A DNA stretch of 64,000 nt from Martelella radicis (lineage in GTDB: Bacteria > Pseudomonadota > Alphaproteobacteria > Rhizobiales > Rhizobiaceae). This document shows positions 1 to 64,000 of this stretch, piece after piece (the stretch's first letter is position 1; each line of letters begins with the position of its first letter). The stretch lies in NCBI RefSeq assembly GCF_014196625.1, contig NZ_JACIDZ010000007.1:1-64000 (forward strand), given 5' to 3'. The notes under the pieces are model-generated. The model was given only the letters and a program-made list of their open reading frames with translations. It had not been told where the DNA came from and ran no database searches. A program made the position numbers and the translations under genes.

Positions 1-230
1 GCTTCTTAAGTCTCTTTGGTAAGCCCGAAAGCTCACCGACAAAGCCGCTCGCCACGTTTCTCTTTCTTCAAATATTCAATTGTCCAAATAACCGACGGCA
101 AAACCGTCACAAATCCTCTCGCGGCCAATCTCTTTTCAAGTTCAGCCTGACTCAGCATTCCAGCCTGTCGGAAGATTTTCTAGAACCGTAAGCACCGCCT
201 CAGCGCCGCCCCGTCGTTCGGTGAGGCGGC
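1..230 (-). other. Probable rRNA operon leader (16S gene off the left edge)
   Basis: On the minus strand this stretch starts just after a strong promoter and runs off the window. It has no convincing reading frame. A GC-rich hairpin pairs 205-210 with 225-230. A boxA-like antitermination sequence lies at 91 down to 78 (minus TTATTTGGACAATT). It is followed at 69 down to 51 by a GAAGAAAGAGAAACGTGGC stretch that I recognise from rRNA leaders or spacers of Rhizobiales. I infer a leader to a 16S rRNA gene to the left. Another stable RNA would be the alternative. Confidence 0.7.
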
Positions 231-259
231 TTATAGACCCCAACTCTCCCAACCGTCAA
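231..259 (-). promoter_or_regulatory. Strong sigma-70-type promoter, rRNA-operon-like
   Basis: On the minus strand a -35 box TTGACG (259-254) is followed by 17 bases and a -10 box CTATAA (236-231). An A/T-rich tract just upstream (about 262-290) resembles an UP element. Transcription would start near 225 and enter the leader. Spacing and box quality are the best in the window, as expected for stable RNA synthesis. Confidence 0.75.
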
Positions 260-571
260 CAACCAACATCAAAAAAAATGACATTTTTGTTAAGTGATTG
301 GTTTTTAAAACCTTTTTGAAAAGATGGTGGAGAGGCCGGTTGAGAGCGCTCGGATCATCCTTCTTGGACAACGTCTGCTTCGCCTTCAATACGCCATGTT
401 CTACACGGAGGCTCGAGTGTGAAGAAGAGCGCTGTCGGCGTCCGTGGAAGCGTCGTGACGGTACATGGTGACGCCTCGCGGACGAATGCTGATTTGACAC
501 GCGCTTCGAATTTCGGCACATGACTTGTACCAATTGCGACGTCGGCACATCGGGCTTAAGACCACAGGCAT
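260..571. other. Intergenic region between rRNA-type promoter and M23 peptidase gene
   Basis: No gene is supported here. The first 60 bases are A/T-rich (candidate UP element for the leftward promoter). The remainder should hold the rightward promoter of the M23 gene, but I see no clear -35/-10 pair. Short frames on both strands have no ribosome binding site or recognisable product. Confidence 0.5.
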
Positions 572-2515
572 ATGAAAGAAAAGAAAAATCCTGCGCGCTC
601 GTTCGGCAGAGGAACGCCGATTGTCGTGGATGGCAAAACGCCGCCCGCCAGGCGCGACGTCTCCATCCGATGGCTCGCGGGCGCGTGCCTTACGGGACTG
701 ACCAGCACCGCGCTGATGGCAATCGCCCTTTCGGCGGCCGTGGACGGTCGCGAGCGCCTCGCGACCCCCGCCTCGGCCTTTGCCAAGACACCTGCCGCGG
801 GCGCTGAAGACAGCGCGGTCAGGGGCAGTCGCCTCGTGCCCACCACGGTGATCGCCAAACCGTCCAACCGTCGTGTCCTGCAGGTGCCGACCGCCGTGCG
901 CCAAGGCGATCGCGACGTCATTCACTATGAGCCCTTCTCAGAGGTGCGGATGGCGCTCGCCGCCAATTACGGCAAGACGCCGGACTACCCGGCCTTCGAC
1001 CCTTTCGAGGTGTTTTCGACCACGGAGCGCGCAGGCCCGCCGCTCCGCACGGCCGATGTGATCTACGATACCGATGTCGAGGGCGAGGTCGAACTCAAAT
1101 TCACCCCCTTCCCCGCAAACAAGCCGGACCTGCCCTTTGCCACCGGCCTTTCGACCGACGAGATCGAGGAAACCATCCTCGCCAACGAGACCATGCTGCA
1201 GAACAGCGTGGGCGATCTGTCGATGCTGAGCTATGTGGATCCGGACCGTTTCGAGCCGGAGCAGATCATGCTGCCGCTGAAGCCGGCCATGGCCGCGCAG
1301 ATCGTTGACGAGAATGTATCGGTGAGCGCGCTGCAGTCGGTCTTCACCCAGGATTTCAATGACGACATCCTGCCCGTCCGCCAGCAGGTGGGCGTGGAGG
1401 CCTTTCTCGTGGCCGCCGGATATCCTGCGCCCCTTGCCGCGGAACTTCGCCGCCTGGTTGAGGAAAGCACGGATTCTCCGATGCTGAAGTCAAATGACAT
1501 CCTGCGCATTGGCCTGATGCGGATGGGCCGCAACATGCGCGTCGTACGTCTCAGTCTTTACCGGGGCGGCGAGCATGTGATGACGATGGCCCTCAACGAC
1601 AAGGGCCGCTTCGTCGAGGGCGTGGAACCGCCGATGAGCGAAGCCGTTGCCAACGCCTCGGCTGACGAGACCGATCTTCTGCTCGGCACCACGCAAAAGC
1701 CTGTCAGGGTCTATGACGGCATCTTCCGCGCCATGATGACCTATGGGCTCACCCAGGACATGGCCGGACAATTGATCAATCTTCTGGCAAGCAAGGTCGA
1801 TCTTCAATCCATGGCCTCGCCGGACGACCAGCTTGAACTCTTCTTCTCCGACGCCGACCCGAACGGAAAGGCGACCGCGACCTCGGAGCTTTTCTATATC
1901 GACGCGAAGATCGGCGACGAGACCATCCAGCTTTATCGCTTCTCGGACCCGAAGACCGGCGCCGTCGACTTCTATGACGAAAACGGCCGCAGCATCCGCC
2001 GCTTCCTTTTGCGCAACCCCGTGCCGAACGGCAAGTTCACCTCAGGCTTCGGAATGCGCCGCCATCCGGTTCTCAAATATGCCCGCATGCACAGCGGCGT
2101 GGACTGGGCGGCGCGAACCGGCACGCCGATCATCGCCGCAGGCGACGGCGTTGTCGAAAAGGCCGGTTGGTCATCCTCCGGCTACGGCAACCAGACGATC
2201 ATCCGCCACGCCAATGGCTACGAGACGTCCTACAACCATCAGAGCAAGATCGCTCCCGCCGTCAAGGAGGGCGCACGCGTCAAGCAGGGACAGGTCATCG
2301 GCTATGTCGGTGCGACGGGTCTCGTCACCGGACCGCATCTGCACTACGAGGTCCTGGTCAACGGAACCAAGGTTGATCCGATGAAGATCCGCTTCCCGAA
2401 CTCGGATGCGCTGACGGGCGACAAGCTCGCGCGCTTCGAATCCGAGCGCAGAAGGATCGATGCACTGCTCGGCAATGAAAGCTCGGCGCAGGTGGCTTCG
2501 AACAGGGGCAACTGA
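572..2515 (+). CDS. M23 family metallopeptidase (LytM/NlpD-type), membrane-anchored
   Basis: A 647-residue protein with a cytoplasmic N-terminal tail and one membrane segment at about residues 34-55, so the bulk lies in the periplasm. The C-terminal 150 residues form an M23 (lysostaphin-like) zinc peptidase domain. It shows the HSGVD motif and the second ligand motif in GPHLHYEV, so the metal-binding residues are intact and the enzyme is likely an active peptidoglycan endopeptidase rather than a degenerate activator. The long middle region resembles the extended linker of rhizobial M23 proteins. Start at 572 is chosen because the next ATG is far inside. It stands alone, convergent with clpB across a shared terminator. 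Confidence 0.85.
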   Translation: MKEKKNPARSFGRGTPIVVDGKTPPARRDVSIRWLAGACLTGLTSTALMAIALSAAVDGRERLATPASAFAKTPAAGAEDSAVRGSRLVPTTVIAKPSNRRVLQVPTAVRQGDRDVIHYEPFSEVRMALAANYGKTPDYPAFDPFEVFSTTERAGPPLRTADVIYDTDVEGEVELKFTPFPANKPDLPFATGLSTDEIEETILANETMLQNSVGDLSMLSYVDPDRFEPEQIMLPLKPAMAAQIVDENVSVSALQSVFTQDFNDDILPVRQQVGVEAFLVAAGYPAPLAAELRRLVEESTDSPMLKSNDILRIGLMRMGRNMRVVRLSLYRGGEHVMTMALNDKGRFVEGVEPPMSEAVANASADETDLLLGTTQKPVRVYDGIFRAMMTYGLTQDMAGQLINLLASKVDLQSMASPDDQLELFFSDADPNGKATATSELFYIDAKIGDETIQLYRFSDPKTGAVDFYDENGRSIRRFLLRNPVPNGKFTSGFGMRRHPVLKYARMHSGVDWAARTGTPIIAAGDGVVEKAGWSSSGYGNQTIIRHANGYETSYNHQSKIAPAVKEGARVKQGQVIGYVGATGLVTGPHLHYEVLVNGTKVDPMKIRFPNSDALTGDKLARFESERRRIDALLGNESSAQVASNRGN

Positions 2516-2651
2516 GGCTGCAGCCCTACCTGTGCCTGTAGAGCAGTTCCGCCTCTCGCGGAACTGCAGGCCCGCTTCATCTATTCGTCTCGGCGTATTT
2601 TCGCGGTCACCAGATGTTTCCGCCTGACTGCCCAATACTCTTGCCACAACT

Positions 2652-2690
2652 GGAAAAGGCCGCCCCGGGAGGCGGCCTCTTGCTTTTCTT
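2652..2690. terminator. Bidirectional rho-independent terminator between M23 gene and clpB
   Basis: The 8-bp stem AGGCCGCC (2657-2664) pairs with GGCGGCCT (2671-2678) around a 6-base loop. T-rich sequence follows on the plus strand and a T-run flanks the stem on the minus strand. It sits between two convergent genes. Confidence 0.75.
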
Positions 2691-2703
2691 AGGCCATTCT
2701 TGA

Positions 2704-5307
<2,604 letters not shown>

Positions 5308-5388
5308 GTCTTCGCCTCCATTCCTCGTCCTGACCTTTTTGAAGCGACAGGACGATGACCTAGATAAACCCCCTCTTAAAGGCGGGTC

Positions 5389-5420
5389 CTGATAGCGCGG
5401 CGTTAGCGCCGCTCAAGGTC
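5389..5420 (-). promoter_or_regulatory. Candidate heat-shock (RpoH) promoter of clpB with internal hairpin
   Basis: On the minus strand CTTG (5417-5414) is followed 18 bases later by CTATC (5395-5391), a loose match to the alphaproteobacterial RpoH pattern CTTG-N17/18-CYTAT. The spacer itself is a perfect hairpin, GCGGCG (5397-5402) with CGCCGC (5407-5412). The -10 match is imperfect. Confidence 0.3.
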
Positions 5421-5499
5421 AGATATGGGTGCAGACAGGAGGGCTTTAAAGAGGACCGCCGGAGAATTTGTTGCTGATATGCAACACCGACTAACCCCT

Positions 5500-6126
5500 T
5501 CAGCTATGGGCAAAAATGTCGGTTTCCTCCCAGCCGAGAAGGTCGAGCTTGGCCCTGGTCGGCAGGAAATCGAAGCAGGCGCCGGCGAGCGCCATCCGGT
5601 CCTCGCGCATCAGCCGTTCCATCAGCTTGTCGCGCAGGCGATGGAGGTAGAGGACATCGGAGGCGGCATAGGCAAGCTGCGCCTCGGAGAGCGTTTCCGC
5701 CGCCCAGTCGGAGGACTGCTGCGCCTTGGAAACGTCGACCTCCAGCATTTCCTTCAGATTGTCCTTCAAGCCGTGGCGATCCGTATAGGTCCGCGTGAGG
5801 CGCGAGGCGATCTTGGTGCAGAACACGTTCTCGGTGGTGACCCCGAACGTATAATAGAGAACGGCGATATCGAAGCGGCCGAAGTGAAAGATCTTCTGGC
5901 GCGAGGCGTCGGCGAGCATGGCGCAAAGGTTCGGCGCTTCCTTCTGCCCGGCAGCGATCTGGATGATATCCGCCGTCCCGTCGCCCGGCGAGATCTGCAC
6001 CACGCAGAGACGGTCGCGACGCGGCACCAGACCGAGCGTTTCGGTGTCGATGGCGATCGCGCCGGTATAGCGGGCGGCATCCTCGGCCGGAATGTCGTGT
6101 TTGTGGACGCGGATCTCGTCTTTCAT
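5500..6126 (-). CDS. rnd: Ribonuclease D, short form (3'-5' exoribonuclease)
   Basis: A 208-residue DEDD-superfamily exonuclease. Exo I reads AIDTETLGL (Asp and Glu ligands) near residues 24-32, Exo II is FHFGRFDIAVLY, and Exo III is AYAASDVLYLHRLRD with the DEDDy tyrosine. The HRDC domains of E. coli RNase D are absent. This 200-odd-residue form is common in Rhizobiales. It trims the 3' ends of tRNA and other structured RNAs. I chose the ATG at 6126 because GGAGAA precedes it and the protein then begins MKDEIRVH. An upstream start at 6171 would add 15 unconserved residues. Confidence 0.9.
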   Translation of the reverse strand: MKDEIRVHKHDIPAEDAARYTGAIAIDTETLGLVPRRDRLCVVQISPGDGTADIIQIAAGQKEAPNLCAMLADASRQKIFHFGRFDIAVLYYTFGVTTENVFCTKIASRLTRTYTDRHGLKDNLKEMLEVDVSKAQQSSDWAAETLSEAQLAYAASDVLYLHRLRDKLMERLMREDRMALAGACFDFLPTRAKLDLLGWEETDIFAHS

Positions 6127-6303
6127 CCGTTCTTCTCCGTGGGCTTTCCTGCTTCGTTCTCCCCGGGTCATAGCGGATCATGGCAGAAGACGATAGAAGA
6201 AAAGCCCGCGCCCGGCGTGATTGGCCGGCGCCGGCAGGCGTTGTGCATGCGCCGCGGAATGGCTATCTGGAGACACGTTTTGAGGAAAGCGAAAGGCGAG
6301 GCG

Positions 6304-6684
6304 ATGAGAGGCAAAAGGATGATAGCGCCGGTCTGTGCGCTCTGGAAACGTCACCGAGGCCTTTGCATTGCCTTTGTCGTCACGGCCTTCATCACGCTTG
6401 TCTTCGCCCTGCAGTTCATCCTGTCCGTCTTCTACTGGCGCAATCCGGAAAACCGCAACCTCGAACTGAAGGGCTGGATGACGCTTGGCCATGTCGCCAT
6501 CGTCTACGACATCCCCGCGGAAGAACTGGCCGAGGAACTCGATCTTCGGCCCGACAGCCGCAGCCGGCGGATGATGCTCCGGCAGATCGCCCGCATCAAG
6601 GGCATCTCGCTTGAGGAGCTGGAGGACGAGATCGCCGACGCCCTTGATGATTACGAGGACGAAAAGGCCGAGCGCGATGAGTGA
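6304..6684 (+). CDS. Small membrane protein of unknown function, coupled to DedA
   Basis: I do not recognise a named family. The 126-residue product has a basic N-terminus (residues 1-19) and one membrane segment (about 20-43). A cytoplasmic or periplasmic tail contains two similar helical units: one around GHVAIVYDIPAEELAEEL and one around LRQIARIKGISLEELEDEI. It ends in a very acidic stretch. The two units resemble the small IP/IS-x-EEL helical repeats attached to some redox membrane proteins, but this is only similarity by eye. The stop codon overlaps the start of the DedA gene by 8 bases, so the two are probably translated together. A start at 6247 is also possible. Confidence 0.6.
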   Translation: MRGKRMIAPVCALWKRHRGLCIAFVVTAFITLVFALQFILSVFYWRNPENRNLELKGWMTLGHVAIVYDIPAEELAEELDLRPDSRSRRMMLRQIARIKGISLEELEDEIADALDDYEDEKAERDE

Positions 6685-7324
6685 GCAGCTACTGGCGCTC
6701 CTGCCGGTCTACGGCGTGCCCGTGATCGGCTTTGCCGTTTTTCTGGCCTGTTGCGGCATTCCGCTGCCAACGGCCGTGATCATGCTGTTCGGCGGCTCGC
6801 TGGTGGCAACGGGCGACCTTTCCTTCTGGGCGGTCTACCCGGCCTGCGTCGGGGCGGCCTGCGGCGGCGACCAGGTCGGCTACTGGGCCGGGCGGATCGG
6901 CGGCACCGGCTATGTGGAGCGCTTCGCCGCGCGCGGACCGAAACGCCAGCGCCTCGTCGACCGCGCCCGCGACTATCTGGAACGCAGGGGCGTCATCGCG
7001 ATCTTCATCACCCGCTGGCTTCTGGCGATGATCGGGCCTTACATGAACCCGGTCGCAGGCGCCGCCGGCATGCGCTGGAAACTCTTCATCGCCGCCGCCA
7101 TCCCCGGGCAGATGCTCTATGTTCTGATCTATACGCTGCTCGGCCTGATCTTCTCCCACAACATCATCGCCGTGGCCCAGATCGTCGGCAATGCCAGCGG
7201 CTTCCTGGCGGCGGGCGTAGTGACGCTGGCGCTCTTCTGGTACATGACCCGCGTCCTGCATTTTTCCTTGAAAAAGCGCCGCCGGCGTTACCTGAAACCG
7301 CGCGGCCGGCGGAACCGGCATTGA
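6677..7324 (+). CDS. DedA family (SNARE-associated/VTT) inner-membrane protein
   Basis: A 215-residue DedA/VTT-domain protein with four to five membrane segments. It has the family pattern CGIPLPTAVIMLFGG near the N-terminus, GDQVGYWAGRIGG at about 65-77, and FITRWLLAMIGPYMNPVAG at about 112-130, with the conserved Arg and Pro. Members support membrane-potential homeostasis, and some move polyprenyl-phosphate or phospholipids across the membrane. The start at 6677 lies inside the last codons of the preceding gene (8-base overlap), implying translational coupling. The very basic C-terminus (KKRRRRYLKPRGRRNRH) should be cytoplasmic. Confidence 0.85.
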   Translation: MSEQLLALLPVYGVPVIGFAVFLACCGIPLPTAVIMLFGGSLVATGDLSFWAVYPACVGAACGGDQVGYWAGRIGGTGYVERFAARGPKRQRLVDRARDYLERRGVIAIFITRWLLAMIGPYMNPVAGAAGMRWKLFIAAAIPGQMLYVLIYTLLGLIFSHNIIAVAQIVGNASGFLAAGVVTLALFWYMTRVLHFSLKKRRRRYLKPRGRRNRH

Positions 7325-7354
7325 GGCGGAAGCGACCGTCGCAACGCTTCAAAG

Positions 7355-7387
7355 CGTCATCAAAACGCAGTCAAAACGTCACGCAGT
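7355..7387 (+). promoter_or_regulatory. Candidate PHO box upstream of the alkaline phosphatase gene
   Basis: Three consecutive 11-base units (7355-7365, 7366-7376, 7377-7387) begin CGTCA, CGCAG and CGTCA. Units 1 and 2 share the TCAAAA tail, and GTCA occurs exactly 22 bases apart. PhoB boxes are direct repeats with 11-base spacing around TGTCA, so this fits the geometry but not the full consensus. It lies 67-99 bases upstream of the phosphatase start. Confidence 0.35.
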
Positions 7388-7453
7388 TGTAATGCCGCGG
7401 GACTATCGCGAATGCGCAGCTATCTTCACACACTCTTTTACCAAGAGGTTTTC

Positions 7454-9211
7454 ATGCGCGCACGTCTCGCACTTCTCGCCGCCGCGACCTGCCTTGCCGG
7501 CACGGCCCAGGCCGCCACGATCTATCCCCTCGACCGCGCCACCATCCTGGTCGGCTCGCCCTTCGACTTCAAGGTCGAACTTGATTCGGTCTATGCCGCC
7601 GGTGACATCGAAGTCACCGTCAACGGCGAAGCCTATTCGGATGTCTTCGGCAACGAAGCCGAATTCGTAGCCGACGAAAAGGGCAAGGACGGCGCGAGCC
7701 TCGGCTCCGCCCTGATCCTGCGTGATCTCGCCCTCGGCGAGGCCGGCGACTACACCGTTGCCGTCAAGGCCGGCGACGAGACGAAGGAAGTCACCTGGAC
7801 CGTCTATGACACGCCGGAAACGCCCAAGGCCAAGAACATCATCTTCTTCGTCGCAGACGGCATGTCCATGGGCCATCGCTCGGCGGCCCGCATCATGTCC
7901 AAAGGCATGACCGAGGGCAAGGCCGACGGTCGCCTCAGCATGGACGACCTCGACCACATGGCAACGATCGGCACCTCCTCGACCCATTCGGTCGCGACCG
8001 ACAGCGCCAACACCATGTCGGCCTACATGACCGGCCACAAGACCCGCGTCAACGCGCTCGGCGTCTATGCCGACCGCACGCCCGACAGCCAGGACGACCC
8101 CAAGGTCGAAACCATGGCCGAGGCGCTGCGCCGCCAGACCGGCAAGTCGATCGGCGTTGTCTCCACCGCCGAAATCGAAGACGCGACGCCGGCCGCCGTC
8201 GTTGCCCACACTCGCCTTCGCGCCGACAAGGCCGATATCGTCGGCATGTTCTACGACGTGAAGCCGGAAGTCGTCCTCGGCGGCGGTTCTGCCTACTTCC
8301 TGAAGTCGGACGTCCCCGGCTCCAAGCGCAAGGACGACAACGACTATGTCGCCATGTTCCAGGATGCCGGCTACACGGTCGTCACCTCCGCCGACGAACT
8401 GGCTTCCGCCGAAAAGACGGAAGACGGCAAGCTGCTCGGCCTGTTCCACACCGGCAACATGGATTCGACGCTTGACCGCAAGTTCCTGAAGACCGGCAGC
8501 GTCGACAAGTTCCCGAACCAGCCCGGCCTCGTGGACATGACCACGGCGGCAATCGACCAGCTTTCCAAGAACCCGGAAGGCTTCTTCCTGATGGTCGAGG
8601 CCGCCAATGTCGACAAGATGTCGCATCCCCTCGACTGGGACCGCGCCGTCATCGACATGATCGAGTTCGACCAGGCCATCGGCGCCGCCATGGAGTGGAT
8701 GAATTCCAATCCGGACACGCTGATCGTCGTCACCGGCGACCACACGCATGGCTTCTCCGTCATCGGCACGATCGATGATGACGTCGATGCCGAAGAGATG
8801 CGCGACAAGGTCATGACCTATGACGATGCCGGCTTCCCGAACTACACGGATGAAGACGGAGACGGCTATCCGGACAAGATCGACGTCTCGCGCCGCCTCG
8901 CCATGTTCGCCAACAACTTCCCCGACTATTACGAGACCTTCCGCCCGAAAATGGACGGTCCGTTCGAGCCGGCCGTGAAGGACGAGAACGGTCGTTACGT
9001 CGCCAACGAAGCCTACAAGGACGTTCCCGGCGCGGTTCTGCGCACCGGCAACCTGCCTTACGACGCCTCGACCGGCGTCCACGCCGTCGATGACGTTGTC
9101 CTGCAGGCAACCGGCCCCGGCGCCGAAGGCTTCAAGGGCTATATGGAACAGTCCGACGTCTACGAAGTGCTGGCCGATACCTTCGCCCTCGGCAATAGCC
9201 AGAAGCAGTAA
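7454..9211 (+). CDS. Alkaline phosphatase, secreted, with an extra N-terminal beta domain
   Basis: A 585-residue periplasmic phosphomonoesterase of the PhoA superfamily. A Sec signal peptide covers residues 1-20, ending AQA. Residues about 21-120 look like an immunoglobulin-like beta domain that E. coli PhoA lacks. The catalytic domain follows, with metal ligand Asp in FFVADGMS, nucleophile Ser184 in VATDSANTMSA, ligands in VEAANVDKMSHPLDWD and VVTGDHTHGF, and the last His in TGVHAVDD. Zinc and magnesium are expected cofactors. The start at 7454 follows AAGAGG and gives a proper signal peptide. It lies 63 bases upstream of a DUF3299/ABC gene set that may handle zinc. Confidence 0.93.
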   Translation: MRARLALLAAATCLAGTAQAATIYPLDRATILVGSPFDFKVELDSVYAAGDIEVTVNGEAYSDVFGNEAEFVADEKGKDGASLGSALILRDLALGEAGDYTVAVKAGDETKEVTWTVYDTPETPKAKNIIFFVADGMSMGHRSAARIMSKGMTEGKADGRLSMDDLDHMATIGTSSTHSVATDSANTMSAYMTGHKTRVNALGVYADRTPDSQDDPKVETMAEALRRQTGKSIGVVSTAEIEDATPAAVVAHTRLRADKADIVGMFYDVKPEVVLGGGSAYFLKSDVPGSKRKDDNDYVAMFQDAGYTVVTSADELASAEKTEDGKLLGLFHTGNMDSTLDRKFLKTGSVDKFPNQPGLVDMTTAAIDQLSKNPEGFFLMVEAANVDKMSHPLDWDRAVIDMIEFDQAIGAAMEWMNSNPDTLIVVTGDHTHGFSVIGTIDDDVDAEEMRDKVMTYDDAGFPNYTDEDGDGYPDKIDVSRRLAMFANNFPDYYETFRPKMDGPFEPAVKDENGRYVANEAYKDVPGAVLRTGNLPYDASTGVHAVDDVVLQATGPGAEGFKGYMEQSDVYEVLADTFALGNSQKQ

Positions 9212-9222
9212 GCGTCACGTTT

Positions 9223-9254
9223 GAGACGGGACCGGGCGGGTTTCGCCCAGTCTC
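9223..9254 (+). other. Stem-loop between alkaline phosphatase and DUF3299 genes
   Basis: An outer stem GAGAC (9223-9227) with GTCTC (9250-9254) encloses an inner stem GGGCG (9234-9238) with CGCCC (9244-9248). No T-run follows, so this is more likely a processing or attenuation element than a full terminator. Confidence 0.4.
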
Positions 9255-9274
9255 CTCTACCCGAGAACAATGAG

Positions 9275-9745
9275 ATGAGATTGATGACTGCTCGTCTACC
9301 CCTTTCCCGCCGCAGCCTGCTTGCAACCCTCGGCGCGCTCGGCTTCGGCCTTGCCTTCCGCCCCGCGCTTGCCGCCACGGCCGAGTTGAATTTCGACGAA
9401 CTCTACGGCTCCTTCAGCCCGCTCGGCCTCGAATTCTCCGACAAGGTGAAAGAACTCACCGGCGAAAAAATCGCGATCCGCGGCTTCATGGCGCCGCCGC
9501 TGAAGGCCGAGGCGCAGTTCTTCGTGCTCTCCGAAATTCCGATGACGCTCTGCCCGTTCTGCTCGTCGGATGCAGACTGGCCGGAAAACATCGTCGTCGT
9601 CTATCTCGACAGGAAACAGACCTTCGTCCAGCCGAACCAGATGATCGAGGTGACCGGCACGCTCGACCGCGGTTCCTGGGTGGATCCCGAAACCGGTTTC
9701 GTCAGCCAGCTGCGCCTGAGAGACGCGCGCTACAAGACCGTCTGA
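9275..9745 (+). CDS. DUF3299-type exported protein (Tat signal), partner of an ABC transporter
   Basis: A 156-residue protein with a twin-arginine signal (SRRSLL then a hydrophobic stretch ending near ALA), so it is exported folded. The mature part has a CPFC pair and reads like DUF3299 (OB-like fold). Such proteins are encoded beside FtsX/MacB-type ABC genes, notably Pseudomonas PA4063-PA4066 and Vibrio zrgABCDE, which respond to zinc limitation. That assignment is from memory of those operons and not from a search. It is followed by the ATPase and permease genes on the same strand. Start 9275 gives the full Tat peptide; an in-frame ATG at 9284 is also possible. Confidence 0.7.
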   Translation: MRLMTARLPLSRRSLLATLGALGFGLAFRPALAATAELNFDELYGSFSPLGLEFSDKVKELTGEKIAIRGFMAPPLKAEAQFFVLSEIPMTLCPFCSSDADWPENIVVVYLDRKQTFVQPNQMIEVTGTLDRGSWVDPETGFVSQLRLRDARYKTV

Positions 9746-9778
9746 CCCGCCGCGCCCGCAAATCCGAAAGCCGCCCCC

Positions 9779-10456
9779 ATGCTGCCCCTTCGCCTCGAAG
9801 ATGTCGCCGTTTCCTTTCCCGGTCTCTCCGCGCCGGTGCTCAGCATTCCCGTTCTCGAGATCGCCCCAGGCGAGCGCGTGGCCGTCACCGGCCCCTCGGG
9901 CTCCGGCAAGAGCACGTTCGTCAACATCATCACCGGGCTGGAAAAGCTGAAGACCGGCCATGCAAGCTGGGGCGACACCGATCTCGCCGCGCTTCCCGAA
10001 GGCAGGCGCGACCGCTGGCGCGGCGAGAATATCGGCCTGGTGATGCAGGACTTTCATCTGTTTCCCGGGCTCTCCGCCTATGACAACGTGCTTCTGCCGG
10101 CCCGGCTCGCCCATGCCGCCGACCGGTCGCGTCTTGAGCGGGCGAAGGCGTTGCTCGAGACCGTCGGCATCGCCCGTCACGATCAGAAGGTCGAGACCAT
10201 GTCGCGCGGCGAGATGCAGCGCGTCGCCGTTGCCCGCGCCTTGCTGCGCGAACCCGCCATCATCGTCGCCGACGAGCCGACCGCGAGCCTTGACAGCGAT
10301 GCAGGCGCGATCGTCGGCGAGCTGCTTCTGGAGCTTGCGAAAAGCCTCGGCAGCACGCTGATCGTCGTCTCCCATGACGAGCGACTGGTGGCGCCCATGG
10401 CCCGCAGGATCTCGCTCCTCGCCGGCGCGATCGCCGCTGACGAACGGAAGGACTGA
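9779..10456 (+). CDS. ABC transporter ATP-binding protein (MacB/LolD type)
   Basis: A 225-residue ABC ATPase. Walker A GPSGSGKS lies at about residues 38-45, and the Q-loop is in VMQDFHLFPG. The signature is MSRGEMQR, a variant of LSGGQ. Walker B is IIVADEPTASLD and the H-switch is VVSHDERL. The type is that of MacB/LolD/FtsE ATPases that pair with FtsX-fold permeases. It lies 33 bases after the DUF3299 gene and 3 bases before the permease gene, so the three form one unit. The substrate is unknown; a periplasmic metal-handling role is inferred from the neighbours. Confidence 0.9.
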   Translation: MLPLRLEDVAVSFPGLSAPVLSIPVLEIAPGERVAVTGPSGSGKSTFVNIITGLEKLKTGHASWGDTDLAALPEGRRDRWRGENIGLVMQDFHLFPGLSAYDNVLLPARLAHAADRSRLERAKALLETVGIARHDQKVETMSRGEMQRVAVARALLREPAIIVADEPTASLDSDAGAIVGELLLELAKSLGSTLIVVSHDERLVAPMARRISLLAGAIAADERKD

Positions 10457-10459
10457 GCC

Positions 10460-11755
10460 ATGTTCCGCTTCATCTTCTCCGATCTGAAAAGACTGTGGGC
10501 CGGATCCGTCGTCATCGTGCTTCTGATCGCCCTTGCCACCGCGCTCGGCGTCACCATCACGCTGCAGGAGCGGGCGCTGCGGCTCGGGTCTGCCCGGGCG
10601 TCGGAGAAATTCGACCTTGTCATCGGCGCGCCCGGCAGCGAGACGCAACTGGTGCTCTCCTCCGTCTTCCTGCAGCCTTCCGACCTGCCGCTGATGGATG
10701 GCGACCTTCTGCCCGAGCTCAACGCCGATCCGCGCGTTGCCTGGGCAGCGCCGATCGGCTTCGGCGATTCCTATGCCGGATACCCGATCGTCGGCACCAC
10801 CACGGCCCTCATCGAGGCAACCGTGCCGGGCTTTGCCGAGGGCGGGATCTTCGTCCACGAAGGCGACGCGGTGATCGGCTCGGCCGTTGATCTGGCCGTC
10901 GGGTCGGAAATCAAGCCGATGCACGGCGCGGCGGAGACCGGCGGACACACCCATACCGAGCTTGCCTATCACGTCACCGGCAAGGCCGAACCCACCGGAA
11001 CGCCGTGGGACCGGGCGATCCTCGTTCCGATCCAGGCGGTCTGGCATATCCACGGCCTCGGCGGTGATGACCTCCACGAAGAGGAAGCCGCGGACCACGA
11101 CGAAGCCAATCATGATCACGGCGCGGATGACCACGCCGACGACGAACATGACGAGCATCATCACGAAAGCGTTGAGGCCGCGGCGCCGATCAACGAGCAC
11201 TGGCAGCGCGGCGAAACGCCCGGCCTGCCGGCCATTCTGGTGAAGCCGAAATCGATCGCCGATGCCTACCGGTTGCGGCAGGACTACCGCGAGGCCGACG
11301 GCACGGTCGCGGTCTTCCCGGCCGAGGTTCTGACGCGCCTTTACGCCACGCTCGGCGATGCGCGGCAGGTGCTGACGGCAATCGCCATCGGCGCGCAGGT
11401 GCTGGTCGCAGCCGCCCTGATGCTGGTGACCGTCATCCACGTCTCCCAGCGACGGCGCGAGATCGGCGCGCTGAGAGCCTTCGGCGCACCGCGCGGCGCG
11501 GTCTTCGCTATTGTCTGGGTCGAACTGTTCTCGCTTGTCGGTCTCGGCATTGCCATCGGCTATGGCGCCGGCTTCATCGCGGCACGGATGATCTCGCAAT
11601 CGATCATGGCCGAGCGCGGCGTCAACATGCCCGTCGGCTTTGTCGGCTCCGATATCGCGAACGCCCTTGTGCTGCTGGTTGTCGCCGCCCTACTTGCCGC
11701 GCTCCCGGCCTTCCTCGCCTATCGCCAGCCGCCGGCCGCCGCTCTCAAGGGGTGA
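10460..11755 (+). CDS. FtsX/MacB-type ABC permease with a histidine-rich periplasmic loop
   Basis: A 431-residue permease with one membrane segment near residues 13-33 and three in the C-terminal third (about 305-327, 347-373, 400-420), the FtsX-fold layout. A large periplasmic domain lies between. Inside it, residues 206-235 contain nine histidines among many Asp and Glu residues (for example HDEANHDH and DEHHHE), with further His at 155, 163, 165, 196 and 198. This is a typical zinc/nickel/copper-binding stretch. With the preceding ATPase and exported DUF3299 protein it resembles the zinc-limitation systems zrg (Vibrio) and PA4063-PA4066. No separate histidine-rich binding protein (PA4063/ZrgA type) is present, so the loop may stand in for it. 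Confidence 0.85.
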   Translation: MFRFIFSDLKRLWAGSVVIVLLIALATALGVTITLQERALRLGSARASEKFDLVIGAPGSETQLVLSSVFLQPSDLPLMDGDLLPELNADPRVAWAAPIGFGDSYAGYPIVGTTTALIEATVPGFAEGGIFVHEGDAVIGSAVDLAVGSEIKPMHGAAETGGHTHTELAYHVTGKAEPTGTPWDRAILVPIQAVWHIHGLGGDDLHEEEAADHDEANHDHGADDHADDEHDEHHHESVEAAAPINEHWQRGETPGLPAILVKPKSIADAYRLRQDYREADGTVAVFPAEVLTRLYATLGDARQVLTAIAIGAQVLVAAALMLVTVIHVSQRRREIGALRAFGAPRGAVFAIVWVELFSLVGLGIAIGYGAGFIAARMISQSIMAERGVNMPVGFVGSDIANALVLLVVAALLAALPAFLAYRQPPAAALKG

Positions 11756-11768
11756 GACGCGGACAGGG

Positions 11769-11824
11769 CCTGAGGGCGCCGGCAACCCCTCAGGCTTGAC
11801 ACCCCTGGCAATGCGGAACATTTT
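11769..11824 (+). promoter_or_regulatory. Stem-loop followed by a candidate promoter for the AEC carrier gene
   Basis: CCTGAGGG (11769-11776) pairs with CCCTCAGG (11787-11794), closing the permease transcript, though no T-run follows. Overlapping its end is TTGACA (11796-11801), then 17 bases, then CATTTT (11819-11824), a good -35 with a moderate -10 that could drive the next gene. Confidence 0.4.
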
Positions 11825-11881
11825 CGCCGGAGCGGCGCTCCTGCTTCCTCCCGCCCGGCCGCTTCCTCGCGAAAGCCTGTC

Positions 11882-12826
11882 ATGTATGAGATTTTCAACA
11901 ACGTCATCCCGATCTTCTCCCTGATCTTGATCGGCTGGGCGGCGGTTCGGCTGCGCTATATGAGCGCCGACAATGCCGGCGTGCTAACGAGCTTCGTCTT
12001 CAAGATCGGCCTGCCGCTTCTGCTCCTGCGCACGATTGCCAGCGCCGATTTTCACAATACCGGGCCGGTGAAGATCTGGATCGCCTATTTCGGCGGCGTC
12101 GCCGTCGCCTGGACGGCGGCGGCCCTGATCTCCCGGATCGTCTTTCACCGCGATCATGCCTCCGCCGTGATCATCGGCCTGTCGGGCACCTTTTCCAATA
12201 TCGCGCTTCTGGGGATACCGCTCGTCAGCCATGTTGCCGGCGATGCGGCGCTGGTGGCGCTGTCTCTGGTGCTCGCCATCCACATGCCGGTGATGATGGT
12301 GACCGCGACCGTGCTGGTGGAACGGGCGAAAGCCCATGAGGGCGGGGCAATCAGCAACCCGGCAAAGGTATTCGCCACGATCGGCTACAATCTCATCACC
12401 AGCCCGATTGTCATCGGCCTTGCGGCAGGCGCGCTGATGCATCTCTTCGCCATTCCGGTCGAGGGTCCCGTGGGCACGGTGATCAACATGCTCGCCAGCA
12501 TGGCTGCCCCGGTCGCGCTTGTCGCCATCGGCATGACGCTGACGCAATACAAGGTTGCCGGCAATGTCGGCCTGTTCTCGACGATTACCTTCATCAAGCT
12601 GGTGCTGATGCCGGGCACCGTGTTTCTCATCGCCACGGCGCTCGGCCTGTCGCACTCGACGATCGCCGGCATCGTCCTGACCGCCGCCGCCCCCTCCGGC
12701 GTCAACGCCTTCGTGCTCGCCAACCAGTTCGGCACCGGCAAGAATATCGCCGCCTCAACGATCACGCTGACGACGGCGCTCGGCGTTCTGACGGTCAGTT
12801 TCTGGGTTCTGCTGCTCGGCTATTGA
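11882..12826 (+). CDS. AEC (auxin efflux carrier) family transporter
   Basis: A 314-residue inner-membrane carrier with ten predicted hydrophobic segments in two five-helix halves. It has the family-typical N-terminus (NVIPIFSLILIGWAAVR) and a C-terminal half ending VSFWVLLLGY. The cross-over region shows SGTFSNIALLGIPL and the matching half TAAAPSGVNAFVLANQFG. Bacterial AEC proteins move organic acids such as malate or malonate. The substrate here cannot be read from sequence. It is monocistronic, with a possible promoter at 11796-11824. Confidence 0.88.
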   Translation: MYEIFNNVIPIFSLILIGWAAVRLRYMSADNAGVLTSFVFKIGLPLLLLRTIASADFHNTGPVKIWIAYFGGVAVAWTAAALISRIVFHRDHASAVIIGLSGTFSNIALLGIPLVSHVAGDAALVALSLVLAIHMPVMMVTATVLVERAKAHEGGAISNPAKVFATIGYNLITSPIVIGLAAGALMHLFAIPVEGPVGTVINMLASMAAPVALVAIGMTLTQYKVAGNVGLFSTITFIKLVLMPGTVFLIATALGLSHSTIAGIVLTAAAPSGVNAFVLANQFGTGKNIAASTITLTTALGVLTVSFWVLLLGY

Positions 12827-12835
12827 GCAAGAAAA

Positions 12836-12858
12836 AGGCGGGACCGAAAGCCCCGCCT
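12836..12858 (-). terminator. Rho-independent terminator of the cytochrome c gene
   Basis: GGCGGG (12837-12842) pairs with CCCGCC (12852-12857). On the minus strand the stem is followed directly by TTTTTC. It lies 12 bases past the cytochrome c stop codon and also separates it from the convergent AEC gene. Confidence 0.8.
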
Positions 12859-12869
12859 GCTGTTGCCGC

Positions 12870-13634
12870 TTACTGAGCCGGCTGTTCGCTCTCCGCGGAT
12901 CCGGGCGGCGTCGCCTCGGCGCCGGGAGCGGGCTCGGCCGTCGTGTTCTCTGTGTTCGCAGGGCCGGCATCGGCAGCACCAGAAGCGTCATCCGTTGCCG
13001 CAGGCGCAGCCTCGCCGCCTTCGGCAGGCGCGGCCGCTTCACCCGAGCCTTCGCCTGTTGCCGAACCGGCATCCGCCGTTTCATCCGACGGCGGCTCTGG
13101 GAACGGCACGGGATTGTTCGACATCGTGGAGAGATAGGCGATCAGGTCAGCACGGTCCTGATCGTCGGACAGGCCCGCAAAGCCCATCGCCGTTCCAGGC
13201 ACGTCCTTCTTCGGCGCCTTGATGAAGACGTCAAGATTCTCGTAGGTCCAGAGCTTCTCGCCGCCGTTGGAGAAGTCCTTCATCGCGGCAGAATAGGAAA
13301 AGCCTTCGTGGCTGGCGATCGGACGGTTCACGATATCCCAGAGATTCGGACCAACCTTGTTGGGCCCGCCCTCGGTATCGGTGTGACAGGCCTGACAGCG
13401 TTTGAAGACGCGCTCGCCGGCATCCGGGGTGGCGCTTGCCAGAAGCACGGAGATCGGCGTCTCCTCGACCTTGGCCGGAGCGCCGCTCGCATCCGTCTCG
13501 GGCACTGCAATCACATAGCCCTCTTTTTCCGGCGGTCGCGGATCGAAAATCGCCTCGGACACGAAAGACACCGTCATCAGGACGAAGATCGTCCCCAACA
13601 GGGCCGCCAGGACCATATTGAGATTGAATTTCAT
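12870..13634 (-). CDS. cycM: Membrane-anchored cytochrome c (CycM/c552 type) with a long Ala/Pro/Glu tail
   Basis: A 254-residue c-type cytochrome. One N-terminal membrane segment (about residues 6-27) anchors it in the inner membrane. The single haem site is CQACH, and the axial methionine is probably in GTAMGFAG. It resembles CycM, which carries electrons from the bc1 complex to aa3 oxidase in rhizobia. The last 70 residues form a low-complexity A/E/P/G/S tail that ordinary CycM proteins lack. I chose the ATG at 13634 (protein MKFNLNM) because it has GGGGAG upstream. It is divergent from kdsB, an arrangement common in Rhizobiales. Confidence 0.88.
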
Positions 13635-13791
13635 TGCGTTGCAGCTCCCCTTCACCCGGCCTCTCTACCGGATCACCTTGCAATCTTGAAGAACCTATGT
13701 CTTTTGGTGCCGCGATGCAACGCTGCATCGGCACATGAACCCGCTCCTCCAATCTGTGAGTGGCAAATAAACGAAGAGCTTGCAAGTGGCG

Positions 13792-14547
13792 ATGAACAAA
13801 ACCGACGAAACGATCGTCCTTATCCCGGCTCGCATGGCTTCAACCCGCCTGCCCGGCAAACCGCTGGCCGAGATCGACGGCAAGCCGATGATCATCCACG
13901 TCGCCGACCGCGCCCGCGAATCGGGCATGGGGCGTGTTGTCATCGCCGTCGATGACGATGCCGTCTACGAGGCCGTGGAAAAGGCCGGCTACGAGGTCGT
14001 CATGACCGGCCGCCAGCACCAGTCGGGTTCCGACCGGATTTTCGAGGCGCTGAAGAAGGTCGATCCGGACAAGACGGCAAAGACCGTAATCAATGTCCAG
14101 GGCGACCTGCCGACGCTCGATCCGGCGACGATCCAGGCCTCGCTCCGGCCGCTTGAAAACCCCGATGTCGATATCGCGACGCTTGCGGTGGAAATCACCG
14201 ATGACTACGAAAAAACCGCCCCGCAGGTGGTCAAGGTCGTCGGCGCGCCGATCGGCGCCTACCGGCTGCGCGCGCTCTATTTCACCCGCGCCACCGCCCC
14301 CTGGGGCGAGGGGCCGCTCTATCACCATATAGGGCTCTACACCTATCGCCGCTCCGCGCTCGAGCGTTTCGTCTCGCTGCCGCGCTCCTTCCTCGAGGAG
14401 CGGGAGAAGCTCGAACAGCTGCGCGCGCTCGAGCACGGCATGCGCATCGACGTCGAGATCGTGAAGGCAATGCCGCTCGGCGTCGACACGCCGGAGGACC
14501 TCGAAAAGGCGCGTCGCATTCTTGAAGGCAAGGGAGGCGCATCATGA
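13792..14547 (+). CDS. kdsB: 3-deoxy-manno-octulosonate cytidylyltransferase (CMP-KDO synthetase)
   Basis: A 251-residue nucleotidyltransferase that activates KDO with CTP for lipid A/LPS core assembly in the cytoplasm. The N-terminal signature [14 protein letters not shown] is intact, as are the magnesium-site region VINVQGDLP and [16 protein letters not shown]. The chosen ATG has no strong ribosome site. An in-frame GTG at 13786 and TTG at 13780 lie just upstream. Its last four bases overlap the pheA start (ATGA), so the two genes are translationally coupled. Confidence 0.95.
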
Positions 14548-15419
14548 TCATGAAGACCAACCGCATCTCGTTCCAGGGCGAGTTCGGCGCCAATTCCGAC
14601 ATGGCCTGCCGCGACATGTATCCCGATATGGAGCCGCTGCCCTGCAAGACCTTCGAGGACGCCTTTCTCGCGGTTGAAAACGGTGATGCGGATCTGGCGA
14701 TGATCCCGATCGAGAACACGCTCGCCGGTCGCGTCGCCGACATCCATTACCAGTTGCCCGACTCGCGGCTTTCGATCGTCGGCGAATATTTCATGCCGAT
14801 CCGCTTCCAGCTGATGGCGCTTCCGGGCGTCTCGCTTGACGAGATCCGGACCGTGCACAGCCATATCCACGCGCTCGGCCAGTGCCGCAAGATCATCCGC
14901 CGCAACAAGTGGAACCCGGTGATTGCCGGCGACACGGCGGGGGCGGCAATGCTGGTGCAGGAGAAGGGCGACCGCACGATGGCGGCGCTTGCGCCGCGCC
15001 TTGCAGCCACGCTCTACGGTCTCGATATCCTGGCCGAGAATGTCGAGGATTCCGACAGCAACATCACCCGCTTCGTCATTCTCTCCGACAAGGAAAAACG
15101 CGCCGAACGCGACGGAACCGACAAGACCATCGTCACCACATTCGTCTTCAATGTCCGCAACATTCCGGCAGCGCTCTACAAGGCCATGGGCGGCTTCGCC
15201 ACCAACGGCGTCAACATGACCAAGCTCGAGAGCTACCAGATCGGCGGCAAGTTCGTCGCCACGCAGTTCTATGCCGACATCGAGGGCCATCCCGACGATC
15301 CGCCGGTGGCCCGGGCGCTGGAGGAGCTGGAATTCTTCTCCGAGAAGGTCCGCATTCTTGGCGTCTATGAAGGCCACCCCATGCGCCGGCATCTGCAGGC
15401 CATGCTGGAAGAAGAATAA
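14544..15419 (+). CDS. pheA: Prephenate dehydratase with C-terminal ACT domain
   Basis: A 291-residue monofunctional enzyme that converts prephenate to phenylpyruvate in phenylalanine synthesis. The catalytic domain spans about residues 1-190, with [12 protein letters not shown] and [12 protein letters not shown] (the TRF motif). The ACT domain follows, with KLESYQIGG as the equivalent of the ESRP motif that binds phenylalanine for feedback inhibition. No chorismate mutase domain is fused, as usual in alphaproteobacteria. It overlaps kdsB by four bases, and the cytochrome c/kdsB/pheA order is conserved in rhizobia. Confidence 0.95.
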
Positions 15420-15490
15420 AGGTGCTAACTTTCCGCCGGTCTTTTTCCGGAAAGTGAAACCTTATCTTTCAAAACGCATTGATGGCATTT

Positions 15491-15516
15491 CTCCCGAGGC
15501 CTAAACGCTTCGGGAG
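15491..15516 (+). other. Stem-loop downstream of pheA
   Basis: CTCCCGA (15491-15497) pairs with TCGGGAG (15510-15516). There is no T-run, so it is a weak terminator or part of the leader of the next gene. Confidence 0.4.
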
Positions 15517-15568
15517 GCGCTTCGGCATGTCCCTCCGCATGCTTGCCACAACAGATTGAGAGACTATC

Positions 15569-16567
15569 ATGAACAAGAACAAGCTTGTGGTCGTCGGCGT
15601 CGGCCATGTCGGCTCCTATGTGCTGGCAGACGCGATGAAGACGGGCCTCTTCGCCGAGATCGGCCTGATCGACATCCGCGAAAACGTCGCCTTCGGCGAA
15701 GCGCTCGACCAGGCGCAGGCGACCGCGCTGACCTACATGAACAATGTCGACGTGACGTCCGGCGGCTACGAGCAATGCGCGGATGCCGATGTGATCGTCA
15801 TTGCCGCCGGGCCGAGCGTCATACCCGATCCAGACAACCCGACGGGCGAGCCGGACCGCACGCTGCTGACGAAGACAAATTGCGCAGTCATCCGCGAGGT
15901 CATGGCCGGCATCGTCCGCCATACGACCGAAGCCATTGTCATCCTGATCACCAACCCGCTCGACACCATGGTCTACATCGCCGAAAACGAATTCGGCTAT
16001 CCGGAAGGCCGCGTGTTCGGCACCGGCACCATGCTCGATTCCGCCCGACTTCGGAAGCTGATCGCCGATACATATGACGTCGATCCGAAATCGGTTTCCG
16101 GCTACATGATGGGCGAGCACGGCAGCACCGCCTTTCCGGTCTTAAGCCATCTGACCGTCGGCGGGCTTCCCTTCGGCGAGATCGACCGCTATCTCGCCGC
16201 GAAAGAGGACATCCGCAACCCCGACACCGTGAAGACCCGGATCGTCTCTTCCGCCTATGAAGTGCTGAACGGCAAGGGCTGGACGAACGCAGGCGTGGCG
16301 CAGGCGGCGATCACCATGGCCAAGGCCGTACTGCTCGACGAGCGCAGCATCTATCCGGCCTCGACGACGCTTCGCGGCGAATACGGCTTTGACGGCGACG
16401 TGGCGCTTTCCATGCCCTGCGTCATCGGTCGCGAGGGCATTCTTGCCAAGCTGCCGGTCGACCTCAATGCATGGGAAAAGCAGAAGCTTGCCGATTCCGC
16501 AGCCTTTATCAAGGCGGCCATGCGGGACGCCGGGACCGGTCCTGAAACGCCCAATAAGGCGGCATAG
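15569..16567 (+). CDS. L-2-hydroxyacid dehydrogenase of the lactate/malate dehydrogenase family
   Basis: A 332-residue NAD-dependent dehydrogenase. The Rossmann motif is VVVGVGHVGS at about residues 6-15. Catalytic and binding residues of the family are visible: Asn in ITNPLD, Arg in LDSARLR, and the catalytic His in GEHGSTAFP. The substrate loop is longer than in ordinary lactate or malate dehydrogenase and contains DNPTGEPDR, which resembles L-2-hydroxyisocaproate dehydrogenase. I therefore expect a 2-oxo acid bulkier than pyruvate, but the exact substrate is open. It stands alone with a terminator shared with the convergent VOC gene. Confidence 0.82.
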   Translation: MNKNKLVVVGVGHVGSYVLADAMKTGLFAEIGLIDIRENVAFGEALDQAQATALTYMNNVDVTSGGYEQCADADVIVIAAGPSVIPDPDNPTGEPDRTLLTKTNCAVIREVMAGIVRHTTEAIVILITNPLDTMVYIAENEFGYPEGRVFGTGTMLDSARLRKLIADTYDVDPKSVSGYMMGEHGSTAFPVLSHLTVGGLPFGEIDRYLAAKEDIRNPDTVKTRIVSSAYEVLNGKGWTNAGVAQAAITMAKAVLLDERSIYPASTTLRGEYGFDGDVALSMPCVIGREGILAKLPVDLNAWEKQKLADSAAFIKAAMRDAGTGPETPNKAA

Positions 16568-16600
16568 AAAAGCCGCCGGCAGTTCAGCGCTGCCGGCGAC
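16568..16600. terminator. Terminator between dehydrogenase and VOC genes
   Basis: A perfect 9-bp stem CGCCGGCAG (16574-16582) with CTGCCGGCG (16590-16598) and a 7-base loop. On the minus strand it is followed by GCTTTTCT, so it serves the VOC transcript best. Confidence 0.7.
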
Positions 16601-16621
16601 TTCCGTCTTTGGCGGACGCGC

Positions 16622-16990
16622 TTACTTGTCCGGCTCGCACACGCGGATGCGATGGCCGTCGAGGTCGGCGATCACGAAGGTCGGGCCGAAATCGGCGGTG
16701 ACCAGTTCCTGCAGGATCGTGTAGCCCTCGTCTTTCGCGCGCTCGAAAAAGGCCGCCACGCCGCCCGGCTCCGGGGTCATGAAGCCGATTTCCATGGCGC
16801 CGGGACCGCCTTCGGCGTCAGGTTTCGCCGTGGATTTGCGCCACAGGCCCAGCATCAGGCCATTCGGCATATGGAATGCGGTGAAGCCCGGCGACAGCGC
16901 ACTTGGCTTTTGCCCGAGAAGGCGTTCGTAGAAGGCGCCGCTCTTTTCGGTATCCTCGACATAGAGCACGACAAGATTGATGGCCGACAT
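16622..16990 (-). CDS. VOC (glyoxalase/bleomycin resistance) superfamily protein
   Basis: A 122-residue single VOC domain with the paired beta-alpha-beta-beta-beta modules: INLVVLYVEDTEKSGAFYERLLG at the N-terminus and TFVIADLDGHRIRVCEP at the C-terminus. VOC proteins are metal-dependent lyases, dioxygenases or binding proteins. The substrate is not predictable. The ATG at 16990 has GGAGACC upstream. It lies 67 bases downstream of the WYL-domain regulator gene on the same strand, a frequent pairing that suggests the regulator controls it. Confidence 0.85.
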   Translation of the reverse strand: MSAINLVVLYVEDTEKSGAFYERLLGQKPSALSPGFTAFHMPNGLMLGLWRKSTAKPDAEGGPGAMEIGFMTPEPGGVAAFFERAKDEGYTILQELVTADFGPTFVIADLDGHRIRVCEPDK

Positions 16991-17057
16991 GATGGTCTCC
17001 GTTTCGTGTTTCGACGAAAGAGACCCTAAGCGGCGGCGCTGACAGTTTCCGTCAGCA

Positions 17058-17744
17058 TCATGCGCCCGGCAACTGCCTGCGCCACTCGGCAAGAAGAACC
17101 GGCCTTCGTCGCGGATAGCGCCGTCCGGCTTCGTGCAGGGCCGCGATCCGGTCGGTGCGGAAATGCCGGAAATCCTGTCGCATCTCGCACCAGGCAACGA
17201 CGATGCGCACCCGTTCGAAATAGGCGAGGCCGATCGGCCAGATGACGCGCGTAGTCACCTGATCCCGCTCATCGCGGTAGTCGATCTCAAGCACTTTCTC
17301 GGCGCGGATCGCGCTTCTGAGCGCGGCGATATCGGCCGTTTCCGCGGCCACGGCGCGCGGGCCGACAATCAGCGCCGTCTCGTCGATCGTCTCGGAAAGC
17401 GACTGCGGAAGAACGGCTGCGATCTTTGCGAGCGCCTGGCTGGCGGCAGAGGACAGTTTCGGATCGCTGACCTTTTCCACCCAGCGGCTGCCGAGCACCA
17501 GCGCTTCGATCTCCTCTTGCGAGAACATCATTGGCGGCAGCAGGAAGCCGGGCCTCAGCACATAGCCGACGCCTGCCTCGCCCTCGATTGCCGCCCCTTG
17601 CGCCCTCAGGCTGGCGATGTCGCGGTAAAGCGTCCTCAGGCTGACGCCGAGCTCGCGCGCCAGCTCATCGCCTGAAACCGGGTAGCGTCTGGTTCTGAGC
17701 GCCTGCAAAAGCGCCAGCAGCCGCTCGGAGCGCGAGCCTGCCAC
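17058..17744 (-). CDS. YafY-type transcriptional regulator (HTH plus WYL domain)
   Basis: A 228-residue regulator. An HTH_11/DeoR-like winged helix occupies residues about 5-60 (recognition part LARELGVSLRTLYRDIASL). A WYL domain follows at about 145-205, though the literal W-Y-L triad is not obvious by eye. WYL domains sense nucleic-acid or nucleotide-like ligands. The gene starts 3 bases after the nudC stop and is followed by the VOC gene, so HIT-nudC-regulator-VOC may form one transcript. Its target is unknown. Confidence 0.83.
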   Translation of the reverse strand: MAGSRSERLLALLQALRTRRYPVSGDELARELGVSLRTLYRDIASLRAQGAAIEGEAGVGYVLRPGFLLPPMMFSQEEIEALVLGSRWVEKVSDPKLSSAASQALAKIAAVLPQSLSETIDETALIVGPRAVAAETADIAALRSAIRAEKVLEIDYRDERDQVTTRVIWPIGLAYFERVRIVVAWCEMRQDFRHFRTDRIAALHEAGRRYPRRRPVLLAEWRRQLPGA

Positions 17745-17747
17745 GGC

Positions 17748-18701
17748 TCAAGGCCAGTCGAGGAAATCACGCATCAGCCGGAAGGCGATCGCGCCTTCGG
17801 GCGGCGCGTTTATGCCGCCTTCGTGTCGTCCCTCGACGACCGCTTCAAGTTCCTCGCGGGAGAACCAGCGGCAATCCTCAAGCTCCTCGTCATCCCGGTT
17901 GACGTCGAATGTCTCGGCCTTGGCGTAGCAGGCGAGCATCAGCGAATAGGGCATCGGCCAGGGCTGGGAGGCATGGTAGCGCACAGCCCCGATGCGTACG
18001 GATGATTCCTCGAGCGTTTCCCGCCGCACGGCATCTTCCACCGTCTCGCCCGGCTCGAGAAAGCCGGCGAGGCACGAATAGCGGCCTTGCGGAAAATTCG
18101 GGTTGCGCCCGAGAAGCACCCGGTCGCGCTTCTCGTCGACGATGAGCATGATCACCACCGGGTCGGTGCGCGGAAACATCATGTGGCCGCAGGCCGTGCA
18201 CTGGCGGCGGAAGCCGCCGGCGGCCCCTTCCGCCTTCGCGCCGCAACGCCCGCAGAAGCGATGGTTGCGGGCCCAGACATTGAGGCTCGTGGCAAGCGCG
18301 AAAGCGCCTTGCGTCTCCTCGTCGAAGAGCCCCTCGGAATAGACCGCCCGGGCGCTCGTCGCCTTCAGGTGCGCGGGCAGGGCTTCCGGATCCAGCCCGA
18401 CTTCGATCGACAGCAGCGGCACGCCATGGGCGTCATGGCCAAGAAGCACGGCGCTTTCCCGGTCCGGCGAGAGCTCGAGGATCTCGTAGCGGGCAAAATA
18501 GGGATCGAGCACCTGGCGCTCGTGCTTGACGATCGGCCTGCCGCCGGCAAAGGCGATGAAGCGGGCGCCCGGCGTGCGGGCCGCAGTGATGAGGCTGTCA
18601 TCCGCCCGATGCTCGGAATCGCGGATGATCCGGCAACCGGCAAAGGCCGTCAGCGCGCTCGGGTCGTCATGCGGACCCGCCTTTTCGAAAATGGACCTCA
18701 T
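17748..18701 (-). CDS. nudC: NAD(+) diphosphatase (NudC type) Nudix hydrolase
   Basis: A 317-residue enzyme that cleaves NADH/NAD, and 5'-NAD caps of RNA, into NMN and AMP. A zinc ribbon shows two Cys pairs (CGRCGAK and CTACGH) at about residues 150-171. The Nudix box is GFLEPGETVEDAVRRETLEE with all acidic ligands. The NudC-specific motif SQPWPMPYS follows. It overlaps the upstream HIT gene by 4 bases (ATGA) and is probably co-transcribed with it. Confidence 0.93.
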   Translation of the reverse strand: MRSIFEKAGPHDDPSALTAFAGCRIIRDSEHRADDSLITAARTPGARFIAFAGGRPIVKHERQVLDPYFARYEILELSPDRESAVLLGHDAHGVPLLSIEVGLDPEALPAHLKATSARAVYSEGLFDEETQGAFALATSLNVWARNHRFCGRCGAKAEGAAGGFRRQCTACGHMMFPRTDPVVIMLIVDEKRDRVLLGRNPNFPQGRYSCLAGFLEPGETVEDAVRRETLEESSVRIGAVRYHASQPWPMPYSLMLACYAKAETFDVNRDDEELEDCRWFSREELEAVVEGRHEGGINAPPEGAIAFRLMRDFLDWP

Positions 18702-19126
18702 GACCGGGCCATCGCCTCCGTGATCTTGTGTGCCAGTGCCGCCATCTCATCCTCGCTGAAGGGTTCCGCCGTGCCATGGCCCCAGACCGGGCCCGGCCAG
18801 TTGGTATCGCCCTCGAAACGGGCGATAACGTGGACATGGAGCTGGCGCACCATATTGCCGATGGCGGCGATGTTGATCTTGTCGGCGCCGGTGGCCTCTT
18901 TCAGCGCCCTTGCGACCTCGTTGATCTCGAAGGTCAGCATGGTCTGGTCAAGCGGCGCCAGTTCGAAAACTTCGCTGACATCGGGGCGCTGCGGCACTAG
19001 CAGAAGCCAGGGCCAGCGCTTGTCGCGCATCAGCCGGAGCTCGGACAGCCCCAGAGTGGCAATCAGCGCGCTGTCCCGCTGCAAACGTTCATCGAGCGTG
19101 AATCCCTGCATGTCGTCCCTGTTCAT
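18698..19126 (-). CDS. HIT domain protein (histidine triad nucleotide hydrolase)
   Basis: A 142-residue HIT-family protein. The active-site triad appears as QLHVHVIARFE, and FDRDxxWPGP-like sequence follows (DTNWPGPVWG), typical of the rhizobial HIT branch. Such proteins hydrolyse AMP-lysine or dinucleoside polyphosphates. The four-base overlap with nudC places two nucleotide-cleaving enzymes in one operon. Exact substrate unknown. Confidence 0.9.
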   Translation of the reverse strand: MNRDDMQGFTLDERLQRDSALIATLGLSELRLMRDKRWPWLLLVPQRPDVSEVFELAPLDQTMLTFEINEVARALKEATGADKINIAAIGNMVRQLHVHVIARFEGDTNWPGPVWGHGTAEPFSEDEMAALAHKITEAMARS

Positions 19127-19250
19127 TCCTGACCCGGACCGGTTCCGGTTTTCATCCTATCCAGACATGTCTATCAAATGGACGCAAGGCAACAACCGCA
19201 AAACAGCCTGGGGCAAGCAAGGCTTCGGCAAAGTTTTTTCCGCGCGCTGC

Positions 19251-19279
19251 TTGCATTCAAACGGCAAATTGACGATATG
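19251..19279 (+). promoter_or_regulatory. Promoter of the SRP RNA gene
   Basis: TTGCAT (19251-19256), a 17-base spacer, then GATATG (19274-19279). A start 6-8 bases further would be at about 19285, the 5' end of the predicted SRP RNA. Confidence 0.55.
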
Positions 19280-19284
19280 TGCGG

Positions 19285-19384
19285 CCGGGAGGCTGGTGGT
19301 GGACGTGCCACTCGCCAACCGGGTCAGGTCCGGAAGGAAGCAGCCCCAACGAGTTGTGTACGGGTCATCGTGCCGGTCTCCCAC
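19285..19384 (+). ncRNA. ffs: Signal recognition particle RNA (4.5S, small bacterial type)
   Basis: The conserved domain IV is present: GGTCAGGTCCGGAAGGAAGC starting at 19322 holds the Ffh-binding symmetric and asymmetric loops and the GGAA tetraloop. The terminal helix pairs 19287-19291 (GGGAG) with 19378-19382 (CTCCC). Length near 100 bases fits the alphaproteobacterial small form. Together with Ffh it targets nascent membrane proteins to FtsY. It lies directly upstream of ybaK and dnaX, a familiar neighbourhood in rhizobia. The ends are approximate to a few bases. Confidence 0.95.
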
Positions 19385-19415
19385 CCTCCCCTTATTCCCA
19401 AGCGGAGACGTTTCC

Positions 19416-19886
19416 ATGAGCATCGACAGCGTTCGCGCGCACCTTAACGCCGCCGCCCCCGACCTCGCCATCATCGAGACGGAGGAAAGCAGCGCCACGG
19501 TGGAAGAGGCCGCTGCCGCCCATGACGTCGCGCCCGCGCAGATCGCCAAGACGCTTTCCTTTTCGGTCAAGGACGAGCGCTTCCTGCTGGTTGCCCGCGG
19601 CGATGCCCGCATCGACAACAAGAAGGCCAAGGCGGCCTTCGGCGGCAAGGTGCGCATGCTCTCGCTCGAAGACGTCGAGACGATTACCGGTCATCCCGTC
19701 GGCGGCGTCTGCCCCTTCGGTCTGGCCGAGCCGATCGCCGTTTACTGCGATGTCAGCCTGAAGGCCTTCGATGTGGTCTATCCCGCTGCCGGCGCCCGCA
19801 ACGCAGCCGTGCGCATCGCACCCCACCGGATCGCCGAGATTACCGGCGCCGAGTGGGTCGATGTCTGCCAGGAGCCCGCCCCTTGA
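19416..19886 (+). CDS. YbaK/EbsC-type aminoacyl-tRNA deacylase domain protein
   Basis: A 156-residue free-standing editing domain related to the INS domain of prolyl-tRNA synthetase. It deacylates mischarged tRNA (Cys- or Ala-tRNA(Pro) in known members). Visible landmarks are the invariant lysine in DARIDNKKAK, GHPVGGVCPFGL, and AAGARNAAVRI. The start at 19416 follows GCGGAGACG. It sits just after the SRP RNA and ahead of dnaX. Confidence 0.88.
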   Translation: MSIDSVRAHLNAAAPDLAIIETEESSATVEEAAAAHDVAPAQIAKTLSFSVKDERFLLVARGDARIDNKKAKAAFGGKVRMLSLEDVETITGHPVGGVCPFGLAEPIAVYCDVSLKAFDVVYPAAGARNAAVRIAPHRIAEITGAEWVDVCQEPAP

Positions 19887-20040
19887 GGCGAACCTGCCGC
19901 CGGCATCCAAAATTCCTGTGCATTTTCCTTTCGGCTCTGCCAAACTGCCGCGGCTTTCGTGACTCCCGCGCCGGGTCTCGACTATGCTTGCCGCCTGCCG
20001 GCCGTTGAAGCCGGCCGGACAACAACCAATATGAGTGGCA
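19887..20040 (+). other. Intergenic region ahead of dnaX with a hairpin
   Basis: GCCGGC (19997-20002) can pair with GCCGGC (20010-20015) around a 7-base loop; no T-run follows. The dnaX promoter should lie upstream of this, but no clear boxes are visible. Confidence 0.35.
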
Positions 20041-21957
20041 ATGGCCGACGACGCATCCGACATTGAACCGAACAAACCCGCTTCCGACGGCAGCGGCTAC
20101 CGCGTTCTGGCGCGCAAATACCGCCCGAAGGACTTCTCCGACCTGATGGTCGGCCAGGAGCCGATGGTGCGCACGCTGACCAATGCGTTCGAGACCGGAC
20201 GGATCGCGCAGGCCTACATGCTGACCGGCGTGCGCGGCGTGGGCAAGACCACGACGGCGCGCATTCTGGCGCGCGGCCTCAATTACAAGACCGATACGGT
20301 CGACAAGCCGACGATCGACCTGAAGGAGCTTGGCGAGCACTGCCAGGCGATCATGGACGGCCGCCATGTCGACGTGATCGAGATGGACGCCGCCTCCCAT
20401 ACCGGCATCGACGACATTCGCGAGATCATCGACCAGGTGCGTTACCGGCCGTCGACGGCGCGCTACAAGGTCTACATCATCGACGAAGTGCACATGCTCT
20501 CCACCCAGGCCTTCAATGGCCTCTTGAAGACGCTGGAAGAGCCGCCGGAACATGTGAAATTCATCTTCGCCACCACCGAAATTCGAAAAGTTCCGATCAC
20601 GGTGCTGTCGCGCTGCCAGCGCTTCGACCTGCGCCGCATTCCCGCTGCCGATCTGGTGCGGCTCTATTCCACGATTGCCGCCAAGGAAGGCGTGACGATC
20701 GAGGATGAGGCGCTGTCGATGATCGCGCGCGCGGCTGAAGGCTCGGCCCGTGACGGCATGTCGCTGCTCGACCAGGCGATCTCCCACGGCAATGGCCATG
20801 TGGAGGCATCCGCCGTGCGCGGCATGCTCGGCCTTGCCGACCGCGCCCGTATCGTTGACCTCTTCGGCCATGTGGTGCGCGGCGACGTCAAGGCAGCGCT
20901 CGAAGAATTTCTGGCGCAGTACGAATCGGGCGCCAATCCGGTGGTCGTGCTCAATGATCTGGCCGATTTCACCCATCTGGTGACGCGGCTCAAATATGTG
21001 CCGGAAGGCGCCGATGACGTTTCGCTGAGCGAGATCGAACGGACCAAGGGTCGCGAATTCGCCGAAAGCGTTGCCGTTTCCGCCCTGTCACGCATCTGGC
21101 AGATGCTGCTGAAGGGCATTCCGGAGACGGAGAACGCCGCCCGCCCCTATGGCGCGGCCGAGATGGTGCTGATCCGCCTGACGCACGCCGCCCACCTGCC
21201 CTCGCCCGAAGATGCCGCGCGCCGGCTGCTGGCGCTCGAGAGCGGCGAGGCGCAAACCCCGCCGTCTCGCCCGTCCGCGACGTCGCCCCAGAACGGCGGG
21301 AATGGTGGAGGAACGAGCGCCCGGGCGGTCTCTGCCTCCGCGACAGGCGAACAGGCTTCACGGCCGTCCGCAACGGTCACCATGCTGCGACCACAGACTT
21401 CCGAGACGCCGCAGCCGGAGCCCGGCGAGGCCGCCCCGGTGGAGGTAGAGCCGGCGCCAGAACCGGCCGCGGCCAGCGCGCCGGAACCGCCGAAGACGTC
21501 CGCCATCAAATCGCTGCAGGACATCACCGACCTTTGCTCGAAACATCGCGCGCCGCTGATCCGCGCGCAGATTCGCAATTTCGTCCGCCTCGTGCGCCTT
21601 GAGCCCGGACGGCTCGAGGTCAATCTCGAAGACGGCGCGTCGCAGACCTTTCTGAATGAACTCGGCACGAAACTGCGCGAATGGACCGGCGAAAGCTGGT
21701 TCGTCAGCCTCAGCCGCGAGAAGGGCGAGGCAACGCTGGTCGAGGCGGAAACGGCGGCACGGGACAAGCTTTTCCGCGACGCCCGCGAGGATCCGGAAGT
21801 CGCCTCGATCCTGAAATTCTTCCCCGGCGCCAGGATCACTGATGTGCGGGTGCGGGCGGAAGAGACGGAGACTGCGGAAGGCGGCGCCGACGGCCTGCCC
21901 GACGCCGCCGTCAACGAGGATGGCGACGTCCTTCCAGAAGACGATCTCGACGACTGA
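20041..21957 (+). CDS. dnaX: DNA polymerase III subunit tau/gamma (clamp loader)
   Basis: A 638-residue AAA+ clamp-loader ATPase. Walker A is GVRGVGKTTTAR at about residues 65-76, Walker B VYIIDEVHML, and the sensor region FATTEIRKVP. The Cys4 zinc module of E. coli DnaX is missing; in its place is VDKPTIDLKELGEHCQAIM with one cysteine. A proline/glutamate-rich linker at about 400-490 leads to the tau-specific C-terminal domain. I see no slippery A-run for a programmed gamma frameshift. The ATG at 20041 is preferred; a GTG lies two codons upstream. Confidence 0.95.
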   Translation: MADDASDIEPNKPASDGSGYRVLARKYRPKDFSDLMVGQEPMVRTLTNAFETGRIAQAYMLTGVRGVGKTTTARILARGLNYKTDTVDKPTIDLKELGEHCQAIMDGRHVDVIEMDAASHTGIDDIREIIDQVRYRPSTARYKVYIIDEVHMLSTQAFNGLLKTLEEPPEHVKFIFATTEIRKVPITVLSRCQRFDLRRIPAADLVRLYSTIAAKEGVTIEDEALSMIARAAEGSARDGMSLLDQAISHGNGHVEASAVRGMLGLADRARIVDLFGHVVRGDVKAALEEFLAQYESGANPVVVLNDLADFTHLVTRLKYVPEGADDVSLSEIERTKGREFAESVAVSALSRIWQMLLKGIPETENAARPYGAAEMVLIRLTHAAHLPSPEDAARRLLALESGEAQTPPSRPSATSPQNGGNGGGTSARAVSASATGEQASRPSATVTMLRPQTSETPQPEPGEAAPVEVEPAPEPAAASAPEPPKTSAIKSLQDITDLCSKHRAPLIRAQIRNFVRLVRLEPGRLEVNLEDGASQTFLNELGTKLREWTGESWFVSLSREKGEATLVEAETAARDKLFRDAREDPEVASILKFFPGARITDVRVRAEETETAEGGADGLPDAAVNEDGDVLPEDDLDD

Positions 21958-21999
21958 CACCAAACCTTTTGAATTTGAACAGAAAATGAGGAGAATTCC

Positions 22000-22323
22000 A
22001 TGCGCGACCTGATGGGCATGATGGGCAAGATGAAGGAAATGCAGGCCAAGATGGAGCAGCTGCAGGAGGACATCGCAGCCGTGGAAGTCGATGGCGTTTC
22101 CGGCGGCGGCATGGTCAATGTGAAGATGACCGGCAAGGGCGAGATGATCTCCATCAAGATCGACCCGACGCTGCTCTCCGAAGACGACGCCGAAATGCTC
22201 GAGGACCTGATCGTCGCCGCCCATCGCGATGCCAAGGACCGCGCCGAGCAGAAGGCCGAGGAAATGACCAAGGAACTGACCGCCGGCCTGCCGATTCCGC
22301 CCGGCATGAAGCTCCCCTTCTAG
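22000..22323 (+). CDS. ybaB: YbaB/EbfC nucleoid-associated protein
   Basis: A 107-residue DNA-binding protein of the YbaB/EbfC family, which forms a tweezer-like dimer. The N-terminal helix is rich in Met, Lys and Glu (LMGMMGKMKEMQAKM), and SGGGMVNVKMTGKGE and IPPGMKLPF close the family pattern. It has a strong GAGGAGAA ribosome site and lies 42 bases after dnaX, as in most bacteria (dnaX-ybaB-recR). Confidence 0.95.
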   Translation: MRDLMGMMGKMKEMQAKMEQLQEDIAAVEVDGVSGGGMVNVKMTGKGEMISIKIDPTLLSEDDAEMLEDLIVAAHRDAKDRAEQKAEEMTKELTAGLPIPPGMKLPF

Positions 22324-22333
22324 GATCCCGACC

Positions 22334-22945
22334 ATGACCATCGGCGCGCTCGCCCTTTTCGCCATCACGCTTTTTGTTGCCGCGGGCTCCCCGGGGCCGA
22401 GCGTGGCAGCCCTTGTCGCCCGCGTGCTGTCGCGCGGACACCGCGACGTGCTGCCCTTCATGGCGGCGATGTGGCTGGGCGAGGCACTGTGGCTGACGCT
22501 GGCCGTCTTCGGACTGGTCGCCGTGGCGTCTGCCTTCCACGAAGTCTTCATCGCCATCAAATGGGCGGGCGTCGCCTATCTCGCCTGGCTGGCGTGGAAG
22601 ATGTGGACCGCCGATCCGGCGGCGGACGGCGAGGAACTGCCGAGCGCCGCATCCGGCTGGAAGATGTTCCTGACCGGCATGAGCGTCACGCTCGGCAATC
22701 CGAAGATCATGATGTTCTACGTCGCGCTCCTGCCGACCATCATCGATCTCGGCAGCGTCACGCTTCTCGGCTGGGTCGAACTGACGGTAACGCTCCTGAT
22801 CGTGCTCGCGATTGTCGATCTCTCCTGGGTTTTCATGGCCGCCAAGGCACGGCGTTTCCTGAAAAGCCCGCGCGCCATGAAGATCGCCAACCGCATCTCC
22901 GCCGGCATGATCGGCGGCGCAGCTGCGGCGATTGCGACGCGATGA
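22334..22945 (+). CDS. LysE/RhtB family amino-acid exporter
   Basis: A 203-residue inner-membrane protein with six hydrophobic segments. It shows the family N-terminal signature VAAGSPGPSVAAL at about residues 15-27 and the second motif SVTLGNPKIMMFYVALLP. It exports amino acids or homoserine-like compounds; the substrate is not predictable. It is inserted between ybaB and recR (10 bases after ybaB), which normally adjoin each other in many bacteria. Confidence 0.9.
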   Translation: MTIGALALFAITLFVAAGSPGPSVAALVARVLSRGHRDVLPFMAAMWLGEALWLTLAVFGLVAVASAFHEVFIAIKWAGVAYLAWLAWKMWTADPAADGEELPSAASGWKMFLTGMSVTLGNPKIMMFYVALLPTIIDLGSVTLLGWVELTVTLLIVLAIVDLSWVFMAAKARRFLKSPRAMKIANRISAGMIGGAAAAIATR

Positions 22946-22983
22946 TGATTCCAATCCGGCTCCCGATAGGCTAAAGCGCCACC

Positions 22984-23589
22984 ATGGCAAAACGAGTCAC
23001 CGGTCCCGAAATCGAAAAACTGATCCAGCTTCTGGCGAAGGTGCCGGGGCTTGGGCCGCGTTCGGCGCGGCGCGCGGCGCTGCACCTGATCAAGAAGCGC
23101 GACCAGTTGATGGGCCCTCTGTCGGGTGCCATGCAGGATGCCTATGACAAGGTGAAGATCTGCTCGACCTGCGGCAATGTCGATACTGCCGATCCCTGCA
23201 CGATCTGCACCGATCCGACCCGCGACCAAAGCCTGGTCATCGTCGTGGAAGACGTCGGCGATCTCTGGGCGCTGGAACGCGCGGCGGCGCTGAATGCCGC
23301 CTATCACGTGCTTGGCGGCACGCTGTCGCCGCTCGATGGCATCGGGCCGGATGACCTGACGATTGCAGCTCTTGTCGATCGGGTGAAGGCGGGCGAGGTC
23401 AAGGAACTGATCATCGCCGTCAACGCCACCGTCGAAGGTCAAGCAACCGCGCACTTCATCACCGACCAGCTCGAGGGCATGGATATCAAGGTAACCCGGC
23501 TTGCGCACGGCGTGCCGGTCGGCGGCGAGCTCGACTATCTGGACGAGGGCACGCTGGTGGCTGCGCTCAGGTCGCGTACGAGCCTCTGA
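22984..23589 (+). CDS. recR: Recombination mediator protein RecR
   Basis: A 201-residue DNA-clamp protein of the RecFOR pathway. It has a helix-hairpin-helix ([15 protein letters not shown]), a Cys4 zinc finger ([16 protein letters not shown]) and a Toprim domain ([14 protein letters not shown]), followed by the [12 protein letters not shown]-terminal tail. Full length. It is co-directional with dnaX-ybaB-lysE, 38 bases after lysE. Confidence 0.96.
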
Positions 23590-23607
23590 GAATGCCGCGC
23601 TGACGCC

Positions 23608-24216
23608 TCAATCCTTCAGTGATTCCAGCAGCACTGTCAGCTTCTGCCCGCCCGTCCACTGCAAGGCTGCCCAGCCGGCTTCCCGCGCCGCCTCGACATT
23701 CTTCGCCTGGTCATCCACCAGAACATGATCTTCGGCGCCAAACCCGCTGTGCCGTTCCGCCGCACGGAAGAAGGCCGGGTCGGGTTTCTTCACGCCGAGG
23801 GCGGCCGAGTAGACGATACCGTCGACGTGGTTTCCAAGGCCGAGCGTTCCCATCAGATAGCGCGCGCGCAGATGTTCCTGATTGGTCGCCAGATAGATGG
23901 TCATGCCTTCAGCCCTCAGATCATCGCAGGCAGCGAGCACTGCGTCATCAACACCTGAATCGCGCGCGAACCAGTAATCGACGAAATCCTCGGCGGAAAC
24001 CGGAGCCTCAAGCACCGGCAGGCAATCATTGAGGACCTCGACAAGCTGCTTGCGCCCGGCGACCACATCCGGCCAGTGCGGGCGGAAGAAATGATGCTCC
24101 AGCCTCTCCGGATCGATCCCGAGATCGCGCTCGATATCTGTTGCCCAAGACAGACGGTCACCGGGTCGTCCGTTCACGACCACGCCGTCCACATCCAGCA
24201 TCAGGCAGCGTTTCAT
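23608..24216 (-). CDS. HAD superfamily hydrolase
   Basis: A 202-residue HAD phosphatase. Motif I is LDVDGVVV (nucleophile Asp near residue 7), motif II YLATNQ, motif III GVKKPDPAFF and motif IV VLVDDQAKNV. The cap region is helical (type C1). The start at 24216 is set by GGAGGACGGG. An upstream in-frame start lies in the ars promoter region and is not supported. It is convergent with recR and divergent from arsR. Substrate unknown. Confidence 0.88.
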   Translation of the reverse strand: MKRCLMLDVDGVVVNGRPGDRLSWATDIERDLGIDPERLEHHFFRPHWPDVVAGRKQLVEVLNDCLPVLEAPVSAEDFVDYWFARDSGVDDAVLAACDDLRAEGMTIYLATNQEHLRARYLMGTLGLGNHVDGIVYSAALGVKKPDPAFFRAAERHSGFGAEDHVLVDDQAKNVEAAREAGWAALQWTGGQKLTVLLESLKD

Positions 24217-24308
24217 CCCGTCCTCCTTGGTGTCCTGACCCGTTTGGTAACCCGTCACGGTTCTTATGGAAAGGGCGAGCGGGTTTCGGGCTGCCATCAG
24301 AAACACGA

Positions 24309-24344
24309 TTGACTTCGACAATATATCCATTATTCTGGATATAT
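24309..24344 (+). promoter_or_regulatory. arsR promoter and palindromic operator
   Basis: TTGACT (24309-24314), a 16-base spacer, and TATTCT (24331-24336). A perfect 8-base inverted repeat, ATATATCC (24321-24328) and GGATATAT (24337-24344), spans the -10 box and reaches the start codon. The predicted transcription start falls on the arsR ATG (24343), so the mRNA is probably leaderless and the repressor covers the -10 region. Confidence 0.7.
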
Positions 24345-24696
24345 GGATAATACAGAAACAATCGCGGTGCTTGCCGCCCTCGCCCAGCCGACCAGGCTAC
24401 AGGCCTTCCGCCTGCTCGTTGAAGCAGAGCCGGTGGGCATTGCCGCAGGCGACCTCGCGCGCAGGCTGGAGATACCGCAGAACACCATGTCGGCCCATCT
24501 CAACACGCTGACCCAGGCGGGCATTGTCACGGGGCTGAGACAGGGACGGTCCATCATCTACCGCGCCAACCTCGAACGGCTGCGCGCGGCCATGCTTTTT
24601 CTGCTGCGCGATTGCTGCGGCGGCAATCCGGATCTCTGCACGCCGCTGATCGAGGATCTTGCGCCCTGCTGCGAAACACACCCCACGGAGACGTGA
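24343..24696 (+). CDS. arsR: ArsR family arsenical-responsive repressor
   Basis: A 117-residue winged-helix metalloregulator. The DNA-binding part includes LARRLEIPQNTMSAHLNTL at about residues 38-56. The classic ELCVCDL site in the recognition helix is absent. Instead the C-terminal part has Cys91, Cys92, Cys99, Cys109 and Cys110, comparable to the C-terminal arsenite site of the Acidithiobacillus-type ArsR. The start codon lies inside the operator palindrome with no ribosome site, which suggests a leaderless message. First gene of arsR-arsC-acr3. Confidence 0.93.
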   Translation: MDNTETIAVLAALAQPTRLQAFRLLVEAEPVGIAAGDLARRLEIPQNTMSAHLNTLTQAGIVTGLRQGRSIIYRANLERLRAAMLFLLRDCCGGNPDLCTPLIEDLAPCCETHPTET

Positions 24697-24700
24697 TGCC

Positions 24701-25228
24701 ATGACCGAGAAGACCCTGAACGTGCTTTTTCTGTGCACCGGCAATTCCGCGCGGTCCATTCTGGCCGAATCGATCCTCAGCGGCGAAGGCAGTGGCCGGT
24801 TCCGCGCATTTTCCGCCGGAAGCCATCCGAAGGACACGCCAAACCCGCTGGCGCTGGAAACGCTCAAGGCCATGGGCTACCGCTCCGAGGGGTTCCGCTC
24901 GAAGAGCTGGGACGAGTTCACCGAACCCGGCGCGCCGGAAATCGATTTCATCATCACCGTCTGCGACAGTGCGGCCGGCGAGGCATGCCCGATCATGCGC
25001 GGCCCCGGCCGGCGCGCCCATTGGGGCGTCGAGGATCCGAGCCATGTGGAGGGTACGCACGAGGAGAAGCTGCGGGCCTTTGCCCAGACCGCGACCTATC
25101 TCAAGAGCCGGATCATGGCCTTCATCAACCTCTACAAGGATGGGGGCGGGCCGGAAGACCCAGGCGGCAAGCTGAAGGAAATCGGCGCCATGGAAGGCGC
25201 CACCGAGAAAGCCCGGAAGGCCGACTGA
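24701..25228 (+). CDS. arsC: Arsenate reductase, low-molecular-weight phosphatase fold (thioredoxin-coupled type)
   Basis: A 175-residue enzyme that reduces arsenate to arsenite. The P-loop CTGNSARS lies near residues 12-19 and carries the catalytic Cys and Arg (CX5R). ITVCDSAAGEACP supplies the second and third cysteines of the relay, and the Asp region is HWGVEDPS. It lies 4 bases after arsR and 1 base before acr3. The product, arsenite, is exported by the next gene. Confidence 0.93.
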   Translation: MTEKTLNVLFLCTGNSARSILAESILSGEGSGRFRAFSAGSHPKDTPNPLALETLKAMGYRSEGFRSKSWDEFTEPGAPEIDFIITVCDSAAGEACPIMRGPGRRAHWGVEDPSHVEGTHEEKLRAFAQTATYLKSRIMAFINLYKDGGGPEDPGGKLKEIGAMEGATEKARKAD

Positions 25229-25229
25229 C

Positions 25230-26306
25230 ATGTCAACATTCGAACGTTACCTGACCCTCTGGGTCGCGCTCTGCATTGTCGTCGGCATCGCGCTCGGCCA
25301 TTTCTTCCCCTCCGTCTTCGTCGCCATCGGCGCGCTCGAGATCGCCCGCGTCAACCTGCCCGTCGCCGTGCTGATCTGGCTGATGATCATTCCGATGCTG
25401 CTGAAGATCGACTTCTCTGCCCTTGCGGAGGTTGGTCGCCACTGGCGCGGCATCTCGGTCACGCTCTTCGTCAACTGGGCGGTGAAGCCGTTTTCCATGG
25501 CCCTGCTCGGCTGGCTGTTCATCGGCTGGCTGTTCCGGCCGCTGCTGCCGGCAGACCAGATCGACAGCTATATCGCCGGGCTGATCATCCTAGCCGCAGC
25601 CCCCTGCACCGCCATGGTGTTCGTCTGGTCGAACCTGACGAAGGGCGAGCCGCATTTCACGCTTTCTCAGGTGGCGCTGAATGACGCAATCATGATCGTC
25701 GCCTTTGCCCCGATCGTCGCGCTGCTGCTCGGGCTTTCGGCCATCACCGTGCCGTGGTCGACTCTGGTGCTGTCGGTCGCGCTCTACATCGTCATTCCGG
25801 TGATCATCTCGCAGATCATCCGCAAGAGCCTGATCAAGGACGGCTCGACGGCAAGGCTCGATGCCCTGCTGGCGAAGATCCAGCCCGCCTCGCTGGTGGC
25901 GTTGCTGGCGACGCTCGTCCTGCTATTCTCCTTCCAGGGCGAACAGATCCTGGCCCAGCCGATGATCATCGCGCTTCTGGCGGTCCCGATCCTGATCCAG
26001 GTCTATTTCAACTCCGGCCTTGCCTATTTCCTCAACCGCGCTTCCGGCGAGGAGCATTGCGTGGCTGGCCCCTCGGCGCTTATCGGCGCGTCGAACTTCT
26101 TCGAGCTTGCCGTCGCCGCCGCGATCAGTCTTTTCGGCTTCAATTCGGGAGCGGCGCTGGCAACGGTCGTCGGCGTCCTGATCGAGGTGCCGGTCATGCT
26201 CTCGGTCGTCGCCATCGTCAACCGGACGAAGGGCTGGTACGAGGCAGGACCGGCCGTTTCCCGCAATACCGCTCAGCGGCCGAGGAGCGAATCCAGCGCC
26301 TCATAG
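25230..26306 (+). CDS. acr3: ACR3 family arsenite efflux permease
   Basis: A 358-residue carrier with ten hydrophobic segments, of the BART/ACR3 family. The essential cysteine is in LAAAPCTAMVFVWS at about residue 127. NDAIMIVAFAP and PSALIGASNFFELAVA are also conserved family stretches. It extrudes arsenite using the proton motive force. It starts one base after arsC. Its last 34 bases overlap the convergent dsbB-like gene, and the C-terminal tail beyond the last helix is short and unremarkable. Confidence 0.95.
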   Translation: MSTFERYLTLWVALCIVVGIALGHFFPSVFVAIGALEIARVNLPVAVLIWLMIIPMLLKIDFSALAEVGRHWRGISVTLFVNWAVKPFSMALLGWLFIGWLFRPLLPADQIDSYIAGLIILAAAPCTAMVFVWSNLTKGEPHFTLSQVALNDAIMIVAFAPIVALLLGLSAITVPWSTLVLSVALYIVIPVIISQIIRKSLIKDGSTARLDALLAKIQPASLVALLATLVLLFSFQGEQILAQPMIIALLAVPILIQVYFNSGLAYFLNRASGEEHCVAGPSALIGASNFFELAVAAAISLFGFNSGAALATVVGVLIEVPVMLSVVAIVNRTKGWYEAGPAVSRNTAQRPRSESSAS

Positions 26307-26824
26307 CTTGTCGGATTGTCCGGGCAGAGCCCGACGCCGCATTCGGCAAGCGTGGAAACGCCATTGCCAAGCGTCATCACCGCAAACAGGGCGACGGCGA
26401 GAAGGCCGAGCCCGCCGCGCTGCACCCGCTCGGAAGCCCGCGACGGCCCGAGCACCAGCATGACGCCCGTGCCCAGGACGACGACGGCAAACAGCACGAA
26501 GGCCCAGCTATAAAAATGCATGCCGAGAAAGGGCGCGCCATAGCCGCCCGTTCCCGGCACGACATGCAGCGCCACCTGCCGCAGCGCCGCCGCGCCGCCG
26601 GCGACCGCCCCCAGAAGCATCAGCCCGTAGTGGCGGGCATCGACGCCCAGCAACACATTGAGCGCCAGCCCCGTGCCGACGATGACGAAACCGGCGCGCT
26701 GCAGCAGGCAGAGCGGGCAAGGCAGGTCGCCGTTTGCGAACTGGTCATAAAAGGCGAACAGAAGAACGAAGGAAATGGCGAGAAGCGCCAGCACATTCAG
26801 AAGATGGGCAATACGGACAGGCAT
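26273..26824 (-). CDS. DsbB-like disulfide bond formation protein (variant)
   Basis: A 183-residue inner-membrane thiol oxidase of the DsbB family. The first redox pair is CPLC at about residues 36-39, in LPCPLCLLQRAGF. The second pair, which in E. coli DsbB lies in the loop between helices 3 and 4, is absent there (that loop reads VPGTGGYGAPFLGMHF). Two cysteines lie instead at the C-terminus in ECGVGLCPDN, after what looks like a fifth helix (about 137-157). It follows the DUF5993 gene by 8 bases. Its 3' end overlaps acr3 by 34 bases. Confidence 0.82.
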   Translation of the reverse strand: MPVRIAHLLNVLALLAISFVLLFAFYDQFANGDLPCPLCLLQRAGFVIVGTGLALNVLLGVDARHYGLMLLGAVAGGAAALRQVALHVVPGTGGYGAPFLGMHFYSWAFVLFAVVVLGTGVMLVLGPSRASERVQRGGLGLLAVALFAVMTLGNGVSTLAECGVGLCPDNPTSYEALDSLLGR

Positions 26825-26832
26825 GGATCACC

Positions 26833-26988
26833 TCAAAGATCGATGTCGAGCACGTCTGTCGCGTGCAGTCTGAAAAGGACGAAAAGCACCAGAACGGCGA
26901 TCACCGTCAAAAGCGCGGCGATGCCGCGATGCCCGCGCCAGGCGCTGAAGAGCGCGCCGGCGCAAATGAAAAAGGGCAGTGTCATCAT
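26833..26988 (-). CDS. DUF5993-type small membrane protein, partner of the DsbB-like protein
   Basis: A 51-residue protein with two hydrophobic helices (about 3-13 and 20-38) and the ending HATDVLDIDL, which I associate with DUF5993. The start is fixed by GGAGGA 8 bases upstream of two tandem ATG codons. A longer frame to 27009 lacks a ribosome site. The stop lies 8 bases before the dsbB-like gene, so the two are co-translated. A role as an accessory subunit is inferred from this pairing only. Confidence 0.75.
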   Translation of the reverse strand: MMTLPFFICAGALFSAWRGHRGIAALLTVIAVLVLFVLFRLHATDVLDIDL

Positions 26989-27016
26989 GAGAAGCTTCCT
27001 CCGCCTCATTGAAAAC

Positions 27017-27043
27017 AAACGCGGCGGCATTGCGCCGCCGCGT
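27017..27043 (-). terminator. Terminator of the AGCS symporter gene
   Basis: A perfect 11-bp stem, AACGCGGCGGC (27017-27027) with its complement at 27033-27043, 5-base loop. On the minus strand TGTTTTC follows. It isolates the symporter gene from the DUF5993-dsbB pair. Confidence 0.85.
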
Positions 27044-27068
27044 TCTGAAGATCGGGCTTTGCCCGTTA

Positions 27069-28490
27069 TTATTTCGCGTCCGGCCAGGCCGTCTCGTCGG
27101 TGTCGAGATCCGGGAACTTCTTCGGGTCGAAGATCGGACGCTTGATCCCGGCTGCAAGCTGCGAACGGAAGTCGTTGATCAGCCTGAGCGCGATCGGGAA
27201 CAGCATCATCATCGCCAGCAGGTTGACCACCGCGAGGATGCCCATCATCGGATCGGAGAAGTTGAAGACCGCCGTGGCGCCGGGCGCCACCGCGCCGACG
27301 AAGACGATCGCGACGATCGCGATCCTGAGGATATGCACCGCGCTCGGCTTTTCCGTCATGAAGGCAAGCGCGTTCTCGCCGAGATAGTAGTTGTAGATGA
27401 TCGACGAGAACGAGAACAGGAAGATCGCCACGGTCAGGTAATACTGCGCCCAGCTACCGACATGGTCGACCATGCTCTGCTGGGTCAGGATAACGCCGTC
27501 GACATCGGCCTGGCCCGGCTGGTAGACGTCGCCGAGAAGGATGACGAAAGCCGTGCACGAGCAGATGATCATCGTGTCGATGAACACCGAAAAGCTCTGC
27601 GTGATACCCTGGCTGACCGGATGGCGCACATAGGCCGTGGCGGCGACGTTTGGCGCGGAGCCGAGACCGGCTTCGTTCGAAAACAGGCCACGGCGAAGGC
27701 CGTTGGCAACCGCTGCCCCGACGCCGCCGGCAACCGCCTCGCGGAACCCGAGAGCGTTGGCGACGATGTCCCAGATGACGGCCGGAAGCGCGGTGATGTT
27801 CATCAGGATGATCACCACGGCCATGGCGATATAGCCGAAAGCCATGATCGGAACGATGACATCGGACGCCTTGGCGATGCGATGGATGCCGCCGTAAACG
27901 ATGAAGCCGGTGGCAGCCGCCAGCACGATGCCCGTCGCGTAACGCGGAACGCCGAGACTGTCAGCGGCAGCACCGGCCACCGTATTACCCTGGAAGGCGT
28001 TGAACCCGATGGCAAAGGAGGCGATCAGGCAGACGGCGTAGATGACCGCCAGCCAGCGATAGTTTTCGCCGAGCCCGTGGATGATGGCGCGCGCGGGACC
28101 GCCGCGATAGTCCCCTTCGCCGGTCGTGCGCTTGAACGCCTGCGCGAGCGTGGCCTCGATCAGGCCGGAACACATGCCGACAAGCGCGATGGCCCACATC
28201 CAGAACACCGCGCCCGGTCCGCCGGCCGTGATCGCCACGGCGACGCCGGCGATATTGCCGCCGCCGACACGTCCGCCGACGGAAACGAAAAGCGCCTCGC
28301 GGGCGCTGATCTTCGACGGATCGCCATCCTCATCGCCCCACAACACGCCGAACATGCGCTTGAAGAAGCGGAACTGCACGAAGCCGCTGGCGATGGTGAA
28401 AAACACGCCGAGCACGACGAGGAAGGGCACGAGCGCCCAACCCCAGGTCAGGTCATTGATATAGTTGAAAAGCGAATCGAAGAACTGCAA
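27069..28490 (-). CDS. Sodium:alanine/glycine symporter (AGCS family)
   Basis: A 473-residue inner-membrane symporter with about eleven helices. The family signature GGRVGGGNIAGVAVAITAGG occurs at about residues 72-91, and GLRRGLFSNEAGLGSAPN is the second conserved loop. It takes up alanine or glycine with sodium. The start at 28490 follows the consensus N-terminus. A leader with two hairpins precedes it and a strong terminator follows. Confidence 0.94.
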   Translation of the reverse strand: MQFFDSLFNYINDLTWGWALVPFLVVLGVFFTIASGFVQFRFFKRMFGVLWGDEDGDPSKISAREALFVSVGGRVGGGNIAGVAVAITAGGPGAVFWMWAIALVGMCSGLIEATLAQAFKRTTGEGDYRGGPARAIIHGLGENYRWLAVIYAVCLIASFAIGFNAFQGNTVAGAAADSLGVPRYATGIVLAAATGFIVYGGIHRIAKASDVIVPIMAFGYIAMAVVIILMNITALPAVIWDIVANALGFREAVAGGVGAAVANGLRRGLFSNEAGLGSAPNVAATAYVRHPVSQGITQSFSVFIDTMIICSCTAFVILLGDVYQPGQADVDGVILTQQSMVDHVGSWAQYYLTVAIFLFSFSSIIYNYYLGENALAFMTEKPSAVHILRIAIVAIVFVGAVAPGATAVFNFSDPMMGILAVVNLLAMMMLFPIALRLINDFRSQLAAGIKRPIFDPKKFPDLDTDETAWPDAK

Positions 28491-28514
28491 TTCATGTCCC
28501 CTTGTTTTCCGAAA

Positions 28515-28604
28515 TGCACGAAGTGACGCCCGTGCAGAATCCGCACGATCCGATTTCCTCGAGCCCCCACCCGGAAACAGGCAAAATCTCGTCTCGTTTT
28601 GCCT
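28515..28604 (-). promoter_or_regulatory. Structured leader of the symporter gene
   Basis: Two hairpins lie upstream of the start codon on the minus strand: AGGCAAAA (28579-28586) with TTTTGCCT (28597-28604), and TGCACG (28515-28520) with CGTGCA (28531-28536). I looked for the conserved core of a glycine riboswitch and did not find it, so the function is open. Confidence 0.4.
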
Positions 28605-28685
28605 TTATTTACAAGAGCGTAGATTCGAACCGCAATTTCAGCAAGCACTGATAGGCCCGCAAACGGCTTTTTGTGCCTTTGCACC

Positions 28686-28721
28686 AAAAAAGGCGCGCCA
28701 CGTTCTTACACACGGCGCGCC
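28686..28721 (-). terminator. Terminator of the luciferase-like monooxygenase gene
   Basis: GGCGCGCC at 28692-28699 and again at 28714-28721 form a stem around a 14-base loop. On the minus strand TTTTTTGG follows immediately. It lies 30 bases past the stop codon. Confidence 0.8.
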
Positions 28722-28751
28722 ACGGTGTTCGGAAGATGCCGGCGTGCTTCG

Positions 28752-29774
28752 TCAGCGCCAGCCAAGACCCGGCGCGACATATTTCAGGATCGCCTCGATG
28801 ACATGGGCGTTATAGGCAACGCCGAGCTGGTTCGGCACGGTTAGAAGCAGCGTATCGGCCTCGGCGATCGCCTCGTCGCCCTTCAACTGCTCGATCAGCC
28901 GGTCGGGCTCGGCGGCATATGAGCGACCGAAGACGGCGCGGGTCTTCTCGTCAAGATAGCCGATCGTGTCCTGCTCGTTGCCGCCACGCCCGAAATAGGC
29001 GCGGTCCATGTCGCTGACGAGCGCGAAGATGGAACGGCTGACGGAGACGCGCGGTTCGAAGTCATGGCCGGCTTCTTTCCAGGCGGCGCGGAAGGCGCGA
29101 ATCTGGTCGGCCTGCTGCTTGTGCAGCGGCTCGCCGGTCTCATCGAATTTCAGCGTCGAGCTCTGCAGGTTCATGCCGAGCCGGGCTGCCCATTCGGCCG
29201 TCGCGTTGGTGGCCGAGCCCCACCAGATGCGCTTGCGGAGGCCTTCCGAATGCGGCTCGATGCGCAGAAGGCCGGGAGGATTGGGAAACATCGGGCGCGG
29301 ATTGGGTTGAGCAAATCCCTTGCCCTTGAGCCTGTCGAGAAAAACCTCCGTATGGCGGCGCGCCATCGCCGCATCGTCCTCGCCCTCCTGCGGGATATGT
29401 CCGAAATGCCGCCAGCCATCGATCACCTGTTCGGGCGAGCCGCGCGAGATGCCGAGCTGCAGGCGTCCGCCCGCGATCAGGTCGGCAGCACCCGCATCCT
29501 CGACCATATAGGCCGGGTTCTCATAGCGCATGTCGATCACGCCCGTGCCGATCTCGATCCGGCTGGTCCTGGCGCCGATCGCGGCGAGCAGAGGAAACGG
29601 CGAGGCGAGCTGGCGGGCGAAATGATGGACGCGGAAATAGGCGCCGTCCGCGCCAAGTTCCTCAGCGGCCACGGCAAGGTCGATCGACTGGAGCAGCGCA
29701 TCCTCCGCCGAACGCGTGCCCGACTGCGGCGATGGGGTCCAGTGACCGAAGGACAGAAATCCTATTTTCTTCAT
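28752..29774 (-). CDS. LLM class (luciferase-like) flavin-dependent monooxygenase
   Basis: A 340-residue TIM-barrel flavoprotein of the bacterial luciferase family. The N-terminus MKKIGFLSFGHW and IEIGTGVIDMRYENPAYMVEDAGAAD are typical, with GGRLQLGISRGSP as the conserved phosphate-binding turn. It would use FMNH2 and oxygen; the substrate is unknown. The start at 29774 is chosen because the conserved first strand begins there. It is monocistronic, with its own terminator. Confidence 0.9.
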   Translation of the reverse strand: MKKIGFLSFGHWTPSPQSGTRSAEDALLQSIDLAVAAEELGADGAYFRVHHFARQLASPFPLLAAIGARTSRIEIGTGVIDMRYENPAYMVEDAGAADLIAGGRLQLGISRGSPEQVIDGWRHFGHIPQEGEDDAAMARRHTEVFLDRLKGKGFAQPNPRPMFPNPPGLLRIEPHSEGLRKRIWWGSATNATAEWAARLGMNLQSSTLKFDETGEPLHKQQADQIRAFRAAWKEAGHDFEPRVSVSRSIFALVSDMDRAYFGRGGNEQDTIGYLDEKTRAVFGRSYAAEPDRLIEQLKGDEAIAEADTLLLTVPNQLGVAYNAHVIEAILKYVAPGLGWR

Positions 29775-29925
29775 GATACGCGAACCTTCCATAGGCGGGC
29801 GAACCCGGCAATTGAGAGCGCACCTGTTGCGGTGCCTGTTGCCCGTTATGTGCACCCGGCAGCGTCCGTGTTCAATTCGTCATGCGATGAACACTGTGTC
29901 GTCCCGACAATTACCGGCTTCAAAC

Positions 29926-29953
29926 GCAAAACGGCCCGCCGGGAAGCGGGCCA
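29926..29953 (-). terminator. Terminator downstream of the rpsU-hypothetical pair
   Basis: GGCCCGC (29933-29939) pairs with GCGGGCC (29946-29952). On the minus strand GTTTTGCGTTT follows. It lies 26 bases past the stop of the 70-residue gene. Confidence 0.8.
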
Positions 29954-29978
29954 TTTGAAAGGGACGAGATCGACCGCA

Positions 29979-30191
29979 TCAGGCGGTTCGTTTTGTCTTT
30001 TTCTTCTTCGGTGCGGGCACGGGCTCGGTCGCTTCGCGCTCCAGCCGCAGGCGCCTGAGGCGCTCGGTCTTGGACTGCAATTGCGTCGCCTCTTCCGCGA
30101 TGATCGCTCGCGCCGTCCGATCGGTGATCGAGGCCTTGTCGGAAGCCGACATCCGGCCAGGCTTGAAGAATTCATCTTTGGTTGCGGTCAT
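29979..30191 (-). CDS. Small basic conserved hypothetical protein downstream of rpsU
   Basis: I do not recognise a function. The 70-residue protein has a predicted helical, charged core (residues about 18-52, rich in Arg, Glu and Ala) and a lysine-rich end (PKKKKTKRTA). No signal peptide or membrane segment. It has a good GGAG ribosome site at 30201. It follows rpsU on the same strand by 65 bases and ends at a clear terminator, so it is probably expressed with the ribosomal protein. Confidence 0.7.
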   Translation of the reverse strand: MTATKDEFFKPGRMSASDKASITDRTARAIIAEEATQLQSKTERLRRLRLEREATEPVPAPKKKKTKRTA

Positions 30192-30256
30192 GCACGGTCT
30201 CCTTCACGTGGAGAAATAGCGGGCCGGCAGCCTGAGCGGCTGCCCGTTTCAAGCCC

Positions 30257-30481
30257 TTACCGCTTTTTGCGCGACGGGACGAGACCCTCGCGCTGAAGCT
30301 GCTTGCGCTTCAACTTGCGCAGGCGGCGTACGGCCTCGCCCGCTTCACGGTTACGCTTTTCCGAAGGCTTCTCGTAAGAACGACGCGCACGCATCTCGCG
30401 AAAGATGCCTTCGCGCTGCATTTTCTTCTTCAGGACGCGAAGCGCCTGATCGACATTGTTATCTCTTACCAGTACCTGCAA
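30257..30481 (-). CDS. rpsU: 30S ribosomal protein S21, TTG start
   Basis: A 74-residue bS21 protein ([18 protein letters not shown] start, basic C-terminus). It assists base-pairing between the anti-Shine-Dalgarno end of 16S rRNA and mRNA. The reading frame begins with TTG at 30481, with AAGGAGG five bases before it. There is no ATG or GTG that would preserve the conserved N-terminus. S21 copies in rhizobia often respond to cold, and here the gene lies just downstream of cspA with only a terminator between. Confidence 0.93.
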
Positions 30482-30560
30482 GAAAACCTCCTTGTTCCTG
30501 TTTCATTTTATCCGCCCGTCCCCCGCGCATGCCCGTAACCGGGCGCGCAGGAGCAAGGCG

Positions 30561-30590
30561 AAAACAAAAAGGCCGGGAAATGACCCGACC
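30561..30590 (-). terminator. Terminator of the cspA transcript
   Basis: On the minus strand GGTCGGG (30590-30584) pairs with CCCGGCC (30577-30571), including one G-U pair, and is followed by TTTTTGTTTT. It closes a 3' region of about 140 bases after the cspA stop. Confidence 0.85.
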
Positions 30591-30598
30591 TCCTCTGT

Positions 30599-30630
30599 TG
30601 TCACTGCCAGTACATCCGTGGTCAGCGACA
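30599..30630 (-). ncRNA. Structured 3'-region element, copy 2
   Basis: On the minus strand the 21-base repeat (30624-30604) folds as CTG/CAG and CCA/TGG pairs with one bulged A and a 9-base loop CGGATGTAC. The flanks extend the stem by a G-U pair and GTC/GAC. Compared with copy 1, the outer pairs differ but pairing is kept, which supports a real RNA structure on this strand. Confidence 0.6.
30604..30624. repeat. 21-base direct repeat, first unit
   Basis: A perfect 21-base direct repeat starting CTGCCAGTACATCC is present here and at 30690-30710, 86 bases apart. Both units lie between the cspA stop codon and its terminator. Confidence 0.95.
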
Positions 30631-30684
30631 GCGATGACAAATTACATCGGGCTTGAAACGACGAATAATTTTCGTCTTGCACGA

Positions 30685-30716
30685 TCCGGCTGCCAGTACA
30701 TCCGTGGTCAACCGGG
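30685..30716 (-). ncRNA. Structured 3'-region element, copy 1
   Basis: The same bulged stem and CGGATGTAC loop as copy 2, here closed by CCGG/CCGG and a U-G pair. It begins about 12 bases after the cspA stop. Between the copies a third hairpin pairs GACGAA with TTCGTC (about 30661-30677). The loops contain GTAC, which is self-complementary, so the two copies could kiss. Whether this is part of the cspA mRNA or a separate small RNA cannot be told. Confidence 0.6.
30690..30710. repeat. 21-base direct repeat, second unit
   Basis: Identical to 30604-30624. The bases immediately flanking the two units differ. Confidence 0.95.
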
Positions 30717-30727
30717 AAAGCAAATCA

Positions 30728-30937
30728 TCAAGCCGCCTGAAGGTTGTCGGCCGCGCTCTTTCCAGAGCGATTGTCGCGGACAATGTCGTAACGAAGCTTC
30801 TGCCCGTCATTCAGCGACTGCATACCAGCGCGCTCCACGGCAGAAATATGCACAAACACGTCCGTGCTGCCATCATCAGGCTGGATAAAGCCAAAGCCCT
30901 TGGTGGCATTGAACCATTTGACGGTGCCATTATTCAT
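30728..30937 (-). CDS. cspA: Cold shock protein (CspA family)
   Basis: A 69-residue single cold-shock domain with RNP1 KGFGFI (about residues 13-18) and RNP2 VFVHI (27-31). It binds single-stranded RNA and DNA and acts as an RNA chaperone. The ATG at 30937 has AAAGGAAA upstream. The 3' region is unusually long and structured (two repeat stem-loops) before a strong terminator, and rpsU follows on the same strand. Confidence 0.95.
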
Positions 30938-31337
30938 AACGATTTCCTTTCAAACGTCGTGACTTCCGCAATACCTCGCGGAATTAGATCGATTTTGAGA
31001 GGAAATCAGACGGAGCCATAAGGCTCTCGGACAACGTCGCAAGCAATGGTCGATGACGCTGATATAGGCGCTTGCCTGCCATATTGCAATGGCAGAGGCG
31101 GAATTAACCCATTTGGCGCGGACGGCCTCTTGCTCCGGCACACGCCTTTTCGCGATCCGGTTCCGCAGAAAACATCACATGATAGCATAAGGATCATATA
31201 TACAGACGCTAACCTTTCTGCCCGCGGAGACAGGCGAATAGGCCTTATTCGATCAGCCCAAAAGGCTTCCGCGATTGTAACGAAAACGATTTTCGGCTAT
31301 CGCCCCACAATGATCTCAGCAACTGAAGACCGCCCCG
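30938..31337. promoter_or_regulatory. Divergent region between cspA and the AsmA gene
   Basis: No gene is supported. Two hairpins stand out: GAGCC (31013-31017) with GGCTC (31022-31026), and CTGCCA (31076-31081) with TGGCAG (31090-31095). The first may lie in the cspA 5' untranslated region, as cold-shock genes often have long structured leaders. The rightward AsmA promoter is not obvious. Confidence 0.4.
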
Positions 31338-33152
31338 ATGAGAAAACCTGAAAGTTCAAAGCGTCCCGGAAGGCGCATGGGGCGCCCGCTTCGCATCTCT
31401 CTGGCTATCGTCCTGCTGGCGGGCGTGATGGTCTATTATCTGGTCCCCTTCGTCATCACGCCGCAATCCTTGGCGGACGATCTGGAGGCGGATCTTTCCA
31501 GTTGGCTCGGCGCGCCGGCCTCCATCAGCGGAGATGTCGATATCAGCTACTGGCCCAGGCCCCGGGTCTCCGCTACCGCCGTTTCCGTTGCCCGGCCTGA
31601 CGGTGCGGGACCGCTGATCTATGGCAACAGTTCCCGCCTGGTCGCCAATTTCGGCTTTCTCGGCGCGCTTGCCGGCAACCCCTCTTTCGCAGACATCAAA
31701 CTCGACGGTGCGGTGATCATCTTCGAGCAACCGGACGCGCCCAAGGGGCCGCCGGCGAACGCGCTCGCGCGCGAGATCGCCGCGATCGACGGCGAAGAGA
31801 GGACGCCCGGACGCACCGAAGGCCCGGGAACGCTTTCGGTCACTAACAGCACGCTCGGCTTTGCTTCAGACGGCGAGACCCGCATCGTCAAGGGCGTCAA
31901 TGCCGAACTGGATTGGCCGACCCTGTCCGGCAAGGTCCGTCTTTCCGGCTCGGCGATCCTCGCCGAACGCGCCACGCAGTTTTCACTCGAGGCTGGCGAG
32001 GCCGCGGCCATGATTGCCGGAGGGCCTTCGCCAATCAATCTGAACCTTTCAAGCGAAACCGCGAACATCCGCTTCGATGGCACCGCGTCCAGAAGCCGGC
32101 CCTATCTGCTGGACGGTACATTCTCGCTTTCCACCGGCGCGCTGCAGGAACTGATGGCGAAGATGGGAGTCGAATCAAGCCTTCTGCGCGATGTCGACAG
32201 CGCATCCCTGAACGGCAAGGTCTCGCGCAGCGGCGGTTCGCTTCGGTTTTCCCCGGTGGAACTGACTATCGGAGCCGCCAAGGGCAACGGCGTTCTAGAC
32301 ATCGTCCCCTCGTCGCCCGACGGACCGGTCGAGATTTCCGCGACCATGGCACTTCAGGAAGTGTCTCTGCTGGATGCGCAGTCTTCCCTGCCGGCCTGGA
32401 TCGACGCGGTCGCTCCGGTCCCTGAGGGCGGCGCGACCGACGCTCTGCCTCTGCCAGACCTCGACCTGCGCGTCTCGGCGGGCACGGTGAAGCTCTCGGA
32501 CCTGACGCTTCGCGATGTCGCGGCCAGCATCATCCGCACCGGTGCGCAGACAAGTTTCGACATTGCCGACAGCCGGTTGGACGACGGCTCTCTCTTTGCC
32601 CATCTGGCCGTGCGCAATGACGGCACTGCGAATGTCCGCATGAATGTGGAAAATGTCCGCTCCGGCCCGTTGTTCAAGCAATTGGGTTTCAGCGTGCCCA
32701 TTCAAAGCGACCAGTTCAGCCTCGAAATGTCCTATGAGGCTCGGTTGCCGCTCAGCGAAGACGGACGGGATGGCCTGAACGGGCGGTTCCGCTTTTCCGG
32801 GCGCGTCGGCAATCTCACCTGGCTCGATCTCGGCGACATCCTGCAATCCGCAGCAGCAAGCGAAAACTTCGCCTTTTCGCCTCTGAAGCGCGAGCCCTTC
32901 TCATTCGCGTCGATCTCGGGCGAGGGCAGCCTTGCGGGCACGACGATCCGTCTCGATTCGCTGGTCATGGAAACGGCAGGCGGGCGGGTCCGTCTTTCAG
33001 GCGACATTGATCTTGGCAACGGACAGATTGAAGCCCTGCTGACGAGCTGGAGTCGCGGCGAGGGAACCGAGCCTGTCTCCGTCAGGATCAGCGGCAACGC
33101 ACTTGCCGCTCTGGCGCGCCGCGTGGACACGCCGTCCGAACTGCTCGAATAA
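31338..33152 (+). CDS. AsmA family envelope protein
   Basis: A 604-residue protein with a basic N-terminal tail and one membrane segment (about residues 19-42) that leaves the rest in the periplasm. AsmA signatures are the N-terminal region LADDLEADLSSWLGAPASIS followed by beta-rich repeats, and the C-terminal stretch GRVRLSGDIDLGNGQIEALL. AsmA-like proteins form lipid-transfer bridges or affect outer-membrane assembly. Length is typical of the shorter alphaproteobacterial members. It stands alone, convergent with an outer-membrane barrel gene. Confidence 0.85.
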   Translation: MRKPESSKRPGRRMGRPLRISLAIVLLAGVMVYYLVPFVITPQSLADDLEADLSSWLGAPASISGDVDISYWPRPRVSATAVSVARPDGAGPLIYGNSSRLVANFGFLGALAGNPSFADIKLDGAVIIFEQPDAPKGPPANALAREIAAIDGEERTPGRTEGPGTLSVTNSTLGFASDGETRIVKGVNAELDWPTLSGKVRLSGSAILAERATQFSLEAGEAAAMIAGGPSPINLNLSSETANIRFDGTASRSRPYLLDGTFSLSTGALQELMAKMGVESSLLRDVDSASLNGKVSRSGGSLRFSPVELTIGAAKGNGVLDIVPSSPDGPVEISATMALQEVSLLDAQSSLPAWIDAVAPVPEGGATDALPLPDLDLRVSAGTVKLSDLTLRDVAASIIRTGAQTSFDIADSRLDDGSLFAHLAVRNDGTANVRMNVENVRSGPLFKQLGFSVPIQSDQFSLEMSYEARLPLSEDGRDGLNGRFRFSGRVGNLTWLDLGDILQSAAASENFAFSPLKREPFSFASISGEGSLAGTTIRLDSLVMETAGGRVRLSGDIDLGNGQIEALLTSWSRGEGTEPVSVRISGNALAALARRVDTPSELLE

Positions 33153-33187
33153 CGGCGTCCGCCCCTCTCAGCACCGCGATGTGCAGC

Positions 33188-33214
33188 GGGGCGCAGGCCC
33201 GCCGCGCGCGCCCC
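33188..33214. other. GC-rich stem-loop between AsmA and barrel genes
   Basis: GGGGCGC (33188-33194) pairs with GCGCCCC (33208-33214). There is no clear T-run on either side; it may end both convergent transcripts weakly. Confidence 0.4.
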
Positions 33215-33239
33215 TTAAAGGCGAAAACGTCTACGCACA

Positions 33240-33893
33240 TCAGAACCGGTAGCGCAGTCCGATCTGGGCGACAGGATAGAACTTGTAATCCTTGGCCGCG
33301 TTGCGGAAATCATCGATGCTGTCCTGCAGGGGCTGATAGACGGAGCCTGACCAGCTTTCCTGAACATTGGGCGTGCCCATGTAGTAGGCGCCCAGCGAAA
33401 AATCGAAAGAAATCCGCTCGTTGAGGTCAGCGTCATAGCCAATCCCGAAATAGGGCTGAAAATCATATTCCGGCGTTACCTTGACCTGAGCCGTTTCGAC
33501 GACGTCAAGATAGGGATTGTACATCGAAAACGTGCCCTTGGCATTGTCGTCGGTGTAGCGCGCGCCGACCGATATCCGGAAGTCCGACTGATTGACGTAA
33601 TAGTCGAGCGTGGCACCGACAGTCAGCGCCTTGAAGGTGCCGTCGTAATCCGCCCCCTCATATGTGCCGGACGGCGCGTAGCTGAAGCCCGAGACCGTTC
33701 CACTGAAGCCGAAGCTCTCATTCAGCTTGTAGAAGCCCGAGAGCCCGATACCGAGCGTACCGACCGAAGGCTGGATCACCGGCTCCTGGGCGTTTGCCGC
33801 AGGAATGAAAGCGGCAAAGGCCGTCGCCGAGGCAAAGATGGAAAGAAGTTTTCTGCGCACGCCGTTGTTGTTATGAAGCATTCCGTATCCCAT
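33240..33893 (-). CDS. Outer-membrane beta-barrel protein
   Basis: A 217-residue exported protein. The signal peptide ends near AANAQ (about residue 35), followed by alternating amphipathic strands rich in Tyr and Gly and a C-terminal RYRF, ending in phenylalanine as needed for BAM recognition. Strand count suggests an eight-strand barrel of the OmpW/OmpA-like size class. I do not recognise the exact family. The start is uncertain: 33893 or 33881 (MLHNNN). Confidence 0.75.
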   Translation of the reverse strand: MGYGMLHNNNGVRRKLLSIFASATAFAAFIPAANAQEPVIQPSVGTLGIGLSGFYKLNESFGFSGTVSGFSYAPSGTYEGADYDGTFKALTVGATLDYYVNQSDFRISVGARYTDDNAKGTFSMYNPYLDVVETAQVKVTPEYDFQPYFGIGYDADLNERISFDFSLGAYYMGTPNVQESWSGSVYQPLQDSIDDFRNAAKDYKFYPVAQIGLRYRF

Positions 33894-34068
33894 TGAAGTG
33901 ACCCTGTTTCGCCGAGGCTAGGCGATCTTTGTTAAGCCTTTCTAATTTAACGGATTTGTAGTCATCAATCCGTGACAACGCTGCCATTTCCGATAAACCG
34001 GCGAATACCCGGTTTCGTGATCACTGTGATAATTTTGCAACTAGGGTCACTTGCTTCGGGCTCGTTCT

Positions 34069-34944
34069 TCAGCCGTCCGTCTCCGCTCTTTTCCCGGCGT
34101 AGAGCGCTGCCCTCGCCTTCATGAACTTCGCCAGCCGGTCGGCCACGCGCCGCACTTCGCGCCGATGCCGGTCGTCATCGTGAAGTACCAGCCATTGAGG
34201 ATGCCCCAATTCACCGATGACCGGCCCCGCCCGCACCAGGCGTTGATTGGTATCGCCGATGAAGCAGGGCAGGACGGCAACGCCGGCGCCCGCCTCGACG
34301 AGGTCGAGCATCGTCCGCGGACGGCTTGCCGTGAGGGCAATGGTCGCCGGCCGGGCCTGGTGCGGCCATCTGAGGTAGTCGGAGATCGCTTCCTCCCGGG
34401 TGACGGCGATCCAGCGTTCCCGCGCCAAGGGCGGCGCGTTCCTGGACCTGAAGGGCGCATAGGCGACGGAGCCGAGCCTCTGCGCCGCCAGATTGCTCTC
34501 TTCGGGTTCGAAGGAGCGGATGCCGATGTCGTTTTCCCGGTGCGCGAGGCTCGCTCGGGCTTCGCCGACAAGCAATTGCAGGCGGAACGGATCGTCCTCG
34601 CGACAGATCTCGCCGATATGCGCGGAAATCAGAAAGGCGTTCCAGGTGCCAAGCGCCAGGCGGACCAGTTGCGGCGCCGCCGCCTCGCCGCGCCAGTCAT
34701 CAATCCTGCGAAAGCTGCCGTCCGCGCCCGTCAGCAACGCGTTCAGGGTCTCGCCCTCCGGGGTCAGGCTATAGCCGCGCTGGCTGCGCACGAAAAGCGA
34801 GCGCCCGAGACGGTGTTCGAGATCGAGCATGTGCCGGCCGGCCGTGGCGGGGCTGATCGCCTGTTCCGCCGCCGCGCCGCTGAGCCCGCCATGGCGGATG
34901 ACGGAAAGGAAAAGCTGGTAGTAGGACCAGGGAATGTTTTTCAT
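34069..34944 (-). CDS. LysR family transcriptional regulator
   Basis: A 291-residue LTTR. The winged-helix domain is at residues about 1-62 (SGAAAEQAISPATAGRHMLDLEHRLG) and a periplasmic-binding-like effector domain occupies the rest (SRPRTMLDLVEAGAGVAVLP). I chose the ATG at 34944. An upstream TTG at 34986 would add 14 residues. No ribosome site is evident. There is no divergent metabolic gene to suggest a target; the next plus-strand gene is a small protein of unknown function. Confidence 0.85.
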   Translation of the reverse strand: MKNIPWSYYQLFLSVIRHGGLSGAAAEQAISPATAGRHMLDLEHRLGRSLFVRSQRGYSLTPEGETLNALLTGADGSFRRIDDWRGEAAAPQLVRLALGTWNAFLISAHIGEICREDDPFRLQLLVGEARASLAHRENDIGIRSFEPEESNLAAQRLGSVAYAPFRSRNAPPLARERWIAVTREEAISDYLRWPHQARPATIALTASRPRTMLDLVEAGAGVAVLPCFIGDTNQRLVRAGPVIGELGHPQWLVLHDDDRHRREVRRVADRLAKFMKARAALYAGKRAETDG

Positions 34945-35122
34945 CAATGAAAAATAGCCTGCATTCCTGCGGATATCAAAGGACAATTTTTATTCTTATA
35001 TTTCCAGCATGCCAAGAGGACGATGCCGGGCCGAGAAACCTCTGTTCCGGCATCACCGCAAAGAGAGCGCGATCATCGACCGGTCTTGAACGGCCGTCAC
35101 GTGATCGCCGGGAGTGACCGCC

Positions 35123-35365
35123 ATGACACGCAAATCCGTACCCGCAAGGCTGCTCAGCCTCTACTATCCGCAGGAAACCGGACCGCTTTCGGAAGATGAA
35201 TATTACGCACGGTTTTCCGATCCGCTGCCCGCTTCCTGGAGAAGGACGGGCCGCCTGATCGACCGTTTCGCCGGACGTGTTGCCGGGTTATTCAGATCGC
35301 ATCACCGGCCGCAACGCCCGAGGCCCAGGCCCACTGGAAATTGTAACCGCCCAGCCATCCGGTGA
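35123..35365 (+). CDS. Small basic hypothetical protein, overlapping convergently with a flavoprotein gene
   Basis: An 80-residue frame with a plausible ribosome site (GGGAG, 10 bases upstream). The first 60 residues are ordinary in composition (RLLSLYYPQETGPLSEDEYY), but the end is Arg/Pro-rich and lies in the 74 bases shared with the convergent flavoprotein gene. It may be a real small gene whose 3' end runs into its neighbour, or a chance frame. No function can be suggested. Confidence 0.4.
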   Translation: MTRKSVPARLLSLYYPQETGPLSEDEYYARFSDPLPASWRRTGRLIDRFAGRVAGLFRSHHRPQRPRPRPTGNCNRPAIR

Positions 35366-36470
35366 CGTCGACGCATTCGCCGATGAAATAGAGGCCCGGT
35401 ACCGCCCGGGCCTCCATCGTCCTTGACGACAGCGCCTTGGTATCGATGCCGCCGAGCGTGACCTCCGCCGTGCGGTAGCCTTCGGTTCCCGCAGGCTTGA
35501 AGCGCCAGTCCTGGATCGAATCCGCCAGGCGTGCCAGCGCCTTGTCGGAAAGATCGGCAAGGTGGCCCGTCATGCCGGCGCGATCGGCGAAATACTGCGC
35601 CAGCCGCTTCGGCAGTTGAGTGGCGAGGGCGCTTGCGGCGCCCTGCCTCCCATTTTCGCGCTTTGCCGCCGTCAGGACATCGGCAAGTTCGATATCGGGC
35701 CGTATCTTCACCATCACAGTGTCGCCGGGCGACCAGTAGGAGGAAACCTGCAGCACGGCGGGCCCGGAAAGGCCGCGATGGGTAAAGAGCATCGCCTCGT
35801 TGAATTGCCCCTTACCACAGGAGACCTCCACCGGAACGCCGATACCCGCAAGCGGCTGCAATTCGCTCTGAAGACCCGGATCGAGCGTGAAGGGCACAAG
35901 CCCCGGCCGCGGCTCGATCACACGGATGCCGAAACGCTCGGCGACCTCGTAGGCAAAGCCCGTTGCCCCCATTTTCGGAATGGACTTGCCGCCGGTGGCG
36001 ATCACCAGCGTGCGCGCCGAGGCCGGCATTCCGTCCAGCGAGAGCCGGAAGCGGTCGGCCGAATGTTCGAGAGCGGTGACCGGGGTCTCAAGCCTGATCT
36101 CGACATTGCCGGCCTCGCATTCGGCCAGCAGCATGGCGATGATCTCCTTCGCCGAACCGTCGCAGAAAAGCTGCCCGAGCGTCTTTTCGTGCCAGGCAAT
36201 GCCGTAGCGATCCACCATCGCGATGAAATCGGCCGGGGTGAAGCGCGCCAGCGCCGATTTGGCGAAATGCCGGTTTTCGCTCAGGAAGTTCTGCGGGCCG
36301 GCGCCGATATTGGTGAAATTGCAGCGGCCGCCGCCGGAAATGCGGATCTTTTCACCAGGCTTTTTCGCGTGATCGACGAGAAGCACCTTGCGGCCGCGCC
36401 GTCCCGCGCGTGCGGCGCACATCAGGCCGGCAGCGCCAGCACCGACAATGATCACATCGAATTCACTCAT
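35292..36470 (-). CDS. BaiN/HI0933-type NAD(P)/FAD-dependent oxidoreductase
   Basis: A 392-residue flavoprotein. The N-terminal Rossmann motif is VIIVGAGAAGLMCA (residues about 5-18), GGGRCNFTN lies at about 44-52, and the C-terminal FAD-binding signature is GLYFIGECVDVTGWLGGYNFQWAWASG. The family is known for BaiN and YhiN and has no settled general role. The ATG at 36470 begins the conserved first strand. It overlaps the small plus-strand gene at its 3' end and is divergent from the glutamine synthetase-like gene. Confidence 0.9.
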   Translation of the reverse strand: MSEFDVIIVGAGAAGLMCAARAGRRGRKVLLVDHAKKPGEKIRISGGGRCNFTNIGAGPQNFLSENRHFAKSALARFTPADFIAMVDRYGIAWHEKTLGQLFCDGSAKEIIAMLLAECEAGNVEIRLETPVTALEHSADRFRLSLDGMPASARTLVIATGGKSIPKMGATGFAYEVAERFGIRVIEPRPGLVPFTLDPGLQSELQPLAGIGVPVEVSCGKGQFNEAMLFTHRGLSGPAVLQVSSYWSPGDTVMVKIRPDIELADVLTAAKRENGRQGAASALATQLPKRLAQYFADRAGMTGHLADLSDKALARLADSIQDWRFKPAGTEGYRTAEVTLGGIDTKALSSRTMEARAVPGLYFIGECVDVTGWLGGYNFQWAWASGVAAGDAI

Positions 36471-36594
36471 GACTTTCTGCCTGTTGCTGGGTGAATCTGT
36501 TCGCAAGGGCGAAGAGAAAGTCAATATGCCCCCTCGCCAAGACGCGCGCCGTGGTTATGATACGCTCACGCGCAATGACAAAACGGTCAGAGAA

Positions 36595-38052
36595 ATGCCA
36601 GCAAAAAAAACGACCATCAAAGCCGCAAGCAGAACACCGACCAGCAAGGCCAAAAGGGCCAAGAAGCCGTCGACGCCCGCCGCCGCCTCGCCGCCGCGCG
36701 GCGTGGAAGACTGGAAGGGCGCAGCCCGCTGGCTAAAGCTGCGCGGCATCGAGGATATCGAATGCATCACGCCGGACCTCGCCGGCGTGCCGCGCGGCAA
36801 GATGATGCCATCGTCGAAATTCACCTCCAACACCTCGCTCGCCCTGCCCTCCGCACTCTATCGCCACACGATCTCGGGCGAATATCCCGACGAGAGCGGC
36901 AGTTTCCGCTATGAGCCGCGCGACAGCGACCTCAAGCTTGTGCCCGATCTCTCGACGCTGACGGCGGTGCCGTGGGAAACCGACCCCACCGCGCAGGTGA
37001 TATGCGATGTAGTCGGTGCCGACGGCGAGGAAGTGCCCTACACGCCGCGCAACGTGCTCAAGCGCGTGGTCGAGCTTTACGAAAAGCGCGGCTGGCGGCC
37101 GGTGGTGGCCCCGGAAATCGAGTTCTATCTTGTTGCCAAGAATGACGACCCGGACCTGCCGCTGACCCCGCCCGTCGGCCGTTCGGGCCGTCCCATCGGT
37201 GCCGGGCAGGCCTATTCGATCGCCGGCATCAACGAGTTTGACGAACTGATCGACGACATCTACCACTTCAGCGAAGCGCAGGGGCTTGAGATTGACACGC
37301 TGATCCACGAGGAAGGCCCGGCGCAGCTCGAGATCAACCTCAGGCACGGCGATCCGCTGGAGCTTGCCGACCAGGTGTTCTACTTCAAGCGCACCATTCG
37401 CGAGGCAGCGACCAAGCACGGCACCTTCGCCACCTTCATGGCGAAGCCCATGCAGGGCCAGCCGGGCTCGGCCATGCATATCCATCAGTCGGTGGTCGAT
37501 ATAGAAACTGGCCGCAACGTGTTCTCGCTCGAGAACGGCGAACCCTCGCCGGAATTCTTCCACTTCATCGGCGGCATGCAGAAATATGTTCCGGCGACGC
37601 TGGTGATGATGGCACCCTATGTGAATTCCTACCGCCGGCTGACGCCGGACATGGCCTGCCCGGTCAATACCGCCTGGGGCTATGACAATCGCACCACGGC
37701 CTTCCGCATCCCCGTGTCCGATGCTGCCGCAAGACGCGTGGAGAACCGGCTGCCGAGCTCGGACGCCAATCCCTATCTCGCCCTTGCCGCCTCGCTTGCC
37801 TGCGGCTATCTCGGCATCGAGAACATGGTCGATCCGTCCGCCCCGACCGGCGATACCGCCAATGAAGGGACGATCGACCTGCCGCGCGGCCTGCTTGAGG
37901 CGCTGGCGCTGATGGAAGGCGAACTGGCGCTCGGCCCGGTTCTGTCGCGTGAGTTCATCGATCTTTACGGCGGCATCAAACGTGGGGAGTTCGAGACCTT
38001 CATGCAGGTAATCAGCCCATGGGAGAGGGAGTTCCTGCTGCTTCACGTGTGA
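36595..38052 (+). CDS. Glutamine synthetase family protein, gamma-glutamylpolyamine synthetase-like (PuuA type)
   Basis: A 485-residue enzyme with the GS beta-grasp and catalytic domains. Metal and ATP sites are visible (VAPEIEFYLV, EEGPAQLEINLRHGDPL, GSAMHIHQSV, NRTTAFRIPV). The N-terminal 35 residues are a Lys/Ala/Pro-rich extension absent from typical GS. The adjacent FAD amine oxidase gene suggests the Puu route, in which a polyamine is glutamylated and then oxidised. Substrate choice (putrescine or another amine) is inferred. The start at 36595 is set by AGAGAA; an earlier start is possible. Confidence 0.85.
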   Translation: MPAKKTTIKAASRTPTSKAKRAKKPSTPAAASPPRGVEDWKGAARWLKLRGIEDIECITPDLAGVPRGKMMPSSKFTSNTSLALPSALYRHTISGEYPDESGSFRYEPRDSDLKLVPDLSTLTAVPWETDPTAQVICDVVGADGEEVPYTPRNVLKRVVELYEKRGWRPVVAPEIEFYLVAKNDDPDLPLTPPVGRSGRPIGAGQAYSIAGINEFDELIDDIYHFSEAQGLEIDTLIHEEGPAQLEINLRHGDPLELADQVFYFKRTIREAATKHGTFATFMAKPMQGQPGSAMHIHQSVVDIETGRNVFSLENGEPSPEFFHFIGGMQKYVPATLVMMAPYVNSYRRLTPDMACPVNTAWGYDNRTTAFRIPVSDAAARRVENRLPSSDANPYLALAASLACGYLGIENMVDPSAPTGDTANEGTIDLPRGLLEALALMEGELALGPVLSREFIDLYGGIKRGEFETFMQVISPWEREFLLLHV

Positions 38053-38099
38053 TAGCGTGGCAGGCAAAGACATAATGCGAGAATGGAGCGACTGAGAAA

Positions 38100-39389
38100 A
38101 TGGTTTGGCAAAGCCCGATTGCCCCGGGGATTTCATGGTATCAGGCGACGCTGACCGAGCGACCGACCTACCCGGCGCTTGACGGTTCGACAACGGCGGA
38201 TGTGGCCATCATCGGCGGCGGTTTCACCGGGCTTCAGGCCGCCTGCCAACTCGCGGAAGACGGTGTCGACGTCGTGCTGATCGATGCCGCCCGATTCGGC
38301 GATGGCGCATCAGGGCGCAATGGCGGTCAGCTCGGCACCGGCCAGCACTGGTGGCCGGAGGAGCTGGAGACCAAGCTCGGCGAAGAACGTTCCCAGGCCT
38401 TTTTCCGGGTCGCCGAAGAAGCCAAGTCCCATCTCCTCGACTTCGCGCGCAAGCACAAGATCAACATTGACTTCAAACCGGGTCAGCTCAGCGTCGCCCA
38501 CAAGCGTGGCATGGAATATACCTATCGCCGGCATGTGGACACGCTCGCTGAGCGTTACGACTATCCGCACCTCTCCTTCATGAGCAATGCCGAGACGGCT
38601 GAGAGGCTTGGCTCGGACCGATTTTTCTGCGGCATCCGCGATATCGGCACCGGCCATATCCATCCGCTGAAGCTTCTGGTCGGCATCGCCAAGACGGCAG
38701 CGGCCGCCGGCGCGCGACTGTTCGAACTGACCAAGGCCGAGAATATCGAACATGTCGACGGCAAGAACGTGATCGAAACCGGTCGCGGCACGATCACGGC
38801 TGAACGTGTGCTGATCGCCTGCAACGGCTATATCGAGGATCATCTGGAACCCAAGACAGCCGCGAAGATCATGCCGATCCGCTCCTTCATCGCCGCGACA
38901 ACGCCCGTGAAGAAAGACCGCAAGATACTGCCCGGCGGCGAATCTGTCGACGACAGCCGCTTTGTCGTGCGCTATTTCCGCAAGGCGCCGACGGGCGAGA
39001 TGCTGTTCGGCGGCCGCGAGGTCTATTCCGCCGACAATCCGAAGAATATTTCCCGGCATCTCAGACGGCAGATCGCGGAAATCTATCCGCAGTTGAAGGA
39101 TGTCGAGATCACCCATGCCTGGGGCGGCTCCGTCGGCATCACCATGCCGCGCCGTCCGCTGGTCCACGACATCATGCCCGGCGTCACCTCGATCGGCGGT
39201 TTTTCCGGCCACGGGGTGATGTTGTCAAACTATTGCGGCAAGCTTTACGCAGACGAGATTGCAGGGCGCTCGCTTGATCTGGAACTTTACCGGGATTTGG
39301 ATATACCATCCTTTCCGGGCGGCGGACCGCTCAGGAAGCCCCTGCTGTTTCTGGCCCTGACATGGTTCGCGCTGCGCGACCGTTTCTAG
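38100..39389 (+). CDS. FAD-dependent amine oxidoreductase (PuuB-like, DAO family)
   Basis: A 429-residue DadA/DAO-fold flavoenzyme. The FAD motif is VAIIGGGFTGLQAACQLAE at about residues 35-53. GASGRNGGQLGTGQHWW and VTSIGGFSGHGVMLS are typical of gamma-glutamylputrescine oxidase. It lies 47 bases after the PuuA-like gene with a GGAG site, so the two form one operon. No puuC or puuD partner is beside them. Confidence 0.88.
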   Translation: MVWQSPIAPGISWYQATLTERPTYPALDGSTTADVAIIGGGFTGLQAACQLAEDGVDVVLIDAARFGDGASGRNGGQLGTGQHWWPEELETKLGEERSQAFFRVAEEAKSHLLDFARKHKINIDFKPGQLSVAHKRGMEYTYRRHVDTLAERYDYPHLSFMSNAETAERLGSDRFFCGIRDIGTGHIHPLKLLVGIAKTAAAAGARLFELTKAENIEHVDGKNVIETGRGTITAERVLIACNGYIEDHLEPKTAAKIMPIRSFIAATTPVKKDRKILPGGESVDDSRFVVRYFRKAPTGEMLFGGREVYSADNPKNISRHLRRQIAEIYPQLKDVEITHAWGGSVGITMPRRPLVHDIMPGVTSIGGFSGHGVMLSNYCGKLYADEIAGRSLDLELYRDLDIPSFPGGGPLRKPLLFLALTWFALRDRF

Positions 39390-39424
39390 CCGGCACGGCA
39401 CGGCCGCCGGCCGAAAACACATTT

Positions 39425-39466
39425 TTCCGATTTTTCGGAATGGGACTGGCATTTTTAAATCGATTT
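39425..39466 (+). promoter_or_regulatory. Palindromes upstream of zwf
   Basis: TTCCGA (39425-39430) and TCGGAA (39435-39440) form a 6-base inverted repeat. AAATCGATTT (39457-39466) is a perfect 10-base palindrome 44 bases before the zwf start. One or both could be operator sites for the sugar-catabolic operon. They do not match the HexR TTGT-N7/8-ACAA pattern. Confidence 0.35.
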
Positions 39467-39509
39467 GATAAAACGACATCAACCCTGCTGACGATTGAGA
39501 GGACTGACC

Positions 39510-40982
39510 ATGAGCAGTCAAATGATCCCCGTTGAACCCTTTGACTATGTCGTCTTCGGCGCCACCGGCGACCTGACGGAGCGCAAGCTTCTGCCTGCGC
39601 TCTATCACAGGCAGATTGCCGGCCAGTTCACCGAGCCGACGCGTATCATCGGCGCCTCCCGTTCGGAACTGACCTCGGACGAGTTCCGCAAACGCGCGCA
39701 ACAGGCCTTGAAGGAGCACCTGAAGCGCGGCGAGTATGACGACGATCAGGTCAACAAGTTCCTGGCCCGCATCGAATATGTGCCCGTCGATGCCACCACC
39801 AACAAGGGCTGGGACGCGCTGAAGAAGATGCTGGAAGACGGCAAGGACCGGGTCCGCGCCTTCTACATGGCGGTGGCGCCGAGCATTTTCGGCCCGATCT
39901 GCGATGGCATCCGCGATCACAAGCTGATCACCAAGCAGACCCGCATCGTCGTCGAAAAGCCGCTGGGGCGCGACCTCGACTCGGCGCTCAAGCTCAACGA
40001 CATGATCGGCAAGGTGTTCAAGGAAGAGCAGGTCTTCCGTATCGACCACTATCTCGGCAAGGAAACCGTGCAGAACCTGATGGCGCTGCGCTTTGCCAAT
40101 GCGCTCTACGAGCCGCTGTGGAACGCCAACCATATCGACCACGTCCAGATCACCGTTGCCGAGGAAGTCGGCCTTGAAGGCCGCGCAGGCTATTACGACA
40201 AGTCCGGCGCGCTGCGCGACATGGTGCAGAACCACATTCTCAACGTGCTCTGCATGGTGGCGATGGAAACGCCGCACTCCATGGAAGCAGAAGCCGTGCG
40301 CGACGAGAAGCTGAAGGTCCTGCGCTCGCTCAAGCCCATCACCGAAGACAATGCCGGCTATCTGACGGTGCGCGGCCAGTACCGCGCCGGCGCGTCGAAG
40401 GGCGGCCCGGTGAAAGGCTATCTGGAAGAGCTGGAAGGCGAGTCCAACACCGAGACCTTCGTCGCCATCAAGGCAGAGATCGACAACTGGCGCTGGGCGG
40501 GCGTTCCCTTCTACCTGCGCACCGGCAAGCGGCTCGCAAGCCGTCTTTCGGAAATCGTGATCACCTTCAAGCAGATCCCGCACTCGATCTTCGGACCGAA
40601 TGCCGGCCGCATCAATTCCAACCAGTTGGTGCTGCGCCTGCAGCCCGACGAGGGCGTGAAGCAGTGGCTGATGATCAAGGATCCGGGCCCTGGCGGCATG
40701 CGTCTGCGCCAGGTGGCGCTCGACATGAGCTTTGCCCAGGCATTTGATGTGCGCAATCCGGACGCCTATGAACGGCTGCTGCTCGACGTGATCCGCGCCA
40801 ACCAGACGCTGTTCATGCGCCGCGACGAGGTCGAGGTCGCCTGGCGCTGGGTCGACCCGATCCTGAAGGCCTGGGAAGAGACCAACCAGCCGGTTCAGGG
40901 CTATACCGCCGGCACCTGGGGCCCGTCGAAATCGATCGCGCTGATCGAACGTGACGGCCGGACCTGGCACGAACCTCTCTGA
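39510..40982 (+). CDS. zwf: Glucose-6-phosphate dehydrogenase
   Basis: A 490-residue enzyme that oxidises glucose-6-phosphate to 6-phosphogluconolactone. The coenzyme motif is VVFGATGDLTERKL near the N-terminus. The substrate and catalytic site RIDHYLGKETVQN is intact. First gene of zwf-pgl-edd, which converts glucose-6-phosphate to KDPG in the Entner-Doudoroff route. ATG 39510 has GAGAGGA upstream. Confidence 0.97.
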   Translation: MSSQMIPVEPFDYVVFGATGDLTERKLLPALYHRQIAGQFTEPTRIIGASRSELTSDEFRKRAQQALKEHLKRGEYDDDQVNKFLARIEYVPVDATTNKGWDALKKMLEDGKDRVRAFYMAVAPSIFGPICDGIRDHKLITKQTRIVVEKPLGRDLDSALKLNDMIGKVFKEEQVFRIDHYLGKETVQNLMALRFANALYEPLWNANHIDHVQITVAEEVGLEGRAGYYDKSGALRDMVQNHILNVLCMVAMETPHSMEAEAVRDEKLKVLRSLKPITEDNAGYLTVRGQYRAGASKGGPVKGYLEELEGESNTETFVAIKAEIDNWRWAGVPFYLRTGKRLASRLSEIVITFKQIPHSIFGPNAGRINSNQLVLRLQPDEGVKQWLMIKDPGPGGMRLRQVALDMSFAQAFDVRNPDAYERLLLDVIRANQTLFMRRDEVEVAWRWVDPILKAWEETNQPVQGYTAGTWGPSKSIALIERDGRTWHEPL

Positions 40983-41009
40983 GGCAAAAACAAACCGGAA
41001 GAGAGCATC

Positions 41010-41708
41010 ATGACTCAGAATATGAAGAAGTTCGAAGACGGCAGCGCGCTGGCGGCAGCTCTCGCCGCCGATGTCGCCGACACGTTGGCCGCCGCCATCG
41101 CCGAAAAAGGAACGGCCTCCATCGCCGTTTCCGGCGGCTCGACGCCGAAGGCATTCTTCCGCACGCTTTCAAAGGCGGATATTGACTGGGAAAAGGTGAC
41201 GATCACGCTCGTCGACGAACGGTTCGTCCCGGAAGACAGCCCGCGTTCGAACCACAAGCTGGTCAAGGAGAACCTGCTTCTGGGCCCCGCCGCGCAGGCG
41301 CGCTTCATTCCGCTTTACCAGAATGTCAAAACGGCGGAAGAAGCCGCCGAGATCGTCACCAACAAGGTATCGGCGACGAGCCTGCCGTTTGATGTCGTCG
41401 TGCTCGGCATGGGAACCGACGGCCACACGGCCTCGTTCTTTCCCGGAGGCGACACGCTTGGCCGCGCGCTCGACATGAAGACGCCGGCCGGCGTGATGTC
41501 CATGCATGCCGAGGGCGCCGGCGAGGCCCGCCTCACCTTCACCTTCTCGAGTCTCGAAAATGCCGGCCTTCTGGTGTTGCACATCGAAGGCCAGGAAAAG
41601 ATGGATGTTCTGGAAAAGGCCCTTGCCGGCAACGACGAAACGGAAATGCCCATCCGCGCCGTTCTTTCAAGAGCCACCTCCCCCGTGAATATCTACTGGG
41701 CGCCCTGA
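41010..41708 (+). CDS. pgl: 6-phosphogluconolactonase
   Basis: A 232-residue DevB-type lactonase. It shows AVSGGSTPKAFFRTLS at about residues 37-52, VDERFVPEDSPRSNHKL, and the conserved VLGMGTDGHTASFFPG. It lies 27 bases after zwf with a GGAAGAGAG ribosome site. It hydrolyses the lactone made by Zwf and passes 6-phosphogluconate to Edd. Confidence 0.96.
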   Translation: MTQNMKKFEDGSALAAALAADVADTLAAAIAEKGTASIAVSGGSTPKAFFRTLSKADIDWEKVTITLVDERFVPEDSPRSNHKLVKENLLLGPAAQARFIPLYQNVKTAEEAAEIVTNKVSATSLPFDVVVLGMGTDGHTASFFPGGDTLGRALDMKTPAGVMSMHAEGAGEARLTFTFSSLENAGLLVLHIEGQEKMDVLEKALAGNDETEMPIRAVLSRATSPVNIYWAP

Positions 41709-41757
41709 CAATTCTGCCGGGCGCCTTCCGCGTTTCTTCTGAAAACAGGAAAAGCCC

Positions 41758-43581
<1,824 letters not shown>

Positions 43582-43587
43582 AATTCC

Positions 43588-43615
43588 GGCCGCCGGCCAA
43601 GTGCCGGTGGCCTTT
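43588..43615 (+). terminator. Terminator of the zwf-pgl-edd operon
   Basis: A 10-bp stem GGCCGCCGGC (43588-43597) with GCCGGTGGCC (43603-43612), one G-U pair, 5-base loop, followed by TTTCTCTC. Confidence 0.8.
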
Positions 43616-43622
43616 CTCTCAA

Positions 43623-44498
43623 TCAGCCCGGTTTCTGACCGGCCGCATCGAGTGCGGCGAAGTCCTCGGATGATAGAGCAAGGGCGCTCGCGCCGATATT
43701 TTCCTCGAGATGGTCGATCGACCCCGTACCGGGGATGAGCAACATGTTCGCAGAGCGCGCCAGCAGCCAGGCAAGCGCCACCTGCGCCTTTGTTGCGCCG
43801 AGACGTTCGGCAATCGCCGTCGCGGTGGCATCGACCGCAAGCGCACCGGCGTTCAAGGGATAAAAGGGCATGAAGCCGATGCCGTGTTCCTCGCAATAGG
43901 CCAGGACATCCTCATAGCTCCGATCAGCAAGATTGTAGTGGTTCTGCACGGTCGCGATCTCGACCACGCTTCTTGCCCTCTCTATTTCCGCCACGCTGAC
44001 TTCCGAAAGCCCGACGTGGCGGATCTTGCCTTCTTCACGCAGTGCTCTGAAAACACCCATCGTGTCCTCGACCGGGACTTCAGGGTCGATCCTATGCAGC
44101 TGGTAGAGGTCGATGCGCTCGATGCCGAGCCTGTGCAGACTGCCTTCCACGGCCTCTCGGATATGGGCTTCCCCGGCATCATGCGAGATCATCAGGTTTT
44201 CCCGCGTTCCGCGGCCGGCCCGCAGAAGGCCGCCCTTGGTGGCGATCACCAGGTCCTCGGGGTAGGGATGCAGAGCCTCGCGGATGATCCGTTCATTGTG
44301 TTCCGGCCCATAGACATCGGCGGTGTCGATCAGGTTGACGCCGAGTTCAACCGCCCGCCGCAGAATACGGCGCGCCTCGGCTTCGTCCTCGGGCGGGCCC
44401 CACACCAGTTCGCCTGTCAGCCGCATGGCGCCAAACCCCATGCGTGTGACGGGCAGGTCGCCGCCGATACCGAATGTGCCGCTTTTTTCCGTTGTCAT
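43623..44498 (-). CDS. Aldo/keto reductase
   Basis: A 291-residue TIM-barrel oxidoreductase. The catalytic tetrad is visible: Asp and Tyr in DTADVYGPEHNE, Lys in VIATKGG, and His in LYQLHRID. The C-terminal IPGTGS supplies the NADPH-binding part. The start at 44498 follows GGAGACCGAGA; a longer frame has no site. It is divergent from the MerR gene with an inverted repeat between, so it is a likely target of that regulator. Confidence 0.92.
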   Translation of the reverse strand: MTTEKSGTFGIGGDLPVTRMGFGAMRLTGELVWGPPEDEAEARRILRRAVELGVNLIDTADVYGPEHNERIIREALHPYPEDLVIATKGGLLRAGRGTRENLMISHDAGEAHIREAVEGSLHRLGIERIDLYQLHRIDPEVPVEDTMGVFRALREEGKIRHVGLSEVSVAEIERARSVVEIATVQNHYNLADRSYEDVLAYCEEHGIGFMPFYPLNAGALAVDATATAIAERLGATKAQVALAWLLARSANMLLIPGTGSIDHLEENIGASALALSSEDFAALDAAGQKPG

Positions 44499-44518
44499 TC
44501 TCGGTCTCCTTTTCTTCG

Positions 44519-44545
44519 TGCTCCAGATCTCGTAAGTGTGGAGCA
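44519..44545. promoter_or_regulatory. Candidate MerR operator between aldo/keto reductase and MerR genes
   Basis: TGCTCCA (44519-44525) and TGGAGCA (44539-44545) form a perfect 7-base inverted repeat with a 13-base spacer. MerR proteins bind such dyads between spaced promoter boxes. Its position in the 70-base divergent gap fits control of both genes. Confidence 0.55.
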
Positions 44546-44568
44546 TGGTCCATGGTCAATGATGTGCG

Positions 44569-45042
44569 ATGCTGATCTCCGAATTTTCCGACAAGACCGG
44601 GCTTCCCCGGGACACGATCCATTTCTACATCAAGCGCGGCCTTCTCCAGCCCGAACAGGGCCTGAAGGGCGGCAGCAATCCCTATCGGATCTTCTCCGAG
44701 AGTGACGTGGCGATGGCCCGCTTCATCCGGGTTGCGCAATCGCTCGGCATGTCTCTTCGTCAGATCGCTGCCCTGAATGAGGAAGAGCGCAAATCGGGGA
44801 TCACGCCGGAGCGCGCGAAAGAGATCCAGAGGTCAATCCTGCAGGAACTTGAGGACAAGAAATTGGCGCTCGATGGCATGACCGCCTATGTCACCGACAA
44901 AATGACCTGGATGCGCGAGGGGCGGCAGGGGCCGCCGCCGGATTTTCTCGATTACGCACTCGTCAGGGCCCCGGTCAGCGGCGAGGGACTGCGCAGTAGT
45001 GGCCTTCCGCTCAATGGTGATGGCGACAAGCTGAAACGCTGA
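44569..45042 (+). CDS. MerR family transcriptional regulator
   Basis: A 157-residue MerR protein. The winged-helix domain occupies residues 1-70 (MLISEFSDKTGLPRDTIHFY, then NPYRIFSESDVAMARFI). A dimerisation coiled coil follows at about 75-115. There is no cysteine, so it is not a thiol-metal sensor of the MerR/CueR kind. A small organic inducer or a redox-insensitive signal is likelier. It is divergent from the aldo/keto reductase gene. Confidence 0.88.
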   Translation: MLISEFSDKTGLPRDTIHFYIKRGLLQPEQGLKGGSNPYRIFSESDVAMARFIRVAQSLGMSLRQIAALNEEERKSGITPERAKEIQRSILQELEDKKLALDGMTAYVTDKMTWMREGRQGPPPDFLDYALVRAPVSGEGLRSSGLPLNGDGDKLKR

Positions 45043-45386
45043 CGGCACCGCAGAGTGGCGATCCGCCGGCTGACAGGCCGCTCCCTGACTGCCCCCTAAC
45101 GCCAACGCTCCCGAGATCGTTAACACGCTGATTCAAACCGTGATCGGCTGCCTCAATCCCTGCGCTTTGCTGCCACTAAATCACCACACGCAATCTCTAA
45201 TCGGAGGCCACGGGAAACAAATTCCCGGCCCTTTTCGTTTGGGGGTTATGAGATCAATCGCACAATCCGGAAGTGTCGCATTATGGCAACAGCAACAGCC
45301 GATGTGACATAGAAGCGGGAAATTTAATTGAACGATTGATCATCTAAACCATTTCTCCCTCATCGAATGACAAGATGGAGACTGTT
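45043..45386 (+). promoter_or_regulatory. Intergenic region upstream of the outer-membrane protein gene
   Basis: No gene is supported. A hairpin CGGGAA (45211-45216) with TTCCCG (45222-45227) followed by CTTTTCGTTT could end the MerR transcript. The last 90 bases are A/T-rich and include TTGAAC (about 45327-45332), a candidate -35 box for the outer-membrane protein gene. No strong -10 is evident. Confidence 0.4.
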
Positions 45387-46061
45387 ATGAAGAAAATTCT
45401 TCTCGCTTCCGCCGCGATTGTCGCAATGGCCGCCTCCGCAGAAGCTGCCGATGTCGTCGCCACGCCGGCACCGGCCGAACCCTATGTTGCCCCGCAGGTC
45501 ATCCCCCAGACCTTCAACTGGTCCGGCTTCTACCTCGGTGGCACCGGCGGTTACGACTGGGCGACCGCGAACTTGCACTACAACGGCGCCCAGGTCGGCA
45601 ATGACGATTTCAATGGTGGCAAGCTCGGCGGCTTTGCCGGCTACAACTACCAGCTCGACAACAACATCGTTCTCGGTGTCGAAGGCGAGCTCGACTACAA
45701 CTGGAATGAGCAGTCCTACAATGTCGGTCTACCTTACAGCGTGAAGGCCGGTTCCGACTGGGAAGGATCGGTTCGCGGCCGCGTCGGTTACGCCTTTGAC
45801 AATGCCCTGCTTTACGCCACGGGCGGCTGGGCGATCGCCAACGGCTATATCGAAGGCAATGGCGAAACCCAGAACCAGGCCTTCAACGGCTGGACGGTCG
45901 GCGCCGGTCTCGACTACGCCTTCACCGACAACCTCTTCGGTGGTCTCGAGTACCGTTACACGGACTTCGGCAAGAAGGACTTCGATGGCGCGCTGGCCGG
46001 CTTTGAAGCCAAGGACTACACGTCCAACCGCGTAATGGCCCGCGTCGGTTACAAGTTCTGA
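45387..46061 (+). CDS. Rhizobial outer-membrane barrel protein (Omp25/Omp31/RopB type)
   Basis: A 224-residue surface protein. The signal peptide MKKILLASAAIVAMAASAEA ends at residue 20. The mature protein has alternating beta strands with the family motifs NWSGFYLGGTGGYDWA, GGFAGYNYQ, WEGSVRGRVGYAFD and a C-terminal RVGYKF. It would form an eight-strand barrel and is usually abundant. A strong ribosome site (GGAG) and a strong terminator fit high expression. Confidence 0.93.
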   Translation: MKKILLASAAIVAMAASAEAADVVATPAPAEPYVAPQVIPQTFNWSGFYLGGTGGYDWATANLHYNGAQVGNDDFNGGKLGGFAGYNYQLDNNIVLGVEGELDYNWNEQSYNVGLPYSVKAGSDWEGSVRGRVGYAFDNALLYATGGWAIANGYIEGNGETQNQAFNGWTVGAGLDYAFTDNLFGGLEYRYTDFGKKDFDGALAGFEAKDYTSNRVMARVGYKF

Positions 46062-46100
46062 TAGGCAAGGCAGGGCTCTTCTCTCCCGCCCTGCACCGCT

Positions 46101-46131
46101 TTTCCGGCGTACCCTCCTCCCACGCCGGAAA
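46101..46131 (+). other. Stem-loop after the outer-membrane protein gene
   Basis: TTTCCGGCGT (46101-46110) pairs perfectly with ACGCCGGAAA (46122-46131), 11-base loop. It lies just upstream of the terminator and may protect the 3' end of the mRNA. Confidence 0.65.
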
Positions 46132-46135
46132 GAAG

Positions 46136-46167
46136 AAGCCCCGCCGGTTTCACCGGCGGGGCTTTTT
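46136..46167. terminator. Terminator shared by the outer-membrane protein gene and the agl operon
   Basis: A perfect 12-bp stem (46136-46147 with 46153-46164), loop TTTCA, followed by a T-run on the plus strand and pyrimidine-rich sequence on the minus strand. Confidence 0.9.
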
Positions 46168-46193
46168 GCTGTCAGCATCTTGCTGCGTACGGA

Positions 46194-47291
46194 TCAGCGA
46201 TAGAGGTAGCTGTGGCCCTTCTCGTCAAAGAGATGGCGCTTCTCCGGATCTGCGGCAAACCGCATCGTGTCGCCGGGCCTGCCCTCGTGAATGCCGGGAA
46301 GCTTGACGATGATCGGGTCCTCGTCAATGAGCTCGCCCTCGATATAGATGAGCGTGACCTCGCCGAGCGCCTCGATGATCGAGACCTTGCCTTCAAACAG
46401 GAAGTCCTCGCCCTCTTCTGCCTCGCGCACATCCTCCGGACGGACGCCGAAGCTGGCGCTCTTGCCCAGATCCCCTTCCGGCGTCTTGACCGGAACTTCG
46501 AGGCGCTTGCCGTCCTTGAGTTCGATCTCGGTCGTCTCGCCCGTACGGGTGATCTTGGCCGGCATGATGTTCATGGCCGGCGAGCCGATGAACTGGGCGA
46601 CGAACAGGTTCGCCGGACGCTCGTAGAGTTCCAGCGGCGGGCCGACCTGCTCGATATAGCCGCCCGAAAGCACCACGATCCGGTCGGCAAGCGTCATCGC
46701 CTCCACCTGGTCGTGGGTCACGTAGATCATCGTCGTCTCGGACATCTTGCTGTTGAGCTTGGCGATCTCGATACGGGTCGCGACGCGCAGCGCCGCGTCG
46801 AGGTTCGAAAGCGGCTCGTCGAACAGGAACACCTTCGGATCACGGCAGATCGCCCGGCCGATCGCCACGCGCTGGCGCTGGCCGCCGGAAAGCGCCTTGG
46901 GCAGGCGATCGAGATAGGGCGTGATCTGCAGCATTTCGGCCGCAGCCCTGACGCGCCGGTCGATCTCTTCCTTGCTTTCCTTGGCGATCCGCATGCCGAA
47001 GGCCATGTTGTCATAGACGGACATGTGCGGATAAAGCGCATAGGTCTGGAACACCATGGCGATGCCGCGCTTGGAGGGCGGGATCTGGTTAACGACCTGC
47101 CCGTCGATCGAAATTTCGCCGCCGGAGATTTCCTCCAGACCCGCGATCATCCGCAACAGCGTTGACTTGCCGCAGCCGGACGGACCGACAAAGACGACGA
47201 ACTCGCCGGGATTGATGTCGAGGTCGACGCCGTGAAGCACCTCGACATTGCCGTAGGATTTCTTGACCTTATTGAGGGTAACACCAGTCAT
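46194..47291 (-). CDS. aglK: Alpha-glucoside ABC transporter ATP-binding protein AglK
   Basis: A 365-residue MalK/UgpC-type ATPase. Walker A is GPSGCGKS at about residues 36-43, Q-loop FQTYALYPH, signature LSGGQRQR, Walker B VFLFDEPLSNLD, and H-switch YVTHDQVEAMTLADR. A C-terminal TOBE/OB regulatory domain follows. Last gene of aglEFGAK, 18 bases after aglA. It energises uptake by AglEFG. Confidence 0.96.
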   Translation of the reverse strand: MTGVTLNKVKKSYGNVEVLHGVDLDINPGEFVVFVGPSGCGKSTLLRMIAGLEEISGGEISIDGQVVNQIPPSKRGIAMVFQTYALYPHMSVYDNMAFGMRIAKESKEEIDRRVRAAAEMLQITPYLDRLPKALSGGQRQRVAIGRAICRDPKVFLFDEPLSNLDAALRVATRIEIAKLNSKMSETTMIYVTHDQVEAMTLADRIVVLSGGYIEQVGPPLELYERPANLFVAQFIGSPAMNIMPAKITRTGETTEIELKDGKRLEVPVKTPEGDLGKSASFGVRPEDVREAEEGEDFLFEGKVSIIEALGEVTLIYIEGELIDEDPIIVKLPGIHEGRPGDTMRFAADPEKRHLFDEKGHSYLYR

Positions 47292-47309
47292 CTTTCGCCC
47301 CTTTGTCCC

Positions 47310-48971
47310 TTATGCTCCTTGGCGGGCGAAATAGCCGCCCCAGGCAGGAAGTTGTACCATGGTCCCGTCCTCCTCAGCGGAGAAACCGTGGTCGCCGGTT
47401 GAAAACGCGGTCCATGCGCCTTCGGGCAGGCGGACCGTTGCCGGCTCGGCCGACATGTTGAAAACGCAGAGGACCGTTTCGTCCGCAAGCTCGCGGGCAA
47501 AGACCAGCACCGCGTCATCGCCGGAGGCGAGGAAACGGATCGCGCCCTTGGCAAGGGCCGGATGGGCCTTGCGGAAAGCGAGGAAGCGGCGGTAGTGCTC
47601 GAGAATGGAAGCCGGATTGCCGGCCTGCACATCAACCGCCTTCATCACATGGTCGGCAGAGACCGGAAGCCAGGTCTTGTCCGCCGTCGAGAAGCCGGCA
47701 TTGGCCGCGCCCGCCTGCCAGACCATCGGCGTGCGGCACCCGTCGCGCCCCTTGAACTCCGGCCAGAACTCGATGCCGTAAGGATCCTGCAGGTCCTCAA
47801 AGGCGATATCGGCTTCGGTGAGGCCCAGTTCCTCGCCCTCATAGAGGCAGATCGAGCCCTTCAGCGTCATCAACAGGGCGCCCAGCATCTTGGCATAGGC
47901 CGTCTGGTCGGCGACATCCGCGCCCCAGCGGGTGAGATGGCGAACGACATCGTGGTTGGAGAATGCCCAGCAGGCCCAGCCCTCGGGGGCGGCAGCGTCG
48001 AAAGCATTGATCGAGTCGATCACGCGCTTCGGCGTCACCTTCTGCGGCGCCAGGAATTCGAAGGCGTAGCACATCTGCATCTTGTCATCGCCGGAGGTAT
48101 ATTCGCCGACGATCTCGAGACCGCGCTGGCTGTCGCCCACCTCGCCGACGGCGGCGATCGCCGGATACTCCTCCATCAGCGCACGAAGGCGCTTCAGGAA
48201 TGCGAGGTTCTCCGGCCGGCTCTTGTCGTAGAGATGTTCCTGGTAGTTATAGGGATTGACGGCGGGCGCCGTGCTGTCGTTCCTGAGTTCGGGCGCCAGC
48301 GCCGGATTGTCGCGCAATTCCTTGTCGCAGAAATAGAAGTTGATCGTATCGAGCCGGAAGCCATCGACGCCGCGCTCCAGCCAGAAACGGGCCGCGTCGA
48401 GCAACGCGTCCTGAACGTCCGGATTGTGGAAGTTCAGATCCGGCTGCGAGACCAGGAAATTGTGCATGTAATATTGCAGGCGGCGGCTGTCCCACTGCCA
48501 GGCCGATCCGCCGAAGATCGACAGCCAGTTATTGGGCGCAGAGCCATCGGGCTTCGCATCCGCCCAGACATACCAGTCGGCCTTCGGATTGTCGCGGTTC
48601 GCGCGGCTTTCCATGAACCAGGGGTGCTGGTCTGACGTGTGGGAGAGCACGAGGTCGATCATGATCTTGAGGCCGAGTTCATGGGCCTTCTCGATCATCT
48701 GATCGAAATCGGAAAGCGTGCCGAACATCGGATCGATGTCCTTGTAGTTCGACACGTCATAGCCGAAATCCTTCATCGGCGAGGTGAAGAAGGGCGAGAT
48801 CCAGATGGCATCGGCGCCGAGCCCGGCGATGTAATCGAGCCGGTCGGCAATGCCGCGGATGTCGCCGACGCCGTCGCCGTCGGAATCCTGGAAGGAACGC
48901 GGATAAATCTGATAGATGACGGCGCCGCGCCACCAGTCCTTGTCCGCTTGGTTGATATTGGGTTCGGTCAT
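47310..48971 (-). CDS. aglA: Alpha-glucosidase AglA (GH13)
   Basis: A 553-residue cytoplasmic glycoside hydrolase, family 13. It begins DWWRGAVIYQIYPRSFQDSD. The catalytic nucleophile is in GVDGFRLDTINF, the acid/base in AAVGEVGDS, and the third acid in SNHDVVRHL. It hydrolyses imported alpha-glucosides such as sucrose, maltose or trehalose. It lies 51 bases after aglG within the agl operon. No signal peptide, as expected for an enzyme acting after uptake. Confidence 0.96.
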   Translation of the reverse strand: MTEPNINQADKDWWRGAVIYQIYPRSFQDSDGDGVGDIRGIADRLDYIAGLGADAIWISPFFTSPMKDFGYDVSNYKDIDPMFGTLSDFDQMIEKAHELGLKIMIDLVLSHTSDQHPWFMESRANRDNPKADWYVWADAKPDGSAPNNWLSIFGGSAWQWDSRRLQYYMHNFLVSQPDLNFHNPDVQDALLDAARFWLERGVDGFRLDTINFYFCDKELRDNPALAPELRNDSTAPAVNPYNYQEHLYDKSRPENLAFLKRLRALMEEYPAIAAVGEVGDSQRGLEIVGEYTSGDDKMQMCYAFEFLAPQKVTPKRVIDSINAFDAAAPEGWACWAFSNHDVVRHLTRWGADVADQTAYAKMLGALLMTLKGSICLYEGEELGLTEADIAFEDLQDPYGIEFWPEFKGRDGCRTPMVWQAGAANAGFSTADKTWLPVSADHVMKAVDVQAGNPASILEHYRRFLAFRKAHPALAKGAIRFLASGDDAVLVFARELADETVLCVFNMSAEPATVRLPEGAWTAFSTGDHGFSAEEDGTMVQLPAWGGYFARQGA

Positions 48972-49022
48972 TGTTTTTCTTTTCTGTATCCTGATGTCAC
49001 GGTTTTCGCTCGCGGACGGCCA

Positions 49023-50165
49023 TCAGCCGCCCTTGACCGAACCGGCCAGAAGGCCGCGCACGAGATAGCGCTGCAGGGCAAAGAACACGATCAGGGGCAC
49101 GATGATCGACACGAAGGCCGATGCCGTCAGGATCTCCCAGTTACCGCCCCTGGAACCCAGCAACTCTCTCAATCGCGCCGTCAGCACGATCGTCTGCTCG
49201 GAATTGCCGAGGAACACGGTCGCCACCAGAAGGTCGTTCCAGGTCCACAGGAACTGGAAGATCGCGAAGGAGGCGAGCGCCGGATAGGACAAGGGCAGAA
49301 TGATCTTGTTGAAGATGGTGAAATCGTTCGCGCCATCGACGCGCGCCGATTCCATCAGTTCGCGCGGCAGGCCGGCGATGTAGTTGCGCAACAGGTAGAT
49401 CGCCAGAGGCAGACCGAAGCCCATATGCGCGAGCCATATGCCGACATAGGTCTTGGCCGGAACATCGAATGTCTGCCCGATGTAATTATACATCTTCAGA
49501 AGCGGGATCAGCGACATCTGCAGCGGCACGACGAGCAGGCCGACGACGATAGCCAGAAGCAGGTTGCGGAAGGGAAATTTCATCCACGAGAGCGCATAGG
49601 CCGCATAGGCCGCCACCAGCACCGGAATGATGGTCGAGGGGATGGCAACCGTCAGCGAGTTCAGGAAGGACTGGCCGATGCCCTCCGCCGTCAGCACGTT
49701 GCGATAGTTTTCAAGCGTGAAGCGCGGCGGGATCTCGGCGGTAACGAAAATCCGCTCGCCGCGCCTGCCGAAGGGTTCCGGCGAGGTCAGGCGATAGTCG
49801 CCGTTTTCCTCGACGGTGAGCTGCATCCCGTCATCGAGGTCGACGGTCTGGCCGACCTCGAATTCTTCCGGACGAAGCGAGGACGTGCCGAAGCGCGAAA
49901 CCTTGCCGGAGCTGCCTTCCAGCGCATTGCCGACATTGATGTAGAGGCCGCCCTCTTCCGTCTGCCCGGCTTCGCCCGGCGTGCGGTAGATCAGGTTCTG
50001 CGTCGAGGTTGCAAGCGAGGTCCACCAGCCGGAGGCAACGATCTGGTCCTTGTCGCGCAGCGACGTGACCAGCAGCCCGAAGGTCGGGATGGTCCACAGC
50101 ACCACGAGAACAAGGACGGTGATATGCGAGAACCAGACAAGCGGTGATTTCTTGTGCGAATACAT
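49023..50165 (-). CDS. aglG: Alpha-glucoside ABC transporter permease AglG
   Basis: A 380-residue inner-membrane permease of the MalG class. One helix near the N-terminus (about 14-36) is followed by a periplasmic stretch of about 110 residues that MalG-type permeases of usual length lack. Five further helices follow. The EAA loop that contacts AglK reads ELMESARVDGANDFTIFNKI. The ATG follows the aglF stop with no gap (TAAATG), so the two are coupled. Confidence 0.95.
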   Translation of the reverse strand: MYSHKKSPLVWFSHITVLVLVVLWTIPTFGLLVTSLRDKDQIVASGWWTSLATSTQNLIYRTPGEAGQTEEGGLYINVGNALEGSSGKVSRFGTSSLRPEEFEVGQTVDLDDGMQLTVEENGDYRLTSPEPFGRRGERIFVTAEIPPRFTLENYRNVLTAEGIGQSFLNSLTVAIPSTIIPVLVAAYAAYALSWMKFPFRNLLLAIVVGLLVVPLQMSLIPLLKMYNYIGQTFDVPAKTYVGIWLAHMGFGLPLAIYLLRNYIAGLPRELMESARVDGANDFTIFNKIILPLSYPALASFAIFQFLWTWNDLLVATVFLGNSEQTIVLTARLRELLGSRGGNWEILTASAFVSIIVPLIVFFALQRYLVRGLLAGSVKGG

Positions 50166-51176
50166 TTACCTGCCCTCCATCTCTTTGCGCGCGTTGCGGA
50201 TGTTCCAGATCATGATCGGGATAACCAGGACCATGATGACGATGGCGATCGTGGCGCCACGGCCGAAATCGCCGCCGCCGCGGAACATCCAGTCGAACAT
50301 GAGATTGGCGAGCACTTGCGTATCCCATTGCCCGTTGGTCATCGCGAGAACGATATCGAAGATCTTCAGGACAATGATGGTGATCGTGGTCCAGACGACC
50401 GCGATGGTGTTGTAGATCTGCGGGATCATGATCTTGAAGAATATCTGCACCCCGTTGGCGCCGTCGATGACGGCGGCTTCGATGGTTTCCTCCGGGATGC
50501 CGCGCAAGGCTGCGGACAGGAGCACCATGGCAAAGCCGGTCTGGATCCACAAAAGGATGACCATCAGGAAGAAATTGTTCCAGAAGGGCATGGCGATCCA
50601 CACATGCGGCTCGCCGCCCATGGCGACGACAATCGCGTTCAGGATGCCGATCTGGTCGCTGCCTTCGCCGCGGTAATCATAGACGAATTTCCAGATGACC
50701 GAGGCGCCGACGAAGGAGATCGCCATCGGCATGAAGATCATCATCTTGGCAAAGGAGCCCCACCAGATGCGGTCCGTCAGCCATGCGATGATCAGGCCGA
50801 AAAAGGTCGACAGCGCCGGCACGAAGATCAGCCAGAGCATGTTGTTGAACATCGACTGGCGGAATTCGGAATCCCCGAACATCCAGCGGTAATTGGCGAG
50901 ACCGACGAAATTATCGCCGGTCGGCCCCCTGAAGGAAATCCAGGCAGAGGCAACGACAGGATAGACAAGGTAGATGCCAAGCGACAAAAGCGCCGGACCG
51001 AGAAACAGCCAGGGCCTTATCATGCCCGAGATGCGCAGATTGCGCGCGCCGTCGGCCGGGTCCTTCGTCTGCGAAGGGAAAATCAGGTCGAGTATCTTGT
51101 TGGACCCGTAGAAATAGAGCACCGCCGCAGCGACGCCGATGACCACAGCCAACAAGGCTTTTAAAATCTGTTCCAC
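50166..51176 (-). CDS. aglF: Alpha-glucoside ABC transporter permease AglF
   Basis: A 336-residue permease of the MalF class with an N-terminal helix (about 4-24), a pair near 55-75, and the core helices. The EAA loop is ETIEAAVIDGANGVQIFFKI. It forms the membrane channel with AglG. It is separated from aglE by 239 bases that hold a very stable stem-loop. Confidence 0.95.
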   Translation of the reverse strand: MEQILKALLAVVIGVAAAVLYFYGSNKILDLIFPSQTKDPADGARNLRISGMIRPWLFLGPALLSLGIYLVYPVVASAWISFRGPTGDNFVGLANYRWMFGDSEFRQSMFNNMLWLIFVPALSTFFGLIIAWLTDRIWWGSFAKMMIFMPMAISFVGASVIWKFVYDYRGEGSDQIGILNAIVVAMGGEPHVWIAMPFWNNFFLMVILLWIQTGFAMVLLSAALRGIPEETIEAAVIDGANGVQIFFKIMIPQIYNTIAVVWTTITIIVLKIFDIVLAMTNGQWDTQVLANLMFDWMFRGGGDFGRGATIAIVIMVLVIPIMIWNIRNARKEMEGR

Positions 51177-51357
51177 GCCGTTTGTCTCCCTAGAACGGAT
51201 ATGAAACTGAGTTCGCCGGACCGTTCTGTTCTTGTCTTCTCAGCTTTTCGACGCCCGCCGGAGGCGAGCCGAACCCAGCCGCAAGACGCGCAGGTTTCTG
51301 TCCATGCGTGTCTTCGGAACAGTGCGCTACCGCGCTATCTCATTTTCGAGGAGTAGC

Positions 51358-51383
51358 GCACCGGGCCGATCTCGGCCCGGTGC
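51358..51383 (-). other. Very stable stem-loop between aglE and aglF
   Basis: GCACCGGGCCGA (51358-51369) pairs with TCGGCCCGGTGC (51372-51383), 12 bp with a 2-base centre. No T-run follows on the minus strand, so it probably stabilises the aglE mRNA against 3' decay and lets binding protein exceed permease, like the malE-malF spacer of E. coli. Confidence 0.8.
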
Positions 51384-51415
51384 AGTATGACAAAACACAA
51401 CCGGTTTGACGACCG

Positions 51416-52771
51416 TTACTTCAGCGTATCCCAGGAGTTCTGGATTTCGGTCGCCGCCTCTTCCGCCGACTGGCCGCCGACATAGTCGATCATGCCGGTC
51501 CAGAACGCGCCTGCGCCGATCTTGCCGGGCATCAGGTCGGAACCGTCGAAGCGGAAGGTGGTGGCTTCGGTCAGGATCTGGCCTTCGCCGCGCAGCGTGT
51601 CATTGGCGTAAGCTTCCGGGTTGACGTCCTTGAAAGGCGTCAGGAAGCCGGACTGGGCCATCCAGACCTCATGCGCGATCGGCGTTTCGAGAAACTCGAT
51701 GAAGGCCTCGGCGGCAGGGCTGTCGTTGGTAATGCCGAACAGCGTGCCGGCGCCGAGAACGGGCCTGCCGAGGTCTTCGCCTTCATAAGCCGGGAAGTAG
51801 AAGAAGTCGGCATCAAGGCCAAGCTCGGTGCCTTCCGGGAAGAAGGACGGGATGAACGAGGCCATCTTGTGCATGTAGCACTTCGGCGGGCTGTCGAAGA
51901 GACCCTTCGGGCTGTCGCGGAAGTCGGTCGCAGCAACGGCCGCAGCGCCGCCGTCAACGAACTTGTCGTTCTTGGCGAACCAGCCGAACTCGTCGATCGC
52001 GTTGACGACGCGCGGATCGTTGAACGGAATTTCGTTCGAGACCCACTGGTCATAGACTTCCGGCGGCTGCGTGCGCAGCATCATGTCCTCGACCCAGTCG
52101 GTGGCCGGCCAGCCGGTCGCGCCGCCGGAGCCCAGACCGATGCACCAGGGCGTGCCGCCGTCGGCGACGATCTGCTCGGTCAGCGCCTTCAGGTCTTCCA
52201 TGGTCTCCGGAACATCATAGCCGGCATCGTCGAAATTGTCCGGAACGTACCAGACAAGCGACTTCAGGTCGGCCTTGTACGGGAAAACATAGAGGCCGGG
52301 CTCGCCGTCGGGGCCATCATAGGTCGAAAGATCGACCCAGGACTGACCGGCGGCATATTTTTCCGACAGGAATTCGCCGGCTGCAGCGGGCAGCTCCGTC
52401 AGAAAGCCCTTGGCCGCGAGGTCGGCGGCGAGGCCGGGCTGCGGGAAGACGGCGATATTGGCCGGGCTGCCGGCCTGGGTGTCGATGACGATCTGCTGCT
52501 CGAAGGAGTCGGAGCCGGAATATTCGACGTTGGCGCCGGTTGCCTCTTCGAAATAGGCAAGAACGCTCTCGATCAGATCCTTGTCGGGGCCGAGCCAGGG
52601 GCCAAAGATCGTCAGCGTCTGTCCGCTCAGATCATGGGAATCGGAGAACTGGGTAAAGCTGTCCCAGTTGAAGCGGGAATCCTCGCCGGGGGCGAATTTC
52701 AGATCGGCAGCCTGGGCCGCGCCGGCGACGAGGGCGAGCGAGGCTACGCCCGTCAACAGAACTTTATGCAT
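51416..52771 (-). CDS. aglE: Alpha-glucoside ABC transporter substrate-binding protein AglE
   Basis: A 451-residue periplasmic binding protein (type 1, MalE class). The signal peptide ends near AAQAA (about residue 22). The mature part has the sugar-binding fold with GQTLTIFGPWLGPDKDLIES and NIAVFPQPGL. First gene of the operon. It is divergent from aglR and preceded by a LacI-type palindrome near the predicted start of transcription. Confidence 0.95.
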   Translation of the reverse strand: MHKVLLTGVASLALVAGAAQAADLKFAPGEDSRFNWDSFTQFSDSHDLSGQTLTIFGPWLGPDKDLIESVLAYFEEATGANVEYSGSDSFEQQIVIDTQAGSPANIAVFPQPGLAADLAAKGFLTELPAAAGEFLSEKYAAGQSWVDLSTYDGPDGEPGLYVFPYKADLKSLVWYVPDNFDDAGYDVPETMEDLKALTEQIVADGGTPWCIGLGSGGATGWPATDWVEDMMLRTQPPEVYDQWVSNEIPFNDPRVVNAIDEFGWFAKNDKFVDGGAAAVAATDFRDSPKGLFDSPPKCYMHKMASFIPSFFPEGTELGLDADFFYFPAYEGEDLGRPVLGAGTLFGITNDSPAAEAFIEFLETPIAHEVWMAQSGFLTPFKDVNPEAYANDTLRGEGQILTEATTFRFDGSDLMPGKIGAGAFWTGMIDYVGGQSAEEAATEIQNSWDTLK

Positions 52772-52834
52772 GTGATTTACCTCCCATCACATTCAACCCT
52801 CTCAAGGGTTTCGGTTGTCAGACAACACTTTATC

Positions 52835-52846
52835 CAAAGCGCTTTG
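52835..52846 (-). promoter_or_regulatory. LacI-type operator 1, at the aglE promoter
   Basis: A perfect 12-base palindrome CAAAGCGCTTTG. On the minus strand the candidate promoter is TTGACT (52885-52880), 17 bases, then AATTCT (52862-52857), so transcription would start near 52850 and the operator covers +4 to +15. It has the central CG of LacI/GalR sites and is likely bound by AglR. Confidence 0.75.
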
Positions 52847-52999
52847 ACATCTCCAGAGAATTCTCGTGTGACGGGTCTGAGTCAACCCCTTTCCGTAAAT
52901 CAGGTCCGAATTTTGGCGTTTTTTCGCGCCTAATGGCATTTTTCTGTCAAACCATCGCGAAAAAGACTTCCCTTCGGAGGGCAAGGCTTGATAAAAAAG

Positions 53000-53013
53000 C
53001 CAAACCGCTTTGG
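53000..53013. promoter_or_regulatory. LacI-type operator 2
   Basis: CCAAACCGCTTTGG: 5-base arms CCAAA/TTTGG around CCGC, the same pattern as operator 1, 165 bases away in the divergent region. Confidence 0.55.
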
Positions 53014-53097
53014 AAACGGCCAAAGAGGTCCTTGCACGCTATGCGCGACGGCGCACAAGCGAGCCGTACGGATTTCCGCGGAACCATCCTTGCAGGT

Positions 53098-53105
53098 AAA
53101 CGTTT
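53098..53105. promoter_or_regulatory. LacI-type operator 3, near aglR
   Basis: AAACGTTT within TGCAGGTAAACGTTTTGGAG, 61 bases before the aglR start. The central CG and flanks resemble a LacI-family site; it could serve autoregulation. Confidence 0.4.
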
Positions 53106-53165
53106 TGGAGCGCACTAGGTTTCACAATTTTTTTTGTGTTACGTGCCTCCGGGGAGGAAACGGGA

Positions 53166-54188
53166 GTGAACCTGAAACAATTGTCGGCGCGGCTCGGCCT
53201 TTCGCCGACGACTGTCAGCCGGGCCCTGAACGGATATCCCGAGGTAAACGCCGCGACCCGTGAGCGCGTGCTGAAGGCGGCGCGCGAGACCGGCTACCGG
53301 CCGAACCGCACCGCCCAGCGCCTGGCCACCGGCAAGGCCGGGTCCATCGGCCTTTTGATGCCGATCGGCGACCAGGTGATCTCCGATCTGCATTTCGGCG
53401 AGTTCCTGAGCGGGCTGGGCGAGAAGGCCCAAGCCGAGGACTTCCACCTGGTGGTCATGCCGTCCGACCCCGCCGACGAGGTCTCCGCGCTTCGAAGCCT
53501 GGCAACCAGCGGCTATGTCGACGGGCTATGCCTTGCCTATATTCGCGAGCAGGACAGCAAGATCGACCTGATGGAATCCTTCGGCCTGCCCTTCATCGTT
53601 CACGGCCGCTTCTTCGATCCGCCACACCCCTATCCCTCGCTCGACGTCGACAATGAGGCGGCCTTCTACGACGCCACCCGACTTCTGCTGCAGCTCGGCC
53701 ATCGCCGCATCGGCCTTATCAACGGCGATGAGAAGTTCGGCTTCGCCATCCGCCGGCGCGACGGCGTCATCAAGGCGCTGGCGGAAGCGGGTCTCAGCCT
53801 CGATGAACGTTTCCACGTCTCCGCCCAGATGACAGAGGCCGACGGACAGCGCGCGGCCGAACGCTTTCTCTCCGGCGAAGACACCCCAACGGCGATGCTC
53901 TGCTCCAGCATGGTGCAGGCGCTCGGCATCGTCCGCGCCGTTTCGCAGGCGGGTCTTCAACTCGGAAAGGACGTCTCGTTGATTTCCTATGACGACGTTC
54001 TGCCTCTGCTGCGGCCCGAACTCTTCTCCGTGCCGCTGACCACCACCCGCTCGTCGCTGCGCACGGCGGGAAAACGCGTCGCCGAGCGGCTGATCCACCG
54101 CGTCAACGGGCTAGAGAAGGACGATGTCCAGGAATTGTGGCGCCCGGAACTGGTCGTCCGCGCCTCCACCGGACGGGCGCCGGACTGA
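53166..54188 (+). CDS. aglR: LacI family regulator AglR
   Basis: A 340-residue repressor with a LacI HTH at the N-terminus (LKQLSARLGLSPTTVSRALN) and a periplasmic-binding-fold effector domain. It starts with GTG at 53166, preceded by GGGGAGGAAACGGGA. This gives the conserved N-terminus. An earlier GTG at 53136 adds ten unlikely residues. It is divergent from aglEFGAK and in S. meliloti represses that operon in the absence of alpha-glucosides. Confidence 0.93.
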   Translation: MNLKQLSARLGLSPTTVSRALNGYPEVNAATRERVLKAARETGYRPNRTAQRLATGKAGSIGLLMPIGDQVISDLHFGEFLSGLGEKAQAEDFHLVVMPSDPADEVSALRSLATSGYVDGLCLAYIREQDSKIDLMESFGLPFIVHGRFFDPPHPYPSLDVDNEAAFYDATRLLLQLGHRRIGLINGDEKFGFAIRRRDGVIKALAEAGLSLDERFHVSAQMTEADGQRAAERFLSGEDTPTAMLCSSMVQALGIVRAVSQAGLQLGKDVSLISYDDVLPLLRPELFSVPLTTTRSSLRTAGKRVAERLIHRVNGLEKDDVQELWRPELVVRASTGRAPD

Positions 54189-54558
54189 AGGGCAGCATAG
54201 CACCTTGGCAGATAGGCAGGGCCGAACGGGCACCCTTCGCGGAAACGGCATTGTGAAATGATCCGGCGACCGGGGCGATGTCTTGCGCACCGCTGCAAAT
54301 CAGCATCGCCCACCACAAGCAGCAGGACGCAACCAGGTCTTCAGAGCGAATCACGTTCCACGGAAATGCAAATCCGTTCTATCTATTTGTTATAACGTGC
54401 TTTAGCGGACATCGGCCGATTCCATCCGTCATCCGCGAAATGCTCGAAAAACATGCAGGGTTACGGGCAAAAATGCCGACGCAGACGCGCAACACAAGAT
54501 AACGTGCGACGTCCATCTTGCCGTTCCGACCACCGTTTTTTTTCGGCAATCCCGGTTA
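54189..54558. other. Intergenic region between aglR and ArsR-type gene
   Basis: No gene is supported. A 9-base direct repeat ATAACGTGC occurs at 54392-54400 and 54499-54507. A 74-codon frame here has no ribosome site or recognisable product. No terminator for aglR is clear. Confidence 0.4.
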
Positions 54559-54813
54559 TCAGAATTGCCGAATCCAGCCGCTCAGTGCGGAAAAGCCTTC
54601 GGGATTGATGGCGTAGAACCGTTTCGTGCCGACCGGCGTCACGCGCACGAGCTTGCTGTCAAGCAAAGCCTTGAGGTGTTGGGAGACAGCCGGACGGCTG
54701 ATCGGTAACCCTTCCGAAAGCTCGGTCACCGTTTTCGGCTCACGCCTTAATGCCATCAGGAGATGGCGGCGATTGGGGTCGGCAATAGCGACAAAAGGGT
54801 CTGAGGTGCTCAT
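54559..54813 (-). CDS. Small ArsR family regulator (HTH_20 type)
   Basis: An 84-residue winged-helix protein (VTELSEGLPISRPAVSQHLKALLDSKLVRV), about as short as a functional ArsR protein can be. It has no cysteine, so it does not sense metals in the ArsR manner. Members like this often control an adjacent SRPBCC or membrane gene, but none is present. It follows the DUF882 gene on the same strand by 61 bases. Confidence 0.85.
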   Translation of the reverse strand: MSTSDPFVAIADPNRRHLLMALRREPKTVTELSEGLPISRPAVSQHLKALLDSKLVRVTPVGTKRFYAINPEGFSALSGWIRQF

Positions 54814-54874
54814 GTCGACATATTACGTTAAAGTTATCCGTGCGACAAGTACTCCATACGTTCAAAAGTAGTCT

Positions 54875-56512
54875 TCAAAATCTTTCTTGATCAAAATAGT
54901 CAACAATTGAACGTTGCCCTGTTTTCCCGCCATTTGAACTTGCAAGACTTGCAGATTGCAGTTCGACATCCGCACTATTACTTTGCATGGAAAGATCGTC
55001 AGCCGCCGTTGGCGCGATCGAACCCGGGCGGGCGCCCTTCATCGGCCCATCGGGAGCCGTCGCGTTGATTCGCGCCGCCGTCGGGCGGAACAGCACCCGG
55101 AAATCGCTTTCCTCGCTATAGGCGACTTCGGTCGTCTCGCCCATTTCCGCAAGCTTGCGCGCAAGCTCGCTTTGTGCCGCCTTGCGCGGGTTCCGCGCAG
55201 GCTCGGGAACAGCGGCGCGCGCCCGGCCGGCGGCCTGGAGCTGTTCCGGCGTAATCGTCGCGCCCTGGTCTAGCCCCGCATAGGCAAGACGCGGACTGGG
55301 CACAGGAACCTCGCCGTCAAACAGACCGAAACGGTCTTGCTCGAATTCTCCGCCGCCGAGCGAGGCAACCTCGACCGGGGCTTGCTCGACGGGCGACGCT
55401 GCCTCGGCGACCAGTACGTCGGACACCGACATGCCTTGTTGCTCGCCAAGCGAGGCCGGCCGTGACTGCGGGACCGGAATATTGGCCGCAATCGCCAGAG
55501 CGGGTTCGGCCTCGGGCGGGTTGGGGTCGACCAGCGCCGTGGCGAGCGGCGTGCCGAGATCCGCGTTGTCGGCGCCGGGACGGGAAAGCGGCAGTGGTAT
55601 ATCGAGATTGTCGAAACTGACGGCTGCCGTCAGGATATCGACGGGACGCTGCTGGGGCGCGGACGGCTGCGGCGCGCTCTGGCGCGAAGGCGTTGCCGTG
55701 CGCTGTCGCTGGCTGCTTCCCGCATCATCGTCATTGCCGGAATTGTTGCGGTTGAACAGCATTGAAAGCAGGTTCGGACGTTCGTCCTCGTCACCGTCAT
55801 CATTGCTGGCGACGCGCACGGGTTCAGACCCGGAAACACTGCCCTTGGACTTGTATTCAGCCAGCGCGTCCTGATAGCCGGGAAGCGGCTTGCCGTCGGA
55901 GGGCAGATGCAGCGTATGACCTTCAGGAAAGAGCGCCACAAGCTGGCTGCGGCTCATGCGCGGCCAGGCGCGAACGCTTGCCACATCGAGATGGACGAAA
56001 GGCGAACCGGAGCTCGGATAATAGCCGACGCCGCCGCGCTGCAGCTTCATCGCCGTCGCCCGCAGCTTGGCGAGCGGCACGCCGGGGATGAAGAAATCCA
56101 TCGCATTGCCGAGCATGTGCTGCGATTTCTTGGCGACGCCGGACGAATTCTTGCGCAGCATGGCGTTGGTCTCGGGCGAGCGATAGGCGGATACGACGTT
56201 GATATAATCGGTCGCGCCCACCTGCTGGTAGACCTCCCAGACCAGGTCGAACAATTTCGGGTTCATATTGGTCGGTTCCTTGCGCCGCCAGTCGCGCAGG
56301 AACCAGTTGAGCTGCTCGAGTCCCTTCTTGTCATAGCGCCCGTTGCGCTTGAAGGTGATCTCTGCCTTTTCGCCGGTATGGATGAAGTAGATTTTCAGAG
56401 TCCGAGTTTCGGCCTGTGCCTCCGACACGCCGAAAACGCAGAACATGGCCGCAAGCAAGGCCAGAACGGCAATTGTCCGTTGCAGGAATATGCTTGATGA
56501 ACGGTCACTCAA
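54875..56512 (-). CDS. DUF882 family protein (YcbK/M15-like peptidase fold)
   Basis: A 545-residue exported protein. The signal peptide ends near EAQA (about residue 34). The DUF882 domain follows at about 40-190, with SQHMLGNAMDFF (His and Asp ligands) and PFVHLDVASVRAWPR (last His), the zinc-site layout of M15 peptidases. It may therefore be a peptidoglycan-acting enzyme. The remaining 330 residues are low-complexity (Pro, Ala, Ser, Glu) and probably disordered. It is the first gene of a pair with the ArsR gene. Confidence 0.85.
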   Translation of the reverse strand: MSDRSSSIFLQRTIAVLALLAAMFCVFGVSEAQAETRTLKIYFIHTGEKAEITFKRNGRYDKKGLEQLNWFLRDWRRKEPTNMNPKLFDLVWEVYQQVGATDYINVVSAYRSPETNAMLRKNSSGVAKKSQHMLGNAMDFFIPGVPLAKLRATAMKLQRGGVGYYPSSGSPFVHLDVASVRAWPRMSRSQLVALFPEGHTLHLPSDGKPLPGYQDALAEYKSKGSVSGSEPVRVASNDDGDEDERPNLLSMLFNRNNSGNDDDAGSSQRQRTATPSRQSAPQPSAPQQRPVDILTAAVSFDNLDIPLPLSRPGADNADLGTPLATALVDPNPPEAEPALAIAANIPVPQSRPASLGEQQGMSVSDVLVAEAASPVEQAPVEVASLGGGEFEQDRFGLFDGEVPVPSPRLAYAGLDQGATITPEQLQAAGRARAAVPEPARNPRKAAQSELARKLAEMGETTEVAYSEESDFRVLFRPTAARINATAPDGPMKGARPGSIAPTAADDLSMQSNSADVELQSASLASSNGGKTGQRSIVDYFDQERF

Positions 56513-56889
56513 ACCGGACTCTCCCTGGGTACTCTGAATGTCTTGGTCGGTGCCCCGCGCTGTCCGTGCCCTTTCAGGTTTGTGGACGGTGACCGTTTTG
56601 AAGGTCCAATGCGGCGCAAACGAGGCAATTTTCCCGCCTTACGTTCAACTTGCCATTTTATAGGCAACATTTGGTTAAATTCCTAGGGCCATACATAACC
56701 GCTTAGCCTTTCCCAAGCGTTAAGTCTTTGCCGCAAATCAACAACGGCGGGCAAGAGTGCCAGACGGGATACCGGGCAATGGACCGGCATATTTTGACCT
56801 CTGCCGATTGCGGGGCCGGCAGGCGACACATATGTTGAGGCCCCGCGCCCCTGAGGCGGCGACCGAATAACAACAGGAAAGACAGACCC
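56513..56889. promoter_or_regulatory. Divergent region between DUF882 and M3 oligopeptidase genes
   Basis: No gene is supported. On the minus strand CCTATAAAATGG (centred about 56660) is a good -10 region for the DUF882 gene, but no conserved -35 lies at the usual distance. The rightward promoter of the M3 gene is not clear; TTGACC near 56794 is a candidate -35 box. Confidence 0.4.
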
Positions 56890-58743
56890 ATGTTCAACGC
56901 TTCATTTCCGCGCAATCCGGCCGGCGGCCCGGCCCAGGCGACGAAATCCGGCGACGAGGCCCTGGGCCGCCTGCCCGAATGGGATCTCACCCATCTTTAT
57001 CCCGGCGCCTCCTCGCCCGAGTTCAACAATGCCTTTGATGAAGCGGCAAAGAAGGCGCGGTCGTTTTCGGCCCGGTGGAAAGGCAAACTCGAGGAAGCCG
57101 CCGGCAAGACCGGCGATGACGGGCTCGGCGCGGCCATCGAGACCTATGAGGCGCTTGGCGACACGCTCGGGCGGCTCGGCTCGTTTGCCGGCCTCTCCTA
57201 TTATGCCAATGCCGCCGACCCGGCGCTGCGCAAGCTCTACGGCGACACCTCGGCGCGGATCACCGAAATCTACGCCGACCTCCTGTTCTTCGAACTGGAG
57301 CTGAACCGGCTGGATGAGGAAACGATCAACAAGGCGCTCGAGGCTGACGCCCGCTTCGCCCATTACCATCCCTGGGTGCTCGATCTGAGGCTGGAAAAGC
57401 CGCATCAGCTGGATGACCGGATCGAACAATTGTTCATGGAGAAATCGACGACCGGCGGCCAGGCTTTCAACCGCCTGTTCGACCAGACCATGGATCGCAT
57501 GCGTTTTACCGTCGACGGTGAGGAACTGCCGCTGGAAAAGACGCTCAATCTCCTGAGCGATGCGAAGGAGCCCGTCCGTCGCAAGGCCGCGGAGGCGCTG
57601 GCTGCGACCTTCAAGGACAATCTGCCGACCTTCTCGCTGATCATGAACACGGTGGCGAAAGATACCGAGATTAACAGCCGCTGGCATGCCTTCGAGGATA
57701 TCGCCGACAGCCGTCATCTCTCCAACCGGGTGGAGCGCGAGGTTGTCGATGCGCTGACCGAGGCGGTGCGCGAGGCCTATCCGCGCCTGTCCCATCGCTA
57801 TTACGCGATGAAGGCAAAATGGCTCGGCATGGAGCAGATGAACTACTGGGACCGCAACGCGCCCCTGCCCGATGCCGCCGAACGCGTCATTCCCTGGGAC
57901 GAGGCCCGTGACACGGTGCTTTCGGCCTATGGCGCGTTTTCGCCGGAGATGGCCGATATTGCGCGGCGCTTCTTCGACGAACAGTGGATCGACGCGCCGA
58001 TCCGCTCGGGAAAACGCACAGGCGCGTTTGCTCATCCGACCGTGCCCTCCGCCCATCCTTACGTACTGGTCAATTACCTCGGCAAGCCGCGCGACGTGAT
58101 GACGCTTGCCCATGAACTCGGCCACGGCGTGCATCAGGTTCTGGCGGCAAAACAGGGCGCGCTGATGTGCTCGACCCCGCTGACGCTCGCCGAGACCGCG
58201 TCCGTCTTCGGCGAGATGCTGACCTTCCGCGCGCTGCTTTCCCAGACGACCGACAAGGCGAAGCGGAAGGCGATGCTCGCCCAGAAGGTCGAGGACATGA
58301 TCAACACGGTCGTACGCCAGATCGCCTTCTACCAGTTCGAACGCAAGGTCCACACGGCCCGCCGCGAAGGCGAACTGACGGAAGACCAGATCAACGAGAT
58401 GTGGATGTCGGTGCAGGCCGAAAGCCTCGGACCGGCGATCAAGCTTGCCGATGGCTATGAAACCTATTGGAGCTATGTCCCTCACTTCATCCATTCGCCG
58501 TTCTACGTCTATGCCTATGCCTTTGGCGATTGCCTGGTGAACTCGCTCTATGCGGTTTACCAGAATGCCGAGAGCGGCTTTCAGGACAAGTATTTCGAGA
58601 TGCTGACCGCCGGCGGAACGAAGCACCATTCCGAACTGCTGAAGCCCTTCGGCCTTGATGCCTCGGATCCCGCCTTCTGGAGCAAGGGGCTTTCGATGAT
58701 CGAGGGCCTGATCGACGAACTCGAAGCGCTCGACAAGGAATAG
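56890..58743 (+). CDS. pepF: M3 family oligoendopeptidase F
   Basis: A 617-residue zinc metallopeptidase. The active site is LAHELGHGVHQV at about residues 397-408 (HEXXH), with the downstream glutamate in LAETASVFGEM. Length and layout fit the PepF/M3B branch. It degrades oligopeptides in the cytoplasm. Its stop is one base before the pabB start, making an operon of four genes. Confidence 0.93.
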   Translation: MFNASFPRNPAGGPAQATKSGDEALGRLPEWDLTHLYPGASSPEFNNAFDEAAKKARSFSARWKGKLEEAAGKTGDDGLGAAIETYEALGDTLGRLGSFAGLSYYANAADPALRKLYGDTSARITEIYADLLFFELELNRLDEETINKALEADARFAHYHPWVLDLRLEKPHQLDDRIEQLFMEKSTTGGQAFNRLFDQTMDRMRFTVDGEELPLEKTLNLLSDAKEPVRRKAAEALAATFKDNLPTFSLIMNTVAKDTEINSRWHAFEDIADSRHLSNRVEREVVDALTEAVREAYPRLSHRYYAMKAKWLGMEQMNYWDRNAPLPDAAERVIPWDEARDTVLSAYGAFSPEMADIARRFFDEQWIDAPIRSGKRTGAFAHPTVPSAHPYVLVNYLGKPRDVMTLAHELGHGVHQVLAAKQGALMCSTPLTLAETASVFGEMLTFRALLSQTTDKAKRKAMLAQKVEDMINTVVRQIAFYQFERKVHTARREGELTEDQINEMWMSVQAESLGPAIKLADGYETYWSYVPHFIHSPFYVYAYAFGDCLVNSLYAVYQNAESGFQDKYFEMLTAGGTKHHSELLKPFGLDASDPAFWSKGLSMIEGLIDELEALDKE

Positions 58744-58744
58744 C

Positions 58745-59881
58745 ATGCCGCGCGCCGTCTTCCGGGACGACCTCGCCGGTCGCATGCTGACATTTTCCGA
58801 TCCGCATGCGCTGATCGTGGCGGAAGACCCGGACGAATTGCCGGAGGCTTTCGCGCGCATGGAAGAAGCGCGCGCATCCGGTCACTGGCTCGCCGGCTAT
58901 GTGGCCTATGAGGCGGGGTTCCTGCTGGATCCCGCCTTCTCCGACCTTCCGCCGGTCGAGAACGAAACGCCCTATCTCTGCTTCGGCGTTTTCGATCCGC
59001 CGGAAGAGGCGGACCTGCCGGAGAAGCGTTCCGAAACGCCGTTTCTCTTCGACCTCGAACCCGCCTGGGATTTTGCCGCCTATCGGAAACGTTTCGAGCC
59101 GCTGCACGCCCACCTGATGGCCGGAGACTGCTACCAGGGCAATCTCACCTTTCCCATCAACGCCCGCTGGCAGGGCGATCCGCTGGCCGCCTTCCACGCC
59201 TACGCCGAACGCCAGCCGGTGCGCTACGGCGCCTATCTCGAACTTGCCGGTCCGCGGATCCTGTCGCGCTCGCCGGAGCTCTTCTTCAAGGTCGACGATA
59301 ACGGCTTTATCGAAACACATCCGATGAAAGGCACCGCACCGCGCGGCACAACCGCTGCGGGAGATGAGGCGATCGTCGCCGCCATGCTGGACGATGAAAA
59401 GACGCTTGCGGAAAACTGCATGATCGTCGACCTCCTGCGCAACGATATCTCCCGCATTGCCGAGCCCGGCAGCGTTCACGTCCCGAAGCTCTTCGAGATC
59501 GAGACCTACCCCACGCTCCACCAGATGGTGAGCCATGTCCGCGCGAAGCTGAACGCCGATGCCGGTATCGCGGCGATCTTCTCGGCACTCTTTCCCTGCG
59601 GCTCGGTCACCGGCGCGCCGAAGATTTCGGCAATGAAGATCCTGCGCCGGCTGGAGGACGGGCCGCGCGGGGCCTATTGCGGGGCGATCGGTCATATCGC
59701 CCCCGACGGCGCCATGCGGTTCAACGTCGCCATCCGCACGATCACGCTTTTCGATGACGGTCGCGCCGTCTTCAATGTCGGCGGCGGCATTGTTCTTGAT
59801 TCGACCGCACGCGCCGAATATGAAGAAGCTCTGCTGAAAGCCCGTTTCGCCGGCGACCTTTCTGCCCAGCCGGCTGGTTGA
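58745..59881 (+). CDS. pabB: Aminodeoxychorismate synthase component I
   Basis: A 378-residue chorismate-binding enzyme for folate synthesis: chorismate plus ammonia (from PabA) gives 4-amino-4-deoxychorismate. Visible motifs are THPMKGTAPRG, ENCMIVDLLRNDISR, and PCGSVTGAPKISAMKIL. It is of the shorter alphaproteobacterial type. It starts one base after the M3 gene. The lyase PabC, often next in rhizobia, is replaced here by a YciI-like gene. Confidence 0.93.
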   Translation: MPRAVFRDDLAGRMLTFSDPHALIVAEDPDELPEAFARMEEARASGHWLAGYVAYEAGFLLDPAFSDLPPVENETPYLCFGVFDPPEEADLPEKRSETPFLFDLEPAWDFAAYRKRFEPLHAHLMAGDCYQGNLTFPINARWQGDPLAAFHAYAERQPVRYGAYLELAGPRILSRSPELFFKVDDNGFIETHPMKGTAPRGTTAAGDEAIVAAMLDDEKTLAENCMIVDLLRNDISRIAEPGSVHVPKLFEIETYPTLHQMVSHVRAKLNADAGIAAIFSALFPCGSVTGAPKISAMKILRRLEDGPRGAYCGAIGHIAPDGAMRFNVAIRTITLFDDGRAVFNVGGGIVLDSTARAEYEEALLKARFAGDLSAQPAG

Positions 59882-59891
59882 GGAGACCGCC

Positions 59892-60179
59892 TTGATCTTG
59901 ATTTCGCTGACCTATATTGCGCCGATGGAGGCCGTCGAGACGCATTTCGACGGCCATCTCGCATGGCTGAACAGGCACTATGCCGATGGCGTTTTCCTTG
60001 CCTCCGGGCGCAAGGTGCCGCGCACCGGCGGCGTCATCATCGCGAGTGGCAGCCTCGATGAAGTGCGCGCCATCTGCGAGACGGATCCTTTCGTCAGCGA
60101 AGGCGTCGCGCGATATGAGCTGACGGAAGTGGATTTCTCGAAGACGGTCGACAGCGTTTCGGGGCTGAAGCAGGCATGA
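59892..60179 (+). CDS. YciI-like protein, TTG start
   Basis: A 95-residue ferredoxin-like alpha/beta protein of the YciI/DUF1330-like superfamily. It shows the pattern HLAWLNRHYADGVFLASGRK with the conserved His/Asp region, followed by ETDPFVSEGVARYEL. The start is TTG at 59892 with AGGAG six bases before; the family N-terminus fits. It overlaps the next gene by 4 bases. The family is thought to be enzymes or binding proteins; no defined role. Confidence 0.85.
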   Translation: MILISLTYIAPMEAVETHFDGHLAWLNRHYADGVFLASGRKVPRTGGVIIASGSLDEVRAICETDPFVSEGVARYELTEVDFSKTVDSVSGLKQA

Positions 60180-61093
60180 CCGACAGCGCAACCGCCGATC
60201 GCCCGCTTCGGCTCATGCCCTATGGCCGGGCCTACAAGCCCTTTTCCATCGGCCTCTCGCAGATTGCGACAACGGACTGGCTGGAAGCGGAGCCCGAGCT
60301 CGGTCGCTATCTCGATGAGAAGCAGCACCTTCTCGAAACGAAGCGTGATGCTGTCTTTCGGGCGACAGCCGATAGCCTTGACGCCCAGAACGAAGCCCTC
60401 GCAATGATCGCCCGGCATCTCGCGGATCATCACGCCGACGTCTATCGCCTGTCCGGCAAGACGATGACCGTGGCCGGCCGCAGCGTCGACCTTGCCGACG
60501 AGACCATGCCGCCCCTGATGCGGGCGGGGCTGATGATCGCCGACGATCTTGCCATCCTCGTCAAACATGACGGCCACTGGCATTTAGCGGCAGGTTTCAT
60601 CGCCTTTCCCTCCTCCTGGTCGCTGGCCGAAAAGGCCGGCCGACCCATGGACGAGGTGCATGCCGATGTGCCGGGCTTTCAGGGCGGCACGCGCAACGCC
60701 GCCATGGTCACCCGCATCTTCGACAATCTGAAGCCCGACCTTCCGGCCGAGCGGTTCAACTGGTCGTTCAAGGGGTCGGATGCGCTGGCCATGCCGGTTT
60801 CCAAACATCTGCCCGAAGACCCGTTCCGTCCGGTTCGCCCGATCGGCCGAAATTTCCTGCGCGTCGAACGCCAGACGCTGCGTCGCCTGCCGGAAACCGG
60901 CGCCATCATCTTCACGGTCAAGATCTACGCCGATCCCCTGACGGTGATTGCGCGCCATCCGGAAGCCCGTGCAATCGCTTCGGCCATGCTGAAGCAGCTT
61001 GACGGGCTCACCGTGGAAGAACGCGCCTACAAGGGCATGAAAGACGCCGATATCGACGCGCTTTCGGCTTATCTGCGGGAAGTTTTGAACTGA
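60176..61093 (+). CDS. DUF3445 protein, haem-dependent oxidative N-demethylase family
   Basis: A 305-residue soluble protein with the DUF3445 pattern (AAGFIAFPSSWSLAEKAGRP, FNWSFKG, FLRVERQTLRRLPETGAIIFTVKIY). Characterised relatives are haem proteins that demethylate small amines with oxygen, in complexes of several subunits; no such subunits are encoded here. A PAS-like fold is reported for the family. It overlaps the YciI-like gene by four bases (ATGA), so the two products may act together. Confidence 0.85.
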   Translation: MTDSATADRPLRLMPYGRAYKPFSIGLSQIATTDWLEAEPELGRYLDEKQHLLETKRDAVFRATADSLDAQNEALAMIARHLADHHADVYRLSGKTMTVAGRSVDLADETMPPLMRAGLMIADDLAILVKHDGHWHLAAGFIAFPSSWSLAEKAGRPMDEVHADVPGFQGGTRNAAMVTRIFDNLKPDLPAERFNWSFKGSDALAMPVSKHLPEDPFRPVRPIGRNFLRVERQTLRRLPETGAIIFTVKIYADPLTVIARHPEARAIASAMLKQLDGLTVEERAYKGMKDADIDALSAYLREVLN

Positions 61094-61256
61094 CTTCTGG
61101 AACGGCGGCGACAAATCCGCTTTACTGTTGGCTGCGGCTGTGGTCACGCTTTTTGCGCGATCGACACGCCACGGAACAAAATAGCCGTGTCACAATTTGT
61201 CCTTACGTTCGCGGCATTCGCCTTGCGCGCAGGTTCTAACCGAGAAGGAAACGGAA

Positions 61257-62702
61257 ATGCTTCAGGAATACCCGATCCACGCCGAGATCACCGGACCCAT
61301 TGTCATGATCGGTTTCGGGTCCATCGGGAGAGGCGCGCTGCCGCTGATCGAACGGCATTTCAATTTCGACAAGTCGCGCATGGTCATCATCGATCCGAAT
61401 GACGCGCATGCCAATATCGCCGCCAATCACGGGGTCCGCTTCATCCATGCGGCGGTGACCAAGGACAATTACGAGGAACTTCTGGAGCCGCTCCTGACCG
61501 AAGGCGAGGGCCAGGGCTTCTGCGTCAACCTGTCCGTCGACACCTCCTCTCTCGACCTGATGAAGCTCTGCCGTTCGCTCGGCGTGCTCTATGTCGACAC
61601 GGTGATCGAACCCTGGCTCGGCTTCTATTTCGACAAGGATGCCGACAATGCGTCGCGCACCAATTACGCGCTGCGCGAAACCGTGCGCAAGGAAAAGCGC
61701 AAGAACCCCGGCGGCACCACCGCCGTTTCCTGCTGCGGCGCCAATCCCGGCATGGTCTCCTGGTTCGTCAAGCAGGCGCTGGTCAACCTTGCCCGCGATA
61801 CATCCATGAATTTCGTCGAGCCGATGGCCGATGACCGCGAGGGCTGGGCGCAACTGATGAAGGATGCCGGCGTCAAGGGCATTCACATTGCCGAGCGCGA
61901 CACCCAGCGCTCCAAATTCCTGCGCCCGCAGGGCACGTTCTGGAATACGTGGTCGGTGGAAGGCTTTGTCGCCGAGGGCATGCAGCCGGCCGAACTCGGC
62001 TGGGGCACCCACGAGAAATGGATGCCGAAGAACGCAAAGAAGCACAAGAAGGGCTGCAAGGCCTCGATCTATATCGAACAGCCGGGCGCCAATACCCGCG
62101 TCAGAAGCTGGTGCCCGACGCCCGGTCCCCAGTATGGCTTCCTTGTCACCCATAATGAATCGGTCTCGATTGCCGACTACTTCACCGTCAGGAACGACAG
62201 CGACAAGGTCACCTACCGGCCAACCTGCCACTATGCCTATCACCCGGCCGACGTTGCGGTTCTGTCTCTGGATGAAATGTTCGGCAATGGCGGCACTCCG
62301 CAGGAAGAAAGCCTGGTGCTGGAAGAGGCCGACATCCTGACCGGCATTGACGAGCTCGGCGTGCTGCTCTACGGCCACGACAAGAACGCTTACTGGTTCG
62401 GCTCGCGGCTGTCGATCGAGGAAACCCGCGATCTCGTGCCCTATCAGAACGCGACCGCGCTGCAGGTGACATCCGCCGTTCTCGCCGGCATGGTCTGGGC
62501 GCTGGAAAACCCGGAAGCCGGCATCGTCGAGGCCGATGAAATGGACTACCGCCGCTGCCTGGAAATCCAGATGCCCTATCTCGGCCCGGTCGAAGGCCAC
62601 TACACCGACTGGACGCCGCTCACCGACCGCCAGACCTTCTTCGAGGAACGCAAGGACGAGAAGGATCCCTGGCAGTTCAAGAACATTCTGGTGCAGTTCT
62701 AG
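61257..62702 (+). CDS. hss: Homospermidine synthase
   Basis: A 481-residue NAD-dependent enzyme that makes sym-homospermidine from putrescine, a major polyamine of rhizobia. The Rossmann motif is IVMIGFGSIGRGALPLIE near residues 15-32. CCGANPGMVSWF and VDTVIEPWLG are also conserved. The start at 61257 follows GAGAAGGAAACGGAA. It is preceded by 163 bases without a clear promoter and is followed by an inverted repeat. Confidence 0.96.
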   Translation: MLQEYPIHAEITGPIVMIGFGSIGRGALPLIERHFNFDKSRMVIIDPNDAHANIAANHGVRFIHAAVTKDNYEELLEPLLTEGEGQGFCVNLSVDTSSLDLMKLCRSLGVLYVDTVIEPWLGFYFDKDADNASRTNYALRETVRKEKRKNPGGTTAVSCCGANPGMVSWFVKQALVNLARDTSMNFVEPMADDREGWAQLMKDAGVKGIHIAERDTQRSKFLRPQGTFWNTWSVEGFVAEGMQPAELGWGTHEKWMPKNAKKHKKGCKASIYIEQPGANTRVRSWCPTPGPQYGFLVTHNESVSIADYFTVRNDSDKVTYRPTCHYAYHPADVAVLSLDEMFGNGGTPQEESLVLEEADILTGIDELGVLLYGHDKNAYWFGSRLSIEETRDLVPYQNATALQVTSAVLAGMVWALENPEAGIVEADEMDYRRCLEIQMPYLGPVEGHYTDWTPLTDRQTFFEERKDEKDPWQFKNILVQF

Positions 62703-62750
62703 GCAAGGGGTCTGACCTCTTGTCACCGACAGATTGATTCAACTCCGGCG

Positions 62751-62773
62751 ATCTCCCCCTCAAGGGGGGAGAT
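62751..62773. repeat. Intergenic inverted repeat after hss
   Basis: ATCTCCCCC (62751-62759) pairs with GGGGGAGAT (62765-62773), loop TCAAG. The sequence resembles the short palindromic repeats found dispersed between genes in Rhizobiaceae. It may also end the two convergent transcripts. Confidence 0.6.
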
Positions 62774-62827
62774 TGCTAGCAGCAGCACCGCCTGGGCAAG
62801 AAATCCGGCCCCTTGGCCGGTCTCTCC

Positions 62828-63916
62828 TCACCCCGCCCGAAAATGCTTCGAAAGCTTCAACCCCTGGGCCTGGTAGTTCGAGCCGAGGCCCGAGCCGTAA
62901 AGCGCCGTTGGCGGGTCCATCATGTGCTCGTAGACGAGGCGGCCGACGATCTGGCCGTGTTCGAGGATGAAGGGCACCTCGTGGCTTCTGACCTCCAGCA
63001 CGGCGCGCGCGCCCTTGCCGCCGGCCTCGGCATGGCCGAAGCCTGGATCGAAAAAGCCGGCGTAATGAACGCGAAACTCGCCGACCAGCGGGTCGAAAGG
63101 CGTCATCTCGGCGGCATAGAGCGGCGGCACATGCACGGCCTCGCGCGAGACGAGAATATAGAATTCATCCGGATCGAGGATCAGCTCGCCCTTGCCGCGC
63201 CCCGGGATCGGTTCCCAGTAGTCGAGAATGTCGTAGCCCGCCTTGCGGTCCACATCGATGACGCCGGTGTGATGCTTGCCGCGGTAGCCGACGAGCCCCT
63301 CGCCTTCCAGATCGATCGACAGCGCGATGCCGCCGTCAGAGATGTTGGGCATGTCGCTGGCAACGAGCGTTTCGGCCCGATGCAGCACCATCAGCGCGTC
63401 CTCGGCCAGCACCGCATGGCCCGAGCGGAAACGGATCTGCGAGAGCCGCGAGCCCTGCCGCACGATCACCGGGAAGGTGCGCGGCGAGATTTCCAGGTAA
63501 AGCGGCCCCTCATAGCCCGACGGGATGATGTCGAATTCCTGCGCGAAATCCGGAATCACGCGGGTGAAGATATCGAGCCGGCCGGTCGAGCTTTTCGGGT
63601 TGGTCGAGGCGGAGAGATGCTCCGGCAGGGCGAGCCCCTCCATCAATTCGACGATATAGACGCAGCCGGTCTCCAGCACCGCGCCCTGGGACAGGTCGAC
63701 CTCGTGCATGGAGAGCCGCGAAAGCTTGTCGGCGACGCTGTGGCGCGGTCCCGGCAGGAAGCTGGCGCGCACGCGATAGGCCTTGGCGCCGAGCCTCAGA
63801 TCGAGGCTAGCCGGCTGGATCTGGTCGTGATCGAGCGGCTTGATCGTGGTCAGGTTTTTCTGCTCGAGCAGTGCGGCAATGGCGTGATCGGCCAGAATTC
63901 CGGGCTTTTTTGACAT
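62828..63916 (-). CDS. dcd: 2'-deoxycytidine 5'-triphosphate deaminase (double-length dcd type)
   Basis: A 362-residue enzyme of the dCTP deaminase/dUTPase fold, twice the length of E. coli Dcd. Residues 1-175 and 180-362 each read as one copy: SSTGRLDIFTRVI in the first, and VHYAGFFDPGFG with ARAVLEVRSHEVPFIL in the second. Such double-length forms are typical of alphaproteobacteria. It converts dCTP to dUTP in pyrimidine nucleotide synthesis. Confidence 0.92.
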   Translation of the reverse strand: MSKKPGILADHAIAALLEQKNLTTIKPLDHDQIQPASLDLRLGAKAYRVRASFLPGPRHSVADKLSRLSMHEVDLSQGAVLETGCVYIVELMEGLALPEHLSASTNPKSSTGRLDIFTRVIPDFAQEFDIIPSGYEGPLYLEISPRTFPVIVRQGSRLSQIRFRSGHAVLAEDALMVLHRAETLVASDMPNISDGGIALSIDLEGEGLVGYRGKHHTGVIDVDRKAGYDILDYWEPIPGRGKGELILDPDEFYILVSREAVHVPPLYAAEMTPFDPLVGEFRVHYAGFFDPGFGHAEAGGKGARAVLEVRSHEVPFILEHGQIVGRLVYEHMMDPPTALYGSGLGSNYQAQGLKLSKHFRAG

Positions 63917-64000
63917 GTTTTGCTCCTGTTGGCCGACAAAACCAATCTTTCAGAATTGACGCAAGCGCTTATAGGGATTATGCCGCCTTATCCCTGTGGT
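63917..64000. other. Upstream region of dcd, cut by the window edge
   Basis: The 84 bases hold the dcd ribosome site region (AGGAGCAAAAC on the minus strand) and no gene. Confidence 0.6.

Follow-up and report, generated by a model that had tools for sequence, protein, structure and literature searches.

A bulged-A hairpin of cold-shock mRNA tails is twinned in Martelella and retained at two loci without csp

In the window analysed here, the whole 64,000-nt (64-kb) stretch of a Martelella radicis contig, a gene for a 69-amino-acid cold-shock protein, cspA, lies at 30728..30937 on the minus strand (open reading frame of the VKWFN...GFIQP type; PF00313, 84.7 bits) and is followed on the same strand by rpsU, encoding ribosomal protein S21 (30257..30481; PF01165, 74.5 bits). 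The 246-nt intergenic stretch carries, in the order of the RNA, a hairpin just past the cspA stop codon (hairpin 1), a variable spacer, a second hairpin, an intrinsic terminator and the rpsU ribosome site. A csp-rpsU operon of Sinorhizobium meliloti has reportedly been published. A possible cspA promoter, TTGCAA-N17-TATATC (31061..31089, minus), was read from the sequence by eye; a consensus promoter scan missed these hexamers, and TATAT is present in 11 genus loci. The cspA leader segment GATTTCCTCTCAAAATCGAT (30988-31007, minus) shows, by eye, few changes at most in 10 of the 11 genus loci, among them a csp-less one (G276). A strong GC hairpin of variable sequence within the genus stands at 30500-30557 (minus), between the terminator and the rpsU ribosome site. 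The sole Rfam match in the window at standard cut-offs is a bacterial small SRP RNA (RF00169, 62 bits) at 19288-19384 on the plus strand.

The twin hairpins are built on a direct repeat, CTGCCAGTACATCCGTGGTCA, which is exact at 30604-30624 and 30690-30710, 86 nt from start to start, just as an earlier note on this DNA had described for two identical 21-nt units. On the minus strand both units fold, again as claimed, into the same bulged stem and loop: hairpin 1 (30686..30715; found by fold and covariance model) has a bulged-A stem and the loop CGGAUGUAC, and hairpin 2 (30600..30629) carries the same loop and inner stem on another outer stem. UGACCACGGAUGUACUGGCA is common to the two, stem 1 reading CCGGUUG-A-CCA / UGG-CAGCCGG and stem 2 GUCGCUG-A-CCA / UGG-CAGUGAC. 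Each stem contains one G-U pair that becomes an A.C mismatch on the opposite strand, and the intergenic stretch folds better on the minus strand (z -6.1 against shuffles, 0/200) than on the plus strand (z -2.65, 1/200), in line with the strand-specific structure first proposed. The terminator that had been noticed behind the twins is present both by fold and by terminator scan (GGUCGGG...CCCGGCCUUUUUGUUUU; 30563..30593, minus), with CCCGGCCTTTTT found in 11 genus loci. A third hairpin between the twins is indeed predicted within the A/U-rich spacer (30660..30676, minus), but it is not conserved among the 11 genus loci. The differing flanks, read at the outset as compensatory changes, are weak evidence when taken from two copies of one locus; across species, covariation is strong.

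Under relaxed limits, hairpin 2 and the terminator are matched by the Rfam family ar35 (RF02346) at 30675-30562, with 40.7 bits and an E value of 4.5e-6; this lies below the gathering cut-off of 45 and is the best ar35 score in the whole genome of the organism. The core is identical in the alignment. Both the second stem-loop of ar35 with its GGAUGUA loop (GACCaCGGAUGUACuGGC in the Rfam consensus) and the 3' terminator stem that follows it are present in the window, and the variable first stem-loop aligns to the spacer with mismatches. From the name, the equal length of 144 and the same loop, we infer that smrB35 (SmelB053) of S. meliloti is represented in Rfam by ar35. In the accessible text of Reinkensmeier 2011 (PMC3927594), a GGAUGUA-loop hairpin with a terminator is described in the sRNA SmelB053 and in 33 rhizobial 3'UTRs, 29 of them at cold-shock genes, and the window has this arrangement too, with hairpin and terminator directly behind cspA on the same strand. 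The element can thus be assigned to a known family, contrary to the original view, and its identity as an ar35/SmelB053-type hairpin is, in our judgement, close to certain. SmelB053 stands alone as an sRNA gene, has a promoter of its own and contains a single hairpin of this kind, whereas the window has two hairpins behind a coding gene. The csp 3'UTR group, in those parts of PMC3927594, has one hairpin, is reported for Rhizobiales and includes no twin or csp-less form. According to the available portion of PMC2780559, SmrB35 is a detected transcript, 139 nt long as given by the mapped 5' end and the terminator, and rises about 4-fold with luteolin. The cspA 5' thermoregulators RF01766 and RF02762 also belong to cold-shock mRNAs, but comprise the 5' end and part of the coding region and have another sequence; in the window RF01766 reaches 42.9 against a cut-off of 78.

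An ar35 scan of 20 related loci placed nine at or above the cut-off of 45, five with csp directly upstream (L011, L012, L019, L028 and L035) and four without (L016, L032, L053 and L063). Six gave a match below 45 (L013, L051, L010, L020, L055 and L060), and five had none at E 0.05 (L074, L015, L042, L044 and L046). Because five of the nine passing loci have csp directly upstream, the Rfam label of 'sRNA' takes in mRNA tails too.

The repeat is widespread in relatives. Allowing one mismatch at most, 225 of 297 family genomes contain a 17-mer of it, spanning 85 of 109 genera with up to 12 copies each, and chance occurrence is excluded because the reversed pattern is found in about 20 of the 297 by row count, with one or two copies each. 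Across the class the 17-mer (at most one mismatch) is present in 12 of 289 genomes. Besides M. radicis itself there are 11 such genomes, 10 of which represent other orders, since they are labelled as sharing the class only; nine of the 11 have a csp frame ending about 75 nt or less upstream. All seven exact class matches are csp-linked, the two without csp being one-mismatch copies. Across the phylum, an exact 18-mer was found in 17 of 299 genomes, all within Alphaproteobacteria, and by row count in none of the 213 sampled genomes outside the class. Carriers among the matches listed include Rhizobium, Mesorhizobium, Ensifer, Bosea, Rhodoplanes, Ancylobacter, Pleomorphomonas and Aureimonas. Several orders of Alphaproteobacteria thus carry the element, for the most part still downstream of csp genes.

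Covariation was measured in 80 distinct csp-linked hairpins out of 98, with 18 near-duplicates left out; since the motif search had set the inner 18 nt, the outer stem alone was free to show covariation. The outer stem scores 0.386, against 0.138 +- 0.013 in shuffles (0/500) and a maximum of 0.142 when slid; 86.8% of its cells are paired (71.1 shuffled, slid maximum 51.1), and 144 cells are changed on both sides, compared with 63 in shuffles. Pairs changed on both sides show no excess in this set (6 vs 5.9 shuffled), and further pair types do not differ clearly either (26 vs 23.5 shuffled, a value reached by 36 of 500 shuffles). The innermost varying pair is UA in 67 hairpins, CG in 12 and GU in one, and is unpaired in none of the 80; partner swapping across 285 copies is concordant with the covariation. 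Pairing deduced from a single locus thus finds support in homologues. A covariance model built from the 80 hairpins, the two of the window among them, picks out just those two sites in the 64 kb (E 4e-11 and 1.5e-10). Elsewhere in the M. radicis genome it gives no convincing hit: among the 150 candidates scored, out of 2101 from a first look, the next best has E 0.09.

A check of the core free of motif bias came from 30 loci picked by Pfam score among the matches listed: the element stands at five of their 40 csp genes, each time with CACGGAUGUACUG exact and twice with a different lower stem, and the remaining 35 genes resemble shuffled sequence, with at least seven mismatches. A loop, bulge and inner stem that stay constant above an outer stem that covaries would be expected where a protein recognises the hairpin, or where the loop acts as a seed. 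The self-complementary GUAC of the loop, to which attention had been drawn at first, is probably not essential, as eight of the 18 one-mismatch copies among the matches listed change precisely its U; on the same changes, kissing GUAC loops were rejected as an essential feature. Variants were also seen. One locus (L045, about position 1500, minus) has its closing G-C pair turned to C-G with bulged A and loop intact, and two others (L331 and L345) have a variant hairpin, GUCACGGAUGUACUGGC, behind csp, in which the loop is unchanged and the lower stem and bulge are rearranged.

Among 287 distinct copies (325 before duplicate removal), drawn from pools that were chosen for the motif and are therefore motif-biased, 152 have a same-strand csp frame that ends no more than 200 nt upstream: 65 of 118 and 49 of 68 in two sets of genome loci, and 38 of 101 in viral-contig loci. 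Most csp-to-hairpin distances at these 152 are 22-30 nt. The genome of M. radicis has the element at one of its three single-domain csp genes and lacks it at the other two. A restriction of the hairpin to VKWFN-type csp genes was considered and is ruled out by 33 VKFFN genes among the 152. In the 30 Pfam-picked loci none of the 28 csp genes of GFIT/GFIK type carries it, and 5 of the 12 others do (0/28 and 4/11 once duplicates are dropped); two GFIT genes with the element are found in the motif-biased pool. A terminator follows 37 of 111 csp-linked and 49 of 71 other bacterial copies, and 22 of 38 and 43 of 63, respectively, in viral contigs, with an upstream control of 1; all of these counts are lower bounds, as the crude pattern misses stems containing T.

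Within the genus, the motif is present in 13 of 13 genomes, with 42 copies at 31 sites. Eleven of these sites, in 11 of the 13 genomes, are twins with hairpins 81-87 nt apart. Matching by hand places 27 of the 31 sites 29-40 nt downstream of a PF00313 match; the four without csp are two free-standing copies (G161:C22 and G299:C1) and two twins (G276:C2 and G081:C34). The contigs of these two twins have no PF00313 match, and no csp frame lies upstream of either, but both loops are exact and the terminator, rpsU and, by eye, the promoter-like hexamers are still in place. G276 also retains pieces of the leader and a ten-residue csp-like end (E 0.11). For ar35 the two loci score 33.0 and 32.9 bits, under the cut-off. 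An alignment of 11 loci has, outside rpsU, near-fixed blocks at the -10-like TATAT, both hairpin cores, the terminator and the ribosome site, with the spacer and outer flanks variable; in one genome, G300, a single loop base of hairpin 1 differs. Retention of the twin after loss of csp suggests, from sequence comparison, that the RNA itself has a job. The two loci could instead be young and still decaying; yet their loops are intact, with the former csp region largely deleted or unrecognisable.

Outside Martelella, two loci (L036 and L038, around position 1500, minus) have the hairpin about 520 nt upstream of rpsU with no csp frame detected upstream, possibly further cases of csp loss. A second twin, 67 nt apart, was seen in a Rhizobium MAG (L196, 1059 and 1126, plus). 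In the openly accessible articles searched, we found neither a twin described nor a hairpin that outlasts its csp gene. What is new here is the covariation, the spread to other orders, the genus-wide twin and the loss of csp with hairpins kept.

The hairpin is also found behind other genes and alone. Single examples follow genes for S21 (L081), DUF892 (L096), GST (L136) and CsbD (L239 and others), and free sRNA-like units occur as well; the initial proposal of a strand-specific RNA element of the cspA 3' region holds, with a conserved structure and free sRNAs among its relatives. At least 120 stretches from viral contigs contain the 18-mer, with host-type genes such as CsbD among its neighbours; one viral-contig unit used as a query of a phage collection gave seven weak matches, none covering 80%, and a role of these copies in phage biology is doubtful. 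Among the 62 viral-contig copies without csp, 22 have GGAAC-N15-18-GTT within 200 nt upstream (3 for the reverse complement, 1 for a shuffle), and 21 of these 22 motifs lie at 50-51 or 68-69 nt. The general-stress (EcfG-type) promoter has a similar form. The motif stands upstream of 0 of 112 bacterial and 0 of 37 viral-contig copies linked to csp, and of 1 of 71 other bacterial copies. Free-standing units of hairpin and terminator with GGAAC-N-GTT were seen in varied contexts with host-like genes alongside (L277, 12498-12632, minus; L208; L286). No host lineage was found for such copies in 151 family genomes (one with a match) or in plasmids (six weak matches).

Several explanations may be weighed for what the hairpin does. 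Were it a module acting in cis only, hairpin and terminator would shield the csp mRNA from exonucleases and tune termination before rpsU. Such a stability role would account for the csp-linked copies and agrees with the position between csp stop and terminator and with rpsU lying at most 1.4 kb downstream of 32 of the 152 csp-linked copies (twin copies counted singly); any hairpin would suffice for it, yet the loop is fixed, and the element persists without csp and as free units, so we rate it as distinctly unlikely. Its survival without csp suggests that the hairpin is more than a guard of the csp mRNA. Alternatively, the loop (GGAUGUA) could be the seed of a trans base-pairing sRNA that targets mRNAs and has the csp 3'UTR as a source, for which speak the invariant loop, the several copies per genome, the free-standing relatives with terminators and, in the accessible text of PMC2780559, the detection of SmrB35 as a transcript. 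We consider this rather unlikely, given that 7-mers antisense to the core number 20 in 144 csp leaders, against 20.4 +- 5.3 in rough shuffles and 41 for a reversed control, and so show no enrichment, and that a seed has no need of a constant bulged A and CCA/UGG stem.

Two further explanations name a protein partner. The available text of Reinkensmeier 2011 (PMC3927594) proposed an Hfq-dependent stability element, interceptor sRNAs and RNase decoys, drawing a parallel with the 3' end of cspA in E. coli (section 2.5). This seems very unlikely, as SmrB35 gave no signal in an Hfq-FLAG co-immunoprecipitation in which four other Smr RNAs were positive, although SmrC7 and SmrC14 were likewise without signal and the authors, in the part of PMC2848018 at hand, allow for low affinity. 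A true Csr/Rsm element, bound by CsrA through the GGA of the apical loop, is scarcely credible. In its favour, the loop resembles the CsrA consensus, and RF00166 (PrrB_RsmZ) gives a weak match of 16.5 bits (E 0.26), under a cut-off of 44. CsrA (PF02599) was found in none of 21 genomes, that of M. radicis included, by a search that in a control matched 3 of 14 known genomes, and on this ground a CsrA ligand was rejected; the accessible text of PMC7143759 also describes rhizobial genomes as without recognizable CsrA-like homologues. The sponge RNAs CsrB and RsmZ therefore serve as a works-like analogy only, in having repeated GGA-in-loop hairpins on mRNAs and sRNAs, and differ in that no CsrA was found here and no Csr/Rsm covariance model matches the window at its cut-off.

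With CsrA not found, Hfq doubtful, csp leaders not enriched and the hairpin surviving without csp, we infer that an RNA-binding factor is to be favoured. Our preferred reading, which we hold at slightly less than an even chance, is that the hairpin is a docking site for a putative factor common to csp mRNA tails and free sRNAs. On this view a trans-acting factor would recognise each hairpin, the likeliest candidate being an RNA-binding protein that reads the bulged A and the 9-nt loop. Against it, no protein partner was found in the present analysis, and many csp genes lack the element. In cis, the factor would control how the csp transcript decays or is processed at its 3' end, and possibly also read-through into rpsU. 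In trans, fragments of the 3' end and copies that stand alone would compete for the same factor as putative decoys.

What reads the hairpin described in 2011 is now approachable with a 30-nt bait; the csp-less loci are natural cases of gene loss in which the RNA stands alone. More broadly, and as a tentative possibility that we hold to be less than likely, CsrA-less Alphaproteobacteria may possess their own, independent counterpart of the Csr/Rsm system. In it, one putative RNA-binding protein would recognise bulged-A hairpins with the loop CGGAUGUAC, both on free sRNAs and in the tails of stress mRNAs, those for cold shock included, and csp 3' tails could become stand-alone sRNA genes upon gene loss, as may have happened in two Martelella species.
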